Assembly: GCF_025371035.1 (NCBI RefSeq) | Contig: NZ_JANZXB010000006.1 | Location: forward strand, 124,001-188,000 | DNA: 64,000 nt | Reading direction: 5' to 3' | DNA from: Sphingomonas sp. LC-1 | Lineage (GTDB): Bacteria > Pseudomonadota > Alphaproteobacteria > Sphingomonadales > Sphingomonadaceae | Shown: positions 1 to 64,000 of the stretch, in pieces | How the letters are laid out: each line of letters opens with the position of its first letter | Position numbering within the stretch: position 1 is the stretch's first letter | The notes under the pieces: generated by a model | Told to the model about the DNA's origin: nothing | The model's database searches: none | What the model saw: only the letters and a program-made list of their open reading frames with translations | Position numbers and translations under genes: made by a program

Positions 1-543
1 CATCGTACCCGACTGAAGGAAGATGTTGATCACGCTGGCGACGATCAGGCCGACCAGACCGATGATCAGAAAGGTGCCGAACGCCGACAGGTCACGCTTG
101 GTGGTATAGCCATAGAGGCTGAGCGCCGCGAAGCCCGCCGCCGTCGCGAAGAACGCGCCAGCGATCGAACCGCCGCTATAGACCAGGAAGATGGTCGACA
201 GCGACAGACCCATGACGACCGCGAATGCCCAGAACAGCATCTGCATCGTCGAGGTCTTCATCCGGTTGACGCCCATGCTCAGCGCGAACACGAAGCCGAG
301 CGGCGCGAACATGATGACATATTTGAGCGGACCGCCGTTCAGGAAGACCTGCGCGGCCATGCTGTCGCGCCCGCCCCATGCGAAGAGCAGCGCGACGATA
401 CCCGTCAGCAGCACACCCGACGTCATGTAGTTATAGACGGACAGCATGTACGAGCGCAGACCCGCATCATAGGCGGTCGAGCCTGTGGTGGCTGTGGTAC
501 CGAACGGCGCGGCGCTCGGCCGTGGATCAGACCAGTTTGCCAT
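1..543 (-). CDS. Bax inhibitor-1/YccA family membrane protein (C-terminus outside window)
   Basis: The reading frame runs from an ATG at 543 to the window edge without a stop, giving the first 181 residues. After a short polar N-terminus (about 30 residues) there are at least four hydrophobic spans and a central motif of the type found in the TMBIM/YccA family of inner-membrane proteins, which are linked to membrane-protein quality control (FtsH) and ion leak. The family usually has about 230-250 residues and seven membrane spans, so roughly 50-70 residues are missing here. It is transcribed away from the RNA ligase family gene starting at 667, and the 123-bp gap should hold both promoters. 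The family call is fairly secure; the specific role is not. Confidence 0.8.
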   Translation of the reverse strand, partial: MANWSDPRPSAAPFGTTATTGSTAYDAGLRSYMLSVYNYMTSGVLLTGIVALLFAWGGRDSMAAQVFLNGGPLKYVIMFAPLGFVFALSMGVNRMKTSTMQMLFWAFAVVMGLSLSTIFLVYSGGSIAGAFFATAAGFAALSLYGYTTKRDLSAFGTFLIIGLVGLIVASVINIFLQSGTM

Positions 544-666
544 GGTGAAACATTGCTCCTTTGCCCGGCCAGATGCCGGTTACGCGAAATATCGTCCCGT
601 TCGTGACTCATTTCAAGCGGGAGAGGTTCCCGTCGCGCCGACAGAGTGCGATAGACATGTTTTGTC

Positions 667-1221
667 ATGCTTCGCCTGTTCGTCGCCCTTCGCCCGCCCC
701 CTGCCATTCGCGACCTGCTGTCCGACGTCATGGACGGCGTGCCGCAGGCCCGGTGGCAGGATGACGATCAGCTTCACCTGACGCTGCGCTTCATCGGCGA
801 AGTCGATCGCCCGGTGGCGGAGGATGTCGCCGCCGCGCTAGGCCAGGTCCATGCCCCCGCACCCGTCGTCCGGATTTCGGGGGTCGGGGTGTTCGATCAT
901 CGCGGTCGGGTCGACACCCTATGGGCCGATGTCAGCCCGCAGGATGCGCTGGCGCACCTGCATCGCAAGGTGGATCAGGCCTGCGTGCGGGCCGGCCTGC
1001 CGCCGGATTCGCGTGCCTATCGCCCGCATGTCACGCTGGCCCGGCTGCCGCGCTCCGCGGGCGCCGCCCCCGAGATCGAGGGGTGGCGCGCTGTTCACGC
1101 CGGCCTGTCCAGCGCCCCCTTCGCCATGGAGCATATCCTGCTCTATCAAAGTCACCTGGGGCATGGGGGCGCATCCTATGAACCGGTGATGCGTTGGCCG
1201 CTCGATACCGGTGGACGATAA
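667..1221 (+). CDS. thpR: RNA 2',3'-cyclic phosphodiesterase (2'-5' RNA ligase family)
   Basis: 184 residues, the normal size for ThpR. Two HxTx motifs, HLTL at residue 37 and HVTL at residue 121, form the twin catalytic histidine pairs of the 2H phosphoesterase fold. Members hydrolyse RNA 2',3'-cyclic phosphate ends and can join 2'-5' linkages in vitro; the protein should be cytoplasmic. The ATG at 667 directly precedes the conserved N-terminal LRLFVAL strand, so the start is well placed. It is followed 42 bp later by sodC on the same strand, although no functional link is evident. Confidence 0.88.
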   Translation: MLRLFVALRPPPAIRDLLSDVMDGVPQARWQDDDQLHLTLRFIGEVDRPVAEDVAAALGQVHAPAPVVRISGVGVFDHRGRVDTLWADVSPQDALAHLHRKVDQACVRAGLPPDSRAYRPHVTLARLPRSAGAAPEIEGWRAVHAGLSSAPFAMEHILLYQSHLGHGGASYEPVMRWPLDTGGR

Positions 1222-1263
1222 GGCCGGACCGCCTATAGTTCTTTCGATCAGGGAGCTTCCGAC

Positions 1264-1800
1264 ATGAAATATATCGCATTGATGACCGGCGCCGTAGTCA
1301 CGCTCGGGCTGGCCGCCTGCGACCAGAACAAGATGGAAACCGGCTCCCCGGTCCCCGGCGGTCCCAGCGCAACCGCCAGCCTACGCACCGGCACCGGTGT
1401 CGAGGCCGGACGCGCGACCGCGACCGAGGTGGCGGGCGGGTTGCGCATCACGCTGGACGCGATGAACGTTCCGGCCGGGATGCACGGCGTCCATGTCCAC
1501 ACCGTGGGTCGCTGCGACGCGCCCGACTTCACCACGGCGGGCGGCCACTGGAACCCCACGCAGCGCCAGCATGGCAGCATGAACCCGCAGGGTCCGCATG
1601 AGGGCGATATGCCCAACATGACCGTCGGCAATGACGGGCGCGGGACGCTGGGCGTCGTGCTGCCGGGTGCGACCATGGCGGGACTGCTCGATGCGGACGG
1701 CTCGGCGATCGTCATCCATGCCGCCGCCGACGACCTGAAGACCGATCCGAGCGGCAATAGCGGCGGCCGCATCGCCTGCGGCGTGTTCCAGGCCAACTGA
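1264..1800 (+). CDS. sodC: Cu/Zn superoxide dismutase, lipoprotein
   Basis: 178 residues. The N-terminus is a lipoprotein signal with the lipobox LAAC (Cys20), so the enzyme should be anchored in the periplasm, where it dismutates superoxide. All metal-ligand motifs are visible: HGVHVH, GGHWNP, QRQHG, a downstream HEGD and the late VIHAAADD. The C-terminal SGNSGGRIACG carries the active-site arginine and the disulfide cysteine. The coding region between lipobox and domain is short and Pro/Thr-rich, typical of a linker. A HAD phosphatase starts 18 bp downstream and may share the transcript. Confidence 0.93.
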   Translation: MKYIALMTGAVVTLGLAACDQNKMETGSPVPGGPSATASLRTGTGVEAGRATATEVAGGLRITLDAMNVPAGMHGVHVHTVGRCDAPDFTTAGGHWNPTQRQHGSMNPQGPHEGDMPNMTVGNDGRGTLGVVLPGATMAGLLDADGSAIVIHAAADDLKTDPSGNSGGRIACGVFQAN

Positions 1801-1817
1801 TCCTCGCTGGAGCGCCG

Positions 1818-2480
1818 ATGACCAAAGCCCTGCCGACCCGCGCTTTTGGCGGTTTCCTGTTCGACATGGATGGGACGATCCTGAGTTCGATCGCCTCCGC
1901 CGAACGCGCCTGGACCGTCTGGGCGACACGGCAGGGGCTGGACGTCGCGGCGTTCCTGCCGACCATCCACGGGGTTCAGTCGGTCGAGACGATCCGGCGG
2001 CTGAACCTGCCCGGCATAGATCCGATCGCAGAAGCGCATGCACTGACCGAGGCGGAGATGCTGGATGTGGACGACGTCGTGCCGATCGGTGGCGCGGCCG
2101 CGTTTCTGGCCGCGCTGCCGCCGGATCGCTGGGCCATCGTCACCTCTGCACCCAAGCGGCTGGCGGAGGTACGGCTGAAGGCGGCGGGGCTGCCTTTACC
2201 CGGCGTGTTCGTGACGGCGGAGGATGCGGAGCGGAGCAAGCCCGCGCCCGATGGCTTCCTGCTCGGGGCCAAGCGGCTAGGCGTCGCGCCGAAGGATTGC
2301 CTGGCCTTCGAAGACGCCCCCGCCGGGATCGCGGCGGCCGAGGCGGCTGGGATGACGGTGGTGGTGATTACCGAGACGCATCGGGGAGCGATGGATACGC
2401 CCCATGCGACGGTGGCGGATTATCGCGACCTGGCGGTGGAGTGGGACGGCGCCAGCCTGAAGCTCGAACACCGGGTCTGA
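1818..2480 (+). CDS. HAD-IA family hydrolase (phosphatase/phosphoglucomutase-like)
   Basis: 220 residues with the four haloacid dehalogenase motifs: FDMDGT (nucleophile Asp16, acid/base Asp18), the Ser/Thr motif VTSAP, the lysine in SKPAPDGF, and FEDAPAG for magnesium. This arrangement with an alpha-helical cap after motif I is subfamily IA, which includes phosphoglycolate phosphatase, sugar phosphatases and beta-phosphoglucomutase. The FEDAPAGI motif resembles the sugar-phosphatase branch, but the substrate cannot be read from sequence. It follows sodC by 18 bp. A palindromic repeat lies just after the stop. Confidence 0.85.
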   Translation: MTKALPTRAFGGFLFDMDGTILSSIASAERAWTVWATRQGLDVAAFLPTIHGVQSVETIRRLNLPGIDPIAEAHALTEAEMLDVDDVVPIGGAAAFLAALPPDRWAIVTSAPKRLAEVRLKAAGLPLPGVFVTAEDAERSKPAPDGFLLGAKRLGVAPKDCLAFEDAPAGIAAAEAAGMTVVVITETHRGAMDTPHATVADYRDLAVEWDGASLKLEHRV

Positions 2481-2491
2481 TCCAACCTGTT

Positions 2492-2672
2492 CCCCGGCGA
2501 AGGCCGGGGTCCAGTTTCTATCCGGCCGAGATGGCGGGATATCGCCGCGTGGGAGGCAGATGCCCCCCGCCATTGAAAAGCCATAGCAACTGGGCCGCAG
2601 CTTTTGCCGGGGAACGGGCTAGAGATTGCTTGCCCTCCCCAACCCCGTTCAGCCTGAGCGCGGTCGAAGGCT
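2492..2672. repeat. REP-like palindromic intergenic repeats (family A pair plus family B unit)
   Basis: The gap between the HAD gene and sufA holds a family A palindrome at 2492-2514 (CCCCGGCGAAGGCCGGGG followed by TCCAG). A degenerate inverted partner lies at about 2589-2614. A family B unit (CAGCCTGAGCGCGGTCGAAGG) occupies 2647-2670. The same families recur inside and around the T2SS operon and near 22.87 and 60.4 kb. Between converging genes they may act as bidirectional RNA stem-loops. Confidence 0.75.
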
Positions 2673-2684
2673 AAGCCCTCCCCC

Positions 2685-3038
2685 TCAAACCGTGAAGCTT
2701 TCCCCGCACCCGCACGCGCCCTTGGCATTGGGATTCTGGAACACGAAGCCCGCCGTGAAGTCGTCCTCGACCCAATCCATGGTCGACCCGATCAGATACA
2801 GGATCGAGCCGCCATCGACGAACAGCGTGCCGCCGGGCGTATCGATCTTCTCGTCGAACGCCTTAGCCTTGGTGACGTAATCCACCGAATAGGCCAGACC
2901 CGAGCATCCCCGGCGCGGCGTTGACAGCTTGACCCCGATCGCCCCCTCCGGCGCACGCGCCATCAGGTCGGCGATCCGCGCCTCGGCCGAGGGCGTCAGG
3001 TTCAACGCGGCAGGACGCGGGCGGAGTGTGGTCGCCAT
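2685..3038 (-). CDS. sufA: A-type iron-sulfur carrier protein
   Basis: 117 residues. The three invariant cysteines of the A-type carrier (IscA/SufA/ErpA) fold are present: Cys in RGCSG and the C-terminal CGCGESF pair. These hold a [2Fe-2S] or [4Fe-4S] cluster for transfer from the SufBCD scaffold to apoproteins. The ATG at 3038 was chosen because the family domain begins about 15 residues later and it sits just after the sufT stop (3041). It is the last gene of the suf operon. ErpA and SufA cannot be separated with certainty, but the operon position favours SufA. Confidence 0.88.
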   Translation of the reverse strand: MATTLRPRPAALNLTPSAEARIADLMARAPEGAIGVKLSTPRRGCSGLAYSVDYVTKAKAFDEKIDTPGGTLFVDGGSILYLIGSTMDWVEDDFTAGFVFQNPNAKGACGCGESFTV

Positions 3039-3040
3039 GG

Positions 3041-3499
3041 TCAGAGCATCCCCAGTTCGAGCTTGGCGTCGTCCGACATCTTCTGCGGGTCCCAGGGCGG
3101 GTCCCAGATCAGGTTGACGTCGGCGGTCGCGATCCCCGGCACGGCCGAGACGCGCAGTTCGACCTCGCCCGGCATCGACTCGGCGACCGGGCAATGCGGG
3201 GTGGTCAGCGTCATGGTCACGATCGCATGGCCGCCCTCGGTCACCTCGACGCCGTAGATCAGCCCCAGGTCATAGATGTTGACCGGGATTTCGGGGTCGT
3301 AAATGTCCTTCAGCGCGTCAATGATCCCGTCATACAGCGCGCCGCCCGGCTGGGTCGGATCGTCGGCGGTCGGCTTTTGCGAGAGAAAGCCCGACAGATA
3401 GTCGCGCTGCCGCTCGGCCGGTGCCTCGACCACGTCCTGCACGCGCGCCTTGGGCGGCTGTGCGACGCTGTCCACTTCCTCGATCTTATAGTCGCTCAT
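3041..3499 (-). CDS. sufT: SUF maturation factor SufT (MIP18/DUF59 family)
   Basis: 152 residues. The MIP18 (DUF59) domain occupies roughly residues 50-150 and includes the signature DPEIPVNIYDLGLIY and the LTTPHCPVAE motif with its conserved cysteine. SufT proteins help mature iron-sulfur enzymes and are common in SUF-only bacteria. The first 45 residues form a variable, charged extension. Its ATG overlaps the sufS stop by 4 bp, and sufA follows almost immediately, so translation is probably coupled. Confidence 0.88.
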   Translation of the reverse strand: MSDYKIEEVDSVAQPPKARVQDVVEAPAERQRDYLSGFLSQKPTADDPTQPGGALYDGIIDALKDIYDPEIPVNIYDLGLIYGVEVTEGGHAIVTMTLTTPHCPVAESMPGEVELRVSAVPGIATADVNLIWDPPWDPQKMSDDAKLELGML

Positions 3500-4701
3500 C
3501 CGAAAATCCTCGTGACCCGCCGGACGCCATCCACCAGCGCCGCGACGTCATCGGGTCCGTTATACACGCCGAAACTCGCCCGCGCGGTGGCGGGCAAGCC
3601 GAGCGCCTCCATCAAGGGCTGGGCGCAATGATGGCCCGCCCGGATCGCCACCCGGCTTTCGTCCAATATGGTGCCGATGTCGTGGGGATGAACCCCCTCG
3701 ACCGCGAAACTGACGATTCCGGCGGAGTCCTCCGGCCCCAGCAGTCGCACCGAATTGATCGCCGACAGCCCCTCGCGCGCCTGCGCGACCAGGGCGGCCT
3801 CATGCGCATGGATCGCGTCCAGCCCGATGGCCGACACATAGTCGATCGCGGCATGGAGCCCGAGCGCCCCGACGATATGCGGCGTCCCCGCCTCGAACCG
3901 GCCGGGCGGCGGGGCATAGGTCGTCTTCTCGAAGCTCACCCGGTCGATCATCGACCCACCACCCTGATAGGGCGGCATCGCCTCGAGCAGTTCGGGCCGC
4001 GCCCACAGCACGCCGATCCCGGTTGGGCCATAGAGCTTGTGGCCCGAGAAGACATAGAAGTCGCAGTCGAGCGCCTTCACATCGACCGCGATGCGCGGCA
4101 CCGCCTGGCACCCATCGAGCAGGATCTTCGCGCCAACCCGATGCGCCAGATCGGCCGCACGACGCCCGTCGAGCACCGATCCCAGCACATTCGACACATG
4201 GCCCAGCGACACCAGCTTATGCGCCGGGGTCAGCATCCGCGCCATCGCGTCCAGATCGATGCGGTGATCGTGCGTCAGCGGCAGCACGTCGATCGCGACG
4301 CCCAGCCGCTCGGCGACCATCTGCCACGGCACGATGTTGGAATGATGCTCCAGCATCGACAACAGGATACGGTCGCCCGCCTTTAGGTTCGTAGCGGCCC
4401 AGCATTGCGCGACGAGGTTGATCCCCTCGGTCGCGCCGCGCGTGAAGACGATCTCGTTCGCCGATCCCGCCCCGATGAACCGCGCCGTCGCCTCGCGCGC
4501 CGCCTCATAGGCGAGCGTCATGTCGGCCGAACGCTGATAGACGCCGCGATGCACCGTGGCGTAGCTGGTGTCATAGGCGCGGGTGATCGCGTCGATGACG
4601 GCCTGCGGCTTCTGTGCGGTCGCGGCGGTGTCGAGATAGGCCCAGCCGTCCGGGATGGCGGGGAAATCCGCCACCCGGTCGAGAGGCGCGGCGCTCGTCA
4701 A
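3496..4701 (-). CDS. sufS: Cysteine desulfurase SufS
   Basis: 401 residues, a fold-type I PLP enzyme of the group II (SufS/CsdA) desulfurases. The PLP lysine is in FSGHKLYGPTGIG, and the active-site cysteine is in the short loop GHHCAQP near residue 360, which donates persulfide for cluster assembly. The predicted start is TTG at 4701, overlapping the sufD stop as TTGA. The region right after it aligns with the family N-terminus, which supports this weak start. No SufE or SufU gene is in this operon, so the sulfur acceptor must be encoded elsewhere or SufB/SufD is used directly. Confidence 0.93.
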   Translation of the reverse strand: MTSAAPLDRVADFPAIPDGWAYLDTAATAQKPQAVIDAITRAYDTSYATVHRGVYQRSADMTLAYEAAREATARFIGAGSANEIVFTRGATEGINLVAQCWAATNLKAGDRILLSMLEHHSNIVPWQMVAERLGVAIDVLPLTHDHRIDLDAMARMLTPAHKLVSLGHVSNVLGSVLDGRRAADLAHRVGAKILLDGCQAVPRIAVDVKALDCDFYVFSGHKLYGPTGIGVLWARPELLEAMPPYQGGGSMIDRVSFEKTTYAPPPGRFEAGTPHIVGALGLHAAIDYVSAIGLDAIHAHEAALVAQAREGLSAINSVRLLGPEDSAGIVSFAVEGVHPHDIGTILDESRVAIRAGHHCAQPLMEALGLPATARASFGVYNGPDDVAALVDGVRRVTRIFG

Positions 4702-5773
4702 AGCGCCGCCTCCAGCCAGGCGTCCGCGTCCGCCGCAAAGGCCTCGCGCACCACCTCGTTACCGATCCGGTCGATCGCGTCCGCTACGAAGGCACGGGTC
4801 AGCAGCGCCTGTGCGCGGGGCTTCGGAATGCCGCGGCTCTGCATGTAGAACAGCGCCTTGGCATCGAGTTCGCCCACGGTCGCGCCGTGCGCGCACTTCA
4901 CGTCGTCGGCGAAGATTTCCAGCTCGGGCTTGAGGTTCACCGTCGCGGTCCGCTGGAGCAGCAGGCCGCGAAGCGACTGTTCGCCATCGGTCTTCTGCGC
5001 ATCACGCGCCACTTCGACACGTGCAGCGAGGCTCGCCTGACTGCGATCGGCAGCAACCGCGCGCCACAACTGATGGCTCTGGCCGTTCAGCGCGGCATGG
5101 CGCAGGCCCACCGCGCACTCCTGCTTCAATTCGCCCTTGGTCAGCAGCGCACCACCGAACTCGGCATAAGCACCGTCGCCGGTCTGGGTGATCCCACCGT
5201 CGATCCGCGCGCCCATATTCCCCGCCGCCAGGAAGGTTGCGGTCAGGCTCGCGCCCTCGCCCAGCTCGGCTTCCTCGCGCAGCGACACGAAGCCGTCGTC
5301 CTGCAACAGCCGCACCGCGCGCATCAGCCGCGCCGATGCGGCGAGCTTCAGCCGCGTCAGCCGGTTGGTCCAGCCGCGCCCGACATAGGTCTCATAGACC
5401 TGCGCCGCCGCATCCTCGGCCAGAACGATCTCGGCGGGCAGATGGTTGGCCGCGCCGCTGGCGACATGGACGATCTGTACGGGCTCCGCGACCGCGTCAC
5501 GCTCCAGCCGCAGCGACCAGCCGCGCCCAAGCGCTTGGCGACCCAACGGATGATCGCTCGCGTCGATCTGGGTCAGCTGGACCGGGCCGAGGCTGCTGGC
5601 GCTTTCATCCAGCACGCCGTCGACGAACAGCAACCGCGCGCCCGGCAGATCGAGGAAGCGATCCGCGCCCGCCACCGGCACCGCCCGCTCGCTCTCCGCC
5701 GCGCGGCGAAGCGCATCGATATCGGCCCAGCGCCAGGCCTCCTCACGCGTGGAGGGGAGTTCCAGCGTGGTGG

Positions 5774-5777
<4 letters not shown>
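4698..5777 (-). CDS. sufD: Fe-S cluster assembly scaffold subunit SufD
   Basis: 359 residues, shorter and more divergent than SufB, as usual for SufD. The C-terminal beta-helix end with DVKCAHGATVGELD and the following SRGIPKPRAQALL is the diagnostic SufB/SufD family block; it includes the conserved histidine (KCAHGA) used in cluster formation at the SufB-SufD interface. The start is GTG at 5777, overlapping the sufC stop as GTGA. It would form the SufBC2D complex with its neighbours. Confidence 0.9.
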
Positions 5778-6512
<735 letters not shown>

Positions 6513-6526
<14 letters not shown>

Positions 6527-6764
6527 TTGCGACCATCAGCTTGGAAGGCCGTCGTCCAGCCTTCTTGTTCAGGAAAAGTAGTATTGGGGCAAAATAGAAA
6601 AATGCAGCTACGATTGCCCAAACGAGCATGCCTTCCGATGTACTTTCAGCGCTAAATTCCGGCCACAATGGAATTTCCAAAGTGACCACACTCCAAAGCA
6701 GAATTGGAAGGGCTACAGCCAACCATAAAATTGCCACGGACCAGAAAGCGACGAAGCGTATCAC
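6513..6764 (-). CDS. Small two-span membrane protein embedded in the suf operon
   Basis: 83 residues, starting at GTG 6764 that overlaps the sufB stop (GTGA) and ending 14 bp inside sufC. Two hydrophobic stretches (about residues 5-30 and 47-65) are separated by an acidic loop, with a basic tail (KKAGRRPSK). I recognise no family. The base composition is clearly AT-richer than sufB and sufC on either side, with codons such as ATA, AAA and TTT, which suggests late insertion into the operon. Overlaps at both ends argue that it is translated. A role in the SUF pathway is possible but unsupported. Confidence 0.6.
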
Positions 6765-8224
6765 CCCACGCTCCCCTCCAGCGAAATCCCCAGCAGCTTC
6801 TGCGCTTCGACCGCGAATTCCATCGGCAGCTGCTGCAGCACCTCGCGCGCAAAACCGTTGACGATCAGCGCGACCGCCGCTTCCTGGTCCAGCCCACGGC
6901 TCATCGCATAGAAGAGCTGGTCCTCGCTGATCTTGCTGGTTGTCGCCTCATGCTCGATCTGCGCGCTGGGGTTCTTCACCTCGATATACGGCACGGTATG
7001 CGCGCCGCACTGGTCGCCCAGCAACAGGCTGTCGCACTGGGTGAAGTTGCGAACATTCTCGGCGGTCGCCGCCACGCGGACAAGGCCGCGATAGGTGTTG
7101 TCCGAACGCCCGGCCGAAATCCCCTTCGACACGATGGTGGAACGGGTATTCTTGCCCAGATGGATCATCTTGGTGCCGGTATCGGCCTGCTGGCGATTAT
7201 TGGTCACCGCGACCGAGTAGAACTCGCCGACCGATCCGTCGCCCGCCAGCACACAGGACGGGTATTTCCACGTCACCGCCGAGCCGGTTTCGACCTGGGT
7301 CCACGACACCTTGCTATTCTTGCCCTGACACAGCGCCCGCTTGGTGACGAAATTGTAGATGCCACCGACGCCATTCTCGTCGCCCGGATACCAGTTCTGG
7401 ACGGTCGAGTACTTGATCTCGGCATCGTCCAGCGCGACCAGCTCGACGACCGCCGCGTGCAGCTGGTTCTCGTCGCGCATCGGCGCGGTGCAGCCTTCGA
7501 GATAGGAGACATAGGCCCCCTTGTCCGCGACGATCAGCGTGCGCTCAAACTGGCCGGTATTCTCCGCGTTGATGCGGAAATAGGTCGACAGCTCCATCGG
7601 GCAGCGAACGCCCTCGGGGATGTAGACGAAAGTGCCGTCGGAGAAGACCGCCGAGTTGAGCGTCGCGAAGTAGTTATCGCGCTGCGGCACGACCTTGCCC
7701 AGCCACTTGCGGACCAGATCGGGATATTCCTTGATCGCCTCGGAGATCGACCGGAAGATGACGCCTGCCGCTTCCAGCTCCTTGCGGAAGGTGGTCGCGA
7801 CGGACACCGAGTCGAACACCGCGTCGACCGCGACCTTGCGCGCACCCTCCACGCCCGCCAGCACTTCCTGCTCGGCGATGGGGATGCCCAGCTTTTCGTA
7901 GGTGCGGCGAATCTCGGGGTCGAGCTCGTCCAGCGACGCGATCGTCTTTTTCTGCTTGGGCTCCGCGTAGTAATACGCGTCCTGATAGTCGATCGGCGGG
8001 ATGTTGAGCTTGGCCCAGTCGGGCGTCTCCAGCGTCTGCCACAGGCGAAACGCCTTCAGCCGCCAGTCGAGCATCCATTCGGGCTCGCCCTTCTTGGCCG
8101 AGATATAGCGGACCGTATCCTCGCTCAGCCCCTTGGGCGCGAAGTCCTGCTCGATCTCGGTGGCGAAGCCCCACTCATACTTCTTGTTGGCGGCGGCGAG
8201 CGCCTCTGCGTTTTTCGTGGCCAT
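6761..8224 (-). CDS. sufB: Fe-S cluster assembly scaffold subunit SufB
   Basis: 487 residues, the normal length. Conserved blocks include the N-terminal basic region, the central beta-helix and the C-terminal [20 protein letters not shown] followed by [15 protein letters not shown], which contains the residues that build the nascent cluster. Its ATG at 8224 overlaps the stop of the Rrf2 regulator, so regulator and first scaffold gene are translationally coupled. It is the first structural gene of the suf operon. Confidence 0.96.
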
Positions 8225-8679
8225 CAGGCGAATACCCCCGGACGCAGATCGGCGCCCATCACTTGCGATTCAACAGGATCGGCGGCGAGCGTCGCGAGCG
8301 TCACCCCGGAAAAGGCGGCGCGTACCGCCTGATTGACGACATGCCAATGCGGCCGGACGCGACATTGCATTTCCAGGCCGCAGTCATGCGCGGCGCCCTC
8401 GACACAGGCGGTCAGCGCGATCGGGCCGTCCACCGCCTCGACGATGTCGGCCAGGCTGATCGTATCGGCATCGCGGGCGAGGCGGATGCCGCCGCCGGTG
8501 CCGCGTGTGCTCTCTATCAGGCCAGCGCCCGCCAGACGGCTGACCAGCTTCTGCGCGGTGGGCAGCGGCACGCCCGTCTGGCCGGCCAGCAGGGTCGCAT
8601 TGCTCCGCCCACCGGCACCTTCGCGCGCGGCGGCGGTCATCATCACGACCGCGTAATCGGCTAGGCTGGAAAGGCGCAT
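8224..8679 (-). CDS. Rrf2-family Fe-S-responsive regulator of the suf operon (IscR/SufR-like)
   Basis: 151 residues from the ATG at 8679. An upstream in-frame start is possible, but [11 protein letters not shown] is the canonical Rrf2 N-terminus. A winged helix (residues 1-60) is followed by three cysteines (in LTACVEG, HDCGLE and MQCRVRPHW), spaced like the [2Fe-2S] ligands of Rrf2 regulators. It heads the operon and overlaps sufB, so it probably autoregulates according to cluster status. A dyad just upstream (8698-8717) is a candidate operator. IscR-type and SufR-type assignments cannot be separated here. Confidence 0.88.
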
Positions 8680-8697
8680 GAACTCCCAATCGGATGG

Positions 8698-8717
8698 ATT
8701 TGGTCCGATTGGCAAAT
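8698..8717 (-). promoter_or_regulatory. Candidate operator of the suf operon
   Basis: An inverted repeat ATTTG (8698-8702) with CAAAT (8713-8717) lies about 19 bp before the start of the Rrf2 gene. It is AT-rich compared with its surroundings and centred where a repressor would block transcription. This is a pattern call only; it does not exactly match the E. coli IscR type 1 site. Confidence 0.35.
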
Positions 8718-8782
8718 GGGCGTGAGGGGCCGGTTCGTCAACCGCGAATACGTACGGGATTTTCGATCGGTGTGAGTGAAAT

Positions 8783-8894
8783 CCTCCCCGGCACGGGGAG
8801 GGGGACCGCCGCGAAGCGGTGGTGGAGGGGTGTCGCCGCTGATGGGGACACCCCTCCGTCAGTCCTTCGGACTGCCCCCGCCCCGGGGAGGGGG
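8783..8894. repeat. Family C palindromic repeat
   Basis: About 112 bp bounded by CCTCCCCGGCACGGGGAGG at the left and CCCCGGGGAGGG at the right. Internal inverted pieces include CCGCCGCGAAGCGGTGG and CCCTCC(GTCAGTCCTTCGGACTG)CC. A second copy, with a different core, lies inside gspI (14608-14734). Here it fills the gap between the suf promoter and the 3' end of the dehydrogenase gene. Confidence 0.75.
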
Positions 8895-8904
8895 GGAATT
8901 AAAG

Positions 8905-9951
8905 TCAGCGCCCGATCAGGCCTTGTGCGATCTCGTCCGCCACGTCCGAGGCCGGATGGCCCGTCTCGGCCGACCGCTGCCACACCTGTTCCAGCCGCTC
9001 GGGGATCTTGGCGATGCGCGCCATGACCTCGGCCGCGTCGCCCTGGCCCAGATATTCCAAGCCGACATTGATAATGCCGCCCGCGTTGATGACGTAATCA
9101 GGGGCATAGAGGATGCCCGCTTCCGCCACGCGTGCGCCGTCCTCGCGGGTCGCCAGCTGGTTGTTGGCGCCGCCCGCGACGACCTTCGCCTTCAGCCGCT
9201 GGATCGAATCGGCGGTCAGCACCGCGCCCAGTGCATTGGGGCTGACCAGATCGACATCGGCGAACAGGATCTCGTCGGCCGAGGCAACGCTCGCGCCCAG
9301 TTCCGCCGCCATCGCTTCGGCGCGGGCCTGGTCGACGTCGGCGATGGTCAGCACCGCGCCGTCCTTGGCCAACAGCTTGGCCAGACCGCCACCGACCGAG
9401 CCGACGCCCTGGATCGCGACGCGGACGCCCTTCATGTCGGTCGCGCCCAGTCCGCGCTTGGCGGCGGCCTTGACGCCCAGATAGACGCCGTGCGCGGTGT
9501 AGGGGCCGGGATCGCCGCCCGCCGCGCCGCTCGCGACCGGCAGGCCGGAGACATAGCGGGTCTGGGTCGCGATGACCTTCATCCGCTCCTCGGACATGCC
9601 CACGTCCTCGGCGGTGACGTAACGGCCACCCAGCGATTCGACCGCGCGGCCGAATGCCTCGAGCTGCGCGGTGGTGATGACGTCACCCGGCTTGGCCGCA
9701 AGCACCACGCCCTTGCCACCGCCCAGCGCCAGGCCGGCCATCGCATTCTTATAGCTCATGCCGCGCGACAGGCGCAGCGCGTCGGTGATGGCGAGCGCGG
9801 GGGTGGCATAATGCCAGAAGCGCGCACCGCCCGCCGCCGGGCCGAGATGGGTGGAATGCACCGCGATCACCGCCTGCAACCCCGATGCGGGATCGGTGAA
9901 CAGATGCACGCCTTCATGCGCGTCGAAATCGGGAAAGCCCCAGTTCGTCAT
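8905..9951 (-). CDS. Glu/Leu/Phe/Val-type amino-acid dehydrogenase
   Basis: 348 residues from ATG 9951, chosen over an upstream in-frame start because AAGGACGAG forms a good ribosome site just before it. The N-terminal catalytic domain contains GGGKGVV, with the active-site lysine region, and AEDVGMS. The Rossmann domain shows GVGSVGGGLAKLL and ends with GGANNQL. This is the leucine/valine/phenylalanine dehydrogenase branch, shorter than glutamate dehydrogenases, which deaminates hydrophobic amino acids with NAD. Exact substrate preference is not readable. It stands alone. Confidence 0.85.
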   Translation of the reverse strand: MTNWGFPDFDAHEGVHLFTDPASGLQAVIAVHSTHLGPAAGGARFWHYATPALAITDALRLSRGMSYKNAMAGLALGGGKGVVLAAKPGDVITTAQLEAFGRAVESLGGRYVTAEDVGMSEERMKVIATQTRYVSGLPVASGAAGGDPGPYTAHGVYLGVKAAAKRGLGATDMKGVRVAIQGVGSVGGGLAKLLAKDGAVLTIADVDQARAEAMAAELGASVASADEILFADVDLVSPNALGAVLTADSIQRLKAKVVAGGANNQLATREDGARVAEAGILYAPDYVINAGGIINVGLEYLGQGDAAEVMARIAKIPERLEQVWQRSAETGHPASDVADEIAQGLIGR

Positions 9952-10083
9952 GCTCGTCCTTCGGTCCGACAAAAGCGGAACCGGACCGAGTCTTCCGATC
10001 CGGCCACCCTATCGGTGAGGATTTAGGGGGGACACGGGCACGAAAGGGGCCGGTGCCGTGGCCAGAGAAATGGCCGGGAAGAA

Positions 10084-10161
10084 TGGGGCGACCGACGGGA
10101 CTTGAACCCGCAACTTCCGGCATCACAAGCCGGCGCTCTAACCAATTGAACTACGGTCGCC
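10084..10161 (-). tRNA. tRNA-His (GTG)
   Basis: Read on the minus strand, the cloverleaf closes with acceptor GCGACCG/CGGTCGC. The anticodon loop TTGTGAT gives anticodon GTG. The extra 5' G at position -1 (10161) pairs with the discriminator C, the histidine identity feature, and CCA is encoded (10084-10086). The T-arm GGGTTCAAGTCCC is standard. Confidence 0.97.
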
Positions 10162-10208
10162 GCGAAGGCTTGCGCCCCTAAACGGGATGACGGCCTTTCG
10201 TCAAGCGG

Positions 10209-10934
10209 TCAAAAGCGCCCTTCCGCCGAAAGTCGGTATCCACCGCCCGAGCCCGCGACGAAACCGAGTTGCTCCAGCCGCGCCGCTGCCGCCGGATCGC
10301 CGGGCGTCAGGACCAGATCCGCGGTGTAGCGACCATCGGGGCGGATGCGCAGGTTCACCGCCTCCGTACCCCCCTGCCCCGTCATCGGCAGCAGCAATGC
10401 CCCCGCCTCGCACCGGGCATTGCCCATCATCATCGGGGGCAAGGGCAGGCCGCCCGCCTCGCCCGCCACCGTCGCCCGGACACGACCGCCCGCCTCCTCG
10501 CACACGCCGTCGCGGAAGCGGACGGTCACATCCTCCAGCATCAGCGTCGTGACGGGGAGCGGCGCAAACAAGGCGGCAGCGGGCAGGCTGGCGGTGACGC
10601 CATCGATTCCCATGGCATGACGGCTGATCGTCGCCGCGCCGATGATCGGACGGCCATCGACCCCGGCCCCCTCGAACGCCAGACGCGCCCGTCCCAGCAG
10701 CAGCGCAAGGGGTGAGAGCGAGACGCGCAGATCGCCCAGCGCAACCTGCCCGAACCGCGCCTCCAGCAGGCTGCCACCCCAGATGGTACCGCCGACGCGC
10801 CGCGCGCTCAGCCCTTCGTCGGCAAGGCCCGTCGCACCCAGCGCCAGCCGCATGGGCAGAAAGACGATCAGCGCGACGACCAGCATCGCCGCGAACAACA
10901 CCGAGGGTCGCGTAGTAAGCCGCAAGCGCATCAT
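10209..10934 (-). CDS. gspN: Type II secretion protein N
   Basis: 241 residues with one N-terminal membrane span (about residues 10-32) followed by a periplasmic domain rich in beta structure. The position at the 3' end of a C-to-N gsp operon and the GGTIWGGSL motif in the first third fit GspN. GspN is an accessory T2SS subunit missing from many systems. The start overlaps the gspM stop as ATGA. The C-terminal AGSGGGYRLSAEGRF end is typical. Confidence rests on context as well as sequence. Confidence 0.82.
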   Translation of the reverse strand: MMRLRLTTRPSVLFAAMLVVALIVFLPMRLALGATGLADEGLSARRVGGTIWGGSLLEARFGQVALGDLRVSLSPLALLLGRARLAFEGAGVDGRPIIGAATISRHAMGIDGVTASLPAAALFAPLPVTTLMLEDVTVRFRDGVCEEAGGRVRATVAGEAGGLPLPPMMMGNARCEAGALLLPMTGQGGTEAVNLRIRPDGRYTADLVLTPGDPAAAARLEQLGFVAGSGGGYRLSAEGRF

Positions 10935-11404
10935 ACCACCCGCGTCCGCAGGAGCAGCGCCACGCCGACCGTGCGGTCGCCATTATCGGTCAGCGTCGCC
11001 TGTTCGACCAGCACCCCGCCCCGCTCCAGCCGGGCAAGCCACGGCGTCAGCGCGGCGGGCCGGGCCGCGGCGATCTGCGCACGAACCCGACCAGGGCCAT
11101 CCTCGGTCAGCGCGGACAGGGTAAAGCCTGCCTGCTCCGCCGACACCCGCACCGTGTCGGCCAGCGTTCCCGACAAAGCGGCCGGACGGCGGCGGCGCTG
11201 GCGCAGTTCGTCCGCGATGGCCTCCGCCTCGCCCAGTCGGATAACCGCATCGGCATGGCGTTCGCGCGCGCTCGACAAGCCGTCGCCCATGGGCCGCAAG
11301 ATGCCGCCCCATATGATCGTGACGATCAGCAGTGCGGCCATGACCAGCAACAGCCGCTTCTCGCGGGTCGAACGCCCATCGAACCAGAGCCTCAACGCCC
11401 TCAT
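10931..11404 (-). CDS. gspM: Type II secretion protein M (inner-membrane platform)
   Basis: 157 residues. A short cytoplasmic start with RSTREKR is followed by one membrane span (about residues 18-38), then a periplasmic ferredoxin-like domain. The REKRL(L)L...W pattern before and in the span is typical of GspM, which binds GspL and helps assemble the inner-membrane platform. Start and stop overlap gspL and gspN by 4 bp each, so the three proteins are probably made in fixed ratio. Confidence 0.87.
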   Translation of the reverse strand: MRALRLWFDGRSTREKRLLLVMAALLIVTIIWGGILRPMGDGLSSARERHADAVIRLGEAEAIADELRQRRRRPAALSGTLADTVRVSAEQAGFTLSALTEDGPGRVRAQIAAARPAALTPWLARLERGGVLVEQATLTDNGDRTVGVALLLRTRVV

Positions 11405-12483
11405 CGTGCGCGCACCGTAAATTCTCCCGTGATCCGGCCATTCGCCGCGACGAAGGTGCTCGGCTGGACCGTGAAGCCCTGCGCCTCGACCGCGCGCTTC
11501 AGGTCGGTGGCCAGCGCCTCGCGGTCCACCGCCACGCCCAGCCTTATGTCGCCGGTCGGCTGGAAATCCATCGCGGTCAACTCGCTGCCGGGCACGCTGC
11601 GCACCGCCGAAAAGACCGCTGCCGCCGTCCGGCTGAACCCCTGGCCCGGACCGCGCACCGCCGCCAGACGTTCGGTCAGTTGCCGGTCGGCATCGACCAG
11701 CGTCTCGCCACGGGGCAGCGCGGTGCGGGCGACCTGTTCGATCTTCGCCTCGGTCGCGTCGGCGGCGAAGCTGTATTTGGTCCAGCGCACCAGATCGATC
11801 GCCAGCGTCACCGCGACGATCGCCAGCCCCAGCCAGCCGAGCCGCCGCACCAGCCGCCAGTCGATCGCAAAGCTCCGCCGCCGCGCGAACACCCCCTGTC
11901 TCAGGTCGAGCGCGGGCGCCGCCACCGCCACACTCAGCGCGCTTTCGATCCCGTCGGCGTCGAGATCGACGAGCGGCTCCTCACCCGTGACGATCTCGGT
12001 AAAGCCCGGTTCGTCGGCAAAACCCGACGCGCGCCCGCGCACTACGCCCTGCCCGGCGAGGTCGCCGCGAACATAGCCTTGCTCGGGGCGCGGCAGCAGC
12101 AAGGGCGCGGGCACCACCGCGACCGGATCGATCCCCTTGCCCGCCAACAGGCTGAGCCATACCGCCATCGCGCCGCGATTGACGATGCCGATTGCCCGGC
12201 TCCCCGCCTCGTCCTCGCCGACCGCGACATGGAGTTCGTCCATCGGCGCGGCGCTGACCTCCGCCGCCAGCAATCGCGCGGCGGCAGCCGCCTGCGCGGT
12301 CGAGCGGGCAGGAATCTCTGCCCAGTGCAGCGACACCGCATCGGCGGGCGCGACCGCGATCACCTCGCCGTCGCCTTGCGGGAGGCCCTCGCCGGCGGCG
12401 GCGACGCGCGCATCCTCGATCCGCATCCAGCGATAGTCGCCGCCCTCGCCCGGCGGCAGGAACAGGAGGTTGGTCGCACTCAT
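11401..12483 (-). CDS. gspL: Type II secretion protein L (ATPase-recruiting platform protein)
   Basis: 360 residues from ATG 12483, which overlaps the gspK stop; the longer open frame upstream is only a shadow of gspK. The N-terminal actin-like cytoplasmic domain (residues 1-220) docks GspE. It is followed by one membrane span (about 245-265, WLGLAIVAVTLAIDLV) and a periplasmic ferredoxin-like domain that pairs with GspM. Length and domain order match GspL. Confidence 0.88.
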   Translation of the reverse strand: MSATNLLFLPPGEGGDYRWMRIEDARVAAAGEGLPQGDGEVIAVAPADAVSLHWAEIPARSTAQAAAAARLLAAEVSAAPMDELHVAVGEDEAGSRAIGIVNRGAMAVWLSLLAGKGIDPVAVVPAPLLLPRPEQGYVRGDLAGQGVVRGRASGFADEPGFTEIVTGEEPLVDLDADGIESALSVAVAAPALDLRQGVFARRRSFAIDWRLVRRLGWLGLAIVAVTLAIDLVRWTKYSFAADATEAKIEQVARTALPRGETLVDADRQLTERLAAVRGPGQGFSRTAAAVFSAVRSVPGSELTAMDFQPTGDIRLGVAVDREALATDLKRAVEAQGFTVQPSTFVAANGRITGEFTVRAR

Positions 12484-13472
12484 CACTCTTCCCCCCATCT
12501 CCGCGCCACCAGTCGCGGCGGCAGTCGCGACGCATCGACCAGGGCGCGTTCGTTGACCTGGACGCTGCCCAGCGTCACGTCGATCCGCAGATCGAACCAG
12601 CGGGTCGTCGTCGCCACCCCGCCCGCGCCGCTCGCCCCCGGTATCTGCGCCCAGAAAGCGCTCGCGTCCGCATAGCCTTGCGGCGGGCGACGCAAAAGGG
12701 CCTGAGCGATGCCGGCGGGCGAAATCGTGTCGATCTGCGCCATCGCGACGAGCGGCGCCTGCTCGGGCGCCAAGGTGTTGATGTTGACGCTGGTCGGCTT
12801 CGCCTCGGGCAAGGTGCATATCCAGGGGCGCAGCGTGGCATAGAGTTCCGGCGTGACGCCGTTGACCATCCGCAACTCGCTGACATCCGCCATCATGGCG
12901 CCACCGGTCCGGTAAGGCGGATCGCGTGCCAGATACAGCGCATCCTCCGCCCCGCCCCCTTGCGGATTCTGGTCGCTGTCGATCCAGTCGGAGGTCGCCG
13001 TCGCCACCTGCACCGCGACCTGATCGGGGATGCCGAGCAGCCGCATCAGCCGGCCGAAATGCGCGACCTCGACCGCGTTGCCGATCAGCACGCCGGGCTG
13101 ACCGGGAATGGGTTGCGCCAGCCCGTTCAGGTTGAAGCAGTTGCCGCCATCGGTCACGCGCGCCACCGCCGTTACGCCGCCCGCCCCATCGCCCAGCGGC
13201 AGCGCGAAGGGCCGATCGCTCCACCCGCCGAGCAGCGAGACCTTGCCTTGGGCGCGTTCCAGCAGATCGCCGATGCGGATGATCGCCAGCGCCTCCGCCG
13301 CATAGGCATATCCGCGCGCCTGCTCGATCGCCACCGCATTGCCGCCGAGCCGGGTCGACAGCCGCAGCTTCTCCAGCGCGGTCGCGGCCAGCACCGCGAT
13401 CACCGCGACGAGGATCAGGACGGTCAGCAGAGCCGCTCCGCGTTCGCCCGGACCGGGCCGGGGCTCAGCCAT
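12483..13472 (-). CDS. gspK: Type II secretion minor pseudopilin K
   Basis: 329 residues starting at ATG 13472, inside the 3' end of gspJ. The prepilin-like N-terminus is GERG followed by ALLTVLILVAVIAVL; it lacks the usual Glu at +5, which is normal for GspK, the tip pseudopilin. The long globular domain with a repeated helix-hairpin-helix-like region (INTLAPEQAPLVA and SPAGIAQALL) also fits. Its leader is short (about 13 residues), unlike those of the three pseudopilins encoded just upstream. Confidence 0.9.
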   Translation of the reverse strand: MAEPRPGPGERGAALLTVLILVAVIAVLAATALEKLRLSTRLGGNAVAIEQARGYAYAAEALAIIRIGDLLERAQGKVSLLGGWSDRPFALPLGDGAGGVTAVARVTDGGNCFNLNGLAQPIPGQPGVLIGNAVEVAHFGRLMRLLGIPDQVAVQVATATSDWIDSDQNPQGGGAEDALYLARDPPYRTGGAMMADVSELRMVNGVTPELYATLRPWICTLPEAKPTSVNINTLAPEQAPLVAMAQIDTISPAGIAQALLRRPPQGYADASAFWAQIPGASGAGGVATTTRWFDLRIDVTLGSVQVNERALVDASRLPPRLVARRWGEE

Positions 13473-14232
13473 TGGGTGTCGCGGTCGGGCTGGGGGTCGG
13501 AGAGCTGCTCGGCGACATCCCATTCGGCACGCTGACATAGCCGGTGCCGATGAGGAACAATTGCCGGAAGATCATGCCGTCATCGCGAACGATCGTGACC
13601 TCCGCCGCCTGGGGCAGCGCGACGCCCGCTTGCCCCTGCCACTGGTCGAGCCATGCGCCGCCAAACCGATAGCGCAGATGCAGTTCACGGACATGGTCCA
13701 TCAGCGCGGCGGGCTCCATCGGCGCGGCCCCGTCGAGCAGCGGCCAGGCGACCCGCTCCAGAACGTCACCGTTCAGGCGATAGGCGACTTTCTGCAATGA
13801 CGGCCGCGGTGCGGCGTCGAGGTTGCTCCAACCGGCACGCACCAACCGCATCGCATCGGGCCCGGCGACCATGGCGGGGGTCTGTACGCCGCCTTCGTCG
13901 CGGGTCGGCCGGTCGACTGCCTGTGCCAGGTCGGCGGACAGGATCGCGGTCGTCCGGCTGACCGCCGACATCGCGTCGAGCTTCTGGCCCGTCACCGCTT
14001 GCGCCCGCACGCTCAACGACAGGATCGCCACGGCGGCGGCGGCCAGCATCGAGAAGATGAGCAACGCCACCATGACCTCGACCAGGGTGAAGCCGTTGGA
14101 ATGGGTGCCACACCGGCGAAGGCCGGGATCCCGTTGCCGTGCGGAATGAGGCGCGCAGCGACATTTGCCCGCCCTTTCAAGGTCCGCCGAAGCTGGACCC
14201 CAGCCTTCGCCGGGGTGGTGCAAGGTGAACAT
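13465..14232 (-). CDS. gspJ: Type II secretion minor pseudopilin J, with repeat-expanded leader
   Basis: 255 residues. The ATG at 14232 overlaps the gspI stop (TGATG), the expected coupled start. The class III cleavage motif NG/FTLVE is only reached at residue 47, followed by the hydrophobic helix VMVALLIFSMLAAAAVAIL. Residues about 4-44 are encoded by a family A palindromic repeat (14111-14221). The rest is the GspJ globular domain, ending in a low-complexity Ser/Pro/Thr tail. No ATG, GTG or TTG in frame lies close before the cleavage motif, so the long leader appears unavoidable unless translation is unusual. Confidence 0.88.
   Translation of the reverse strand: MFTLHHPGEGWGPASADLERAGKCRCAPHSARQRDPGLRRCGTHSNGFTLVEVMVALLIFSMLAAAAVAILSLSVRAQAVTGQKLDAMSAVSRTTAILSADLAQAVDRPTRDEGGVQTPAMVAGPDAMRLVRAGWSNLDAAPRPSLQKVAYRLNGDVLERVAWPLLDGAAPMEPAALMDHVRELHLRYRFGGAWLDQWQGQAGVALPQAAEVTIVRDDGMIFRQLFLIGTGYVSVPNGMSPSSSPTPSPTATPNG
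14111..14221. repeat. Family A palindromic repeat inside gspJ
   Basis: Two inverted arms: CACCGGCGAAGGCCGGGATCC at 14111-14131 and GCTGGACCCCAGCCTTCGCCGG at 14192-14213. They flank a core of about 60 bp. The element sits entirely in the segment coding for the GspJ leader and is read in frame without stops. Confidence 0.8.
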
Positions 14233-14753
14233 CACGATGCCGCCACCCCGATCGCCGCCGTCGCCATCGGCGGACGCACCATCGTCATCCGGCCGACAAT
14301 GCTCCCCCCGGCATTGGCGACCGCGACATCGATCCGCACCACGCGCGCATCGCCTGTCCCGCTGACGATCCGGGTCCATTTCCAGCTTCGCCCGCCATTC
14401 ACCTCCGCGCCGCTGGTCCGCCCTAGCGCGGGCGCCTGCGGGTCGGTGACGGCCGAGATCGCGACATTGCGCGCGACCATCTGGGCCACCAGCGTCTCGT
14501 CGAGAATCGAGGCACCCCGGATCGTCGCGCTCTCCAGCCGGACGAGCGCCATCGCCGCCAGGCTGAACACCGCCAGCGCGACCATGATCTCGATGAGGGT
14601 AAAGCCATCCTCCCCGGCACGGGGAGGGGGACCATCCGAAGGATGGTGGAGGGGGCGGGCCGCATAGCGTGCCCCTCGTGGAAGCCCCCCTCCGTCAGGC
14701 CTTTGGTCTGCCACCTCCCCGTGCCGGGGAGGATTGAAACGCCCCTCAACCAT
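14232..14753 (-). CDS. gspI: Type II secretion minor pseudopilin I, with repeat-expanded leader
   Basis: 173 residues from ATG 14753, which lies in the last codons of gspH (ATGGTTGA), so initiation is coupled. The cleavage motif DG/FTLIE occurs at residue 50, followed by the helix IMVALAVFSLAAMALVRLE. Residues 6-48 come from a family C repeat. An earlier in-frame ATG (14789) would lie further inside gspH and is less likely. There is no in-frame start near the cleavage site; the nearby ATG in GAGGATGGC is out of frame. Confidence 0.88.
   Translation of the reverse strand: MVEGRFNPPRHGEVADQRPDGGGLPRGARYAARPLHHPSDGPPPRAGEDGFTLIEIMVALAVFSLAAMALVRLESATIRGASILDETLVAQMVARNVAISAVTDPQAPALGRTSGAEVNGGRSWKWTRIVSGTGDARVVRIDVAVANAGGSIVGRMTMVRPPMATAAIGVAAS
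14608..14734. repeat. Family C palindromic repeat inside gspI
   Basis: About 127 bp bounded by CCTCCCCGGCACGGGGAGG and CCTCCCCGTGCCGGGGAGG, with an internal ACCATCCGAAGGATGGT hairpin. It is the same class as the copy at 8783-8894 but has a diverged core. It lies wholly in the GspI leader-coding segment, ending one to two codons before the cleavage motif. Confidence 0.82.
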
Positions 14754-15351
14754 CGACCCGCACCGTGCCGTCGGCGCCGATCCGGACAATGCTGCTCGCC
14801 CGCTCGCGGGTCAGGCGGAGTTCGACCGGGCGATCGGCCAGCCCCGTCACGTCAAAGGTGATCCGCACCCGCCCGCTCGCATCGGGGATCAGGGCCTGGG
14901 TGCCGTCCTCCCATTGGGCGACGCGCAACGGCTTGGCGGTCATCGGGCTCCACGCGCCGTCCGTTCGCCGGTCGAAGCCATAGCCGCCGCGCGTCACCCA
15001 GATGCTGACCGGCGAAGCCTCGACCACCGCCACGTCATGCGCGGCGCGGACGCGCGCGGCGAAACGCAGCGCCTCGTCGGTCACGCGTCCGCGTCGATCG
15101 GGCAGCGACCAGACCGCGATGGCGGAGGCGAGGCCAATCACGGTGATGACGACCATCAGCTCAACAAGGGTAAAGCCCCGCTCCCTCAATCGGTTCGCAC
15201 TGAGCGAAGTCGAAGTGCATGGGGGGAGGGCTCGGCTTGGCCTTCGACTCCGCTCAGGCTGAACGGAGGATTGGGATGAGGTCCCTCGCCTCACCACGCG
15301 CAGGCCCCGCCCGCCGCCGTTCCCGGCATCCAGGCGGGCGGCCTTGCTCAC
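14746..15351 (-). CDS. gspH: Type II secretion minor pseudopilin H, with repeat-expanded leader
   Basis: 201 residues from GTG 15351, which overlaps the gspG stop (GTGA). The cleavage motif RG/FTLVE is at residue 59, followed by the helix LMVVITVIGLASAIAVW and the GspH beta domain. Residues about 29-55 are encoded by a family B repeat pair. An in-frame TTG at residue 55 would give the short leader MRERG and is an alternative start, but no Shine-Dalgarno sequence precedes it. Confidence 0.86.
   Translation of the reverse strand: MSKAARLDAGNGGGRGLRVVRRGTSSQSSVQPERSRRPSRALPPCTSTSLSANRLRERGFTLVELMVVITVIGLASAIAVWSLPDRRGRVTDEALRFAARVRAAHDVAVVEASPVSIWVTRGGYGFDRRTDGAWSPMTAKPLRVAQWEDGTQALIPDASGRVRITFDVTGLADRPVELRLTRERASSIVRIGADGTVRVDG
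15195..15275. repeat. Family B inverted repeat pair inside gspH
   Basis: Left arm TCGCACTGAGCGAAGTCGAAG at 15195-15215 and right arm CCTTCGACTCCGCTCAGGCTGAAC at 15241-15264 are inverted copies of the family B unit also seen near 2.65, 22.87 and 60.4 kb. The pair falls in the leader-coding part of gspH. Confidence 0.78.
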
Positions 15352-15803
15352 TTATCCCAGTTGCCGATATCGGCGTTGATCCCCTCGCCGCCTTCCTTGC
15401 CGTCGGCGCCGTAAGTCCAGACATCCGCCTCGCCATGCTGGCCGGGCGAAGCATAGAGATACGGACGGCCCCAGGGGTCGTCGGGCAGCTTCTTCAGATA
15501 CCCACCCTTCTGATAGCGCGACGGATCGGCGAGGCCGGCGGGCATCGACACCAGCGCCGGAAGGCCCTGCGACGTCGTCGGGAAGGTCAGGTTCTGCAGC
15601 TTGTAGAGCTCCAGCCCGCCCTCGATCTGCGCGATGTCGGCCTTGGCCTTCTGCACGCGCGCAGTATCGCCCGAGGGAAGCACGTTCAGCGCGACGATCG
15701 TCGCCAGCAGGCCGATGATGACGATGACGACCATCAACTCGACCAGCGTGAAGCCGTTGGCGGGGCGCTTGCGGCGGATCCGCCGGGGGGTGGGGTTACG
15801 CAT
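15348..15803 (-). CDS. gspG: Type II secretion major pseudopilin G
   Basis: 151 residues from ATG 15803, 18 bp after the gspF stop region. The leader is a normal 17 residues, very basic, ending in NG/FTLVELMVVIVIIG. The C-terminus has the calcium-binding major-pseudopilin pattern (DDPWGRPYLYASPGQHGEADVWTYGADGKEGG). It forms the main pseudopilus filament. Its normal leader contrasts with those of the three minor pseudopilins that follow. Confidence 0.95.
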   Translation of the reverse strand: MRNPTPRRIRRKRPANGFTLVELMVVIVIIGLLATIVALNVLPSGDTARVQKAKADIAQIEGGLELYKLQNLTFPTTSQGLPALVSMPAGLADPSRYQKGGYLKKLPDDPWGRPYLYASPGQHGEADVWTYGADGKEGGEGINADIGNWDK

Positions 15804-15820
15804 CAACTTGTCCTCATGGG

Positions 15821-17044
15821 CTATTGTCCCGCCAGCGTGTTGAGCTGGAGGATGGGCAGCAGGATGGATAGCACGATCGTCGCGACCACGCCGCCCATCA
15901 CGACGATGATCGCCGGTTCCAGAAGCGACAGCGCGGTGGCGGTGAAGCGGTCGAACTCGCGTTCCAGATAGTCGGCAGCGCGCTCCAGCATCTCGTCCAG
16001 CCGCCCCGCCGCCTCGCCGCTCGCCGCCAGATAGGTGAGCAGCGGCGGAAACACCCCCGCCCGCCGCATCGCCGCCGACAGGCTGCCACCGCCCCGGATC
16101 GCATCGACGATCGCATCGGACGCGACGCGCAGGCGGCGGTTGTGAATGGTTCCGGCGGTCAGGGTTAGCCCTTCGAGCAGCGGCAGGCGGCTCGCCACCA
16201 TCGTCCCCAGGGTACGCGCCATCCGCGCAGCGTGCAGATCGCGCAGCAACCGCCCCAGCAGCGGCAGCTTCAGCAGCCAGGTGTCGAAGGACAGCCGGAT
16301 CGACGGCACCTTCAGCGCCCGCCAGAAACCGATGCCCGCGACCACCGCGACGCCCAGCATCAGCCACCACCAGCCGACCAGCAGGTCCGAAACCCCGATC
16401 ACCATGCGCGTCAGGAACGGCAATTCCTGCCCGACCGTATCGAACTGCTCGACCACCTGTGGCACGACGAACATCATCAACGCGGTGACGACGCCCAGCG
16501 CGACGATGGCGAGGATCGTCGGATAGGCGAGCGCGGTGATCAGCTTGCCACGAATCTCCGCCTGCCGCTCCAGCAGCGCGGCGAGCCTTTCGAGGATCGT
16601 CGGCAAAGTCCCCGAACTCTCCCCCGCAGCAACCATCGCGCGGTAGAGCGGCGGGAAACTCTTGGGCTCGCGCGCCATGGCGTCGGCCAGGCGGCGGCCT
16701 TCGGTCACGCCTTGATGCACTGTGGAAACGATGGCGCGCACCCGCTCCTGTTCGGTCTGCCGGGTGATGGTGCGCAGGGACTCTTCCAGCGGCGAGACGC
16801 GGTTGAGCGTCGCGAGTTGGCGGGTGAACAGCGTCAGTTGCTTGACCGACATGCGCGCCCGGCCGAGCTTCAGCCCGAAGAGCGGGCGGCGTTCGGCGGT
16901 ATCGCCGCTGCCCGGCTTGACCGAGACGACATAAAGCCGCTGCTTCTCCAGCGCGGCGCGGGCGGCGTCGCTGGTTTCGGCAGGGATGAACCCACGCCTC
17001 TCCGCGCCCTTGGTATCGATAGCGACATAGTCGAACCCGGCCAT
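15821..17044 (-). CDS. gspF: Type II secretion inner-membrane platform protein F
   Basis: 407 residues, the usual length. Two T2SSF domains (about 70-190 and 270-395) are joined by three to four membrane spans; the repeated motif AGESSGTLPTILERLA and AASGEAAGRLDEMLERAA marks each half. GspF is the polytopic core under the pseudopilus. It is separated from gspE by about 370 bp of repeat sequence, the only sizeable gap in the operon. Confidence 0.95.
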   Translation of the reverse strand: MAGFDYVAIDTKGAERRGFIPAETSDAARAALEKQRLYVVSVKPGSGDTAERRPLFGLKLGRARMSVKQLTLFTRQLATLNRVSPLEESLRTITRQTEQERVRAIVSTVHQGVTEGRRLADAMAREPKSFPPLYRAMVAAGESSGTLPTILERLAALLERQAEIRGKLITALAYPTILAIVALGVVTALMMFVVPQVVEQFDTVGQELPFLTRMVIGVSDLLVGWWWLMLGVAVVAGIGFWRALKVPSIRLSFDTWLLKLPLLGRLLRDLHAARMARTLGTMVASRLPLLEGLTLTAGTIHNRRLRVASDAIVDAIRGGGSLSAAMRRAGVFPPLLTYLAASGEAAGRLDEMLERAADYLEREFDRFTATALSLLEPAIIVVMGGVVATIVLSILLPILQLNTLAGQ

Positions 17045-17072
17045 GTCAGTGCCTCACCCCATGACACCGCAC

Positions 17073-17382
17073 CACCCCGGCGAAGGCCGGGGTCCAGTTG
17101 CGGTGAGGTATATGGGATCGAGATTTTATCTCACGCGAAGCCGCGAAGCCGCGAAGAGAAGATGGGTTCGCGCAGGGGCGCAGAGGACGCAGAGGTGTCT
17201 GGCGCGCGGCAGCGCTCTGTTCTTTCAACCGAGCGAAAGATGACGGCCGCTGGCGCGGCGAAGACAACCTCTCTGCGCCCTCCGCGCCTCTGCGCGAACA
17301 CGCCCTTCTTCTTCGCGGCTTCGCGGCTTCGAGTGAACCCGAATTCGTGACGCATGGCGACTGGACCCCGGCCTTCGCCGGG
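17073..17382. repeat. Composite nested palindrome between gspE and gspF
   Basis: Outer arms are family A units at 17073-17097 and, inverted, 17361-17382. Inside them is a longer inverted repeat: a left arm at about 17129-17192 (including CGAAGCCGCGAAGCCGCGAAG and GCGCAGAGGACGCAGAGG) and a right arm at about 17268-17336 (CTCTGCGCCCTCCGCGCC to CTTCGCGGCTTCGCGGCTTCG). The core around 17200-17260 is unrelated. No gene is supported in this 370-bp gap. It looks like one repeat inserted into another. Confidence 0.8.
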
Positions 17383-17416
17383 CTGGAGGATCGTGATGGG
17401 ACGATAGACACCCTCC

Positions 17417-19015
17417 TCACCCCGCGTCGGAGTCGCGGCGGGACACGCGGATGGCTTCTTCCGCCGTCGTCACGCCATCCAGCACCAGCGCGCGCGCCGC
17501 CGCCGCCAGCGGTTGCTGTCGGGCAAAGGCATGGGCCGCGATGGCCTGTTCGTCGCCGCCCTCGTTGATCAGCCGCCGGATCGTGTCGTCGACGCGCACC
17601 GCCTCGTACACGCCGGTCCGCCCCTTATACCCGGTGCCGTTGCACTGCGGACAGCCGACCGCCTCATACACGATCGCCTTGTTCTCGATCCCGAGCAGCG
17701 GTGCCACCGTATGCTTGGCCTTCACCGGCCGCTTGCACGCCGGGCACAGCCGCCGCACCAGCCGCTGCGCGATGACGGCGCGCAGGGTCGAGGCGAGCAG
17801 GAACGGTTCGACCTTCATGTCGCGCATCCGGGTGATCGCGCCGACCGCGTCGTTGGTGTGCACGGTCGACAGCACCAGATGCCCGGTCAGCGACGCCTGC
17901 ACCGCGATCTCGGCAGTTTCGCGGTCGCGGATTTCGCCGACCATCACCACGTCCGGGTCCTGACGCAGGATCGCACGCAATCCGGCCGCGAAGGTCAGGC
18001 CGACCTTGGCGTTGACCTGGGTCTGCCCCACCCCCTCGACCGCATATTCGACCGGGTCCTCAACGGTCAGGATGTTGCGGCTGCCATCGTTGAGCAGGCG
18101 GAGCGCGGCATAGAGGCTGGTCGTCTTGCCCGAGCCCGTAGGCCCAGTGACCAGGATGATGCCGTTGGGCTCGCTGAGCGCCTCGCGCAGCAGCGCGTAC
18201 ATGGCCGGGTTCATCCCCAGCGCGTCGAGGTCGATCCCGGCATTCTCCTTGTCGAGGATACGCAGCACCACCCGCTCGCCCGCCCGGCTGGGCAGGGTCG
18301 AGACGCGCACGTCGAGCAGCTTGCCGCCCAAAGTCAGCGCCATGCGCCCGTCCTGCGGCACACGGCGTTCGGCGATGTCGAGCCGCGCCATGACCTTGAT
18401 ACGGCTGACCACCACGGGCGCGACATGCGGCGGCATGCGCAGCGTCTCGCGCAGCACGCCATCGATCCGCATCCGCACGACCAGGCCGGTCTCGTAGGGC
18501 TCGATATGGATGTCCGACACGCCGTTGCGCGCGGCGTCGGCGATGATGCCGTTGATCAGACGGATGGCAGGCGCGTCGTCGGCGGTGTCGAGCAGGTCCT
18601 CGGCGGTCGGGATGCCGTCGGCCAGCATGTCCAGCTCGTCGCCCATGCCCACCGCCGCGATCGCGGTCGCCTGTCCGTCCATCGCATAGGCGTCGGACAG
18701 AAGGCGGTCGAAAGCGGGCGCCTCGACCCGTGCAACGGCGAAGGGGCGGCCGATATGGCGGCGCAGTTCGATCAGCGCACGTGGGTCCGCCCCGTCGCGC
18801 AATGCTATGGTCAGCGGGTCCGCGGCCTGCACCACCGTGCCGAACTTGCGCGCATAGGCATAGGGGATGGTCAGCGGCGCGACCAGCTCCAGCGCCTCTA
18901 CCGTTTCCTCCACCGGCGACATGGGCAAGGCATCGCCGCCACCGACGGGCTCGGCGGCCCCCAGCGGCAGGGGGACCATATCCCCGGAAGAGACGGATTG
19001 CGGCTCGTCAGTCAC
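17417..19015 (-). CDS. gspE: Type II secretion ATPase E
   Basis: 532 residues from GTG 19015, overlapping the gspD stop; the longer open frame is an overlap with gspD. Walker A GPTGSGKTT is near residue 291, the Asp box and Walker B (DPDVVMVGEIRDRETAEIA) follow, and the tetracysteine zinc motif (CPACKRP and CPQCNGTGYKGRTG) marks true GspE rather than PilT. The hexameric cytoplasmic ATPase drives pseudopilus assembly. The repeat gap after its stop could lower expression of gspF and the genes beyond. Confidence 0.94.
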   Translation of the reverse strand: MTDEPQSVSSGDMVPLPLGAAEPVGGGDALPMSPVEETVEALELVAPLTIPYAYARKFGTVVQAADPLTIALRDGADPRALIELRRHIGRPFAVARVEAPAFDRLLSDAYAMDGQATAIAAVGMGDELDMLADGIPTAEDLLDTADDAPAIRLINGIIADAARNGVSDIHIEPYETGLVVRMRIDGVLRETLRMPPHVAPVVVSRIKVMARLDIAERRVPQDGRMALTLGGKLLDVRVSTLPSRAGERVVLRILDKENAGIDLDALGMNPAMYALLREALSEPNGIILVTGPTGSGKTTSLYAALRLLNDGSRNILTVEDPVEYAVEGVGQTQVNAKVGLTFAAGLRAILRQDPDVVMVGEIRDRETAEIAVQASLTGHLVLSTVHTNDAVGAITRMRDMKVEPFLLASTLRAVIAQRLVRRLCPACKRPVKAKHTVAPLLGIENKAIVYEAVGCPQCNGTGYKGRTGVYEAVRVDDTIRRLINEGGDEQAIAAHAFARQQPLAAAARALVLDGVTTAEEAIRVSRRDSDAG

Positions 19016-21236
19016 GGCGCTTGATCGGTTCGACCGACTTGGCGACGGGGACCGCGATGCGCGGGTCCTCGATATTGCCGGGCATCGGCGCATGCGGGAT
19101 GGGCGGCGCGGCGTTCATGTAATCACGGACCAGCTCGTCGATCGAGGGCTCGACGCCGGGCTGGGCATAGCCCTGAAGCTGGCGGAGATAGCCGTAACGC
19201 TGCTCGGTGACGCGGCGGCTGTCCTCGGGCGTGCGCAGGATGGTCGGGCGGATGAAGACCATCAGATTGGTCTTGGACCGGCTGCGCGCCTTGGAGCGGA
19301 ACAGCGCGCCCAGGCCGGGTATGTCGCCGAGCAGCGGGATCTTCTCGATGGTGCGGCGCTCATTGTCGTCGAGCAGGCCGCCGATGACCGTGATCTGGCC
19401 GTCATCGGGGGTGAAGACATTCTCGAAGGCGCGCTTGTTGAGGATCAGCTCGCTGTTGTTGCTCGACACGGGTCCGGCGATCGAACTCACCTCCAGTCTA
19501 ACATAGAGCTTCAGCGAGCCACCCGCATTGACCTGCGGCTTCACGTCGAGCTGGATGCCGACATTCTGGCGCTGCACGGTGCGGAAGGCATTGTCGAAAT
19601 TGTTCGACAATGCCTGGCCGGTGGTCACCGGGATTTCCTGCCCGACCAGGCTGTGCGCCTGTTGATTGTCGAGCGTGATGATGTGCGGAACCTGGAGCAG
19701 ATTGGACGTCGTATCGCTCTTCACCGCATTGATGATCGCGCCGAACACCGTGTCGCCGATCTGCCCGCCCCAGCCGGCAAAGCCGCCGGTGGTGCCCAGG
19801 ATCGACTGAACCGCCGACTGGGTCAGCTGGCTATAGGCCTGGTTGGGGACGTTGGTCGTGGTCCGCGTGCCGTCGGGCGCGACCACCGTGGTCGTGGTGC
19901 CGCCGATCGTGTTCGCCCCGACCGCGCCTGCGATCTGGAGGATGTTGGGTGCGGTATTGCCATAGGTCGATGCGGCGAACGCCCCGCCCGACAGGCTGCC
20001 GAGCAGGAATTGCGCCCCCAGCCGCCGCGCGGTCTGGTCGGACACTTCGGCGACGATCGCCTCGATCAGTACCTGTTCGCGGCGTACGTCGAGTTGGCGG
20101 ATCACCTCGCCGATCTGGCGCTGGATGTCGGCGGGGCCGGCGATCACGATGGCGTTGGCGCCGGTGAAGCGGGTGACGACCGCCGCCGTCCGCCCGCCTT
20201 GCGTGCTGATCGCGGGCTGCTGTCCGCTCTGGCCGCCGGCTCCGGGGGCACCGGCCGCCTGGGGCTGCGCCACGGGCTGGATACGCTGGGCGATCGCGGT
20301 GCCCGCCGCCGAGCCCGCCTGGGAATTGGTCTGGGTGAAGCTGCCGCGCGACAGGGTGGTTTCCTGCACCGGATCGGGCGTCTGGCCGACCAGTTGCTGG
20401 AGTACCGGCAAAAGCTGCTCGGCATCGGCATTTTGCAGGAAGACGACGCGAATCTCGGTGCCGCTCTTCGCCTTGTTGTCCAGGTCGATCGCGATCTGGG
20501 CGAAGCGCGCCACGCTCGACGGATCGCCGCGCAGCGCGATCGAGTTGGAACTGTCGATCGCGACCACCGACACACCGGTTCCGCCTTGCGCAGGCGCGCC
20601 GCCCTGCCCGCCACCGCCACCGCCACCGCCCGCCAGCGTCTGGAGCGCGGTCGCGATCTCGCGCGCGCCCGCATTCCTCAGCGCGATGACGCGGGTCGAC
20701 GCGTTGTCGGCGTCGATCCGGCGAACCACCTCGCGGATGCGGCGGATATTGTCGGCGAAGTCGACCACGACCAGGCTGTTGCCCGCGCGGTTCGCCGTCA
20801 CCGATCCTTGCGCGCTGACCAGCGGGCGCACCGTCTCCAGCGCGCTGTTCGCGTCGATCGCGCGCAGGCGGATGATCTCGGTGACATAGGAATTGCGGTT
20901 CGCCCCCGACGATCCGATCCGGCTGGGCTGCGAGGCGGCATTGTCGATCGGCTGCACCCGGAACGCCCCGCCCGCGCTGGGCACTGCGACCAGGCCGTTG
21001 GAGCGCAGCGTCGAGAGGAATATCTCGAAATATTCGGACCGGGACAGCGGTCGGTCGGTCACCACCGTCACCTTGCCGTTCACCCGGCTGTCGATGATGA
21101 AGGTGCGGCCCGTCACCTTGGCGGCATCGGCGATGAAGGCGCGGATATCGGCGTCGCGGACGTTGAGCGTGGTCTGCGCCTGCACCCCCGCCGCCAGGGC
21201 GAGCGCCAGAACCGAACCGAGGACGAGCTTCTTCAT
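19008..21236 (-). CDS. gspD: Type II secretion outer-membrane secretin D
   Basis: 742 residues with a Sec signal (MKKLVLGSVLALALAAGVQAQ). Periplasmic N0-N3 domains (about residues 22-400) are followed by the C-terminal secretin domain containing VPLLGDIPGLGALFR-type and NLMVFIRPTIL motifs. N2-N3 includes a Gly-rich loop and a long Gln/Gly/Ala-rich insertion. It forms the outer-membrane channel. No pilotin GspS is encoded nearby. Its ATG overlaps the gspC stop by 4 bp. Confidence 0.95.
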   Translation of the reverse strand: MKKLVLGSVLALALAAGVQAQTTLNVRDADIRAFIADAAKVTGRTFIIDSRVNGKVTVVTDRPLSRSEYFEIFLSTLRSNGLVAVPSAGGAFRVQPIDNAASQPSRIGSSGANRNSYVTEIIRLRAIDANSALETVRPLVSAQGSVTANRAGNSLVVVDFADNIRRIREVVRRIDADNASTRVIALRNAGAREIATALQTLAGGGGGGGGQGGAPAQGGTGVSVVAIDSSNSIALRGDPSSVARFAQIAIDLDNKAKSGTEIRVVFLQNADAEQLLPVLQQLVGQTPDPVQETTLSRGSFTQTNSQAGSAAGTAIAQRIQPVAQPQAAGAPGAGGQSGQQPAISTQGGRTAAVVTRFTGANAIVIAGPADIQRQIGEVIRQLDVRREQVLIEAIVAEVSDQTARRLGAQFLLGSLSGGAFAASTYGNTAPNILQIAGAVGANTIGGTTTTVVAPDGTRTTTNVPNQAYSQLTQSAVQSILGTTGGFAGWGGQIGDTVFGAIINAVKSDTTSNLLQVPHIITLDNQQAHSLVGQEIPVTTGQALSNNFDNAFRTVQRQNVGIQLDVKPQVNAGGSLKLYVRLEVSSIAGPVSSNNSELILNKRAFENVFTPDDGQITVIGGLLDDNERRTIEKIPLLGDIPGLGALFRSKARSRSKTNLMVFIRPTILRTPEDSRRVTEQRYGYLRQLQGYAQPGVEPSIDELVRDYMNAAPPIPHAPMPGNIEDPRIAVPVAKSVEPIKRRD

Positions 21237-22090
21237 GGCCGTGGTGCCGCAATCTGGAGGGAGAGCGGCAGCGTCTGGTCGCCCCGCTCGACCGTGATGG
21301 AGAGAGAACCGCCCTGTGCGAAATCGCTTGCCAGCCGGTCAAGGTCGCCTGGCCCGCTGACGGAGCGCCCGCCCAGTGCGGTAACGATATCGCCTTCGCG
21401 CAGGCCCGCCGCGCGGAACGCCGCACCCGAACCCATCGGCCGGACGACCAGGCCCGAGACGCGCCCGCCGTCCAGCCGCGGGATGAAGCCGATATCGCTG
21501 CGCAACTGCGCGATCGCGACGCCACCCTGGGGCGGGACGGGGCCGGATAGCGGCGCGGACGGCGCGCCCGGGACCGGGGCGGAGACGGTGGCGGGTGGCG
21601 CGTCGGACTGGTCGAGATACAGATCCTCGGTCGCACCGCCGCGATCGATGGTGATATGGTCGAACGCCACCGCCTTCAACGTGACGCCCGGCTGGATTTC
21701 CTCGCCGACCGACACCGAACGCTGGACGCCGTCGGCCCCCGCGACGATGGCCGAGCCGCGTCCCATCGCCTCGTCGATCCGGGTGCCGTAGAGGGTCAGC
21801 TGAAGGTTGGTGACGGCAGCCGGGGCGGCCTGTGCCCCCTGCAAGCGGAAAAACGGGTCGAAGCCTTCGAGGATCGCCGCCGTCGAGCCTGCGACGACAG
21901 GGGCAACCGGCCGCCAGTCACCCAACGGCGAAATCGGCGTCACAATCACCCATAGCAGCCGCGCACCCTGAACGGCGAGACCCGCCATCAGGGCCAGTTC
22001 GGCCACCGAGTAGACATTCACGACCGGCAAGCGCCGCAACAATCGGCGCCCGCGCGCGTCGAGCCTCAACCGCATGAAATTAGACCCCAT
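21233..22090 (-). CDS. gspC: Type II secretion protein C with PDZ domain
   Basis: 285 residues from ATG 22090; ATG 22075 is an equally possible start. One N-terminal membrane span (about residues 25-45) is followed by the homology region that contacts GspD. A C-terminal PDZ domain (about 195-285) contains the motif GSGAAFRAAGLREGDIVTALGG. GspC links platform and secretin. It heads the operon; the promoter must lie in the short region shared with the divergent dioxygenase gene at 22169. Confidence 0.9.
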   Translation of the reverse strand: MGSNFMRLRLDARGRRLLRRLPVVNVYSVAELALMAGLAVQGARLLWVIVTPISPLGDWRPVAPVVAGSTAAILEGFDPFFRLQGAQAAPAAVTNLQLTLYGTRIDEAMGRGSAIVAGADGVQRSVSVGEEIQPGVTLKAVAFDHITIDRGGATEDLYLDQSDAPPATVSAPVPGAPSAPLSGPVPPQGGVAIAQLRSDIGFIPRLDGGRVSGLVVRPMGSGAAFRAAGLREGDIVTALGGRSVSGPGDLDRLASDFAQGGSLSITVERGDQTLPLSLQIAAPRP

Positions 22091-22168
22091 CCGCTTTTCA
22101 GCCACTAGGCATGGCATGTTACACGTTTGCGTCAAACCCCCGAAACATGTTCGTCATACTCGTTTCAC

Positions 22169-22852
22169 ATGGACATTGCGATGAACAGGCCCGCTACGAA
22201 CTCGCCGACACTGGGCAATGGTCTTGATCCGACACCGATCGTCGCGCGGCTGAGCGCCATGCCGGGCGTGCAGCGCCTGCCCAGCCCCAAGCTGACACTG
22301 TTCATCGCGCGCGACATTCTGCCGCCCGATCTATGCGCCGTGCTGATGGCGCGAATCGATGCGGTCCGCCGCCCCTCGACCATCGCCGACGCCAATGGCG
22401 ACACCGCCTATCGCACCAGCGAGACTGGCGACCTGCCCGCAGACGATCCGGCCGTGATCGAAACCGAACGGCGGATCGCGATGCTGACCGGCCTGTCGGG
22501 CGAATATGGCGAGCCGATCCAGGGACAGCGCTATGCCGTGGGGCAGGAATTCAAGCAGCATACCGATTATTTCGAACCCAAGGGGTTGGACTATCATCGC
22601 TATTGCGCCCTGTCGGGCAACCGGACCTGGACGGTGATGCTGTATCTGAACACGCCGGAAGCGGGCGGCGCGACGCGGTTCAAGGTGGTGGACAAGATGA
22701 TCCAGCCCGAACCCGGCAAGCTGGTCGCCTGGAGCAACCGTCGCGCGGACGGCTCGACCAACCCCGCCACGCTGCATCAGGCGATGAAGGTGCGGGCGGG
22801 GGTGAAATATGTCATCACCAAATGGTATCGGGAATTGCCCTGGCGGGGGTGA
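22169..22852 (+). CDS. 2OG-Fe(II) oxygenase, prolyl-4-hydroxylase-like
   Basis: 227 residues. The iron triad is His131-x-Asp133 (KQHTDYF) and His203 (TLHQAM), and Lys213 binds 2-oxoglutarate in the order expected for the P4Hc domain. ATG 22169 is preferred, but ATG 22181 is possible. Bacterial members hydroxylate prolines or other residues in proteins or small molecules; the substrate here is unknown. It is divergent from gspC with under 80 bp between the starts. Confidence 0.85.
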   Translation: MDIAMNRPATNSPTLGNGLDPTPIVARLSAMPGVQRLPSPKLTLFIARDILPPDLCAVLMARIDAVRRPSTIADANGDTAYRTSETGDLPADDPAVIETERRIAMLTGLSGEYGEPIQGQRYAVGQEFKQHTDYFEPKGLDYHRYCALSGNRTWTVMLYLNTPEAGGATRFKVVDKMIQPEPGKLVAWSNRRADGSTNPATLHQAMKVRAGVKYVITKWYRELPWRG

Positions 22853-22863
22853 AGACGAACCTC

Positions 22864-22888
22864 CGTTCTTCCTGAGCGAAGTCGAAGC
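22864..22888. repeat. Family B repeat unit
   Basis: A single unit with the core CCTGAGCGAAGTCGAAG just downstream of the dioxygenase stop, matching the arms in gspH. Confidence 0.7.
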
Positions 22889-22913
22889 CCACTCCCCGCC
22901 CCTCCCCAAACGG

Positions 22914-22949
22914 AAAAAAGCCGCCGTCCGGATCACCCCGGACGGCGGC
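22914..22949 (-). terminator. Rho-independent terminator of the TonB-receptor transcript
   Basis: On the minus strand a 12-bp GC stem (GCCGCCGTCCGG with its complement) is followed by six T residues, 25 bp after the receptor stop at 22975. It lacks a T run in the other direction, so it serves the minus-strand transcript. Confidence 0.85.
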
Positions 22950-22974
22950 CCATCACCGAAACCCGCCTAAGGGA

Positions 22975-25803
22975 TTAGAAGGTCGTGCTGATCCCCAGCG
23001 AGAACACGCGGCCCAGATCATAGCGGTTCAGATACACGAACCGGCCATTCCCGAAATCCTGCCGCTCGTTATACCGCGTGCGGGTCAGGTTGCGGGCTTC
23101 GGCCTTCAATTCGAACTTGCCGCCCATCAACTCGAAGCCCTGCCGCGCCACGAGGTCGAGGCGGATGCCCGGCACCTCGACGATGTCCGGCTGGAAACCC
23201 GTACCCGACAGGTTGGACGGTCCGCGATTGGTCACGCGGTTGCTGGCATAGTTGAACAGCAGCGTGATCTGCGACAGCGCGGCGGTATCCTCCAGGCCCA
23301 GTTGCAGGTTGACCAGATGATCCGACTGGCCGGTCAGCGAAGCCCCGTCCCGGAACAGCAGCCGCGCGGGGCCGAAGCCCGAGGCACAGCCCGCGAGCCC
23401 CGGCGAACCCGCCGCCGATGCCGGGTTGGGCACGCAGGTCGCGTCCGCATTGATCTTCGACTTGGTGTAGGTGTAGTTCGCGATCGCGACGAGGCGGCGG
23501 GTGGCGAAGAAATCCCCACCCAGTCCGGCCAGCGGCACATATTTCTGCAACTCGACTTCCGCACCATAAAGGGTCGCCGAAGGCAGATAGGTGAAGCCCG
23601 TCTGCAACCGGTCGTCCGCACCGGTGTAGAAGCCGACCTGTTCGATCGGGTTCTTGATCCGCTTATAGAAGCCCGCCAGCGTGAAGCGCTGATCGCGAGC
23701 ATAGAACCATTCGTAGCGCGCTTCCAGGTTCCACAATTCGCTGTCGCGCAGGTTCGGGTTACCGAAGAACAGGCGGTCCGAATCCGGGTCGCGGAACTGC
23801 TGCGGCGCCAATTCGCGGAACTGCGGGCGCGAGATGGTCTTCGCGCCGCTCGCGCGCAATTGCATGTCGGCGGCGAAATTCCAGGTCAGCGTACCGGCGG
23901 GCAGGAAATAGTCGTTCTTCAGCCGCGTGGTGGCGCTCTGTACCGGCGTCACCGTCTCGACCGCCGTCTCATAACGGAGGCCCGCCACCGCACGCAGGCC
24001 GTCGGTCACTTCCGCTTCCGCCTGCGCATAACCGGCATGGACGTTCAGCTTCGCGTCGTACGCATAAGCGCCCGCCTGGGTCGAGAATTGCAACTGGAGC
24101 GTACACGCCCCCTGCCCGCGCAGCGGACAGGCATTGTTGATGACGTCCGGGCTCAGCAGATAGTCCGGGCGATAGAGATTGTACGGGAAGCCCGGCGCGG
24201 TGCCCGCACCGTCGCTGGTCTGATAGTTGAACTGGATACGGCTCGAATAGCGGTCCGTGCCCTGGTAGAAATAACCGGTGCTGAGCGTGATCGGGCGGTC
24301 GCTGTCGATCTTGTAGGAAAGATCGGCCTGTCCGGTCCACAGATTCTCGTTCAATTCCGAGAAGATGATCGAGGCGAAGGGGGTAAAGCGCTGCGTCACC
24401 TGATAGGCGCCGTTGCACTGCAATCCGCCAGCGCCATTCGCGCCGTCATAGCTGATCGGCAGGCCGTTGCTGGTCCGTGCGGAACAAAGATAGTCGAACT
24501 GCCGCTCATAGGGCGCATTGCGCTTGGAGTTCGCGAAGGCGCCGCGCGCGTCGAACTTCAACGCGTCGGTCAGCTTGAACTCGCCGACGAGCTGGCTTTC
24601 GATCAGCTGGCGCTCGAACCAGTTGGTGTTCTGCTGGAAGCGCAGGCCGCTGGCATTGTTATAGACTTCCGCCGCCGAGCCGCGACCCTGCTTCAGCGTG
24701 TCGTGGATATAGACGTTGGTCCAGCGCACCGTGTTGTCGCCGAATTCATAGCCCAGCCCGACCAGCGCATTGGCGACGATGCGATTGTCGGTCAGCAGCG
24801 TGCGGAAATCGTTGCGGATCGTGCCGTCGGGCGACACCGAGTCCTGCTGGATCGCCGAGCGGGTGCGGAAGGTGTTGGAGAGCGAGAGCGAGGAGATCAC
24901 GCCCAGGCGGTCGCTGCCGATGTCGAAGACCGAGCCCGCCGACAGCTCGCCCGACAGATTGGCGGGCAGCTGGTTGTTGCGCTGGAGCAAGGTGGTCGAG
25001 GCGTTGGACAGGCCCGCCACCTGCGCGGCGGGAACGATGCCCGAGCCCTTGCCCGCCTGTACGTCGCGCACGAACTGCGGCACGCCGCGCGTGCCGTCAT
25101 CGAAGCCCAGCCAGTCGGCATCACCGCCCGCATAGGTATAGCCCAGCTCGCTGGTCGTGACATCGTCGGCCGCGACGGTAAACCCGCCCGAGATGAAGTT
25201 CTTGGCCGGGATCGCCTTGGTCGTCAGGTTGATGACGCCGCCGCCGAACTCGCCGGGGTAGTTGACCGAATAGGTCTTCTGGACCAGCGCCGAGCCGACG
25301 ATCGTGGTCGGGAAGATGTCGAGCGGGACCGAGCGGCGCAGCGGCTCGGGGCTGGGCAAGGGTGAGCCGTTGAGCAGCGACGAGGAGTAGCGATCGCCCA
25401 GACCGCGGACATAGACGAAGCCGCCGCCGACGACCGACAGGCCGGTGACGCGGGTCAGCGCGCCCGCAATGTCGCCCTCGCCCGTGCGCGCGATGTCGGC
25501 GGCGGACAGGACCGAGACGATCTGCGGCGTGGCGCGGATCGTGTTGGGGATGTTGCGGCCGACGACGACGATCTCGTTGCTGGCCGAGCTATCGACGCCG
25601 GGGGCCGAGATTTCGACCGGCTCTTCCGTCGACTGACCGTCCTGGCCCGTCGGGGTCTGGCTCTGCGGCGTGGCCTGCCCATCGGGGCTGGTCGCGGTGG
25701 TGCTGGTCTGCGGCGGCGCACCGGCCGTCTGCGCGAGCAGAGCGGGCGCGACGAGCTGCGAGGTCAGCAGAAGGAGGGAGGCATAAGCGAGGCGTCGCTG
25801 CAT
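22975..25803 (-). CDS. TonB-dependent outer-membrane receptor
   Basis: 942 residues: a signal peptide (MQRRLAYASLLLLTSQLVAPALLAQ), then a low-complexity Ser/Thr/Gln/Pro linker (about 26-70). A plug domain follows with the TonB-box-like NEIVVVG and FVYVRGLGDRY, then a 22-strand barrel ending in the aromatic FSLGISTTF. It takes up an unknown ligand with TonB energy. It lies downstream of a beta-helix lipoprotein gene, separated by a strong hairpin, and next to the T2SS operon, so receptor and secreted lipoprotein may work together. The ligand cannot be read. Confidence 0.9.
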   Translation of the reverse strand: MQRRLAYASLLLLTSQLVAPALLAQTAGAPPQTSTTATSPDGQATPQSQTPTGQDGQSTEEPVEISAPGVDSSASNEIVVVGRNIPNTIRATPQIVSVLSAADIARTGEGDIAGALTRVTGLSVVGGGFVYVRGLGDRYSSSLLNGSPLPSPEPLRRSVPLDIFPTTIVGSALVQKTYSVNYPGEFGGGVINLTTKAIPAKNFISGGFTVAADDVTTSELGYTYAGGDADWLGFDDGTRGVPQFVRDVQAGKGSGIVPAAQVAGLSNASTTLLQRNNQLPANLSGELSAGSVFDIGSDRLGVISSLSLSNTFRTRSAIQQDSVSPDGTIRNDFRTLLTDNRIVANALVGLGYEFGDNTVRWTNVYIHDTLKQGRGSAAEVYNNASGLRFQQNTNWFERQLIESQLVGEFKLTDALKFDARGAFANSKRNAPYERQFDYLCSARTSNGLPISYDGANGAGGLQCNGAYQVTQRFTPFASIIFSELNENLWTGQADLSYKIDSDRPITLSTGYFYQGTDRYSSRIQFNYQTSDGAGTAPGFPYNLYRPDYLLSPDVINNACPLRGQGACTLQLQFSTQAGAYAYDAKLNVHAGYAQAEAEVTDGLRAVAGLRYETAVETVTPVQSATTRLKNDYFLPAGTLTWNFAADMQLRASGAKTISRPQFRELAPQQFRDPDSDRLFFGNPNLRDSELWNLEARYEWFYARDQRFTLAGFYKRIKNPIEQVGFYTGADDRLQTGFTYLPSATLYGAEVELQKYVPLAGLGGDFFATRRLVAIANYTYTKSKINADATCVPNPASAAGSPGLAGCASGFGPARLLFRDGASLTGQSDHLVNLQLGLEDTAALSQITLLFNYASNRVTNRGPSNLSGTGFQPDIVEVPGIRLDLVARQGFELMGGKFELKAEARNLTRTRYNERQDFGNGRFVYLNRYDLGRVFSLGISTTF

Positions 25804-25836
25804 GGCCGGTTCATCCGATCAGATATATGGAGGAAA

Positions 25837-25865
25837 GCCGGGGCGGCGATGTTCGCCACCCCGGC
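25837..25865 (-). promoter_or_regulatory. Intercistronic hairpin between lipoprotein and receptor genes
   Basis: A 13-bp near-perfect stem (GCCGGGGCGGCGA with TCGCCACCCCGGC, one mismatch, 3-nt loop) lies between the lipoprotein stop and the receptor start. There is no T run after it, so it is more likely an mRNA-stabilising or processing stem, or a partial attenuator, than a full terminator. Confidence 0.55.
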
Positions 25866-25912
25866 CTGCCGAGAGCGCCCGGTCGAGCCAGGGGCGCATG
25901 GTCAGCGGGGCC

Positions 25913-27550
25913 TTAGCGGCCGTTGCAGCTGAAATAGACCGAGGTGAAGACCGGCGGCCCCTGATCCTGCAGCGCGCTGTCGGCCGCACGGATCGTGGTG
26001 CGGCCCGAGCCCGAGCCTTCGCCCGCGATCAGGTTGATGCAGGCCACGCCGGACTGGGTCGACTTCACGATGCCGTTGATGAAGGTCATGTCGGCACCGC
26101 CGCGCAGACGGATGGCCGCCGGCGCATTGGCCGTCTGGACGAAGGTGAAGTTGGCATAGCGGCCGAAGGTGCGCGGCAACAGGTCTTCGGCATTGTTCGA
26201 GTCGATCTCGGTCGAGAAGCTGTCGGCGGTCGCGCCGATCGTGCGCTGTGCCGCGATCAGGAACTGCATGAAGCCGCGATAGCCATTGTCGATGTCGAAG
26301 CCGTCATCGTCCGCGCCGGTGATCGCGATATATTTCAGGTTCGACGTGCCGCCGAAGATCTCGATGCCGTCATCGGCCGAGTTGTGGCTCTGGATATGAT
26401 CCAGAACCGTGCCCGAACCGGTGCCGCCCAGCGTCAGGCCCTGAAGCTCGTTGCCGTCCGAGATGGCGATGCCCGAATAGCGGATCTGGACATAGGACAT
26501 CTGGCCCGACGAGTCGGCCTGGTTCGCGCCGCCATAGAAGCGGCCCGTCACGCCTTCGATCGCCAGCTGGCAGGTGGTGGAGGTGCCGGCGGCATTGTTC
26601 GGGCCGGTGCCGGTGGCGCAGACCGCGGTCGGCGCGCGGCCGAGCAGGATGATGCCGCCCCACTGACCCTGGCTGGCGTCCGATACGCCGTTGTTCACCA
26701 GATTCTGCTGCGAGGTGAAGATGATCGGCGCGTCGCGGGTGCCGACGGCCGAAATCTTCGACCCACGGTTGACCAGCAGCAGGTCGTTGGTCGCTTCCGA
26801 CGAGTCCGCCGCGATCACCACGCCCGGCGCGATGGTCAGCGTGACACCGGCGCCGCCGGTCGAACCCAGATCGGTGCCGACTTCGGTCTGGCCACGCAGG
26901 CGATAGACGACGCCCGCAATCTTGGGCAGCGTCACATTCTGGGTGGTCGTGATGGTGTTGTCGATGCGGCAGTAGCGGAAGCTGGGCGAGGACGAACTGT
27001 TGGTGCCGTCGTCGATCGTGCCGGTCGGGCAGACCGACGTGGCGGCGGCATAGGTGCCGATCGACGGAACCGCCGTACAACGCGCGCCCGAACCGCCGAA
27101 TTCGGCCGAGGTCGAGTTGCAGGTCCAACCCTGGAAGGCCGTATCCGACGGGCCGTTGAGCGCACCGACATAGTTGGTCGAGGTGAAGAAGCTGTTCAGC
27201 GTCGACGGGTCCGACGCGGTGGTCAGCGAGGTGCTGCTGGTCGGATAGATGCCGTTCAGCGCCGCGCCGGTGCCGTTGACGTTGTTGTTGGACCCGGCAT
27301 TCACGATCGCCAGCTGCTCGTCGGCGGTGATCGAGATGCTGTTAACCGTGTTCACGGCGGCGAACTGCGCGGCGGTGATGTTGGCGGTCGGCGTCGGGGT
27401 GGGCGACGGGGTCGGCGTCGGCTGCGGCTGAACGATCACGACGCTGCCCGCCCCCGGCGAGGCGACGCTGTCGGCACCGCCGCACGCGGCAAGGGCCGCA
27501 CAGGCCGAGCTGGTCATGAGAATGAGGCCTAAGCGCTTGATGCTCGCCAT
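25913..27550 (-). CDS. Right-handed beta-helix surface lipoprotein, candidate T2SS substrate
   Basis: 545 residues. The lipobox LAAC lies near residue 23 after a hydrophobic signal. A Pro/Thr linker (PQPTPTPSPTPTPT, about 42-55) leads to a long region rich in Asn, Gly, Thr and Ser. The second half resembles parallel beta-helix repeats (short strands with G-N-x-I/L turns, such as SHNSADDGIEIFGGTSNLKY and ADDDGFDIDNGYRGF), with paired cysteines. I do not recognise an enzyme active site. Position next to a TonB receptor and the T2SS operon, and the lipoprotein plus helix build, suggest an exported surface protein. Confidence 0.7.
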   Translation of the reverse strand: MASIKRLGLILMTSSACAALAACGGADSVASPGAGSVVIVQPQPTPTPSPTPTPTANITAAQFAAVNTVNSISITADEQLAIVNAGSNNNVNGTGAALNGIYPTSSTSLTTASDPSTLNSFFTSTNYVGALNGPSDTAFQGWTCNSTSAEFGGSGARCTAVPSIGTYAAATSVCPTGTIDDGTNSSSSPSFRYCRIDNTITTTQNVTLPKIAGVVYRLRGQTEVGTDLGSTGGAGVTLTIAPGVVIAADSSEATNDLLLVNRGSKISAVGTRDAPIIFTSQQNLVNNGVSDASQGQWGGIILLGRAPTAVCATGTGPNNAAGTSTTCQLAIEGVTGRFYGGANQADSSGQMSYVQIRYSGIAISDGNELQGLTLGGTGSGTVLDHIQSHNSADDGIEIFGGTSNLKYIAITGADDDGFDIDNGYRGFMQFLIAAQRTIGATADSFSTEIDSNNAEDLLPRTFGRYANFTFVQTANAPAAIRLRGGADMTFINGIVKSTQSGVACINLIAGEGSGSGRTTIRAADSALQDQGPPVFTSVYFSCNGR

Positions 27551-27694
27551 CGCCGAAAAACTCCCGATCTTATCGTTGCCATATCGGGCGAATGGCCGCC
27601 CGATGATCGACTCAAGACAAGGTCCCCCTGTCGATCCCGGACCGGGCGTTAGGCGCGGCTCATGACGCCAAGATGCATTTTACAAGAATCTTTT

Positions 27695-27723
27695 GTGACA
27701 CATCGAAGTCGTTTCGATGACAG
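27695..27723 (-). promoter_or_regulatory. Pho-box-like or palindromic operator upstream of the lipoprotein gene
   Basis: On the minus strand CTGTCAT and GTGTCAC occur 22 bp apart (two 11-bp periods, as in PhoB boxes), about 145 bp upstream of the lipoprotein start. The intervening DNA is a perfect CATCGAA-N5-TTCGATG inverted repeat, which is an alternative reading as a dimeric repressor site. The 362 bp between 27551 and 27912 hold no gene I can support. Confidence 0.35.
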
Positions 27724-27912
27724 GGCGGTGCATCCGTCCGCTCGAAAAATATATTCCGCCGGAACACCGGCAGAGGGCAGCTTTTTGCAGCCATGGTCGT
27801 TACAAAGGGGCGAGGTCGAGCTTCCGCACGTCCTTGGCGCCCCGCTCATCATCGTGTCACTACGGATCGGGCGGGGCGTCTCTCACCTTCGCCGCCGTCC
27901 TGTTTTCTCACG

Positions 27913-28074
27913 TCACGTCAGCGAGGATTTGCGCTTGGGCGCATCCTGCCCCTCGGTGCTATCCTGTCCCCGGTCGAGCGTATCGCTGGGGCGGCGCGCA
28001 TCGCCATCCTTTTGATGCTCGGTCGAAAGATTGGGACGACGGGTTTCGGTGGTGGGCTTGATCGCATCGGTCAT
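27913..28074 (-). CDS. Small hydrophilic protein, 53 residues
   Basis: ATG 28074 is preceded by GGAGAG at good distance, and the frame codes 53 residues ending at 27913. The protein is almost free of hydrophobic residues and rich in Asp, Lys, Arg, Thr and Gln (begins MTDAIKPTTETRRPNL, ends PKRKSSLT). No family is recognised. Proteins of this disordered type are frequent in sphingomonads. The good ribosome site is the main support. Confidence 0.5.
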   Translation of the reverse strand: MTDAIKPTTETRRPNLSTEHQKDGDARRPSDTLDRGQDSTEGQDAPKRKSSLT

Positions 28075-28184
28075 GGTCGCTCTCCTGAACGAACCAATGC
28101 ATGCTCCCCAAAGGCGTTCCGCCGATCCGGACGAGCGGGCGAGACCGGATCATGCCGGTCCCGCCTATCACTCGGCCCGTCGAA

Positions 28185-28553
28185 TCAGGCCTGGCTCGTC
28201 GACCTGGCCAGGACCGGCGTCTGCTGATGCTGCACCACCCGCCAGACTTCATGTTCGAGGCGGCGGATGACGGAGGTGCAGTGCGCCTCATAATGTTCGT
28301 CGCCCCGATGGGCGGCCACGTGATAGCCGATGACGATCAGCCCCTCCTGCGGGCGGGAAACCTGTCGTTCGGTCAGCTCGGCGCGGTCCCAGACGGGCGT
28401 ATCGGCCACCGCATCGATCGCGGCGCTGCCCGACAGGACGAAGGGCGGGCGCGGCAGGACCATCACGACTTCGGGATCGACCTTTTCACGATAATTGTCC
28501 GGCCCCTCGGTCCAAAGGCTTTCCTCAAAGCTCCAAAGGCGTGCGTCTTCCAT
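28185..28553 (-). CDS. SnoaL/DUF4440-like small protein
   Basis: 122 residues from ATG 28553. The order of strands and the pattern WSFEESLWTEGPDNYREKVDPEVVMVLP followed by TPVWDRAELTERQVSRPQEGLIVIGYHVAAHRGDEHYEAHCTSVIRR fit the NTF2-like cone fold seen in SnoaL/DUF4440 proteins, which bind small ligands or act as isomerases. No catalytic residues can be assigned. It lies among small hydrophilic genes on the same strand. Confidence 0.65.
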   Translation of the reverse strand: MEDARLWSFEESLWTEGPDNYREKVDPEVVMVLPRPPFVLSGSAAIDAVADTPVWDRAELTERQVSRPQEGLIVIGYHVAAHRGDEHYEAHCTSVIRRLEHEVWRVVQHQQTPVLARSTSQA

Positions 28554-28599
28554 CCTGTTTGCTCCCGTTTCGATGTTCGGCGCGGCGCGTTGCCGAGAG

Positions 28600-28755
28600 T
28601 CAGGCGAAGTCGCCCAGATCGGCGGCCTCGTCCTCGGCGCGCTTGGCAAGGGTCGCGTCGCCGGGTGGCGCAGCATGCGGACGATCCTTGGCCGGCCCCG
28701 TTTCTTCGCGCTTGTCGGCGGAGGGATCGGGGCTGGGGTCGGGCGTATCGGACAT
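28600..28755 (-). CDS. Small acidic proline-rich protein, 51 residues
   Basis: 51 residues from ATG 28755, composed mostly of Asp, Glu, Pro, Ala and Lys (MSDTPDPSPDPSADKREETG start) with no predicted fold. It is not recognisable as a named family. The composition and size match hydrophilic stress-type proteins of alphaproteobacteria, but function is unknown. It is 47 bp upstream of the SnoaL-like gene and may be co-transcribed. Confidence 0.45.
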   Translation of the reverse strand: MSDTPDPSPDPSADKREETGPAKDRPHAAPPGDATLAKRAEDEAADLGDFA

Positions 28756-28871
28756 GCTGGCTCCACGGGCTTGGCGTCGACCCTGCACAGAACGTCCCAG
28801 AACGCCGTCGGAGCCGTGCTCCGCAGCGGAATATTATTCCAGGTCAAGTCGTAAGCGCGTCGCCGGGCTGG

Positions 28872-29111
28872 TCAGCCCCTGGCCGTCACCGGAACCGAGG
28901 CCCGCGCCGCCGGGGCAGAGGCCGGACGCGGCCCGCCCGGCCCGTCATGTCGCGTGGCGTAGAGGTGGCGCAGGATCATCGCCAGATCGTCCTCGCTCAG
29001 ACCGGACGCGGCGTCGACGACCACCCCCTCGGGCAGGGTCTCGACCCATGCCGCCAGACGGTTGCAGGCGGCGCCAAGCGCGGGATCGAAGCTGTCGTCA
29101 AAAGCGGCCAT
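28872..29111 (-). CDS. Conserved-looking small protein of unknown function
   Basis: 79 residues. The first 55 form a probable helical domain (MAAFDDSFDPALGAACNRL, then VVVDAASGLSEDDLAMILRHLYATRH); the end is Ala/Pro-rich. No family is recognised. It follows the 65-residue gene by 42 bp on the same strand, so it may be the last gene of the lyase-phosphoesterase transcript. Confidence 0.5.
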   Translation of the reverse strand: MAAFDDSFDPALGAACNRLAAWVETLPEGVVVDAASGLSEDDLAMILRHLYATRHDGPGGPRPASAPAARASVPVTARG

Positions 29112-29153
29112 CGGCTCAGCCTAGAGCTTTGGCGATGCACCGCAAGACGATGG

Positions 29154-29351
29154 TCATAGCGAGATGCCCCGCTTCGCCATCTCGGCAAAGGCCATTTCGG
29201 CCAGCGGCGTGCGCGGCGCCTGCTGGAATATGTCAGCGAGGTCGAGCAGGTCGTCATTGCCCAAGGCGGTGATCGACGCCTCGATCCGGGCCACCGTCCT
29301 TGCGGTCGTGGCATGATGATCGGCGATCCGTTTCATTCGTGTCTTGAGCAT
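29154..29351 (-). CDS. Small helical protein of unknown function
   Basis: 65 residues from ATG 29351, 8 bp after the metallophosphoesterase stop. It is predicted to be largely helical and basic at the N-terminus (MLKTRMKRIADHH). No family is recognised. Close spacing suggests it belongs to the lyase-phosphoesterase transcript. Confidence 0.5.
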   Translation of the reverse strand: MLKTRMKRIADHHATTARTVARIEASITALGNDDLLDLADIFQQAPRTPLAEMAFAEMAKRGISL

Positions 29352-29359
29352 GGTCTTAT

Positions 29360-29860
29360 CTATTGCACATTTTTCGAGTGTGTCAGGATTTGATCGAGCG
29401 TCACTGGCATAAAATGATGCACATCGACGCCGACGTCGAATTGGCGGGGCATCGGCTTCAACCGGCCATGGCTGTGGCCGTGAAGATTGATGGCGCGCCG
29501 ATGCTGCCCATTCCAGCTTCGAAAGGGATAATGGCAAAGGACCAGCGCGTGTCCATCCACTTCGATTTCGGCATAATCCCCGGTGCTGGCCCATCCTGGC
29601 GCCATCAGCGTGGCCGCCGGATCGTTATTGCCGCGCAACAAGTGCTTGGTGCCGTTCAGCCGCGTCAACAGCGCGGGTACATCGGCGGGGCGGCGCGCGA
29701 CGTCGCCCAGATGCCAGACCACATCGTCCAGCCCTACCACGGCGTTCCACCGCGCTATCAACATGGCATCCATCTCGGCCACATTGCGGAACGGCCGCTT
29801 CTGGATATTGATGGTGCGGTGATCGCCAAAATGCGTATCGGCGGTGAAGAACAGGGTCAT
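29360..29860 (-). CDS. Calcineurin-like metallophosphoesterase
   Basis: 166 residues with all dimetal motifs in order: DTHFGD, WHLGDV, RGNND, CHYPF and the HGHSH pair near residue 127. This is the short single-domain class related to YfcE-type and phage/plasmid phosphatases. The start ATG 29860 overlaps the stop of the photoproduct-lyase-like gene by 4 bp, so the two are probably translated together. Substrate unknown. Confidence 0.88.
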   Translation of the reverse strand: MTLFFTADTHFGDHRTINIQKRPFRNVAEMDAMLIARWNAVVGLDDVVWHLGDVARRPADVPALLTRLNGTKHLLRGNNDPAATLMAPGWASTGDYAEIEVDGHALVLCHYPFRSWNGQHRRAINLHGHSHGRLKPMPRQFDVGVDVHHFMPVTLDQILTHSKNVQ

Positions 29861-30945
29861 GTCCAATACAGGATGCGGGCGGACGGCAAGGCCGATGCGA
29901 TCCCCTCTTCGAAAAAGCCGCGCAGTTCGCGCATCGTCGTCGCGTCGTACACCTGCTTCTCGGTGCCGAACTTGGTCCGTTTGGTGACGCGGCGGGTTGC
30001 GCCCATGTCGAGCGACGATCCCGGATACCAGCTGTCCAGCACCGCCTTCGACCCCGCCGTAAAGCGGTGGGTGATGAGCTCGATCGTCAGGTCCAGCTCT
30101 GGCACACCCGCCAGCGCGGCCCCCGCATTGGCCAGCAATTCGCCATAAGCCTGCCGCCACCCCTCCGCTGCGATGATCGGCGCGATGGTGAGACCGACCG
30201 GATAACCCGCCATCGCCATCCGGCGAAGCGCGGCCAAGCGGTCCGCGACCGCCGATGTGCCGCCCTCGAAACGCGCATATATCCGGGGGTTGACCGACGC
30301 GCGCATCCGCGTCCGCCCCTGATGATCGATATTCAGCAAGGGGCCGACATCGGCGAATTTGGTGGTGAAACGAAGCTGGACCGGGGCGTCCCATCGGCCG
30401 AACCGCGCGATGGCCGCCGACAGCGATCCGGTGATCGGCTCCAGGGCCAGCGGATCGGTATAGCAGGACGCCTCGAACGTCGTGCCCTCATGCGCCCGAT
30501 CCCGATTGCGCGAGGTGATCGTCCCCTGTCCCAGATAGGCCGGAAGCCCGTCCAGTATCTCGTCCAGATTGGCATAGACGCGGGTGATCGGCGGGCCCTT
30601 GAGCGACCCGGCGAGATAGCAATAGCTGCAATGCGCCGGACAGCCCTCCGCCAGATCGACGCGCCAGTCGGCGCTGGGGGCGATGGGTTGCAGCCGGCGC
30701 TTGGACGGCGGCGCCACCACCACGGCCAGCGTCGTCTTGGCTGCGGCATAGGCGCGGCGCGGATCGTCGGGCAGGTCGAGCGCCAGCCGGTCACCCGGTA
30801 GCAACACGATCTCCACGCCCTGCGCCTCGGCGCGTTCGACAATGGCGCGGCCCTGGGCAAAACCCATGGCCGACCGCGTGACCAGCAGCCGTCTGGGCCG
30901 CCACGCCGTCTTGTCGCTGCTCACTGATGGGACTGCACTGGCCAT
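29857..30945 (-). CDS. Radical SAM protein of the spore photoproduct lyase family
   Basis: 362 residues. The radical-SAM cluster motif CPAHCSYC (Cys102, Cys106, Cys109) is followed by YLAGSLKG and the conserved EASCYTDPLALE. The C-terminal half keeps the DLTIELITHRFTAGSK block of SplB-like proteins. The family repairs the thymine spore photoproduct in Bacillus; alphaproteobacterial members occur in non-spore-formers and their substrate is unsettled. It is the first gene of a transcript with the metallophosphoesterase, and divergent from an amidotransferase. Confidence 0.85.
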   Translation of the reverse strand: MASAVPSVSSDKTAWRPRRLLVTRSAMGFAQGRAIVERAEAQGVEIVLLPGDRLALDLPDDPRRAYAAAKTTLAVVVAPPSKRRLQPIAPSADWRVDLAEGCPAHCSYCYLAGSLKGPPITRVYANLDEILDGLPAYLGQGTITSRNRDRAHEGTTFEASCYTDPLALEPITGSLSAAIARFGRWDAPVQLRFTTKFADVGPLLNIDHQGRTRMRASVNPRIYARFEGGTSAVADRLAALRRMAMAGYPVGLTIAPIIAAEGWRQAYGELLANAGAALAGVPELDLTIELITHRFTAGSKAVLDSWYPGSSLDMGATRRVTKRTKFGTEKQVYDATTMRELRGFFEEGIASALPSARILYWT

Positions 30946-31087
30946 GGCCGCTGAACGATCCGCGCCGCCAGATGGTCCGACACAATATCGCCTTGCGCAA
31001 GCGCGCCGCTTTTTTCGCCATATGAGGCACTTAGCGGAGCACCATGCATCGCTGCGCGTTACGGCCCGACACCATCGAAAGCAAAGC

Positions 31088-31930
31088 GTGCCGCATTTCC
31101 TGATCGCGCAAAGCGAACGCCCCGAGGAACGGGAGGCCCGTCGCAAGCGCGCCGGCAAGAGTTCCGGCGAAACCTATGCCGCCACCCTCCGCCAGATGCA
31201 GCCGGGGGTCGAGATCAGCGTCGTCTCGCCCGCCGACGACGATGCGGCCATACCGGTCGAGCGGCTGGCGGACTATGACGCCGTCTTCCTGACCGGCTCT
31301 CCCATGCATGTCTATGACGACGGGCCCGAGGTTCGGCGGCAGCTCGATTTCATGCGCGACGTCTTCGCGGCGGGCGTACCGTCCTTCGGTTCCTGCGCGG
31401 GTCTCCAGATCGCGGTCGCCGCCGCCGGCGGTCGGGTGCGCAAGATGCCCGAGCGAATGGAGGCGGGGATCGCCCGCCGGATCAGCGCGACGGAGAGTGG
31501 CCGGACGCATCCCTTGTTGGCGGGCCGCCCGGCCAGTTGGGACGCTCCGGCAATCCATGGGGACGAGGTGCTGGATCTGCCGCCCGGCGCGACCCTGCTC
31601 GCCAGCAACGCGGTCACGCGGGTTCAGGCGGCGGAAATACGCTTCGACCGCGGGATATTCTGGGGTGTGCAATATCATCCCGAACTCGCGTTGCGCGAAA
31701 TCGCCATCGCGGTCTCCGCGCAAGCCGCCGACTTAGTCGCGGCGGGGCTGGCGGAACGCGAGGACGAGGTTCAGGAGCGCGCCGCCGTCATGGATGCCCT
31801 GCACGATCGCCCCGACAGCCGCGCGTTGCGCTGGCACCTGGGAGTGGACGGCGAATTTGCGGAGGAACGCCTGCGACGTCGAGAGATCGCCAATTTCCTG
31901 GCCCATCTCCCCCAGTTGCGCGCGGCCTGA
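31088..31930 (+). CDS. Class I glutamine amidotransferase domain protein
   Basis: 280 residues from GTG 31088; upstream starts exist, but the region before VPHFLIAQSE has no family resemblance and overlaps the divergent promoter area. The nucleophile is Cys103 in SFGSCAGLQ, and the catalytic histidine is in GVQYHPE. Such stand-alone domains hydrolyse glutamine or act as gamma-glutamyl hydrolases. The C-terminal 80 residues are a helical extension of unknown role. The start remains uncertain. Confidence 0.8.
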   Translation: MPHFLIAQSERPEEREARRKRAGKSSGETYAATLRQMQPGVEISVVSPADDDAAIPVERLADYDAVFLTGSPMHVYDDGPEVRRQLDFMRDVFAAGVPSFGSCAGLQIAVAAAGGRVRKMPERMEAGIARRISATESGRTHPLLAGRPASWDAPAIHGDEVLDLPPGATLLASNAVTRVQAAEIRFDRGIFWGVQYHPELALREIAIAVSAQAADLVAAGLAEREDEVQERAAVMDALHDRPDSRALRWHLGVDGEFAEERLRRREIANFLAHLPQLRAA

Positions 31931-31988
31931 TCCCCCGCATTCTAGACCCGCCCCCACCTGCGTGAGGGGAGCGCCAGCGAGACAGCGA

Positions 31989-34289
31989 TTACCGGCTCAT
32001 CGAATAGGGTCTGTCTTTCGCAGCCGTCGCCCATGTCCGATTGGGTCGCGCCGCCATCCGGAACTCTAGCGTGCCCCCCGCCATGATCTCCTCATGCCGG
32101 ATGTAACCGTGCCTTAGCGGCTGCCCGTTGAGCCGTACCGATCCGATATAGGGATGATCATCGTTTAGCCCCTCGGCACTGATCGCGAAGCGCTTGCCAT
32201 TGGGCAGGTTGAGCACCGCGCGGCTGACGAAGGGACGGCCGATGACATATTGGTTGGTCCCGGGCGTGACCGGGTAGAAACCCAACGCCGTGAACGCCAG
32301 CCACGCCGACATCTGGCCCAGATCGTCATTGCCCGACAGCCCGTCCGGCGTCGGCTTATACTGGCTGTCGACGATCTGTTTCAGCCGTTCCTGCGTCCGC
32401 CATGGCTGTCCGGCATAGCTGTAGAGATAGGCGACATGGTGGCTGGGTTCGTTGCCATGGATATACTGGCCGATCAGGCCCGCAATATCCTCGGCATGGC
32501 TATAATCGAGCTTGGAATTGTCATAGTCGAACATGCGGTCGAGCTTGGCGACCACCTTCTTGTCGCCGCCCATCGTCCGGAACAGTCCGGCCTGATCCTG
32601 GGGCACGAACCAGCTATATTGCCAGGCATTGCCCTCGGTATAATCCGACCCATAGTTGATCGCGGTGGGATCGAATGGCACGCGCCAGCTCCCATCGGCC
32701 TTGCGCGCCCGCAGGAAGCCGGTCTTCGCATCGAAGCTGTTGCGCCAGTTGCCCGCCCGCCTGTCGAAATCGGCGGCGATGTCGCGCCGCCCCATCGCCG
32801 CGGCCATGCGGGCGATCGTCCAGTCGTCATAGGCATATTCGACCGTCTTGGACGCGGCCTCCGGCTCGCGGTCGATCGGCACATAGCCGCGCGTCATATA
32901 TTCGCCCAGACCGCCATAGGGCGCATAGCGCGCGCTCGCGACCATCGCCGCCAGCGCGGCCTCGGCGTCGAACCCCCTGATGCCCTTCATATAGGCGTCG
33001 GCGATGACCGGCACCGCGTGATAGCCGATCATCGTCCAGGTTTCGCGTCCGTGGAATTGCCACACCGGCAATAGGCCTTCCGGGCTGACCGCCTGGCTCG
33101 CGAGCAGGGACCGGACGATCTCGGCATTGACCTTTTCCGGCTGGATCAGGGTCAGCAGCGGATGCTCGGCGCGGAACGTATCCCAGAGCGAAAAGGTCGA
33201 GCGGAAGGCAAAGCCCGTCGCCTGATGCACCTGATCGTCGGGCCCGCGATACCGCCCGTCGCTGTCGCTCCACACACTCGGTGCGAGCAGGCTGTGATAG
33301 AGCGCGGTGGCGACCATCCGGCGCATCGGGGCCGCCCCCTCCACCTCGACCGCGCCCAGGGCCTGGGTCCAGGCGGCGCGGGTCCGATCGCGCACCGCGT
33401 CGAAGCCGCCCGGCTCGCTGTCGAGATTGGCGATCGCACCCGCCTCGTCCACGCCCGAGATCGCTACCTTGACCTCCAGTGGCCGGTCGAGCGTGCCGAA
33501 GTCGAGCCGCGCCATCAGCGCCCGGCCCAGCCGCTCGGCCACCGCATCGCTGCCGCGCCCCGGGCCCTGGAAGCCCTTATAGGGAACGTCCGTCTCCCGG
33601 TTGACCAGCGCGTGCGCGACGAGCGGAGCGGAGAAACGCATGGCGAAGAAGAATTTGCGCCCTGGTGCCCAACCGCGCGTCTCGCGAAACCCGGTCAGCG
33701 TGCCATCGGGGCGAAGCCGCAGGCCCGACCACAGGATCTTGCCCGGATAATTGTAGAGCGACGAGCGGAAGTCGATGACCAGATGCGCGGCCTTGCCGGT
33801 CGGGAAGGTATAGCGATGCACCCCCGCCCGAGTGGCGGCGGTCATTTCCGCGCGCACCTCCGGCCCGTCCAGCGTCACCGCATAATAGCCGGGCCGCGCT
33901 TCCTCCGTCGCATGGCGGAAGGGCGAGCGGTATCCCGGCTTGTCGGGCGTGCCGGGGTCCATCGGAACCGCATCCCCCGACACCGGCATCAGGAGAAGGT
34001 CGCCCAGATCGGAATGCCCCGCGCCGGAGAAATGCGTGTGGCTGAAACCCTGGATCGTCGGATCATCATGGCGGTATCCGGCGGCGTGGCCGTAGCATTC
34101 GCGAAGCGCACATTGGGTATCGGTATCGGGCGATAGCTGCACCATGCCGAACGGCGCGACCGCTCCCGGAAAGCTGTGCCCCTCTCCGCCGGTGCCGATA
34201 AAGGGATCGACCTCATCGACCATGGCCCGCTGCGCCGACGCGCTGGCGGAAAGCAATGCCAGGCCCAACATCATGCCCCGTATCGCCAT
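31989..34289 (-). CDS. GH92 family alpha-mannosidase, secreted
   Basis: 766 residues from ATG 34289 with a signal peptide ending ASASAQ. GH92 signatures are clear: VDPFIGTGG at the N-terminus, GYVPIDREPEAASKTVEYAYDDW in the middle, GQYIHGNEPSHHVAYLY and GNDDLGQMSAWLAFTALGFYPV near the end. These enzymes are calcium-dependent exo-alpha-mannosidases acting on alpha-1,2/1,3/1,4/1,6-linked mannose of glycans; linkage is not readable. It lies at the edge of a glycan-use block with a second hydrolase and a TonB receptor. Confidence 0.93.
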   Translation of the reverse strand: MAIRGMMLGLALLSASASAQRAMVDEVDPFIGTGGEGHSFPGAVAPFGMVQLSPDTDTQCALRECYGHAAGYRHDDPTIQGFSHTHFSGAGHSDLGDLLLMPVSGDAVPMDPGTPDKPGYRSPFRHATEEARPGYYAVTLDGPEVRAEMTAATRAGVHRYTFPTGKAAHLVIDFRSSLYNYPGKILWSGLRLRPDGTLTGFRETRGWAPGRKFFFAMRFSAPLVAHALVNRETDVPYKGFQGPGRGSDAVAERLGRALMARLDFGTLDRPLEVKVAISGVDEAGAIANLDSEPGGFDAVRDRTRAAWTQALGAVEVEGAAPMRRMVATALYHSLLAPSVWSDSDGRYRGPDDQVHQATGFAFRSTFSLWDTFRAEHPLLTLIQPEKVNAEIVRSLLASQAVSPEGLLPVWQFHGRETWTMIGYHAVPVIADAYMKGIRGFDAEAALAAMVASARYAPYGGLGEYMTRGYVPIDREPEAASKTVEYAYDDWTIARMAAAMGRRDIAADFDRRAGNWRNSFDAKTGFLRARKADGSWRVPFDPTAINYGSDYTEGNAWQYSWFVPQDQAGLFRTMGGDKKVVAKLDRMFDYDNSKLDYSHAEDIAGLIGQYIHGNEPSHHVAYLYSYAGQPWRTQERLKQIVDSQYKPTPDGLSGNDDLGQMSAWLAFTALGFYPVTPGTNQYVIGRPFVSRAVLNLPNGKRFAISAEGLNDDHPYIGSVRLNGQPLRHGYIRHEEIMAGGTLEFRMAARPNRTWATAAKDRPYSMSR

Positions 34290-34433
34290 CCCCACTCCCC
34301 TTTTCGCCCTATCGGTCCATCTTTCCCGATACACGCCGCCTTGCCAAGGGTGTCACGAGGTCACGCGTACGCGCTAAACCAATTAAATTGCTGACTTAAT
34401 CGACGGAACCATAGGAATAGCCGGTCAGGCCAT

Positions 34434-35042
34434 TCAGGAATCCTTGCGGTCGAGCCGACCCAAGATCAGCGCTGCCGTTTCCGCGACCGCGCAGAGTCTT
34501 TCCTCGTTCCACCCTTCGCGGGCAGCGGCCGACAGACCGAGCATCGTCGTGGCGATGGTATCGGCGATACGCCCGGGCGCCTCGATACCGGACTCGGTCA
34601 GGAACGCGTGCACTTTCTCCCGGTTTTCCCCGGCGATCTGCGCAGCCGCGCTGCCCCAATCGGTCGTCACGGTCTTGGCATGTTCGAGGATGAGGCACCC
34701 CCGCCGCTGAGGATGCTCGGCATAAGCATGCGCTGCGGCGCATAGCATGTCGGCAATGGCGGTCAGGGGCGCGTTTCCCGGGACCAGGAAGCGGTCCAAC
34801 GGCACGACGGTCGCCGAATAACGGTTGAGCGCGTCCTTGAAGAAGGCGGTCTTGCTGCCGAAGGCCGCGTAGAAACTCGGCGGGGTTATCCCGATCGCCT
34901 CGGTCAGCGCCGCCACGCTGACATTCTCGTAACCATGCTGATGGAACAGATGCTGCCCGACCTCGACCGCAGCGTCGAGCGCAAACCCGCGTGGCCGTCC
35001 CCGCAGCCGCCTATTTTCTTTAATGGTCATTACAGAATCCAT
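34434..35042 (-). CDS. TetR family transcriptional regulator
   Basis: 202 residues from ATG 35042. An N-terminal helix-turn-helix (about residues 20-65, with VSVAALTEAIGITPPSFYAAFGSKTAFF) is followed by a helical ligand domain. It is divergent from the MFS exporter gene 104 bp away, the usual layout for a repressor controlling the adjacent pump. No convincing operator palindrome was seen in the gap, only a weak AATGG/CCATT pair. Confidence 0.88.
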   Translation of the reverse strand: MDSVMTIKENRRLRGRPRGFALDAAVEVGQHLFHQHGYENVSVAALTEAIGITPPSFYAAFGSKTAFFKDALNRYSATVVPLDRFLVPGNAPLTAIADMLCAAAHAYAEHPQRRGCLILEHAKTVTTDWGSAAAQIAGENREKVHAFLTESGIEAPGRIADTIATTMLGLSAAAREGWNEERLCAVAETAALILGRLDRKDS

Positions 35043-35146
35043 TTGCCTCACCCGACGGCATTTGTATAGCGGCCATTCATAGAAATCGCCATGCCCGGAT
35101 CGCCTCGGTGCGGGGCAGGCGTGGGAACCGCCGAAGAAGGACCGTC

Positions 35147-36361
35147 ATGCCGCCATCCCCCTTGCCGAGCCGCGTCGAAACAGGATCGGCCCCGCATGCC
35201 GATCTGCCTGTCGCAGCACTTTCCGGCCTCGCCGCCAGTGGTTTCCTGTGCATCGTGACCGAGACGCTTCCCGCCGGCCTGTTGCCGCAGATCGCGTCCG
35301 GTCTGCAAATTTCCGAGGCAATTGCGGGCCAACTCGTCGCGGTCTATGCCCTGGGGTCCCTGCTGGCCGCGATCCCGCTGACGAGCCTGACCCAGGGCCT
35401 TTCCCGGCGGGCCGTCCTGCTGGCGACGATCTTCTGCTTCGTGATCGGCAATAGCCTGACGGCATGGGCGGGATCGGTCGGGGTCATATTGGTCGCGCGG
35501 TTCGTCGCCGGCTGCGCAGCCGGGCTGGCCTGGGGAATCCTTGCGGGGTACGCGCGCAGCATCGTGCGGCCGGACCAGACCGGTCCGGCGATGGCAGTTG
35601 CGATGGTCGGCGTGCCGCTGGCGCTCTCGCTGGGTGTTCCCCTGGGGACCTTCCTTGGCGGCCTGGTCGGATGGCGCGGATCGTTCCTGATCCTCTCGGC
35701 GCTCAGCATCGTATTGATCGGCTGGATCATCGCCAAAGTGCCCGACGCGCCCGGTCGGTCGGGCGACGATCGTTCCTCGCTGCGCCAAGTGATCGCCACG
35801 CCGGGCGTCGTGCCGATCCTGCTCGTCATCCTCGCCTGGATGACGGCGCACAACATCCTCTATACCTATATCGCACCCTTCGCGACGGCCGCGGGGGTGC
35901 GGATCGATCTGGTCCTCCTGGCATTCGGCGTCAGTTCGCTCGCGGGCATCTGGGTGGTCGGGCGACTGGTGGACCAGATGCTGCGCGCGCTTGTGCTGCT
36001 CGCGATCGGGTCGTTCGCGACGGTCGCGATCCTCCTAACCATCGCTGGCGAGCAGGGCGTTGTCGTCTATGCCGCTGCCGTCATCTGGGGACTTGGGTTC
36101 GGCGGCGCAGGAGCCATGATGCAGACGGCGTCGGCGGACGCGGCCGGAGATGGCATCGACCTGGCACAGGCCATGGTGACCACAGCCTGGAATCTGGCGA
36201 TCGCGGCGGGCGGTGCGTTGGGCGGAGCACTGCTTACCACCGGCGGGACGGCGCTGCTGCCGCCCGCAGTCGCCGCGCTGGCTCTGCTCGCCTTCCTCAT
36301 CGCGCTGGCCGCACGCCGTTTCGCCTTTCCGCCCGGTCGCCGCGCGCCCTCGGGGCGCTGA
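35147..36361 (+). CDS. MFS transporter, DHA1 family (drug or sugar efflux)
   Basis: 404 residues with 12 hydrophobic spans. The N-terminal ETLPAGLLPQIASGL motif after the first span is typical of DHA1-type transporters such as AraJ and Cml-like exporters. The ATG at 35147 follows GAAGAAGGA. It is divergent from a TetR gene that probably controls it. The substrate may be an arabinose-like sugar or a drug; sequence alone does not decide. Confidence 0.85.
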   Translation: MPPSPLPSRVETGSAPHADLPVAALSGLAASGFLCIVTETLPAGLLPQIASGLQISEAIAGQLVAVYALGSLLAAIPLTSLTQGLSRRAVLLATIFCFVIGNSLTAWAGSVGVILVARFVAGCAAGLAWGILAGYARSIVRPDQTGPAMAVAMVGVPLALSLGVPLGTFLGGLVGWRGSFLILSALSIVLIGWIIAKVPDAPGRSGDDRSSLRQVIATPGVVPILLVILAWMTAHNILYTYIAPFATAAGVRIDLVLLAFGVSSLAGIWVVGRLVDQMLRALVLLAIGSFATVAILLTIAGEQGVVVYAAAVIWGLGFGGAGAMMQTASADAAGDGIDLAQAMVTTAWNLAIAAGGALGGALLTTGGTALLPPAVAALALLAFLIALAARRFAFPPGRRAPSGR

Positions 36362-36389
36362 AGCGGCATCGCACCGGGCGGAAGGCCCC

Positions 36390-38591
36390 TCACCGATCCG
36401 GGATCAGCCAGGTTTCCGCGACCTGTTTCCCGCGTCCGCTGCCGCCCATTCCGGGCGGCCGCGTCCATGCCAGGTCGAGCGTGCCCCCAGCGGTGGCTTC
36501 GCGCGGAATAGAGAGCGTTACCTGCATCGGGTTGGCGGTGCGGGCGAACTGATCCTGCAACACGATATGCCCGTTGGCGACCAGCCGGATCGGCAGCGTA
36601 TAGTCCTCCCCCGCATAGGTGACGGTCAGCCGGTAGCGGCGGCGCGGGTCGAGGCCGGTATAATGCAGCCGCAGCGGGCTGTCATACAATGTCTCGGCAT
36701 AGTCGAGCTCGCCCGGCCACCAGCCGTCTTCAGGCGTGCGGTCGGCGATGCCGTCGATCGCGGTGGTGAACATCTGCGGATCGGTCGCGAAGCCCGGCCC
36801 GCGCACCAGATGCGGCTCGGCATCGGGGCGGCCGAGATCGTCGTAGAGCGCGCCCTCTGCACGTCGGCTGCGATCGGGGATGGGCCAGCCCTTTGCCATC
36901 TGCGCCTCGATCCAGGCGCGGCCGGTCAGGTCGACATCGGCGCGGTCGAGATTGGCACCGCGTTCGATGTTGGACGCACCGAAGCGCGTCACGCTGAGCT
37001 GCAACCGCGCCTGCTGCCACAACCGCTCGGCCAGCCCGTTCAGCCGGGCGAGCAGCGCCGCCACCTCCGGCCCCTCCCCGGTCGCCAGGATCGCCCGCGC
37101 CCGTTCGGCATCGGGAGCCGCCAGGGCAGCCGCCCGGCGCGCGCGCGCGGCGATGGTGCGGCGACGGACCAACGCGTCATAGACCGCGCGGTAACGCAGC
37201 GCGTCGATCCGCCAGTCGGCAAAGGCGGCGGGACGGATCGCGTCCGCCAGGCGCAGCGTCGCGTCGATCCGTTCGTTGCTCGCCGGATCGCCGATCCAAT
37301 TGGCCTCCAGCGCGGGCGGAAGCATCGCGGCCATCGGATCGCCAATGAACATCCGGGCATAGTCGCTGGCGAAGGCCTTCGAATCGGTTTGCGGGTTCCA
37401 GCCCAGACGGAACCAGAGGAACTGGTTGAAATCGTCGTTCACCCCTTCGGAATAGGTGATGAACCCAGACGTCAGGGGCATAAAGCGCGCGAAGATATGC
37501 GCATAGGCGGCCGGGCGCGGATTGATCGGCTCGCGCCCCTCGGTCAGCGCGAATTCGGGCCACCAGCGCGGCACGGGGAATTGCGCGTGCATCGTGTGCG
37601 CGATGTCGGGATAGAGGATCAGCGGATAGCGCACGGGAATCCGCGCGCGTTCGAGCGGCAGCGGATCGCGGGTCTGCGGCCCGACGAAAATGCCGGTCAG
37701 CCAGTCGGGGCGCTTGTCCAACTCACGATAGAAATCCTCGAACCCGGCAGCGTCGAAGCCTTGTGACGATATATAGACGGGAGCCCCGGGATTGCGCGCA
37801 CGGAGCAACGCCGCCTGCTGCGCCACCAGCGGGAACAGGAGCGACGGAGACGTATGGCCCGGATCGCCGCCCGGAACATAAAGCGCGTCGACATAGGGCA
37901 GATCGGCGAGCGTCCGCCGGAAGGCGGCGAGTTCAGCCGCGACTGCACCCGGCTTTTCGTAATGGCCAAGTTCGGGATAATAGAGCGCGACGTCCAACCC
38001 CAGCCGATGGGCGATGGTCGCGATGCCCGCCAGCGTCTCACGCGCGGGCGCGGGGAAGAGCGGCCCGGTCTCGTCATCGTCCGAGACAGGCGCGATCACC
38101 TGCACCCCGCTCGCGCCCCAAAGCGCAAAATCCTCGATCCGCCGCTGAAACATCGGCAGCGTCCAGGCGTCATAACTGTTGTTCTTGGGGCGATAGCCGA
38201 TCTGGGTCAGCCGCGTGGCATAGGCTGGCGACTGGCGGACCGGTCCTTTCAGGGACAGGCGCGCAGTCCCGCCTGCGACATCGAGATGGCGCAGCACCCA
38301 GCCCGCGCCATAGACCAGACCGCGCGTCCCCTCGGCCGTGATGACGGTGACGGGGCCGACCCGCCGAATCTCGAAGCCCTCGCGGCCCAGCGATGCCGGG
38401 CGGCGCCACTGTTCCCGCCATCGGCGCGGCAACGCCCTGGCGACCGCGTCCGGCGGAGCGATCACCAGCCGAACGGTCCCGCAATGCTGTACCCGCTCCG
38501 CCATCCGGCGATGGAGCAGATCGGCCGCAACCTCGCCCCCGGCCCCGGCCGTGACACAGGACGCCGCGAGCGCGGTTGCCGCCAGGATCAT
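36390..38591 (-). CDS. Secreted glycoside-hydrolase-like protein (glucuronidase/hexosaminidase-type architecture)
   Basis: 733 residues. A signal-like N-terminus (possible weak lipobox LAASC) leads to a small alpha/beta domain with EGTRGLVYGAGWVLRHLD, as in the N-terminal domain of GH20/GH67/GH115 enzymes. A TIM-barrel-like middle follows with SYDAWTLPMFQRRIEDFALWGASGVQVIAP, YYPELGHYEKPG and YVPGGDPGH. The C-terminal 150 residues are beta-sandwich-like. It belongs broadly to the alpha-glucuronidase/hexosaminidase-like group, but I cannot place it in one GH family. It sits 155 bp before the receptor gene's 3' end. Confidence 0.55.
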   Translation of the reverse strand: MILAATALAASCVTAGAGGEVAADLLHRRMAERVQHCGTVRLVIAPPDAVARALPRRWREQWRRPASLGREGFEIRRVGPVTVITAEGTRGLVYGAGWVLRHLDVAGGTARLSLKGPVRQSPAYATRLTQIGYRPKNNSYDAWTLPMFQRRIEDFALWGASGVQVIAPVSDDDETGPLFPAPARETLAGIATIAHRLGLDVALYYPELGHYEKPGAVAAELAAFRRTLADLPYVDALYVPGGDPGHTSPSLLFPLVAQQAALLRARNPGAPVYISSQGFDAAGFEDFYRELDKRPDWLTGIFVGPQTRDPLPLERARIPVRYPLILYPDIAHTMHAQFPVPRWWPEFALTEGREPINPRPAAYAHIFARFMPLTSGFITYSEGVNDDFNQFLWFRLGWNPQTDSKAFASDYARMFIGDPMAAMLPPALEANWIGDPASNERIDATLRLADAIRPAAFADWRIDALRYRAVYDALVRRRTIAARARRAAALAAPDAERARAILATGEGPEVAALLARLNGLAERLWQQARLQLSVTRFGASNIERGANLDRADVDLTGRAWIEAQMAKGWPIPDRSRRAEGALYDDLGRPDAEPHLVRGPGFATDPQMFTTAIDGIADRTPEDGWWPGELDYAETLYDSPLRLHYTGLDPRRRYRLTVTYAGEDYTLPIRLVANGHIVLQDQFARTANPMQVTLSIPREATAGGTLDLAWTRPPGMGGSGRGKQVAETWLIPDR

Positions 38592-38678
38592 GCGGCGCTC
38601 CAGGGCGAAAGAAGGACGGTGCCGGTCACATTCTGCTCCGTGGTTTCATTTTGGTCTTGTGCCGCGCCATCGGCGCAG

Positions 38679-38708
38679 AAAAAAGGCCCCGGCATCGCTG
38701 CCGGGGCC
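38679..38708 (-). terminator. Rho-independent terminator after the second TonB receptor
   Basis: A perfect 10-bp stem GGCCCCGGCA with TGCCGGGGCC and loop TCGC is followed on the minus strand by six T residues, about 40 bp after the receptor stop. This suggests that the receptor transcript does not continue into the hydrolase gene. Confidence 0.88.
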
Positions 38709-38746
38709 AGCGGAAGGCGGCTGCGCGACCGCCCTCCCGGGGTAGA

Positions 38747-41491
38747 TCAGAAGCGCGCGGTTCCCGTCAGCGAGAAGACGCGCCCATTCTTGTACAGCGC
38801 AGTCGGAGCCGACGGCGTGCTGCTATACTGGTAATAGGTCTCGTCCAGCAGGTTCGACGCATTCGCCGTCACGCGGAAATGGTCGTTGATGTTGTACGAC
38901 GCCGAGAAGTCGAGCTGACGATAGGAGTCGGTGAAGTTCGACGACTGGAGACGCCCGAAGCCATAGAAATATTTCGAGCGGTAATTGTAGCTTAGCCGCG
39001 CCTGGAAGGGTCCCTTCTCGAAATAGGGGACGATATTGTAGGTGTTGCGCGACAGATAGGGCAGGCCCTGGCCCACGACGGCGGTCTCACCGCTGGCGAA
39101 GGTATAGTTGGACTGGATGCCGAAGCCCCAGATGATGTTGGCCTGCCCGGTCAGCGAGAAGCCGGTGACCGTCGCCTTACCGCCATTGACCGGGCGGTTA
39201 ATGGCGTATTTGTTGGTCAGGCCCGTGACCGCGTTGGTGTATTCCACGCCCTGGCCATCGGGACCGTTGTCGACGACATTGCCAATATAATTGCTGATGT
39301 CGCGGTAGAACACCTCGCCCGACAGATAGCTGGCGGGAGCGAAATACCATTCCGCCGACAGGCCGAAATTGGTCGCGGCATAGGGCTTCAGGTCGGGATT
39401 GCCGCCTCCGCCGGTCTTCTGCGTGTCGTCGAGCGACAGCGAGCCAGCAAGGTCGCTGTAGCGCGGCCGTGCGATGACCTTGGCCGCCGCACCGCGCAGC
39501 ACGACGCTGGGCCCGGCGTCATAGGCGATGTTGAACGCAGGCAGGAAGCGGTCGTCGGTGCGCGGCGCCGTCACCAGCTTGGTCTGCCCCGCCGAGGACA
39601 GATAATAGGTCGAGATGTCGCGGGTGCGGACGAAGCGACCGCCGATATTGCCGCGGAACTTGCCGGCCTCGTAATCGACCTGGACATAGGCCGTGCCGAT
39701 CCGTTCCTGCACCTGGAAGAAGGAGCCGGTATCGAGCGGACGGGTGATGTTCAGCGTGCCGGGCGCGTTCAGCGCCTTGATCGCGGCTTCCTTGGTCAGC
39801 GTGGCATAGGGCACGGCGTTGCCGGTGGTCGACAGGCCGTCATAGACGCTGCCGCTCAGCACATAGGAGACCAGATCGGCCAAAGTGAAGAAGTTGTTGG
39901 TGTAGGTCGCCCCGCCATAGGTCGTCTGACGGTTGTCATGGATGTTGGCGCGTACCCCGAAGCGCACCGTCTTCAGCAGACCGCTGTCGAGGTCACGTGC
40001 GAAGTCGATCTGGCCGAATTTCTCTTGGTCGACCGTGTTCTCGGCGCGGGTGATGCCACCGATCTGGGCGCCATAGAAGCCTTGGCCATTGGTCGCGGCC
40101 AGCACGGCGGAATCCTTGCGCAGACTGGATTCGGCGGGCGAGGTGCTGATCCACTGGGTGCCGTCGCTGGCCGGATTGTCCCAGTTCAGCGTGGTGTTGC
40201 GGCCGTTCGCGCCCACGGTGAAGCCCTGACGGGTGCGGAAGTTCAGCAGATATTCGGGGTCCTTGCCGCCGGTCGCGCGGGTGTAGCCGGCATTGCCGGT
40301 GATCTTCCACCCATCGACATCCCAGTCGAACAACGCGCTGTAGCTGTCGTTCTTGATCCGGGTGCGACGGAAATTGGTGTCGAGTTCGCCCATCCACGTC
40401 TTGCTGGTGCTGGGCTGCGCCGCGAAGGTCGCCGAGGTGATCAGACCGTTGCTGATCGTCGCGGCGGTCAGCTGCGACCCGCGCGTGTTGTAGCTATATT
40501 CGGAATTGCTGAAATTGTCGTAATTGCCGCGGATCACGATCGCATTGGCGGTCAGGGTGAAATTGTCCGTCGGCTTGAACTGCATCGTGCCGGTGAAGCC
40601 CAGGCGCTGGCGCGTCTGCTGGAAATATTCATGCGCCAGATAGGCGGGCAGGCGTGCGGCCTTCAGGTCGTTGACCGTGCCCCCGGTAATCTTGGCGTTC
40701 GGGTTGATCAGCACGGTCTGGCCCGACGCGTCGGTGGTGGTGAACTGGCTGCCGGTCAGATAGCCATAGACCGCGACACCGGCGCGGGCGAGATTTTCCT
40801 TGTCGTAATTGACCGAACCCAGGATCGCGAAGGTGTCGCTGTCATTGTGCCAGCTATAGAGCGCCGATCCACGGAAATTTCCCTTGGCCGAGCGGTCGTT
40901 ATACTCATAACCGCCGGTCGCAGTGATGGTGCCGGGCTTCAGGTCCAGCGGCTTGCGCGTGACGATGTCGACGGTACCGCCGATCGCGCCTTCCTGCAGC
41001 CGCGCCTCGGGCGTCTTGTAGACGACGGCCTGGCTGATGATCTCGGGCGAGAGCAGCGAATAGTTAAAGGTGCGGCTCGACCGGTCGCCGGGGTTGCCGC
41101 CCCAGTCGGCCGAGGCGATCGAGTGGCCATCGATCAGCACGCGGTTCAGCGCCGGCTCGACACCCGCGATCGACACCTGCTCGCCCTCGCCGAACTGGTG
41201 GTCGACCGTCACGCCCGGCAAATGCGACAGCGATTCCGCGACATTGGTGTCGGGGAATTTGCCGACATCCTCGGCACTGATGACGTCGACGATCGCATTG
41301 GTCTTGCGCTTCGTGTCGATCGCATCCTGAAGGCTCTTGCGGATGCCACGCACGACGATGTCGTTTTCCTGGCCGACGGCGCTTTCGTCCTGGGTCGGCG
41401 TGGTGGCGGATACGGTCGTGGTCTGAGCCTGCGCTGTGCCGGTCAGGCCCGCCAGGATAGTGGTCGCGAGAATGCATTTGCGCAGGCGCAT
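38747..41491 (-). CDS. TonB-dependent receptor, carbohydrate-uptake type
   Basis: 914 residues from ATG 41491 with signal MRLRKCILATTILAGLTGTAQAQ. The N-terminus has ENDIVVRGIRKSLQDAI and DVGKFPDTNVAESLSHLPGV, the plug signature of the large receptors used by Caulobacter and sphingomonads for oligosaccharides. The barrel ends in VFSLTGTARF. Location beside a GH92 mannosidase and a second hydrolase supports a sugar ligand. Two direct repeats in its promoter region may be an operator. Confidence 0.92.
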   Translation of the reverse strand: MRLRKCILATTILAGLTGTAQAQTTTVSATTPTQDESAVGQENDIVVRGIRKSLQDAIDTKRKTNAIVDVISAEDVGKFPDTNVAESLSHLPGVTVDHQFGEGEQVSIAGVEPALNRVLIDGHSIASADWGGNPGDRSSRTFNYSLLSPEIISQAVVYKTPEARLQEGAIGGTVDIVTRKPLDLKPGTITATGGYEYNDRSAKGNFRGSALYSWHNDSDTFAILGSVNYDKENLARAGVAVYGYLTGSQFTTTDASGQTVLINPNAKITGGTVNDLKAARLPAYLAHEYFQQTRQRLGFTGTMQFKPTDNFTLTANAIVIRGNYDNFSNSEYSYNTRGSQLTAATISNGLITSATFAAQPSTSKTWMGELDTNFRRTRIKNDSYSALFDWDVDGWKITGNAGYTRATGGKDPEYLLNFRTRQGFTVGANGRNTTLNWDNPASDGTQWISTSPAESSLRKDSAVLAATNGQGFYGAQIGGITRAENTVDQEKFGQIDFARDLDSGLLKTVRFGVRANIHDNRQTTYGGATYTNNFFTLADLVSYVLSGSVYDGLSTTGNAVPYATLTKEAAIKALNAPGTLNITRPLDTGSFFQVQERIGTAYVQVDYEAGKFRGNIGGRFVRTRDISTYYLSSAGQTKLVTAPRTDDRFLPAFNIAYDAGPSVVLRGAAAKVIARPRYSDLAGSLSLDDTQKTGGGGNPDLKPYAATNFGLSAEWYFAPASYLSGEVFYRDISNYIGNVVDNGPDGQGVEYTNAVTGLTNKYAINRPVNGGKATVTGFSLTGQANIIWGFGIQSNYTFASGETAVVGQGLPYLSRNTYNIVPYFEKGPFQARLSYNYRSKYFYGFGRLQSSNFTDSYRQLDFSASYNINDHFRVTANASNLLDETYYQYSSTPSAPTALYKNGRVFSLTGTARF

Positions 41492-41627
41492 GATGATAAA
41501 CCCCCCTTTTTTCGGTCCACGCCCCCTATTGGGGTGGACCGAGCTTCGGCCGTCTCTCGACGGACGAAAGTGCGCGGGGCGTCGATCCCTCCCGACGGTG
41601 GACGCCCCCTGCACCTAGGCAGGAAAG

Positions 41628-41646
41628 ATACCAATTAATACCAAAT
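41628..41646. promoter_or_regulatory. Direct repeat operator candidate upstream of the carbohydrate receptor
   Basis: ATACCAATTA at 41628-41637 and ATACCAAAT at 41638-41646 are near-perfect 10-bp direct repeats in an AT-rich stretch (41625-41700), about 140 bp upstream of the receptor start. The spacing places both on one DNA face. No cognate regulator is obvious beyond the TetR 6 kb away. Confidence 0.4.
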
Positions 41647-42066
41647 AGGTCACCAAAAACTTTTATTGTTACTTTCGTTATATGACCGGGTATAACTTAT
41701 TCCACAAAAAGCAGATTTTGTTGCGCCTCGGCCAAGCCGTCCCATGGAGCCCATATTTTTTTGGCGATCAGGGGCGCAAAATTCCTGCCGTCTGATTTTT
41801 CGCCACGAATCAAATGAGCTGGCGCGGATCGTCCGGGGACGCCCGGCGGGTGCCCCTCAAAACGCGTCGAACGCCGCCTGAACGGGAAGGGAAGCGGGCT
41901 CCTTCCCCGGTGTTCGCCCTTGATGTCAAAAGTGCGGGGAAATGCGGATCGATGGGGAAAGACCCAACACTGATGAATCCTGAGCGCCTGTCCGATCCGG
42001 CTGAACGCAGCCGTCAAGCGCCAGGTGTCTTGTCCCAGATTTTGATGATGGGGTTCTTTCGTTGGA

Positions 42067-42285
42067 ATGGAAGGAAGCCATGCCGTCAAACGCTTCCATT
42101 ACGAACGCCACGACCAGCCACGGGCGCACCCCGCCAACTTCACGACAACCTACAATTTCGCCGCCGGCTCAAGACGCTCAGCGAGCTCACGCCCTAAAAG
42201 ACGTTGCCAAGATTTGGACGTCAGAGCCAGACCGGTTCATCGCCGACCCGATCCACCAGATGCCGGGACTGGACACCAAGTCGGA
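42067..42285 (+). pseudogene. Transposase C-terminal remnant (IS481/IS3-like)
   Basis: Three successive reading frames together recover the typical transposase C-terminus. First comes AVKRFHYERHDQPRAH with NFTTTYNFA (42080-42165), then RRLKTLSELTP in another frame, then WTSEPDRFIADPIHQMPGLD in a third (to about 42285). Two frameshifts and a missing N-terminal half show that it is dead. The rest of the 930-bp gap from 41492 to 42423 holds only the receptor promoter. Confidence 0.72.
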
Positions 42286-42423
42286 AAGTCAGCGAACACG
42301 GATTTAACACTGATAGCACGAATTTCCGTCAAGGTGGTGGAGCGGCGCCTCCATTAATAGCGGCCGCCCCTTCCGCAATAAGCCTGCTTTCGTGATGCGG
42401 CTCCACCGAATGAGGACGAAAAA

Positions 42424-43284
42424 TTACCCGGACACTTCGGCGTTTGCGATCAACCAGAATTTTTTGGCGAAGGGCGCTTTGGACGACCAGGTGAGCTTGG
42501 TGCCACATGGTATGGCGAGGATGTCGCCTCCCTTGAGTTCATGTGTCTCGCCGGTACTTTCGTCGACGACCTGGAATTGGCCTTCGAGCAGCAACTCGAT
42601 CTCGTCGCCGAGCGGAGACGTATAGGGAATCACCGTCGATCCGTCGGGCTCGCAACCGGCTATGCCGACGCCCGCCCGCCACAGGCCGCAGAGGAGAGTT
42701 CCGGTGCTTCCCCTCGCGCGCAGTTTGAACAGTTCGCCGCATACCATGGCGCCATGCTCTGGCTCGTCCCATGCAAAAGGCTCCCAATTGTCGGGATTGT
42801 CGCTGATATGACCGACATAGACATCGTCTTCCTTGACGCTGGGCGACGGCGAATCCCACAAAATCCAGAATTTCTTGAGGAAGGGCGCATCGATGTCCCA
42901 GGTGAGCACCACATCCTTGGGGTCGCTGATGATCGTGCCCGCTTCAAGGCGATACTGTTTGCCGGTCGCCGCGATCGTGACGGTCGCACTTCCCTCGAGA
43001 ATGACCATGGTCTCGTCGCCGAGCGGCGCGGAATAGTCGACATGGCACGATCCGTCTTCATGGCATCCTGCGATGCCCTTGCCGGTTCGCCAGAGACCAA
43101 GTTGCAACGATCCGCTTGTATTCTCGAACGGGATCGGCGCGACTTCGCCCTTGGTCTGGGGGCCGAATACGGGATCGTCCCAGGCGAAGGGCGTCCACTC
43201 GGCCGGATTGCTGTTGCGAGAGCCGGTGCTGACGCTACGGGCTTTCGGTGCCGTGTCGCCTTGGGCAATGGGTTCGCTGGCCAT
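42424..43284 (-). CDS. Bicupin protein with duplicated cupin_3-type domain
   Basis: 286 residues made of two homologous halves. Each contains W-x-PFAWD(D/E)P, a TS/ARGSTGTL- or SGSLQLGLWR-type strand, the block GIAGC(H/E)xDGS, then PLGDE with the glycine-rich cupin turn (ILEGSATVT and LLEGQFQVV). The C-terminal half of each ends with a KKFW motif. It resembles small-molecule-binding bicupins such as ureidoglycine-aminohydrolase-type or sugar-acid cupins, but metal ligands are incomplete. It stands alone in the accessory zone. Confidence 0.7.
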   Translation of the reverse strand: MASEPIAQGDTAPKARSVSTGSRNSNPAEWTPFAWDDPVFGPQTKGEVAPIPFENTSGSLQLGLWRTGKGIAGCHEDGSCHVDYSAPLGDETMVILEGSATVTIAATGKQYRLEAGTIISDPKDVVLTWDIDAPFLKKFWILWDSPSPSVKEDDVYVGHISDNPDNWEPFAWDEPEHGAMVCGELFKLRARGSTGTLLCGLWRAGVGIAGCEPDGSTVIPYTSPLGDEIELLLEGQFQVVDESTGETHELKGGDILAIPCGTKLTWSSKAPFAKKFWLIANAEVSG

Positions 43285-43480
43285 GGGGAATCTCCTTGCT
43301 CGCGTTGCCTTCCCATATCCGTGCCACTGGCGAATTGTGTCGCTAGCAGGCGGGCGGACATGCTGAATTTGCCTCGCGAGACTATGAAGAGGGCCGATGC
43401 CAACCTAGGACCAGGGCGTCCATTTCCACTGGTGCCAGGCTGCCAGGGCTGGCTCCACCCATCGTAAGACGAAGCCCGGC

Positions 43481-43777
43481 TCACATGGGAGCGGCCCACA
43501 CCGTCAGCAATTTCCCTGACCATTGGGCATGAAGCAGACGGTCGCCGGGATTGAAGCCGATTGCGGGCCCGACCGGTGCGCCGTCCACCGTCATCACATC
43601 AGGCGTTAACATGATCCGGTAAACCACCGCGCCGGTCGCGAAGACCGCTCGCTCGGATTCAGCCGCGTCGTTGCCGATCAGGGTTGGAAGTGATGCCGGA
43701 TCGAAGGCGCACTTGCCGCGCCATACCCGTTTGCCATCACGTCGAATGGATACCGCTGTCTCTCTCCGACGAAACAT
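43481..43777 (-). CDS. Hypothetical protein, 98 residues
   Basis: 98 residues, with a basic start (MFRRRETAVSIRRDGKRVW) and a beta-rich body ending in LLTVWAAPM. No family is recognised. It is divergent from the frameshifted cupin gene with only about 20 bp between the starts, so at most one of the two has a normal promoter there. Confidence that it is a real gene is modest. Confidence 0.4.
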   Translation of the reverse strand: MFRRRETAVSIRRDGKRVWRGKCAFDPASLPTLIGNDAAESERAVFATGAVVYRIMLTPDVMTVDGAPVGPAIGFNPGDRLLHAQWSGKLLTVWAAPM

Positions 43778-43797
43778 CGAGCGCGATATACTACCCC

Positions 43798-44383
43798 ATG
43801 GCAGGTCAGAATACCGCTCCTGCGATTACACCCTGTTTCGAGAAGACGGATGACAGCGTCAGCCTTGTTCGGTCATACGGTCCACTCGGCAGGAGTTACG
43901 GTGTGTCCGATCAATCCATTAACCTCGTAGCCGTGCAGGCCGCTGAGGTGGCGCCGAGGATAAAGCCCTCAAACTATCCCGAACCTTTTGCATCCATGAT
44001 GGCCGGACGGGTCAAACGCCCGATCGGCGACCTGTTTGGGTTACGGAGCTTCGGCGTGAACCATGTGACGCTTCCGCCCGGCGCAATATCCGCGCTCCAT
44101 CACCGGCACTCGGTTCAAGACGAGTTCGTCATCGTGCTTATGGGACAGATCCACCTTGGTCCATGATGCCGGAGAGGCCGTCCTCACACCCGGCATGTGC
44201 GCCGGCTTCGCGCATGACGGAACCGCCCATCACCTTGTCAACCGCTCGGATGCGGACGCGACCTACATGGAGGTCGGTGACCGGCAGGCGGGCGATGAGG
44301 TCAGCTATCCCCGAGACGACCTTAAGGCCGAGCGCACTGTGGAAGGCTGGCGATTTTTCCACAAAGACGGAACACCATATTAA
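43798..44383 (+). pseudogene. Cupin-domain protein with a frameshift
   Basis: From ATG 43798 a cupin frame runs to TGA at 44164, giving 122 residues that include PLGR, GDLFGLRSFGVN and HHRHSVQDEFVIVLMG. The downstream part LVHDAGEAVLTPGMCAGFAHDGTAHHLVNR continues in the +1 frame from about 44156 to 44383. Together they make one complete cupin of about 195 residues, with an extra base near 44150-44158 (GACAGATCCACC). It is either a genuine inactivating mutation or an assembly error. Metal-binding histidines (HHRH and later H) are all present. Confidence 0.7.
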
Positions 44384-44761
44384 GCGAGCGCCGATTCCCG
44401 CTTACCGATCCTCGCGGCAAGACCCCGGCCCTCTCGCCGCCTTCCTGTCAGGGCAGTGCATCAACTCCATTACAGCTTCCTGCCCGGCCTCAGGGGCGTA
44501 AAACCCTATCATCGGGCCCTTTCCCTAGTGGGTAGATGATCGGTGCGACCGGGCACAACGTCGTCACCTGTCTGGATGAGCGCCCGATCATCGCCAAAGG
44601 ATGTGGCACTCGTGGCCCATGCGGATCCACCCGATGCCCTCGTGCGCGAGGGTCGGGATATCGAACGGTGCGTGCTGGCGCTCCGTGCGGCATCGTCTTG
44701 CCGACCGGGTCCTGCTCAACGGCGCAAAGACCATCGCCTTCACCGACTGACGAGCCCCCGT
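44384..44761. other. Region without recognisable genes
   Basis: About 380 bp between the frameshifted cupin and the phosphodiesterase. Open frames exist on both strands but none resembles a family or has a convincing start. It lies in the decayed accessory zone and may be remnant sequence. Confidence 0.5.
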
Positions 44762-45733
44762 TCAGAAGTGCAGCGCCTGCCCCTGCTGCGCCTGTATATA
44801 GTGCGCCTCGGGACCGCCGGGCTCGGCCAGTTGCGCCATCACCCGCCGTTCGACCGTATCGCTGCCCGACAGGTCCGGCTTGATATGGCCGATGACGATC
44901 GGCACGCCCGCCAGCGATCCCGCGACGTCGGCCAGCCGCGACAATTCGCTGTGCAGCCAGCGCGGCGTCAGGTGGCCGAACAATTGGCCATCCGGCCGGG
45001 GATCGGGATAGGATGTCTCGACGATGATCGCCCTCAGCCGCCCCTCGCGGATCAAGGGCGCCACCGCCGTCCAAAGAAGCGCCAGCGCGCCGCTTCTTTC
45101 GACGGCGTCGGGACCGGTATCCCCCATGCACAGGATCGCGTCGGCGCCGGAGCGGATCAGGAAGGCGGTGGACACGGTACCGCCATGGGACAACGGGAAA
45201 GCCGATACATTCAGCCCCGTCCCGGCGATCGGCACGGGCGGCGCACCGGGTACCAGATCGCGATAGGTATAGCGATTCAGTCGCGGCGCGGGGCCACGAT
45301 CGGCCATGTTGGGCCAGGCGCTCCCGTTGAAATAGTCCGCCGCCAGCGCCGCATTGACCGCCGGTAGCGCGAAGATCGGCTTGGCCGTGTCGTCGGGCGA
45401 GGCCATCACCAGCCCCGCGACATGGTCGAGATGGGCATGGGTGATCAGATAGGCGCCGATCCGGTCGTGCAGCACGTCCGCCACCTTCGCGCCACGCCCG
45501 AACGCCCCGGCCCGAATGCCCGCCCTGATACCGGGCACCAGCGTACCCGCGTCGCAGGCGACGCCGCGGCGGCTGCCCGCCGATGCGATATACCAGGCCG
45601 TCGTTTCGCCCTCTTCGAGGCCACCCTTGACCCCCAGTGGCACGATGTCGAAGGCCTGCCGAGAACGCGCCCCGGTCGCAGGGCCCGGCAGGGCCAGCGC
45701 CACCAACGTCATAGCCAGTAAAACCCGCTTCAC
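44762..45733 (-). CDS. Periplasmic 3',5'-cyclic-nucleotide phosphodiesterase (class II, MBL fold)
   Basis: 323 residues from GTG 45733, preceded by GAGGGGGG at good distance; it starts with a Sec signal (about 22 residues). The class II PDE signature THAHLDHVAGL (His99, His101, Asp103, His104) is clear. The later metal residues in CMGDTGPD and IGHIKPD follow. Such enzymes hydrolyse cAMP or cGMP; exported members may scavenge nucleotides. The stop is followed by unassigned sequence on the left. Confidence 0.85.
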   Translation of the reverse strand: MKRVLLAMTLVALALPGPATGARSRQAFDIVPLGVKGGLEEGETTAWYIASAGSRRGVACDAGTLVPGIRAGIRAGAFGRGAKVADVLHDRIGAYLITHAHLDHVAGLVMASPDDTAKPIFALPAVNAALAADYFNGSAWPNMADRGPAPRLNRYTYRDLVPGAPPVPIAGTGLNVSAFPLSHGGTVSTAFLIRSGADAILCMGDTGPDAVERSGALALLWTAVAPLIREGRLRAIIVETSYPDPRPDGQLFGHLTPRWLHSELSRLADVAGSLAGVPIVIGHIKPDLSGSDTVERRVMAQLAEPGGPEAHYIQAQQGQALHF

Positions 45734-45917
45734 ATCGCCCCCCTCGCCAAGTCCCCCACTGGTAGCGGGCGCCGAGCGGCAGTCCAAATTGTAACATTGG
45801 CGCACATCTGCGGTGTCGCAGTCTGATCACGATGGTGCCGCGGTCAGGATATCAAACACGAAGGGCGTATGAGACGGGCGGGCCATTCCTATTGGGGTCG
45901 TACTCCGGGAAGGGCGC

Positions 45918-46075
45918 CTAGCTGCCGATCTGACGGGCTGGAACCCCGACGACCGTCGTTCTGTCGCCGACCTGACGGGTAACTACGGCGCCGGCACCGA
46001 TCGTCGCACCTTGGCCAATATGAAGCCCCTGCGAGATGGACGCATTCAGCCCCACGAATATGTCTGGTCCGGACG
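45918..46075 (-). pseudogene. Hexapeptide-repeat acyltransferase, C-terminal remnant
   Basis: About 50 residues of a left-handed beta-helix transferase: FVGLNASISQG, LHIGQGATIGAGAVVTRQVGD and the end VVGVPARQIGS. The pattern matches the tail of NeuD/serine-acetyltransferase-like sugar O-acyltransferases. No start or N-terminal part remains; the break lies near 46080, next to an IS3-type end, so the insertion probably removed the rest. Confidence 0.7.
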
Positions 46076-46087
46076 TTACGCACCCAC

Positions 46088-46200
46088 TGAACCGCGCTGG
46101 GTTTGTCGGAGGCCCCAACTCCTGAGAGGAAGGGGCTATGGCGAGCAAGACGATCAACAAGTTTTCGCCTGAGGTGCGCGCGGTGCGGATGGCGGGCGAG
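46088..46200 (+). mobile_element. Left end and orfA start of an IS3-family element
   Basis: The end TGAACCGCGCTGGGTTTGTC (46088 on) resembles terminal repeats of IS3-family elements. It is followed by an ATG at 46139 and the orfA-like start SKTINKFSPEVR. After about 20 codons similarity stops and the sequence passes into a tyrosine-recombinase fragment, so only one end of the element survives. Confidence 0.62.
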
Positions 46201-46249
46201 AAGAGCATCGTCATGGTGGACGTGGACGGCCAGCGCCGCCCGTCCCTGG

Positions 46250-46600
46250 CCCTTGCCGCTGCACAAGACGAAGAACGGCAAGGCGCACATGGTGCCCGCG
46301 ACGGACACCGTCGTCGCCCTGTTGGACACGCTCAACAAGCAGGCGGTCGGCGGGTGCTGGTTCCAACTCGACAGCAACATCCACAACGACGTGAAGGCGA
46401 TGGGCCACGACATCGGCGACGTCGGCCTGCACATCCTGCGGCACACCTGCATCACCCGACTCGCGTTCGGCGGGATGGAGCTACAGCGCCTATCGATGTG
46501 GGCCGGTCACTCGGACGTCAGCATCATCACGAAGCAGTACAGCCACCTCGACGCCTCGGCGCTCGCGGGCGGCATCATTGCCCGGTATCCGGGATCATTC
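46250..46600 (+). pseudogene. Tyrosine recombinase (integrase) C-terminal fragment
   Basis: A frame with LHKTKNGKAHMVPATDTVVALLDTL, then DVGLHILRHTCITRLAFGG (HxLRHT) and MWAGHSDVSIITKQYSHLD (GH...Y) gives the catalytic core of a phage/integron-type integrase: Arg, His, His and the nucleophilic Tyr. The N-terminal half is missing and the end shifts frame near 46600. Its 3' end is about 70 bp from tRNA-Ser, the usual place for an island integrase. It is probably inactive. Confidence 0.75.
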
Positions 46601-46670
46601 CAGAGCCGGTGCTCATCGTGCCGAACTTGGTGCGGCATGATTGCGACAAATGGCTGATTTATGCGGGGTA

Positions 46671-46762
<92 letters not shown>

Positions 46763-46888
46763 GCGAGGACGATCCTAAGGCGCTTTGCCATCGGGGCCGG
46801 TCGATTGGAGGCGCGCTCCTAGATCAGCTTTTTATGCATTGCAAGCGCCTAAACTTGTGCGACGCGACAAAGGCATTAAATCAGACCC

Positions 46889-47269
46889 ATGGATCGTATC
46901 GACACCCTCCCCCACCCCTTGGGCCAGGAAGCGCAAGCGCCGATCGTCGCGACCGCGCGGTTCGCGATCGGGGACGTGGTGCGCCACCGCATGTTCGACA
47001 TTCGCGGCGTGATCTTCGACGTCGACCCCGTCTTCGCCAATAGCGACGAATGGTATGACGCCATCCCCGAGAAGATTCGTCCCGCCAAGGATCAGCCCTT
47101 CTACCATCTGCTCGCGGAGAATGCCGAATCGAGCTATGTCGCCTATGTCAGCCAGCAGAATCTGCTGCACGACGACAGCGACGAACCGGTGGAACATCCG
47201 GCCATCGACGGGATGTTCACCGGCTATGTCGATGGGCGCTACCTCTTGCGGCGCGAACATCGGCATTGA
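46889..47269 (+). CDS. hspQ: Heat shock protein HspQ
   Basis: 126 residues. The motif FAIGDVVRHRMFDIRGVIFDVDPVFANSDEWYD and the later QPFYHLLAENAESSYVAYVSQQNLL are the HspQ/YccV signature. HspQ is a small hexameric protein that in E. coli affects DnaA stability and Lon proteolysis. The start ATG 46889 gives a short N-terminal extension before the domain. It is 134 bp upstream of rplU and not obviously co-transcribed. Confidence 0.92.
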   Translation: MDRIDTLPHPLGQEAQAPIVATARFAIGDVVRHRMFDIRGVIFDVDPVFANSDEWYDAIPEKIRPAKDQPFYHLLAENAESSYVAYVSQQNLLHDDSDEPVEHPAIDGMFTGYVDGRYLLRREHRH

Positions 47270-47312
47270 TCCGTTCGGGGCCGGCGCATGCCCTTGAAAT
47301 TCGAATCCTTGG

Positions 47313-47341
47313 TTGACAATCGGCCCACCTTTGCCTAGCTG
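47313..47341 (+). promoter_or_regulatory. Candidate promoter of rplU-rpmA
   Basis: TTGACA (47313-47318) and a weak -10-like TAGCTG 17 bp later, about 60 bp upstream of the rplU start. The -35 is a perfect match; the -10 is poor. Confidence 0.4.
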
Positions 47342-47403
47342 GCCTTTCTTTCCCGGTGGGCATTCCCGCGCGGGAGCCATGCATTTGGGAAGTGATAAGA
47401 GCC

Positions 47404-47703
47404 ATGTTCGCAGTCGTGCGCACGGGCGGCAAGCAGTATCGCGTCGCCGCCGGAGATAAGATCGTCGTCGAGAAGATCGAGGGCGAAGCCGGCGCGTCGG
47501 TGACGCTGGGTGACGTTCTGCTGGCGGGCGAAGGCTCGGAGCTGAAGGCGGTCGACGGCATCACGGTCGCCGCCGAAATCATCGCTCAGGCGAAGGCCGA
47601 CAAGGTCATCGTCTTCAAGAAGCGTCGTCGCCACAACTATCGTCGTCGCAACGGCCACCGTCAGCAGCACACGATCCTGAAGATCGTGTCGGTCGGCGCC
47701 TGA
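47404..47703 (+). CDS. rplU: 50S ribosomal protein L21
   Basis: 99 residues, the standard length. The L21 start [14 protein letters not shown] and the basic [19 protein letters not shown] near the C-terminus, followed by LKI, are diagnostic. L21 binds 23S rRNA in the large subunit. It is followed by rpmA, the near-universal pair, with 42 bp between them. Confidence 0.98.
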
Positions 47704-47745
47704 ACCTCAGTCGCGCCACCCAACGAAATCCAGGAGTAGTTCGCA

Positions 47746-48012
47746 ATGGCACATAAGAAAGCAGGCGGTTCGTCGCGCAACGGTCGTGATTCGGCCGGCC
47801 GTCGCCTTGGCGTGAAGAAGTTCGGCGGCCAGGAAGCCATCGCCGGCAACATCCTCGTGCGTCAGCGCGGGACGAAGTTCTATCCGGGTCGCAACGTGGG
47901 CATGGGCAAGGACCATACCCTGTTCGCGCTCGTCGATGGTCGCGTCTCGTTCCACGAGGGCAAGCTTGGCCGTAAATTCTGTTCGGTCGAACTGGCCGCA
48001 GCGGCCGAATAA
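47746..48012 (+). CDS. rpmA: 50S ribosomal protein L27
   Basis: 88 residues. The start [24 protein letters not shown] is the classical L27 N-terminus that reaches the peptidyl-transferase centre. The protein forms part of the large subunit. A strong terminator follows about 65 bp after the stop, so the rplU-rpmA transcript ends here. Confidence 0.98.
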
Positions 48013-48070
48013 TCGGGTAACCGTGCCGGGTTGCCCACCAGGGTGACCCGGGTTCCGCGACGGAACCAGC

Positions 48071-48108
48071 AAAAAAGGGAGACGGGTCACCCCGGCTCCC
48101 TTTTTTTT
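48071..48108 (+). terminator. Terminator after rpmA
   Basis: GGGAG (48077-48081) and CTCCC (48096-48100), embedded in a longer partial stem with GTCACCCCG, are followed by eight T residues (48101-48108); six A residues lie on the other side, so it may serve both strands. Confidence 0.85.
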
Positions 48109-48200
48109 CATGCTCCCTCCACCGCTTCCGGGCCCATGTCGCCATCCCGTCATCCAGACGTGGCAGGGGCAGGCCCGACGCGACGAGGAGTTGTCGAGTG

Positions 48201-48749
48201 ATGTTCGCGCGGACCGAAAGATTGTTGTTACGGCCGGCATGGCCGGAAGATGCTACCCCCCTGGCGGAGGCCATCGGGCACGAGTCGATCGCCCGCATGG
48301 CGGCGCGGGTCCCCTACCCCTATACCTCGGAAGACGCGAGCAACTGGCTGGCGCAACCATGCAGCGCGACCGAGCCGCGTTTCCTCATCACCGCGCTCGA
48401 TCGTGGCGGCGCGCCCGAATTGATCGGCGGCATCGCGATCATCGCTGGCGATACGGGTCATGAGATCGGCTATTGGCTGACCCCGTCGGCATGGGGACGG
48501 GGATACGCGACCGAGGCGGGGCAGGCCATCGTCGCCATTGCCCGGCATGCGTTGCCAATTCGGCGGTTGGGCGCGTGGCATTTCGCCGACAATCCCTCCT
48601 CGGGGCGCGTGCTGACCAAGCTCGGTTTTGTGCCCACGGGTCAGCAGATGTTCCGGGCCTCGGTCGGTCGCGGAGGAAGTGCGCCGAGCATCCATTATGC
48701 TATCGACCTGGAAGCAGACCGATGCCGGACGATGCCGCTGGCGGCATGA
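48201..48749 (+). CDS. GNAT acetyltransferase (RimJ/RimL-like)
   Basis: 182 residues from ATG 48201. The acetyl-CoA-binding region EIGYWLTPSAWGRGYATEAG has the Q/RxxGxG/A loop (GRGYAT), and the NPSSGRVLTKLGFVPTG block is typical of RimJ/RimL proteins. These acetylate ribosomal protein termini or small amines. Its place between rpmA and obgE recurs in alphaproteobacteria. The stop overlaps a 26-codon frame by 4 bp. Confidence 0.82.
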   Translation: MFARTERLLLRPAWPEDATPLAEAIGHESIARMAARVPYPYTSEDASNWLAQPCSATEPRFLITALDRGGAPELIGGIAIIAGDTGHEIGYWLTPSAWGRGYATEAGQAIVAIARHALPIRRLGAWHFADNPSSGRVLTKLGFVPTGQQMFRASVGRGGSAPSIHYAIDLEADRCRTMPLAA

Positions 48750-48826
48750 TGGAAGAAAAGCCGGGCGGCAGCCACAAAGATTGGCGCCGTTCCGGCATTC
48801 CGGTTCGCCCTGCCAGTTTCGGCTGA
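48746..48826 (+). CDS. Possible 26-residue peptide coupled to the GNAT gene
   Basis: ATG 48746 overlaps the GNAT stop (ATGA) and opens 26 codons (MMEEKPGGSHKDW start) ending with TGA 48824. It is hydrophilic and of no known family. The coupling signal is its only support. The rest of the gap 48827-49108 is AT-richer than average and shows nothing else. Confidence 0.28.
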   Translation: MMEEKPGGSHKDWRRSGIPVRPASFG

Positions 48827-49108
48827 TGGCAGACCCGTCGAGGCGATAAAAATCGATCATTGATCCATGCGAATCACCGTGCCGGTTTGGCAAGGGTGAT
48901 GGCCGATCTATTTTCAGTTCAACGATTATACGGCTGGTTTATTACCATTCTGGACACAAAACTTTTTGCGCGTCCACATTTCCAGCCAAAATGGCCATGA
49001 ATATTGCCTAGACAAGCATAATTTGGAGCGTGGGTTCGATCTTAATCCTTTTGCAAGCAATTTCAGCAGGACTGGTGTTCGCAGGCAGTCAATCGCCGGA
49101 GAACATCG

Positions 49109-49582
49109 ATGGTCGGGCTCATGGGAGCGAGAACGGATATCGACGCGCGCCACGTCACGGGATCAAGGGGCCCGGGTGTGCGAATCGTACGCAGTCAGCG
49201 CGGCGTCGCTGCGGTGGAAATGGCGCTGGTGCTGCCAGTGCTGTTATCGGTCCTGTTGGGAATTGTCAGCGTCGGCGACTATTTCCTGACCGCTCATCTT
49301 GTCCAGCAATCGGCAAGCGATGCGGCCCGCGCGGCTTTGGCGGGATTGGACGCCCCCGAACGCAGGACGATCGCGATCGCCACCGCCCAGCGCATGCTCA
49401 ATTCGACGGGCGTGTTACGCGCCGATCGCGGACGAATCGAAACAATCGAGAAGGACAATATCCTGACCGTTTCGATCCAGTACGACGCGTCGGCTGACCC
49501 TTTGCTCAACTTGCCATTCGTTCCCGCGCTTAGCCGCAAAATGACCGCGACCAGTGCGGCGTTGGTCGGCGGCCTGTCATGA
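49109..49582 (+). CDS. TadE-like pseudopilin family protein
   Basis: 157 residues from ATG 49109 after GGAGAACATC. A hydrophilic start is followed by GVAAVEMALVLPVLLSVLLGIVSVGDY, the TadE membrane segment with its conserved Glu (AAVEMALV). The remainder is periplasmic. TadE proteins are minor pilins of Flp/Tad pili. The usual TadA-TadG machinery is not encoded in this window, so this is an isolated pair with the following TadG-like gene, with which it overlaps by 4 bp. Confidence 0.82.
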   Translation: MVGLMGARTDIDARHVTGSRGPGVRIVRSQRGVAAVEMALVLPVLLSVLLGIVSVGDYFLTAHLVQQSASDAARAALAGLDAPERRTIAIATAQRMLNSTGVLRADRGRIETIEKDNILTVSIQYDASADPLLNLPFVPALSRKMTATSAALVGGLS

Positions 49583-51198
49583 TCAACGCGCTCAGGCATA
49601 ATCGGCAAGGCAGCGTCAGCATTCTGACCGCCTTGGCAGGGGTGATGATCATCGGCGGCGCGGCCTTTGGTATCGATATCGGCATGATGACCCTGTCGCA
49701 GCGCCAGCTTCAGGGCGTCGCCGACCAGGCCGCGATGGCCGCCATGGCCTCTAGCCCCAACCGCCGCGCGCAAGCCGTTGGACAGATACTGGCCGCCAAT
49801 GGCGTCAGCGATGCGTCGAGCACCATGACCTTGGGCACCTATCGCGCCGACCCAGCCGTTGCGCCCGAAGCGCGCTTTGCCGCAGGCGCGGATGGAGACG
49901 CGATCCGCGTTACATTACGACGTCCGGTTCCGTTGGTCTTCGGCCGAATCCTGACCGGCACCGCCTCGAAGCCGGTCGCGGCGAGCGCGATCGCCCGGCG
50001 AATGGATTATGCCGCCTTTTCGCTCGGCAGCCGGTTGGTCAATGTCGAAGGGGGGCTGCCCGGCGCCTTGCTCAACGGGCTGGCCGGCACCGATCTGTCT
50101 CTCTCCCTCTTCGATTATCAAGCGCTCGTCGGAGCAAAGATCGATTTGCTGAAGGCGATCCCGCTGCTGGGCACCCGCATCGGCCTGACGGGGGCGAGCT
50201 TCGACACCATATTGGCGGCGGATGTCACCTTGCCCGTTCTGCTGACGGCGATGGCGGATACGACGGGCGATGCGGGAGCGGCGGCTGTGCTCCGACGCAT
50301 CGCGCTGCGCGTGCCTGGGTCCAAGGTGCCGCTTACCCGTTTGATCGACTTGGGACCGCTGGGCACCCTCACCAAGGCCCACTCACGCGACTCTGTCTGG
50401 GTGGATGTCTATGAGATGCTGCGCGAATCACTGTCGGTCTCCAATGGACGCCGACAAGTGGCACTCGATCTCGGCGGATCCATCCCCGGACTGGCCTCGA
50501 CGAAGGTGATGCTGTCGATCGGCGAGCGCCCCGTCACCACACCCTGGCTCGCCGTCGCGCGGGACGGAACGATGACCGTTCGAACGGCGCAGCAGCGGAT
50601 GTTGCTGGAAACCCAGATCGGCACACCCCTGCTAGCTTCCGTGCAACTGCCGATCTTCGTCGAAACCGCAGCGGCACAGGCGCGGCTGAACAGCGTCACC
50701 TGTTCGGGGACGACGCCATCGGTGACCATCGATACGCTTCCCTCGCCCGGCACGCTCGCCATCGCGCAGATCGATCGTGCCCGTTTCGACGACATGCAGC
50801 AGTCGCCGATCGCAGGGCCCGCCACGCTGCTCCAGGTACCGCTCGCGCGCGTGACGGGCCAGGCACAGGTCAATCTTGCCAGCGACTCCGCTTGGCAACG
50901 GGTCAGCTTTGCCGGCACGGATATCGCCAACGGCACGGTCAAGAGCGTTACCGCCAATTCGGCCGTCCGCGGAATCGCCAGTTCGCTGATCAATCGGGTC
51001 GATCTGCGGCTTGAGCCCTTGGGCTTCGGCGTGGGATTGAATGGGCTGACCGGGATCGTCGGTGCCGCGCTGACGCCTGTCGCGCCGGCGCTCGACACGC
51101 TGATCGGCAATCTGACCGATTTGATGGGATTGCATGTCGGACAGGCGGATATCACGGTGGATGGCGCACGGTGCGGCGCGGCGGCGCTGGTAGCCTGA
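49579..51198 (+). CDS. TadG-like pilus-associated protein
   Basis: 539 residues. The N-terminal GSVSILTALAGVMIIGGAAFGIDIGMMTLSQRQLQG has the TadG-type single membrane span and short motif. A long periplasmic domain follows with repeats of Leu/Val-rich strands and no VWA MIDAS motif. The gene is coupled to the TadE-like gene. Both lie between the rpmA/GNAT genes and obgE, interrupting the common gene order. Its role in a Tad system is inferred only. Confidence 0.78.
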   Translation: MINALRHNRQGSVSILTALAGVMIIGGAAFGIDIGMMTLSQRQLQGVADQAAMAAMASSPNRRAQAVGQILAANGVSDASSTMTLGTYRADPAVAPEARFAAGADGDAIRVTLRRPVPLVFGRILTGTASKPVAASAIARRMDYAAFSLGSRLVNVEGGLPGALLNGLAGTDLSLSLFDYQALVGAKIDLLKAIPLLGTRIGLTGASFDTILAADVTLPVLLTAMADTTGDAGAAAVLRRIALRVPGSKVPLTRLIDLGPLGTLTKAHSRDSVWVDVYEMLRESLSVSNGRRQVALDLGGSIPGLASTKVMLSIGERPVTTPWLAVARDGTMTVRTAQQRMLLETQIGTPLLASVQLPIFVETAAAQARLNSVTCSGTTPSVTIDTLPSPGTLAIAQIDRARFDDMQQSPIAGPATLLQVPLARVTGQAQVNLASDSAWQRVSFAGTDIANGTVKSVTANSAVRGIASSLINRVDLRLEPLGFGVGLNGLTGIVGAALTPVAPALDTLIGNLTDLMGLHVGQADITVDGARCGAAALVA

Positions 51199-52305
<1,107 letters not shown>

Positions 52306-52312
52306 TCGCAGC

Positions 52313-53413
52313 ATGATCTTCCCCCCCGCCACCTTTTCGCGGCTGATCGTCAAGGTCGGTTCCGCCCTTCTCGTCTCGCCCGAAGGCGAAGTGCGCCGCG
52401 ACTGGCTGACCGGCCTGGTCGCCGACATCGCCGCGCGGGTCCGCGAGGGGCAGCAGATCGCGATCGTCTCTTCCGGGGCGATCGCACTCGGTGCCCGCCG
52501 CCTCGGCCTGCCCAAGGGCGGGCGCGCCAGCCTGGAGGATGCGCAGGCGGCCGCCGCGACCGGGCAGATCGCGCTGAGCCAATGTTGGGCCGAGCTGCTC
52601 CATGCCCAGGGGCTGACCGCCGCGCAGATGCTGGTGACGCTGGACGATCTGGAGGATCGCCGTCGCTATCTGAACGCCGCCGCGACGCTCGGGCGCTTGA
52701 TGGGACTGGGCGTGGTGCCGGTCATCAACGAGAATGACAGCGTCGCGACCGAGGAAATCCGCTTCGGCGACAACGACCGGCTGGCGGCACGAGTGGGTCA
52801 GGCGGCGGGCGCGAACGGCGTACTGCTGCTGTCCGACGTGGACGGATTGTACGATAGCAACCCGCACACCAATCCGCAGGCGCGCCATATCGAACGGGTC
52901 GATCGGATCGACGCGGTCAGCGGCATGGCCGATGGCGGCTCCGCCTCGGGGATGGGTTCGGGTGGCATGGTGTCGAAGATCGCCGCCGCGCGCATCGCGG
53001 TCAGCGCGGGTGCGCATCTTGCCATCGCTTCGGGGCGGATCGACCATCCGCTGTCGACACCGGCGCGCCACACTTTGTTCGTCGCGGAAAGAAGCGCCCC
53101 CGCCCGCAAGGCGTGGCTGGCGGGCGGCCTGACTGCGCGGGGCGCGATCAGCGTCGATGCGGGCGCGGCCAAGGCGCTGGCCGAGGGCGGCAGCCTGCTC
53201 GCCGCCGGAGCCACCGCCGTTCAGGGCCATTTCGCGCGCGGCGACCTCGTCACCGTCGAGGGGCCGAACGGCACCATCGCACGGGGCCTCAGCGAATATG
53301 ACTCGACCGAGGCCCGCGCGCTGATCGGCACGCGGTCCGACGAGCAGGCCGCGATACTGGGCCATGCGCCGCGCGCCGCGCTGATCCATCGCAACCATCT
53401 GGCCCTGCTGTGA
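52313..53413 (+). CDS. proB: Glutamate 5-kinase with PUA domain
   Basis: 366 residues. The kinase domain (1-250) contains SSGAIALGARRLGLPK, INENDSVATEEIRFGDNDRL and SGGMVSKIAAARIA. A C-terminal PUA domain (about 275-365) follows. The enzyme makes gamma-glutamyl phosphate, the first step of proline synthesis. It overlaps the next gene, the ceramide-reductase-like dehydrogenase, by 4 bp (GTGA), so proline and sphingolipid genes share a transcript. Confidence 0.95.
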   Translation: MIFPPATFSRLIVKVGSALLVSPEGEVRRDWLTGLVADIAARVREGQQIAIVSSGAIALGARRLGLPKGGRASLEDAQAAAATGQIALSQCWAELLHAQGLTAAQMLVTLDDLEDRRRYLNAAATLGRLMGLGVVPVINENDSVATEEIRFGDNDRLAARVGQAAGANGVLLLSDVDGLYDSNPHTNPQARHIERVDRIDAVSGMADGGSASGMGSGGMVSKIAAARIAVSAGAHLAIASGRIDHPLSTPARHTLFVAERSAPARKAWLAGGLTARGAISVDAGAAKALAEGGSLLAAGATAVQGHFARGDLVTVEGPNGTIARGLSEYDSTEARALIGTRSDEQAAILGHAPRAALIHRNHLALL

Positions 53414-54306
53414 TCGTCGCGGTGACGGGAGCGACCGGCTTTGTCGGTCGCGCGGTGGTGGACCGTGCCGCCGGTTCCGGGCTGAGCCTGCGTGCGCTGA
53501 CCCGGCGGGCCCAGCCGTCGCGCGCCGGGATCACCTGGATCGCGGGTGCGCTCGACAAGCCGGAGAGTCTTGCCACGCTGGTCGAGGGCGCGGACGCGGT
53601 GCTGCATATCGCAGGCGTGGTGAATGCACCCGATCGCGAGGGTTTCGCCGCGGGCAATGTCGATGGCACCCGCGCGATGGTCGAGGCGACGAAGGCTGCG
53701 GGCATCAAGCGCTTCGTCCATGTCTCCTCGCTGTCCGCCCGCGAGCCCGAACTGTCCATCTATGGCTGGTCCAAGCGGCAGGCCGAGAATGAGGTGACGG
53801 AAAGCGGACTCGATTGGACGATCGTGCGGCCGAGCGGCATCTATGGCCCGCACGATACCGAGTGGCTGGACGTATTCCGCACCGCCCGGCTGGGGCTGTC
53901 CTTCATGCCGCCGCCGGGCAAGCTCTCGCTGATCGCCGTCGAGGATTTCGCCCGCCTGTTGACCATATTGGTCGCCACCGATGGCCCGCGCGCCGCGCTG
54001 GAGGTGGACGACGGGCAGGTGCTGACCCATGCCGAACTGGCCTCCGCCATGGGTGCGGCGGTGGGGCGGCGCGTGATGACGCTCCACCTGCCCAAGGGCC
54101 TCTTGAATCTGGGCGCGAGGATCGATCGAAAGCTGCGCGGGCCGGGTGCCAAGCTGACCGCCGACCGCGTCGGTTATCTCTGCCATCCCGACTGGACCGC
54201 CGATCCCGCCAAGCGCCCTTCCCCCGAGCTTTGGCAACCCGCAATCGCGCTCTCCAAGGGGCTGGCCGACACGGCGCGGTGGTATCGCGCCAACGGCTTG
54301 CTATAG
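53410..54306 (+). CDS. cerR: NAD(P)-dependent extended SDR, candidate ceramide reductase CerR
   Basis: 298 residues from GTG 53410. The Rossmann motif GATGFVG (residues 7-13) and the catalytic Tyr118-x3-Lys122 (YGWSK) are visible, as is NADP-epimerase-type strand order. Bacterial sphingolipid synthesis in Caulobacter uses a reductase of this family (CerR) encoded beside spt and an acyl carrier protein, and this gene has exactly that neighbourhood. It would reduce the keto group of the ceramide precursor. Family is sure; the specific step is inferred from context. Confidence 0.75.
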   Translation: MIVAVTGATGFVGRAVVDRAAGSGLSLRALTRRAQPSRAGITWIAGALDKPESLATLVEGADAVLHIAGVVNAPDREGFAAGNVDGTRAMVEATKAAGIKRFVHVSSLSAREPELSIYGWSKRQAENEVTESGLDWTIVRPSGIYGPHDTEWLDVFRTARLGLSFMPPPGKLSLIAVEDFARLLTILVATDGPRAALEVDDGQVLTHAELASAMGAAVGRRVMTLHLPKGLLNLGARIDRKLRGPGAKLTADRVGYLCHPDWTADPAKRPSPELWQPAIALSKGLADTARWYRANGLL

Positions 54307-54373
54307 CAGCACGATACACGCGGTCGAAAAGCCGCCGCATTTGGGTGCCACTGGCCCCTTTGAAAGGATCATC

Positions 54374-54619
54374 ATGAGCGACCGCCAAGCCATTTTCGAC
54401 ACCGTCGCGGCCCAGATCGCCCCCTTCAACAAGAAGGGCGTGGCACTGACCGAGGCGACGACCTTCCAGGGCGACCTGGAGTGGGACAGCCTGACCGTGA
54501 TGGATTTCGTCGCCGCGATCGAGGACGAGTTCGACATCATCATCACGATGAACATGCAGGCAGAGATCGAGAATGTCGGTCAGCTCGTCGACGCGGTCGA
54601 AAAGCTGAAGCAAGCCTGA
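54374..54619 (+). CDS. Acyl carrier protein for sphingolipid synthesis
   Basis: 81 residues. The phosphopantetheine attachment motif is EWDSLTVMD, with Ser39. It is directly upstream of serine palmitoyltransferase and downstream of the cerR-like gene, the same set as in the Caulobacter sphingolipid locus, where the dedicated carrier is called AcpR. It would supply acyl thioesters to the transferase. The sequence is divergent from housekeeping AcpP (which has DSLDTVE). Confidence 0.88.
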   Translation: MSDRQAIFDTVAAQIAPFNKKGVALTEATTFQGDLEWDSLTVMDFVAAIEDEFDIIITMNMQAEIENVGQLVDAVEKLKQA

Positions 54620-54648
54620 CCCCTACAGCGCCCGAGACGGACCCTCCC

Positions 54649-55911
54649 ATGACCGAAGCCGCCGCCCAGTCCCATGCCCTTCCCGCCGACGCGCCCGAAA
54701 TCGCGCCGGAACGCGACCTGCTCTCCAAGTTCGACGGCCTGATCGCCGAGCGGCAGAAGCTGCTCGACTCGGGCGTCACCGATCCCTTCGCGATCGTGAT
54801 GGAACAGGTGAAGTCTCCCACCGAGGCGGTGATTCGGGGCAAGGACACGATCCTGCTCGGCACCTATAATTATATGGGCATGACCTTCGACGCGGATGTG
54901 ATCGCGGCGGGCAAGACGGCACTGGAGCAGTTCGGTTCTGGCACGAACGGCAGCCGGATGCTCAACGGCACCTTCCATGACCATATGGAAGTCGAACAGG
55001 CCCTGCGCGATTTCTACGGCACGACCGGCGCGATCGTCTTTTCGACCGGTTACATGGCGAATCTGGGCATCATTTCGACGCTGGCGGGCAAGGGTGAATA
55101 TGTCATCCTCGACGCAGACAGCCATGCCTCGATCTATGACGGCTGCCAGCAGGGCAATGCCGAGATCGTCCGCTTCCGCCACAATTCGGTCGAGGATCTC
55201 GACAAGCGGCTCGGCCGGCTTCCGAAGGAACCCGCCAAGCTGGTCGTGCTGGAGGGCGTCTATTCGATGCTGGGCGACATCGCCCCGCTGAAGGAGATGG
55301 TCGCCGTCGCCAAGAAGCATGGCGCGATGGTGCTGGTCGATGAGGCGCATTCGATGGGCTTTTTCGGCCCCAACGGGCGCGGCGTGTACGAGGCGCAAGG
55401 GCTGGAAGGCCAGGTCGATTTCGTCGTCGGCACCTTCTCCAAATCGGTCGGCACGGTCGGCGGCTTCGTCGTGTCCAACCATCCGAAGTTCGAGGCGGTG
55501 CGCCTGGCCTGCCGCCCCTATATCTTTACCGCCTCGCTGCCCCCCTCGGTGGTGGCGACCGCGACGACCTCAATCCGCAAGCTGATGACCGCGCATGAGA
55601 AGCGCGAGCGGCTCTGGTCGAACGCGCGCGCATTGCACGGCGGCTTGAAGGAAATGGGATTCAAGCTGGGCACCGAAAACTGCGACAGCGCGATCGTCGC
55701 GGTGATCCTGGACGATCAGGAACAGGCCGTCATCATGTGGCAGGCGCTGCTCGACGGCGGCCTTTACGTCAACATGGCGCGGCCGCCCGCGACTCCGGCG
55801 GGCACCTTCCTGCTGCGCTGCTCCATCTGCGCCGAGCATACGCCCGAACAGATCGAGACGGTGCTGGGCATGTTCCGCACGGCGGGCCAGGCGGTCGGCG
55901 TCATCGCCTGA
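54649..55911 (+). CDS. spt: Serine palmitoyltransferase
   Basis: 420 residues from ATG 54649, the length of the characterised Sphingomonas paucimobilis enzyme. The PLP lysine is Lys265 in GTFSKSVGTVGG; His159 and Asp231/His234 (DADSHA, LVDEAHSM) line the cofactor as in that structure. The soluble homodimer condenses L-serine with palmitoyl thioester to 3-ketodihydrosphingosine, the first committed step of sphingolipid synthesis. It stands 29 bp after the acyl carrier protein gene. Confidence 0.96.
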   Translation: MTEAAAQSHALPADAPEIAPERDLLSKFDGLIAERQKLLDSGVTDPFAIVMEQVKSPTEAVIRGKDTILLGTYNYMGMTFDADVIAAGKTALEQFGSGTNGSRMLNGTFHDHMEVEQALRDFYGTTGAIVFSTGYMANLGIISTLAGKGEYVILDADSHASIYDGCQQGNAEIVRFRHNSVEDLDKRLGRLPKEPAKLVVLEGVYSMLGDIAPLKEMVAVAKKHGAMVLVDEAHSMGFFGPNGRGVYEAQGLEGQVDFVVGTFSKSVGTVGGFVVSNHPKFEAVRLACRPYIFTASLPPSVVATATTSIRKLMTAHEKRERLWSNARALHGGLKEMGFKLGTENCDSAIVAVILDDQEQAVIMWQALLDGGLYVNMARPPATPAGTFLLRCSICAEHTPEQIETVLGMFRTAGQAVGVIA

Positions 55912-55957
55912 TCGCCCCATCGCGCGCGGCTTTGCATTATCCGGCGGCTGGGATAGC

Positions 55958-57886
55958 GTGAACGCCGTGATCGAGCAGGACAATCTCGGAGGGGTCGGCC
56001 GCTGGTGGACCTTTGCGCTGATCGCGATGGCGTTGGCCGGTGCGGTGACGCTGGCCATGCTGATCGTAACGATGGGCAACGCCAATCGCGAGCGCGACCA
56101 GGCGTTGGAGCGTCAGCGGCACAGCTATGAGGTGATGATCCTGGCCCGCACGCTGGCGGGGACGATCGCACGGTCCGAAGCGTCGCTGGGTCGCTATGTC
56201 ATCTCGGGCGACAGCAAGCTGGGCCAGCTTTACGTCGACGAATGGAATCTGGCGCGCGCGCAACTTGAACGGCTGGACGTGCTGATCGAGGAGACGCACC
56301 AGCAGAAGCGCGTCGAGCAGCTTCGCAAGGCTTATGAGGCGCGGGGCGACGAATTGTCGTTGATCGCACTTTCGACCACCTATCACCGCAACCGGCAGGC
56401 CTATGGCCTTTATTACCAGGCGCGACAGGCCGACGCGCTGTTGCAGATCAACCGCCTGCTCACCGCACTGATCGAGGGGGAGCGCGTTCTGCTGGATCAG
56501 CGGAGCACGGCGGCGCAGGAAACGGTGCTCCACGCCAACCGGATCGCCGGGGGGCTGGTGATCTTCGGGATTGCGCTGGCGTTGGGGGCGATGCTGCTCG
56601 GCTGGCTGATGTTCCGCACTGTGGGCGAGCGGGCGGAGGCCCGCGCCGAGGCTTGGACCGAACGCGCCCGCGCCGAGGAACTCGCTGCCGCCGTCGATGC
56701 CGCGACCGAGGAACTGAAGGTGCAGGAAGCCAAGCTGCGCCAGGTGCAGAAGATGGACGCGCTGGGCCAGCTGACCGGCGGGATCGCGCATGATTTCAAC
56801 AATATGCTGGCGGTCGTGCTGGGTGGATTGGAACTGGCACGCCGGGCCGAGGGGCGCGAGTCGGTGATCCGCCACCTCGAAAGCGCGACCGAGGGCGCGC
56901 ATCGCGCCGCCGCGCTGACCCGCCGCCTGCTGATGTTCAGCCGTGAAGAGGCATTGACCCCTGAATGGCTCGCCCCGCGCCAGTTGGTGAGCGGCATGCG
57001 CGACCTGCTCGACCGCACGCTGGGCGATGGGGTGAAGGTGACGGTCGAGGACACCACCACCGGCTGGACGATGTTCGGCGACCGGGTGCAGGTCGAAAAC
57101 GCCATCCTCAATCTGGCGGTCAATGCACGCGATGCGATGGACGGGCGGGGCGAACTGACCATCCGCACCGCAGAGGTCCGGGTGGACGCCGATGCCCTGC
57201 CGCGGGCGGGGACGGGCGACTATGTCGTCCTGTCGGTGACCGACACCGGCGCGGGCATGACCCCCGAAGTGGCCGAGCGCGTCTTCGAGCCCTTTTTTAC
57301 CACCAAGCCGGCGGGCAAGGGAACCGGCCTGGGGCTCAGCCAGATTTTCGGGCTGGTCGGCCAGATGGGGGGCGACGTCGCCATCCGCACGGCGCCGGGG
57401 GCCGGAACCACGGTCAGCCTCTATCTTCCTCGCCATTTCGAGACACACGCCCCCAAAGCGGAAGAAGCGCCCGCCGCCCTTCCCGAGGTGCCGGCGCTGG
57501 AAGGCTTGCGGATGCTGGTGGTGGAGGACGATCCGCGCGTGCTCGCCGCGACGATGGGGGCGCTGCGCGAACTCGGCCATGATCCGGTCGCCTGTGGCGA
57601 CCCGCGCGAGGCGGAAGAGCTGCTCGCCCGACATCCGGGCATTCGCCTGATCGTGTCGGATGTGCTGATGCCGCATATGACCGGTCCGGAAATGATCGCC
57701 GCCCTCCGCCCCGCCCATCCCGGCATCGCGGTGCTGTTCGTCACCGGCTTTGCGGGCGAGACGCAGGCCACCGGGTTCGAGGGGCATGAGGTGTTGCGCA
57801 AGCCCTTCACGCTGGCCGGACTGGAGCGCGCTTTGGCGGCGGCGTTGAAGCGGGTGGCGTCGGGGCCTGTCTCGGCGGCGGCTTGA
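55958..57886 (+). CDS. Hybrid sensor histidine kinase with CHASE3-like domain and receiver
   Basis: 642 residues from GTG 55958. Two membrane spans (about 17-39 and 197-219) enclose a periplasmic domain resembling CHASE3. Then come a coiled linker, a HisKA domain with His278 (GGIAHDFNN), a HATPase domain (N box VNARDAMD, G boxes DTGAGM and GKGTGLGLSQ) and a C-terminal receiver with DVLMP aspartate and conserved Lys (LRKPF). It may pass phosphate to a regulator elsewhere. Its place between spt and lptF suggests envelope sensing, but this is inference. Confidence 0.88.
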   Translation: MNAVIEQDNLGGVGRWWTFALIAMALAGAVTLAMLIVTMGNANRERDQALERQRHSYEVMILARTLAGTIARSEASLGRYVISGDSKLGQLYVDEWNLARAQLERLDVLIEETHQQKRVEQLRKAYEARGDELSLIALSTTYHRNRQAYGLYYQARQADALLQINRLLTALIEGERVLLDQRSTAAQETVLHANRIAGGLVIFGIALALGAMLLGWLMFRTVGERAEARAEAWTERARAEELAAAVDAATEELKVQEAKLRQVQKMDALGQLTGGIAHDFNNMLAVVLGGLELARRAEGRESVIRHLESATEGAHRAAALTRRLLMFSREEALTPEWLAPRQLVSGMRDLLDRTLGDGVKVTVEDTTTGWTMFGDRVQVENAILNLAVNARDAMDGRGELTIRTAEVRVDADALPRAGTGDYVVLSVTDTGAGMTPEVAERVFEPFFTTKPAGKGTGLGLSQIFGLVGQMGGDVAIRTAPGAGTTVSLYLPRHFETHAPKAEEAPAALPEVPALEGLRMLVVEDDPRVLAATMGALRELGHDPVACGDPREAEELLARHPGIRLIVSDVLMPHMTGPEMIAALRPAHPGIAVLFVTGFAGETQATGFEGHEVLRKPFTLAGLERALAAALKRVASGPVSAAA

Positions 57887-58011
57887 AGCGGCAGTTCGGG
57901 CGAAGGCCATGGGCGTTGCGCGGAAAACCCAAAGCCCAAAGGAGGGGGTGACGCGCCCCGCCCCGCCCCGTATAGCCATGGCCGTTTTATCGCGCGAGTG
58001 ATGTTCCCCGC

Positions 58012-58029
58012 ATGAAGTCCCCCGCATGA
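58012..58029 (+). promoter_or_regulatory. Five-codon minicistron overlapping the lptF start
   Basis: ATG 58012 reads MKSPA and its TGA (58027-58029) overlaps the lptF ATG (58026). A local duplication of CGCATGAAGTC created the two starts. It may couple or limit lptF initiation, or be accidental. Confidence 0.3.
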
Positions 58030-59225
58030 AGTCGATCGATCGCTACATGGCCCGGCTGATCGCGTTGCCCTTGTTCGCGACGCTGCTCATCTCGGCGATG
58101 CTGCTGGTGCTCGATCGCATCCGCCGCCTGTTCGAATTCGTCGCGACCGAGGGCGGGCCGATCAGCGTGGTGTGGCGGATGCTCGCCAACCTCCTGCCCG
58201 AATATCTGGGGCTGGGCATTCCGATCGGGTTGATGCTGGGCATATTGCTCGCCTTTCGCCGCCTCGCCACCTCGTCCGAACTGGACGTGATGCGCGGCGT
58301 CGGCATGAGCTATACCCGGCTGCTGCGCGTCCCCTATATGTACGCCATCATATTGGCGGCCCTCAACCTCGCCATCGTCGGCTATATCCAGCCGATCGCG
58401 CGCTATTATTATGAAGGGCTGCGCTACGAGTTGCGCACCGGGGCGCTGGGGGCGTCGATCAAGGTCGGCGAATTCACCCATCTGGGCGACCGCATGACGC
58501 TGCGCATCGAAGAAAGCCGCGACAATGGCCGCGACCTGTCGGGCATCTTCGTCCACGCCAACACGTCCAAGGGCGACTGGATCGGCGTGACCGCGGAGCG
58601 CGGGCGCTTCCTGGCGACCGACGATCCCAATGTCATCATCTTCCGCCTGACCAACGGCACGCTGATCCACAACCGGCCGGAATTCCGTGCGCCGCGCGTC
58701 CTGACCTTCTCCAGCCATGACCTGCCGATCGACCTGCCCAAGTTCGACAATTTCCGGCAGCGCGGCGGCCGCGACCTGGAATTCACGCTGCCCGAACTCG
58801 CGCGGCACGGCCAAGAGGCGCAGAGTGCGGAGGCGCGTGCGGGAAGCCGTGCCGAATTCCACTTCCGCGTGGTGGAAGTGGTGACGATGTTCCTGTTGCC
58901 GCTGCTCGCGGTCTCGTTGGGCATCCCGCCCAAGCGATCGACTTCGGCGCTGGGCGTGTTCCTGTCGATCGTCATGCTCGTCACCTATTTCAAGGTGAAT
59001 CAATATGCCGCCGACATCGGCGCACTGGGGCGGGTGAATCCCGCGCTCGCCTTGTGGGGGCCGTTCACGGTCTTCGCGGGACTCGTTCTCTGGATGTATT
59101 ATGTCACTGCCTATGTGCCGGGCGGCCAGCCGATCGGCGCGCTGGAGCGTGGCGTGGCGAAGCTGGCCAAGGCCATAGGCCGCTGGCTGCCGGGCCGTCG
59201 CCGCAAGAAGGGGCAGACGGCATGA
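58026..59225 (+). CDS. lptF: Lipid export permease LptF
   Basis: 399 residues with six membrane spans (three at each end) flanking a periplasmic beta-jellyroll domain (about 130-270). The N-terminal DRYMARLIALPL and the conserved GIPIGLMLGILLAFRRLATSSELDVMRGVGMS cytoplasmic loop are YjgP/YjgQ family features. LptF and LptG form the permease of the Lpt ABC exporter, which moves LPS. As sphingomonads use glycosphingolipids in place of LPS, the cargo here may differ. It overlaps lptG by 4 bp. Confidence 0.9.
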   Translation: MKSIDRYMARLIALPLFATLLISAMLLVLDRIRRLFEFVATEGGPISVVWRMLANLLPEYLGLGIPIGLMLGILLAFRRLATSSELDVMRGVGMSYTRLLRVPYMYAIILAALNLAIVGYIQPIARYYYEGLRYELRTGALGASIKVGEFTHLGDRMTLRIEESRDNGRDLSGIFVHANTSKGDWIGVTAERGRFLATDDPNVIIFRLTNGTLIHNRPEFRAPRVLTFSSHDLPIDLPKFDNFRQRGGRDLEFTLPELARHGQEAQSAEARAGSRAEFHFRVVEVVTMFLLPLLAVSLGIPPKRSTSALGVFLSIVMLVTYFKVNQYAADIGALGRVNPALALWGPFTVFAGLVLWMYYVTAYVPGGQPIGALERGVAKLAKAIGRWLPGRRRKKGQTA

Positions 59226-60319
59226 GCCTGTCCAACATCTTCCCGTCGCGGACGATCGCCATCTACATGGCGAAGATGTTCCTGATCCGCACCTTCGCCA
59301 TTCTGTTCGCGGTGGCGCTGGTGCTCCAGACGCTTGACGTGCTGAGCGAGTCCGGCGCGGTGCTGGCCGCGCCCGGCAACGGGCAGGCGCAGGTATGGCG
59401 CTATGTCTCGCTGCGCGCGCCGCAGATCATATCCTTCCTGCTGCCCTTCTCGGTGCTGCTGGGTACGATCCTGACCTTCTTCACGATGAACCAGAATTCG
59501 GAGGTCATCGCGCTGAAGGCAGCGGGCATGTCGGCGCATCAGGTGCTGGCGCCGCTGCTGGTCGCCAGCGCGGGCGTCGCGGTGCTGAGCTTCGCGTTCA
59601 ACGACCGGATCGTCCCGCGCGCCACCGCGACGCTGAGCGCCTGGCAGAAGGTCGAATATGGACCGCTGCCCATCGATAGCGGCGACCGGGCCAATGTCTG
59701 GGTACGCGACGGCGACGACCTGATTTCGGTCGACCTGATCCAGGGGCGCGGCGACAGGACGCAATTGGGCGGCGTGACGCTTTACGATCGCAGCGGCGGC
59801 AATTTGCGGGCGATCGTCCGCGCGCCGCGGGGACAGCGGGACGGAGCCGGCTGGCGGATCGGCCCGGCCACCCGGTTCGAGGTGGCGTCGGGCAAGCTGA
59901 CCAATATTCCCTCGCTGGTCATCGGCCAGGGCGTGACGCCCGAGCAACTGACCCTGGCCAGCGTCAACGCCGACAGCCTATCCTTCGGCGCCTTGTCTGG
60001 CGCGATCGATGATCTGCGCGAGGCGGGCCGTCCGACCAAGTCGCTGGAGGGTTCGCTCTGGCACAAGCTGTCCGCGCCGATGTCGGCGGTGCTGATGCCG
60101 CTGCTGGGCGCGGTCGCCGCCTTCGGCATCGCGCGGTCGGGCAAGCTGTTCGTTCGCGCCGTGATCGGGATGGCGCTGGGCTTCGCCTATTTCGTGGCGG
60201 ACAATTTCTCGATGGCGATGGGCGATCTGGGGGCTTATCCGCCCTTCCTCGCGGCCTGGGCGCCGATCCTGCTCTTCTTCCTGATCGGTGAGGCGGTGCT
60301 GTTTCGCACTGAGGAATAA
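59222..60319 (+). CDS. lptG: Lipid export permease LptG
   Basis: 365 residues from ATG 59222, overlapping the lptF stop. Membrane spans lie near both ends, with the motif LLGTILTFFTMNQNSEVIALKAAGMSAHQV in the N-terminal half and a periplasmic beta domain between. YjgQ-type. It completes the permease with LptF; the ATPase LptB and the bridge proteins are not in this window. The genes sit between spt and a ceramide-synthase-like gene, which suggests a sphingolipid cargo, but that is unproved. Confidence 0.9.
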   Translation: MSLSNIFPSRTIAIYMAKMFLIRTFAILFAVALVLQTLDVLSESGAVLAAPGNGQAQVWRYVSLRAPQIISFLLPFSVLLGTILTFFTMNQNSEVIALKAAGMSAHQVLAPLLVASAGVAVLSFAFNDRIVPRATATLSAWQKVEYGPLPIDSGDRANVWVRDGDDLISVDLIQGRGDRTQLGGVTLYDRSGGNLRAIVRAPRGQRDGAGWRIGPATRFEVASGKLTNIPSLVIGQGVTPEQLTLASVNADSLSFGALSGAIDDLREAGRPTKSLEGSLWHKLSAPMSAVLMPLLGAVAAFGIARSGKLFVRAVIGMALGFAYFVADNFSMAMGDLGAYPPFLAAWAPILLFFLIGEAVLFRTEE

Positions 60320-60348
60320 GGCGGGCCCCGCCCGTCCTGCCTCCTACC

Positions 60349-60440
60349 TCCGTTCGCGCTGCGCGAAATCGAAGCGCACAGGCCATTATGGCGGCCTGCG
60401 TGCGGCTTCCTTGGGCTTTCGCCTTCGCTCAGGCTGAACA
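60349..60440. repeat. Family B inverted repeat pair
   Basis: Arms CTCCGTTCGCGCTGCGCGAA (about 60349-60369) and CGCCTTCGCTCAGGCTGAAC (60420-60439) match the family B units and flank GGCCATTATGGCGGCC. The pair lies between the converging lptG and desaturase genes. Confidence 0.65.
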
Positions 60441-60510
60441 GGCAGCAGGGCCGATCGTCACGCCGGACGAAGTCGAGGCGCGTGCCCCGCCTTCGTCCGA
60501 TGCAGGGAAA

Positions 60511-61605
60511 TCACTTCCCCCGACGAAGGGTGCTCATGCCGATCTTGGCAACCAGCCCCGGCAGCCCGCTATAGCTCGCCTTGTGATAAGGCGAATCCGG
60601 GGTCAGCGCCGCGCTGATCCGGCGATGTGCCTCGCCTAGCGCATGATAGGGCAGCGACGGCAGCAGATGGTGCAGCGCGTGATAGCGCAGGCCCACGGGC
60701 GCCCACAGCCCCGGCAACAGAGCCGGGGGCGGCACATTGACCGAGTCGAGATATTGCGCGGTCACCGTCATCTGCTCGCCCTCATTCTCCCACAAATGGG
60801 CGACGAGCGTGCGGACCTGGTTCAGCACCGCGACCGCCGAACCGATGGCGAATCCGATCGCGAAGCCGCGCAGCGAAATGATGCCGACCGCCACCATCAC
60901 GACCAGAGCCACCGCCCAGATCGAGGCGGCCGCATCGGTGCGGTTGAAACGCACCAGCGCTTCGCCCTCGGGCATGCGACGGCGGAACTGCGGGTTGATC
61001 GCCAGCGCCGAATAACGCTCGACCACCATCTTGCGCAGCCCCGGAACCACCCAAGACAAAGGCGACAGGATCGCAAAGCGGATCAGCAGCCCCAGCGGCG
61101 CCAGTGCCGACACCAGGATGAAGACCGGCAGCGTCCACGGCTTCATCAGCGCGAGCGGCAGATATTCGGGATCGTCGACCGTGCCATAGCGGGTCTTCGC
61201 ATGGTGAAGGTTATGCACCCCCTCATACATAAAGGCGGGGGTCAGCAGCGGCACACCGACCAGCGCGTTCCAGCCCTCGCGGAAACGCGGCAGCGCCGAA
61301 TGCTTCATATGGCTGACTTCGTGGATGAACAGCAGCGCGCGATAGAGAGCCAGCACCGCGACCACCGACGCGACGACGATCACTCCGGTCGAGGATGCCG
61401 TCACCGCCACGGCCAGTGCGGCATAGCCGAGCAGCGCACTGCCCGCCATGTCGGCCCAATAGAGGCGCGGATTTGGCGCGATCAGGTCGCGCGTCAGTTC
61501 GGCGGCGGCGCGCAGCATTGCCTTGTCGTCCGCGATCGGCAGGCGCGCACCGGGCATGGTGCCGGCGGCCGAGGCGCCGCGCTCGAAAGAAAGGGTCGAT
61601 TCCAT
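60511..61605 (-). CDS. Membrane fatty-acid desaturase family protein
   Basis: 364 residues from ATG 61605 (ATG 61611 also possible). The three histidine boxes are HEVSH (95-99), HNLHH (131-135) and HALHH (309-313), binding the diiron centre, with hydrophobic spans around 55-93 and two more pairs. The membrane desaturase/hydroxylase family acts on lipid acyl or sphingoid chains. Its location beside sphingolipid genes fits modification of the sphingoid base or of its acyl chain, but substrate is unknown. It is convergent with lptG. Confidence 0.85.
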   Translation of the reverse strand: MESTLSFERGASAAGTMPGARLPIADDKAMLRAAAELTRDLIAPNPRLYWADMAGSALLGYAALAVAVTASSTGVIVVASVVAVLALYRALLFIHEVSHMKHSALPRFREGWNALVGVPLLTPAFMYEGVHNLHHAKTRYGTVDDPEYLPLALMKPWTLPVFILVSALAPLGLLIRFAILSPLSWVVPGLRKMVVERYSALAINPQFRRRMPEGEALVRFNRTDAAASIWAVALVVMVAVGIISLRGFAIGFAIGSAVAVLNQVRTLVAHLWENEGEQMTVTAQYLDSVNVPPPALLPGLWAPVGLRYHALHHLLPSLPYHALGEAHRRISAALTPDSPYHKASYSGLPGLVAKIGMSTLRRGK

Positions 61606-61739
61606 GGGCATATCCTTTGCCCCCATATAGTGGCGACACGGTGGCATTCCCACGGCGGGCGATGACGATATCCTCACTCGCTATGATCGACCAAGCCGGT
61701 TAGGTACGAGGGCGAAATCATACGCTGGACCGATCCCAC

Positions 61740-62891
61740 ATGACCCTTTCCATCCGCCCCATAGCGTCCAAGCGCGACCGCAAGACCTTTGTGGACTTCC
61801 CGTTCGGCCTCTACGCGGACGATCCGCATTGGGTGCCGCCGCTCAAGGGCGAAGCGCTGGGGCTGATCACGCCGGAAAAGAATGGCTGGTACAGCCATGC
61901 CAAGGCGCAGCTTTTCCTGGCGGAAGAGAATGGCAAGGTGGTCGGGCGCATTTCGGCACATCTCGATATGCTGGCGCTGGAGATGGACGTGTCCAAGGGG
62001 TTCGGACCGGGCACGGGTTTCTGGGGACTGATGGATGCGACGCGCGAGGAGGTGTTCCGCGCGCTGCTGTCGGCGGCCGAGGGGTGGCTGCGCGAACAGG
62101 GCATGACACGCGCGATCGGTCCGGTGTCGCAATCGGTGTGGGAGGAGCCGGGCCTGCTGGTCCAGGGGTTCGACCAGGACCCGACGATCATGATGGGCCA
62201 TGCCCGGCCGGAATATCAGGGCTGGATCGAGGCGGCGGGTTATACCACCATCAAGCAGCTCTTCACCTATGAGCTGGACATCACGCAGGAATTCCCGCCG
62301 ATCGTCCAGCGGATCATCAAGTCGGGCGAGAAGAACGAGCGCATCCGCGTGCGCGAGGTGAACAAGGCCAAGTTCGAGGAGGAGGCCGCGATCATCCTCA
62401 GCATCCTGAACGACGCATGGTCGGACAATTGGGGCTTCATCCCGCTCACGCCGCCGGAAATCAAGGACGTTGGCGTCAAGCTGAAGCCGATCGTGTTCAA
62501 CGACCTGATCCGCATCGCCGAACTGGACGGCAAGCCGGTGGCGTTCATGATCACGCTTCCCGACCTCAACGAGGCGATCAAGCCGCTCAAGGGCAGCCTG
62601 CTCCCCTTCGGCTGGGCCAGGCTGCTGCTGTGGCTGCGCGCGCCCAAGGTACGGACGATGCGCGTGCCGTTGATGGGGGTGGTGAAGGAGCTTCAATCGT
62701 CGCGCATGGCGAGCCAGCTGGCCTTCATGATGATCGAATATATCCGCCGCGCCTCGGTCACCAAATATGGCGCGTCGCGGGGTGAGATCGGCTGGATCCT
62801 CGACGACAATCAGGGGATGCGCTCGATCGCCGAGACCATCAAGAGCGACGTGAACAAGACCTATAACATCTACGCCCGCGATCTGGGCTGA
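61740..62891 (+). CDS. bcerS: GNAT-like acyltransferase, candidate bacterial ceramide synthase
   Basis: 383 residues. A two-part GNAT-like fold begins with FVDFPFGLYADDPHWVPPL. The AQLFLAEENGKVVGRISAH strand pair and the C-terminal GASRGEIGWILDDN block follow. Bacterial ceramide synthases (bCerS, first shown in Caulobacter) are GNAT-family N-acyltransferases encoded near spt, and this protein has the length and neighbourhood expected. It would acylate the sphingoid amine. Assignment from memory of the family; no alignment was run. Confidence 0.7.
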   Translation: MTLSIRPIASKRDRKTFVDFPFGLYADDPHWVPPLKGEALGLITPEKNGWYSHAKAQLFLAEENGKVVGRISAHLDMLALEMDVSKGFGPGTGFWGLMDATREEVFRALLSAAEGWLREQGMTRAIGPVSQSVWEEPGLLVQGFDQDPTIMMGHARPEYQGWIEAAGYTTIKQLFTYELDITQEFPPIVQRIIKSGEKNERIRVREVNKAKFEEEAAIILSILNDAWSDNWGFIPLTPPEIKDVGVKLKPIVFNDLIRIAELDGKPVAFMITLPDLNEAIKPLKGSLLPFGWARLLLWLRAPKVRTMRVPLMGVVKELQSSRMASQLAFMMIEYIRRASVTKYGASRGEIGWILDDNQGMRSIAETIKSDVNKTYNIYARDLG

Positions 62892-62942
62892 CATGCGCGG
62901 GGCGGGGCCATGCGACAGCGGTGGCCCCTACCCCCTTTTCGA

Positions 62943-63194
62943 TCACTTCTTGCGGCCGATATAGTTGAGCGGATCGACGCCGTTCCACAGCCACTGTTTG
63001 CGCGTCTTGCAGACCTTGCCACGCATGATGTGATCTTCCTCGACATTCAGGAAGCAATAGCGGGGCGGCTTGACCGGAGCGGAGGCGCTGGGCAGCGCGG
63101 AGGCTTCGATCGGGGTGGCCGCTGGCTTGGCGACCTCATCGCGCGGCGACGGAGCGGACAGGGAAGCAGCGGCGGCGAGCAGTGCGAACAACAT
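62943..63194 (-). CDS. Small secreted cysteine-pair protein, paralog 1
   Basis: 83 residues with a signal peptide (MLFALLAAAASLSA). The mature part has an Ala/Pro-rich linker followed by RYCFLNVEEDHIMRGKVCKTRKQW, a two-cysteine core probably joined by a disulfide. The next gene encodes a paralog with the same C-x(n)-KVC-K/R-T-x3-W layout. No named family is recognised. Both are exported; function unknown. Confidence 0.7.
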   Translation of the reverse strand: MLFALLAAAASLSAPSPRDEVAKPAATPIEASALPSASAPVKPPRYCFLNVEEDHIMRGKVCKTRKQWLWNGVDPLNYIGRKK

Positions 63195-63230
63195 CGTGAT
63201 TCTCCAACGAGCGGTGTGTCTGAGGGGGGA

Positions 63231-63491
63231 TCAGCGGCGCGCGATGCGGCCGGTGGGAACTTGGCCTTCGGTGGCGATCCACTCGTCCGCCGTGCGGCAG
63301 ACCTTGAGGCGGATGCGCGATCCGGTCGGCGTATCGTAAATGCAAAAACGGGTATCGGCCGGGAAAGTGGACGCTGCGGAGCCCCCCGACGTCATGGCGG
63401 CCGTACTTGGCGCGGCGACCGTCGGTGCGATCGGCTCCCGGCCCGACGCGGCGGTGGACAGGGTCGATGCGATCAGCAGTGTCAGCAACAT
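63231..63491 (-). CDS. Small secreted cysteine-pair protein, paralog 2
   Basis: 86 residues starting with MLLTLLIASTLSTAASG, a signal peptide. The mature core RFCIYDTPTGSRIRLKVCRTADEW has the same spacing as its neighbour's. It is 36 bp upstream of paralog 1 on the same strand, so the two are a tandem duplication and probably one transcript. Confidence 0.7.
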   Translation of the reverse strand: MLLTLLIASTLSTAASGREPIAPTVAAPSTAAMTSGGSAASTFPADTRFCIYDTPTGSRIRLKVCRTADEWIATEGQVPTGRIARR

Positions 63492-64000
63492 GGTAGTAAC
63501 TCCCTGAATGCCGGATCACCCCGGCATGTGAGTTACTGCATTAGTTGTGCCATACACTGAAAAAGCCGGATTTCAGCCACTTAGCTGATTCCCACATAGG
63601 ACGATCCGCCAAGCTGTAGTGTTTTTCGCCAAGTGATCCGGGAAATTTTGCTACGCTGCGCCGTCGAGGCCATACACGTCGCCGCGCTGGGCGCTCAAGC
63701 TTTTCGCGTAAGCAGATAAATCGCGGGGTAGTAGGATGGGCAAGTTGCATCGCCCTATCTTACTACATATTACAAATAGATATCCCCACGCTCCCGTCAT
63801 TTCTAAGCCGAGCATAAATCATCCTCCCTATATTTATCATAAGGACGAGAATCGACAGCTTGATAGCTAAATGCAAATTGCGACATATCCGTGCATATAG
63901 GATGACATATTCGTTGCGTTATTGAGAAATCTCGTAGGCGACACGGCTCCTGTCGTGAAATTGTCACGGGTCGCTGCGAACAGGGATGGGATCGCCGCAC
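63492..64000. other. AT-richer end region without recognised genes
   Basis: About 510 bp with markedly lower GC, several TATA-like stretches and no family resemblance. Short frames on the minus strand (63541-63750 and 63803 to the edge) have unconvincing composition. It may be the border of an island continuing beyond the window. Confidence 0.5.

Follow-up and report, generated by a model that had tools for sequence, protein, structure and literature searches.

The window, as the whole 64,000-nt stretch of Sphingomonas sp. LC-1 DNA analysed here is called, carries five consecutive gsp genes on its minus strand, all named by T2SS profiles. The major pseudopilin gene gspG (15348..15803) is followed by gspH (14746..15351), gspI (14232..14753), gspJ (13465..14235) and gspK (12483..13472), the last being used as a neighbour for comparison. 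gspH starts with GTG at 15351, in a GTGA overlap with the gspG stop; gspI starts with ATG at 14753, overlapping the gspH stop; and gspJ starts with GTG at 14235, in a GTGA overlap with the gspI stop. These overlaps, read directly from the sequence, confirmed the claim that all three starts are coupled to the previous stop. The Pfam profile N_methyl matched GspG, GspH, GspI and GspJ, and the class III signal motif (GFxxxE, N_methyl) was present in GspH, GspI and GspJ. GspI and GspJ scored above the family cut-off in both NCBIfam and Pfam; GspH passed Pfam PF12019 (25.1 against 21) and fell below the cut-off of TIGR01708 (67.4 bits against 80). Genome-wide, N_methyl exceeded its cut-off in the four gsp genes only, a fifth match lying below it, and two A24 peptidase genes were encoded in the genome.

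Counted from the overlapping starts, Gly(-1) of the GFTLxE cleavage motif was residue 59 in GspH, 50 in GspI and 48 in GspJ. The leader-coding stretches, with the Gly of the motif included, were thus 15175..15351 (59 codons), 14604..14753 (50 codons) and 14092..14235 (48 codons), all on the minus strand. The original prediction had given 59, 50 and 47 residues, which holds for GspH and GspI; for GspJ, 47 fits the second codon, an ATG. The GspG leader had 17 residues, as predicted, and the repeat-free GspK leader, put at about 13, had 12 if the ATG at 13472 is the start. Leaders of T2SS minor pseudopilins have roughly 5–30 residues, and those of GspH, GspI and GspJ in the window exceed this short range. 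No ATG, GTG or TTG in the window would give a GspI leader shorter than 37 residues or a GspJ leader shorter than 44, and one TTG would give GspH a leader of 5 residues.

Each of the three leaders contained a different repeat. The gspH leader carried an inverted pair of family B repeats (15191..15268, minus strand; 59 places in the genome), the gspI leader a palindromic repeat of family C (14607..14734, minus strand; 13 palindrome places genome-wide, two of them here), and the gspJ leader a palindromic repeat of family A (14108..14218, minus strand; 63 places at ≤2 mismatches). These copy counts include the gsp copies, and reversed-pattern controls gave 0. The families were therefore all multi-copy, and the claim that three different ones lie in frame and without stops in the leaders was verified. 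So was the statement that they end a few codons upstream of the cleavage site: the distance from the repeat to the Gly(-1) codon was 13 nt in gspH, 0 nt in gspI, where the repeat ends at that codon, and 13 nt in gspJ.

The surroundings of the repeats in their own genome were examined in 65 distinct clusters from 73 loci (≤30 per pattern), scored by codon usage and not by annotation. Of the 130 flank sides, 54 were scored as noncoding and 48 were gene 3' ends halting before the element. Twelve were 5' sides that stayed open through the element, three of them in the gsp genes. Reading the other nine by eye placed a usual start after the element in eight; the ninth was one A-like hit (L263:2620-2641; 2 mismatches) within the frame of a small ORF resembling a membrane protein, and is probably due to chance. 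The proposed search for other repeats inside coding sequence, made here on the sampled clusters, thus returned nine further candidates, eight with a start downstream and one probably fortuitous. Among 22 hand-picked dispersed A pairs of this genome, all three phases were seen (5, 9 and 8). The repeats resemble REP/REPIN elements (GTAG-, CGTC-tagged) in being multi-copy, mostly extragenic palindromes, with inverted pairs, tens of copies and largely extragenic flanks. They differ in that no match to the RAYT-type transposase profile PF01797 was found in this genome (0 matches; the control was positive in 5 of 14 genomes), and mobilisation of the repeats by a resident RAYT was therefore rejected. 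Two A repeats were also seen at 17075-17383 of the window, in a long gap between gspE and gspF; the same places are occupied in S. parapaucimobilis.

A total of 149 Sphingomonas loci were compared, comprising the window, the S. parapaucimobilis record NZ_CP155753 and 147 further loci of the genus; the genomes were the best-scoring 148 of 285 with a gspG match, own genome included. L002 and L006 probably represent one species, the gspI and gspJ junctions are missing from L013 and L019, and the parsing of L185 was faulty. The record NZ_CP155753.1 (L002, L333, L341) is labelled 'plasmid unnamed5' and carries parC, rpmA and rplU besides the gsp operon; with such core genes, it may be part of a chromosome under a wrong label.

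The gap between the previous stop and the cleavage motif ranged from 1 to 592 nt over the 149 gspH, 147 gspI and 146 gspJ loci, and the longest open one, in gspJ of L225, measured 533 nt (about 178 codons). Gaps shorter than 60 nt were found in 78/149 gspH, 112/147 gspI and 85/146 gspJ loci. Read backwards from the motif, the frame stayed open as far as the previous stop in 144 of 149 gspH loci and in every gspI (147/147) and gspJ (146/146) locus; among gaps of at least 60 nt, 162 of 167 were open. The five gspH exceptions were L185, where the gene was missed, L131 and L176, open for 69 and 68 codons, and L186 and L195, in which gspH looks uncoupled from gspG. An in-frame start lay between -12 and +18 nt of the previous stop in all 147 gspI and all 146 gspJ loci. 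For gspH, the scanned stretch round the gspG stop held no start in 90 of 149 loci, and in 13 gspH loci outside the window's clade that were inspected, an ATG lies about 20 nt inside gspG.

The phase of the gap was identical in all 146 gspJ loci, in 133 of 147 gspI loci and in 107 of the 146 gspH loci on the tree. A single quick tree was built from the mature parts of 146 loci, with changes counted as minima. On it, gap length had changed at least 102, 77 and 90 times for gspH, gspI and gspJ, and phase had changed 17, 6 and 0 times, while an unconstrained change of length is expected to shift the phase in about two thirds of cases. Switches between long (60 nt or more) and short leaders numbered at least 24, 19 and 31, gains and losses being pooled. 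The two unused frames of the 162 long open leaders were open in 71 and 83 and contained stops in 91 and 79. Since unused frames are so often open, three open leaders in the window alone are weak evidence, and it is the conservation of frame across the genus that goes beyond chance. Among junctions assigned by record title to other Alphaproteobacteria, 21 of 88 were long and all 21 of these were open; in the loci retrieved from outside that class, 19 of 90 were long and 13 of the 19 were open.

The mature parts were far steadier in length than the leaders: the standard deviation was 1.8, 5.9 and 10.8 aa for GspH, GspI and GspJ (n = 146, 146 and 119), against 26.8, 19.9 and 26.6 aa for the leaders, and mature GspH spanned 139–144 aa across loci. 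GspG and GspK also receive leader inserts, much less often than GspH, GspI and GspJ. Leader gaps of at least 100 nt were seen in 6/136 GspG loci, compared with 47/149 gspH, 29/147 gspI and 51/146 gspJ loci, and inserts of at least 60 nt in the GspK leader in 4/114 loci.

Within the clade of the window, ten distinct gap lengths were found for gspH, four for gspI and ten for gspJ, each gene keeping a single phase (17/17, 16/16 and 16/16 loci). The B-type pair at gspH was present in 15 of 17 clade loci, being missing from L008 and L013, and inspection by eye found elements in 15/16 loci at gspI and 15/16 at gspJ. Inspection also showed that the gspH pair is reversed in orientation between clade species, and that gspJ carries family A in some species and a D variant in others; in the genomes G263 and G291, no further place of the D variant was found at ≤1 mismatch. 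The second half of the gspI element, also inspected by eye, is read in two frames, one shared by 11 of 15 clade loci and the other by 4, with the total still in phase, which argues that the frame is kept and not the peptide. The alignment of orthologous operons, suggested as a search for leaders without repeats, did yield such leaders: gspI of L017 (28 nt) and gspJ of L015 (50 nt) have no element, remain in phase and retain the gene. Element absence there is probably due to loss. The original prediction of three independent insertions stands in part. Three different families at three junctions do imply separate events; the elements occur across the clade, however, and the insertions look older than this species. 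Outside the gsp leaders, persistence is also common. Of ten repeat clusters in the window, nine could be mapped to S. parapaucimobilis and eight were occupied there; outside the three leaders, five of six mapped clusters were occupied, a pair of them sharing an interval. On this small sample, continued occupancy of the gsp leaders is not special and was rejected as a sign of selection.

Many long leaders in the genus were built of inverted repeats. Exact inverted-repeat arms of at least 10 nt were found in 77 of 162 long leaders and arms of at least 12 nt in 66, against 15 and 4 of 162 equal-length stretches of the mature genes, one of which was shortened by the end of its locus. By junction, the long leaders with arms of at least 10 nt belonged to 26/149 gspH, 19/147 gspI and 32/146 gspJ loci, and 71 of the 162 long leaders beat all 30 shuffles for inverted-repeat arms. 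The gspJ leaders of L014, L210 and L222 contained perfect arms of 30, 27 and 29 nt in coding sequence, suggesting a palindrome that was inserted recently or is actively maintained.

A second kind of insert was a tandem 33-nt unit that copies the flank of the motif (GFTPVRRSAEH before GFTLVE). A loose peptide pattern found at least two copies in 27 loci, and the units occurred in G, H, I and J leaders. In L186, L194, L182, L200, L201 and others, the DNA of the unit was nearly identical between diverged species and also from one leader to another among G, H, I and J. The DNA core of the unit was present in 59 of 295 genomes, at 113 places. Of the 87 places that could be judged, in genomes with a known gspG position, 85 lay within 2.5 kb of gspG and two on other contigs; the other 26 could not be judged. 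The 33-nt unit therefore looks local to gsp and not dispersed. Another tandem unit (AQAASRRAAS-like) was observed in three full copies in the gspH leader of L111 (Brevundimonas), and L052, from a record titled Bordetella, has one like it.

The reading that best fits these results, to which we give a probability of about 0.8, is that the leaders of GspH, GspI and GspJ, and less often those of GspG and GspK, form a permissive zone in which in-frame repeats would be translated and then discarded. Each gene would initiate at a codon overlapping the end of the preceding one, and the ribosome would continue through any sequence between this coupled start and GFTLxE. The leader would remain in the cytoplasm until prepilin peptidase removed it after Gly(-1), and its length and sequence would be nearly irrelevant provided that the frame is open and kept and the peptide is not hydrophobic. 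PMC10191384 describes prepilin leaders in general as cytoplasmic and cleaved after Gly(-1). A leader of this kind, being removed, should tolerate hydrophilic in-frame inserts, and, as the start is tied to the previous stop, an insert must either keep the phase or be met by a new start. Palindromic repeats resident in the genome, like tandem duplications of the flank, would persist there only if the frame of the coupled start were kept, and would be thrown away with the leader, leaving no trace in the mature pilin.

At the level of sequence, the leaders are in frame and stop-free while they change in length, family and orientation, and the mature length is kept; we infer that cells initiate at the coupled start, that cleavage follows Gly(-1) and that the inserts are harmless. 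The permissive-leader reading accounts for where the inserts lie, for the rule of phase, for their turnover and for the constancy of the mature part. The earlier suggestion of a permissive target is in this way well supported: leader length has been recast often with the frame kept, mature lengths are near-fixed, and GspG and GspK take inserts as well. The scarcity of GspG and GspK inserts needs another cause if permissiveness is the whole explanation. Also standing against it are the 17 phase changes of gspH, the 5 of 149 gspH loci that are not open, the 90 of 149 gspH loci without a start in the scanned stretch, the co-varying stems described below, and the presence of clear inverted repeats in only about half of the long leaders.

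It is unlikely that the elements are translated stem-loops kept to set the dose of the minor pseudopilins relative to GspG. Such stems would slow the ribosome or polymerase after the coupled start, or protect the upstream message, and REP hairpins are said to act in these ways in other systems. The gspJ leaders share a stem in a matching position, as do the gspI leaders, and 9 of 27 and 5 of 34 predicted pairs, respectively, were changed on both sides. Elements are also kept in 15/17, 15/16 and 15/16 clade loci of gspH, gspI and gspJ, and inserts are concentrated at the G-H, H-I and I-J junctions and rare before GspK. The covariation terms were small, however (-1.71 of -58.02 kcal/mol for gspJ and -0.14 of -64.61 kcal/mol for gspI). 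Palindrome arms can stay alike through hairpin-templated mutation or conversion, and either this or selection could produce the co-varying arms. Further, arms of at least 10 nt are absent from most loci of the genus and from all but 77 of the 162 long leaders, L017 (gspI) and L015 (gspJ) do without an element, and occupancy persists at the five of six mapped non-leader clusters as well. The original suggestion that the inserts change expression or secretion meets the same objection from L017 and L015, and also the many gaps shorter than 60 nt. The more specific proposal, that the repeats were co-opted as translated riboregulators whose stem after each coupled start sets the ratio of major to minor pseudopilins, would be slightly less probable still. 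If it were true, the cleavable leader would allow a regulatory RNA element to lie in coding sequence without marking the finished protein.

Rather improbable is the alternative that the repeats are intercistronic and untranslated, with the true starts just before the motif and the open frame a by-product of GC-rich DNA. The frequent openness of the unused frames (71 and 83 of 162) agrees with it, as do the TTG of the window gspH and the PGAP starts of S. parapaucimobilis NZ_CP155753, which lie inside or after the repeats. PMC3733652 likewise treats many N-terminal intragenic REP cases as possibly extragenic. The phase, however, stayed constant through at least 90 length changes of gspJ and nearly so through at least 77 of gspI, and would need no such keeping if translation began downstream. 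In addition, 73 of 162 long leaders (25/66 gspH, 19/35 gspI and 29/61 gspJ) have no ATG, GTG or TTG within 25 codons of the motif. Internal starts were disfavoured on these two grounds, and the long leaders are most probably translated from the coupled starts, as judged from the frame conserved across the genus despite many length changes. The case that would have removed the long-leader claim, in which gspH is translated from its TTG or gspI and gspJ from internal codons, is thus not favoured. Among the three window leaders, that of gspH is the least secure and may use a downstream start, although the TTG is not at that place in the closest gspH leader (L016). In L002, the PGAP starts are at 4903, 5546 and 5986 for gspH, gspI and gspJ; that of gspI falls downstream of the cleavage motif, so that the annotated protein is without it, which counts against these starts. 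An assembly error, raised as another way to undo the claim, is unlikely, as related genomes and a record described as complete sequence show a like arrangement.

That the leader-encoded peptide itself is functional, in targeting, chaperone binding or timing of processing, is very improbable: long leaders do occur in type IVb pilins (described in PMC10191384), but the leader peptides differ greatly between close species, with either orientation, other families and two frames of one element, and the frame in use is neither more basic (less so in gspI and gspJ) nor more hydrophilic than the other two. Selection on leader charge or hydrophobicity was rejected on the same comparison.

Rickettsia palindromic elements (RPEs) comprise several families, measure about 150 bp and in many cases sit in frame inside genes (PMC10969869, PMC3733652). 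The present repeats are like RPEs in form, being multi-family palindromes that are, at sequence level, in frame and stop-free in coding sequence. Whereas RPEs as described there occupy many unrelated genes, the in-frame copies seen here lie in the presumably removed leader of three adjacent genes and are accompanied by tandem duplications. Compared with the intragenic REPs discussed in PMC3733652, the conservation of frame here argues for coding. The leaders also resemble those of type IVb and Streptococcus sanguinis prepilins in having a variable hydrophilic leader and a Gly before a conserved helix (PMC10191384, PMC6497953). The five S. sanguinis leaders given in the same sources have 8–18 residues, while those of the window have 48–59 and consist partly of repeat DNA. 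A literature search of titles and abstract openings, with most subscription papers beyond reach, found no report of repeats in pseudopilin leaders. In-frame palindromic inserts as such are known from RPEs and intragenic REPs, but the literature so covered did not show them recurrently restricted to a cleavable leader.

These results bear on annotation as well as on biology. Automatic annotation can misplace gsp starts, in one case deleting the cleavage motif, and N-terminal intragenic repeats need a phase test before they are dismissed as misannotation. The more than 100 long leaders of the genus, very diverse in length and sequence, offer a natural experiment on the requirements of such a leader in prepilins. 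For selfish palindromic DNA, the leaders would be a recurrent intragenic home, in a part of the protein that is made and then discarded.
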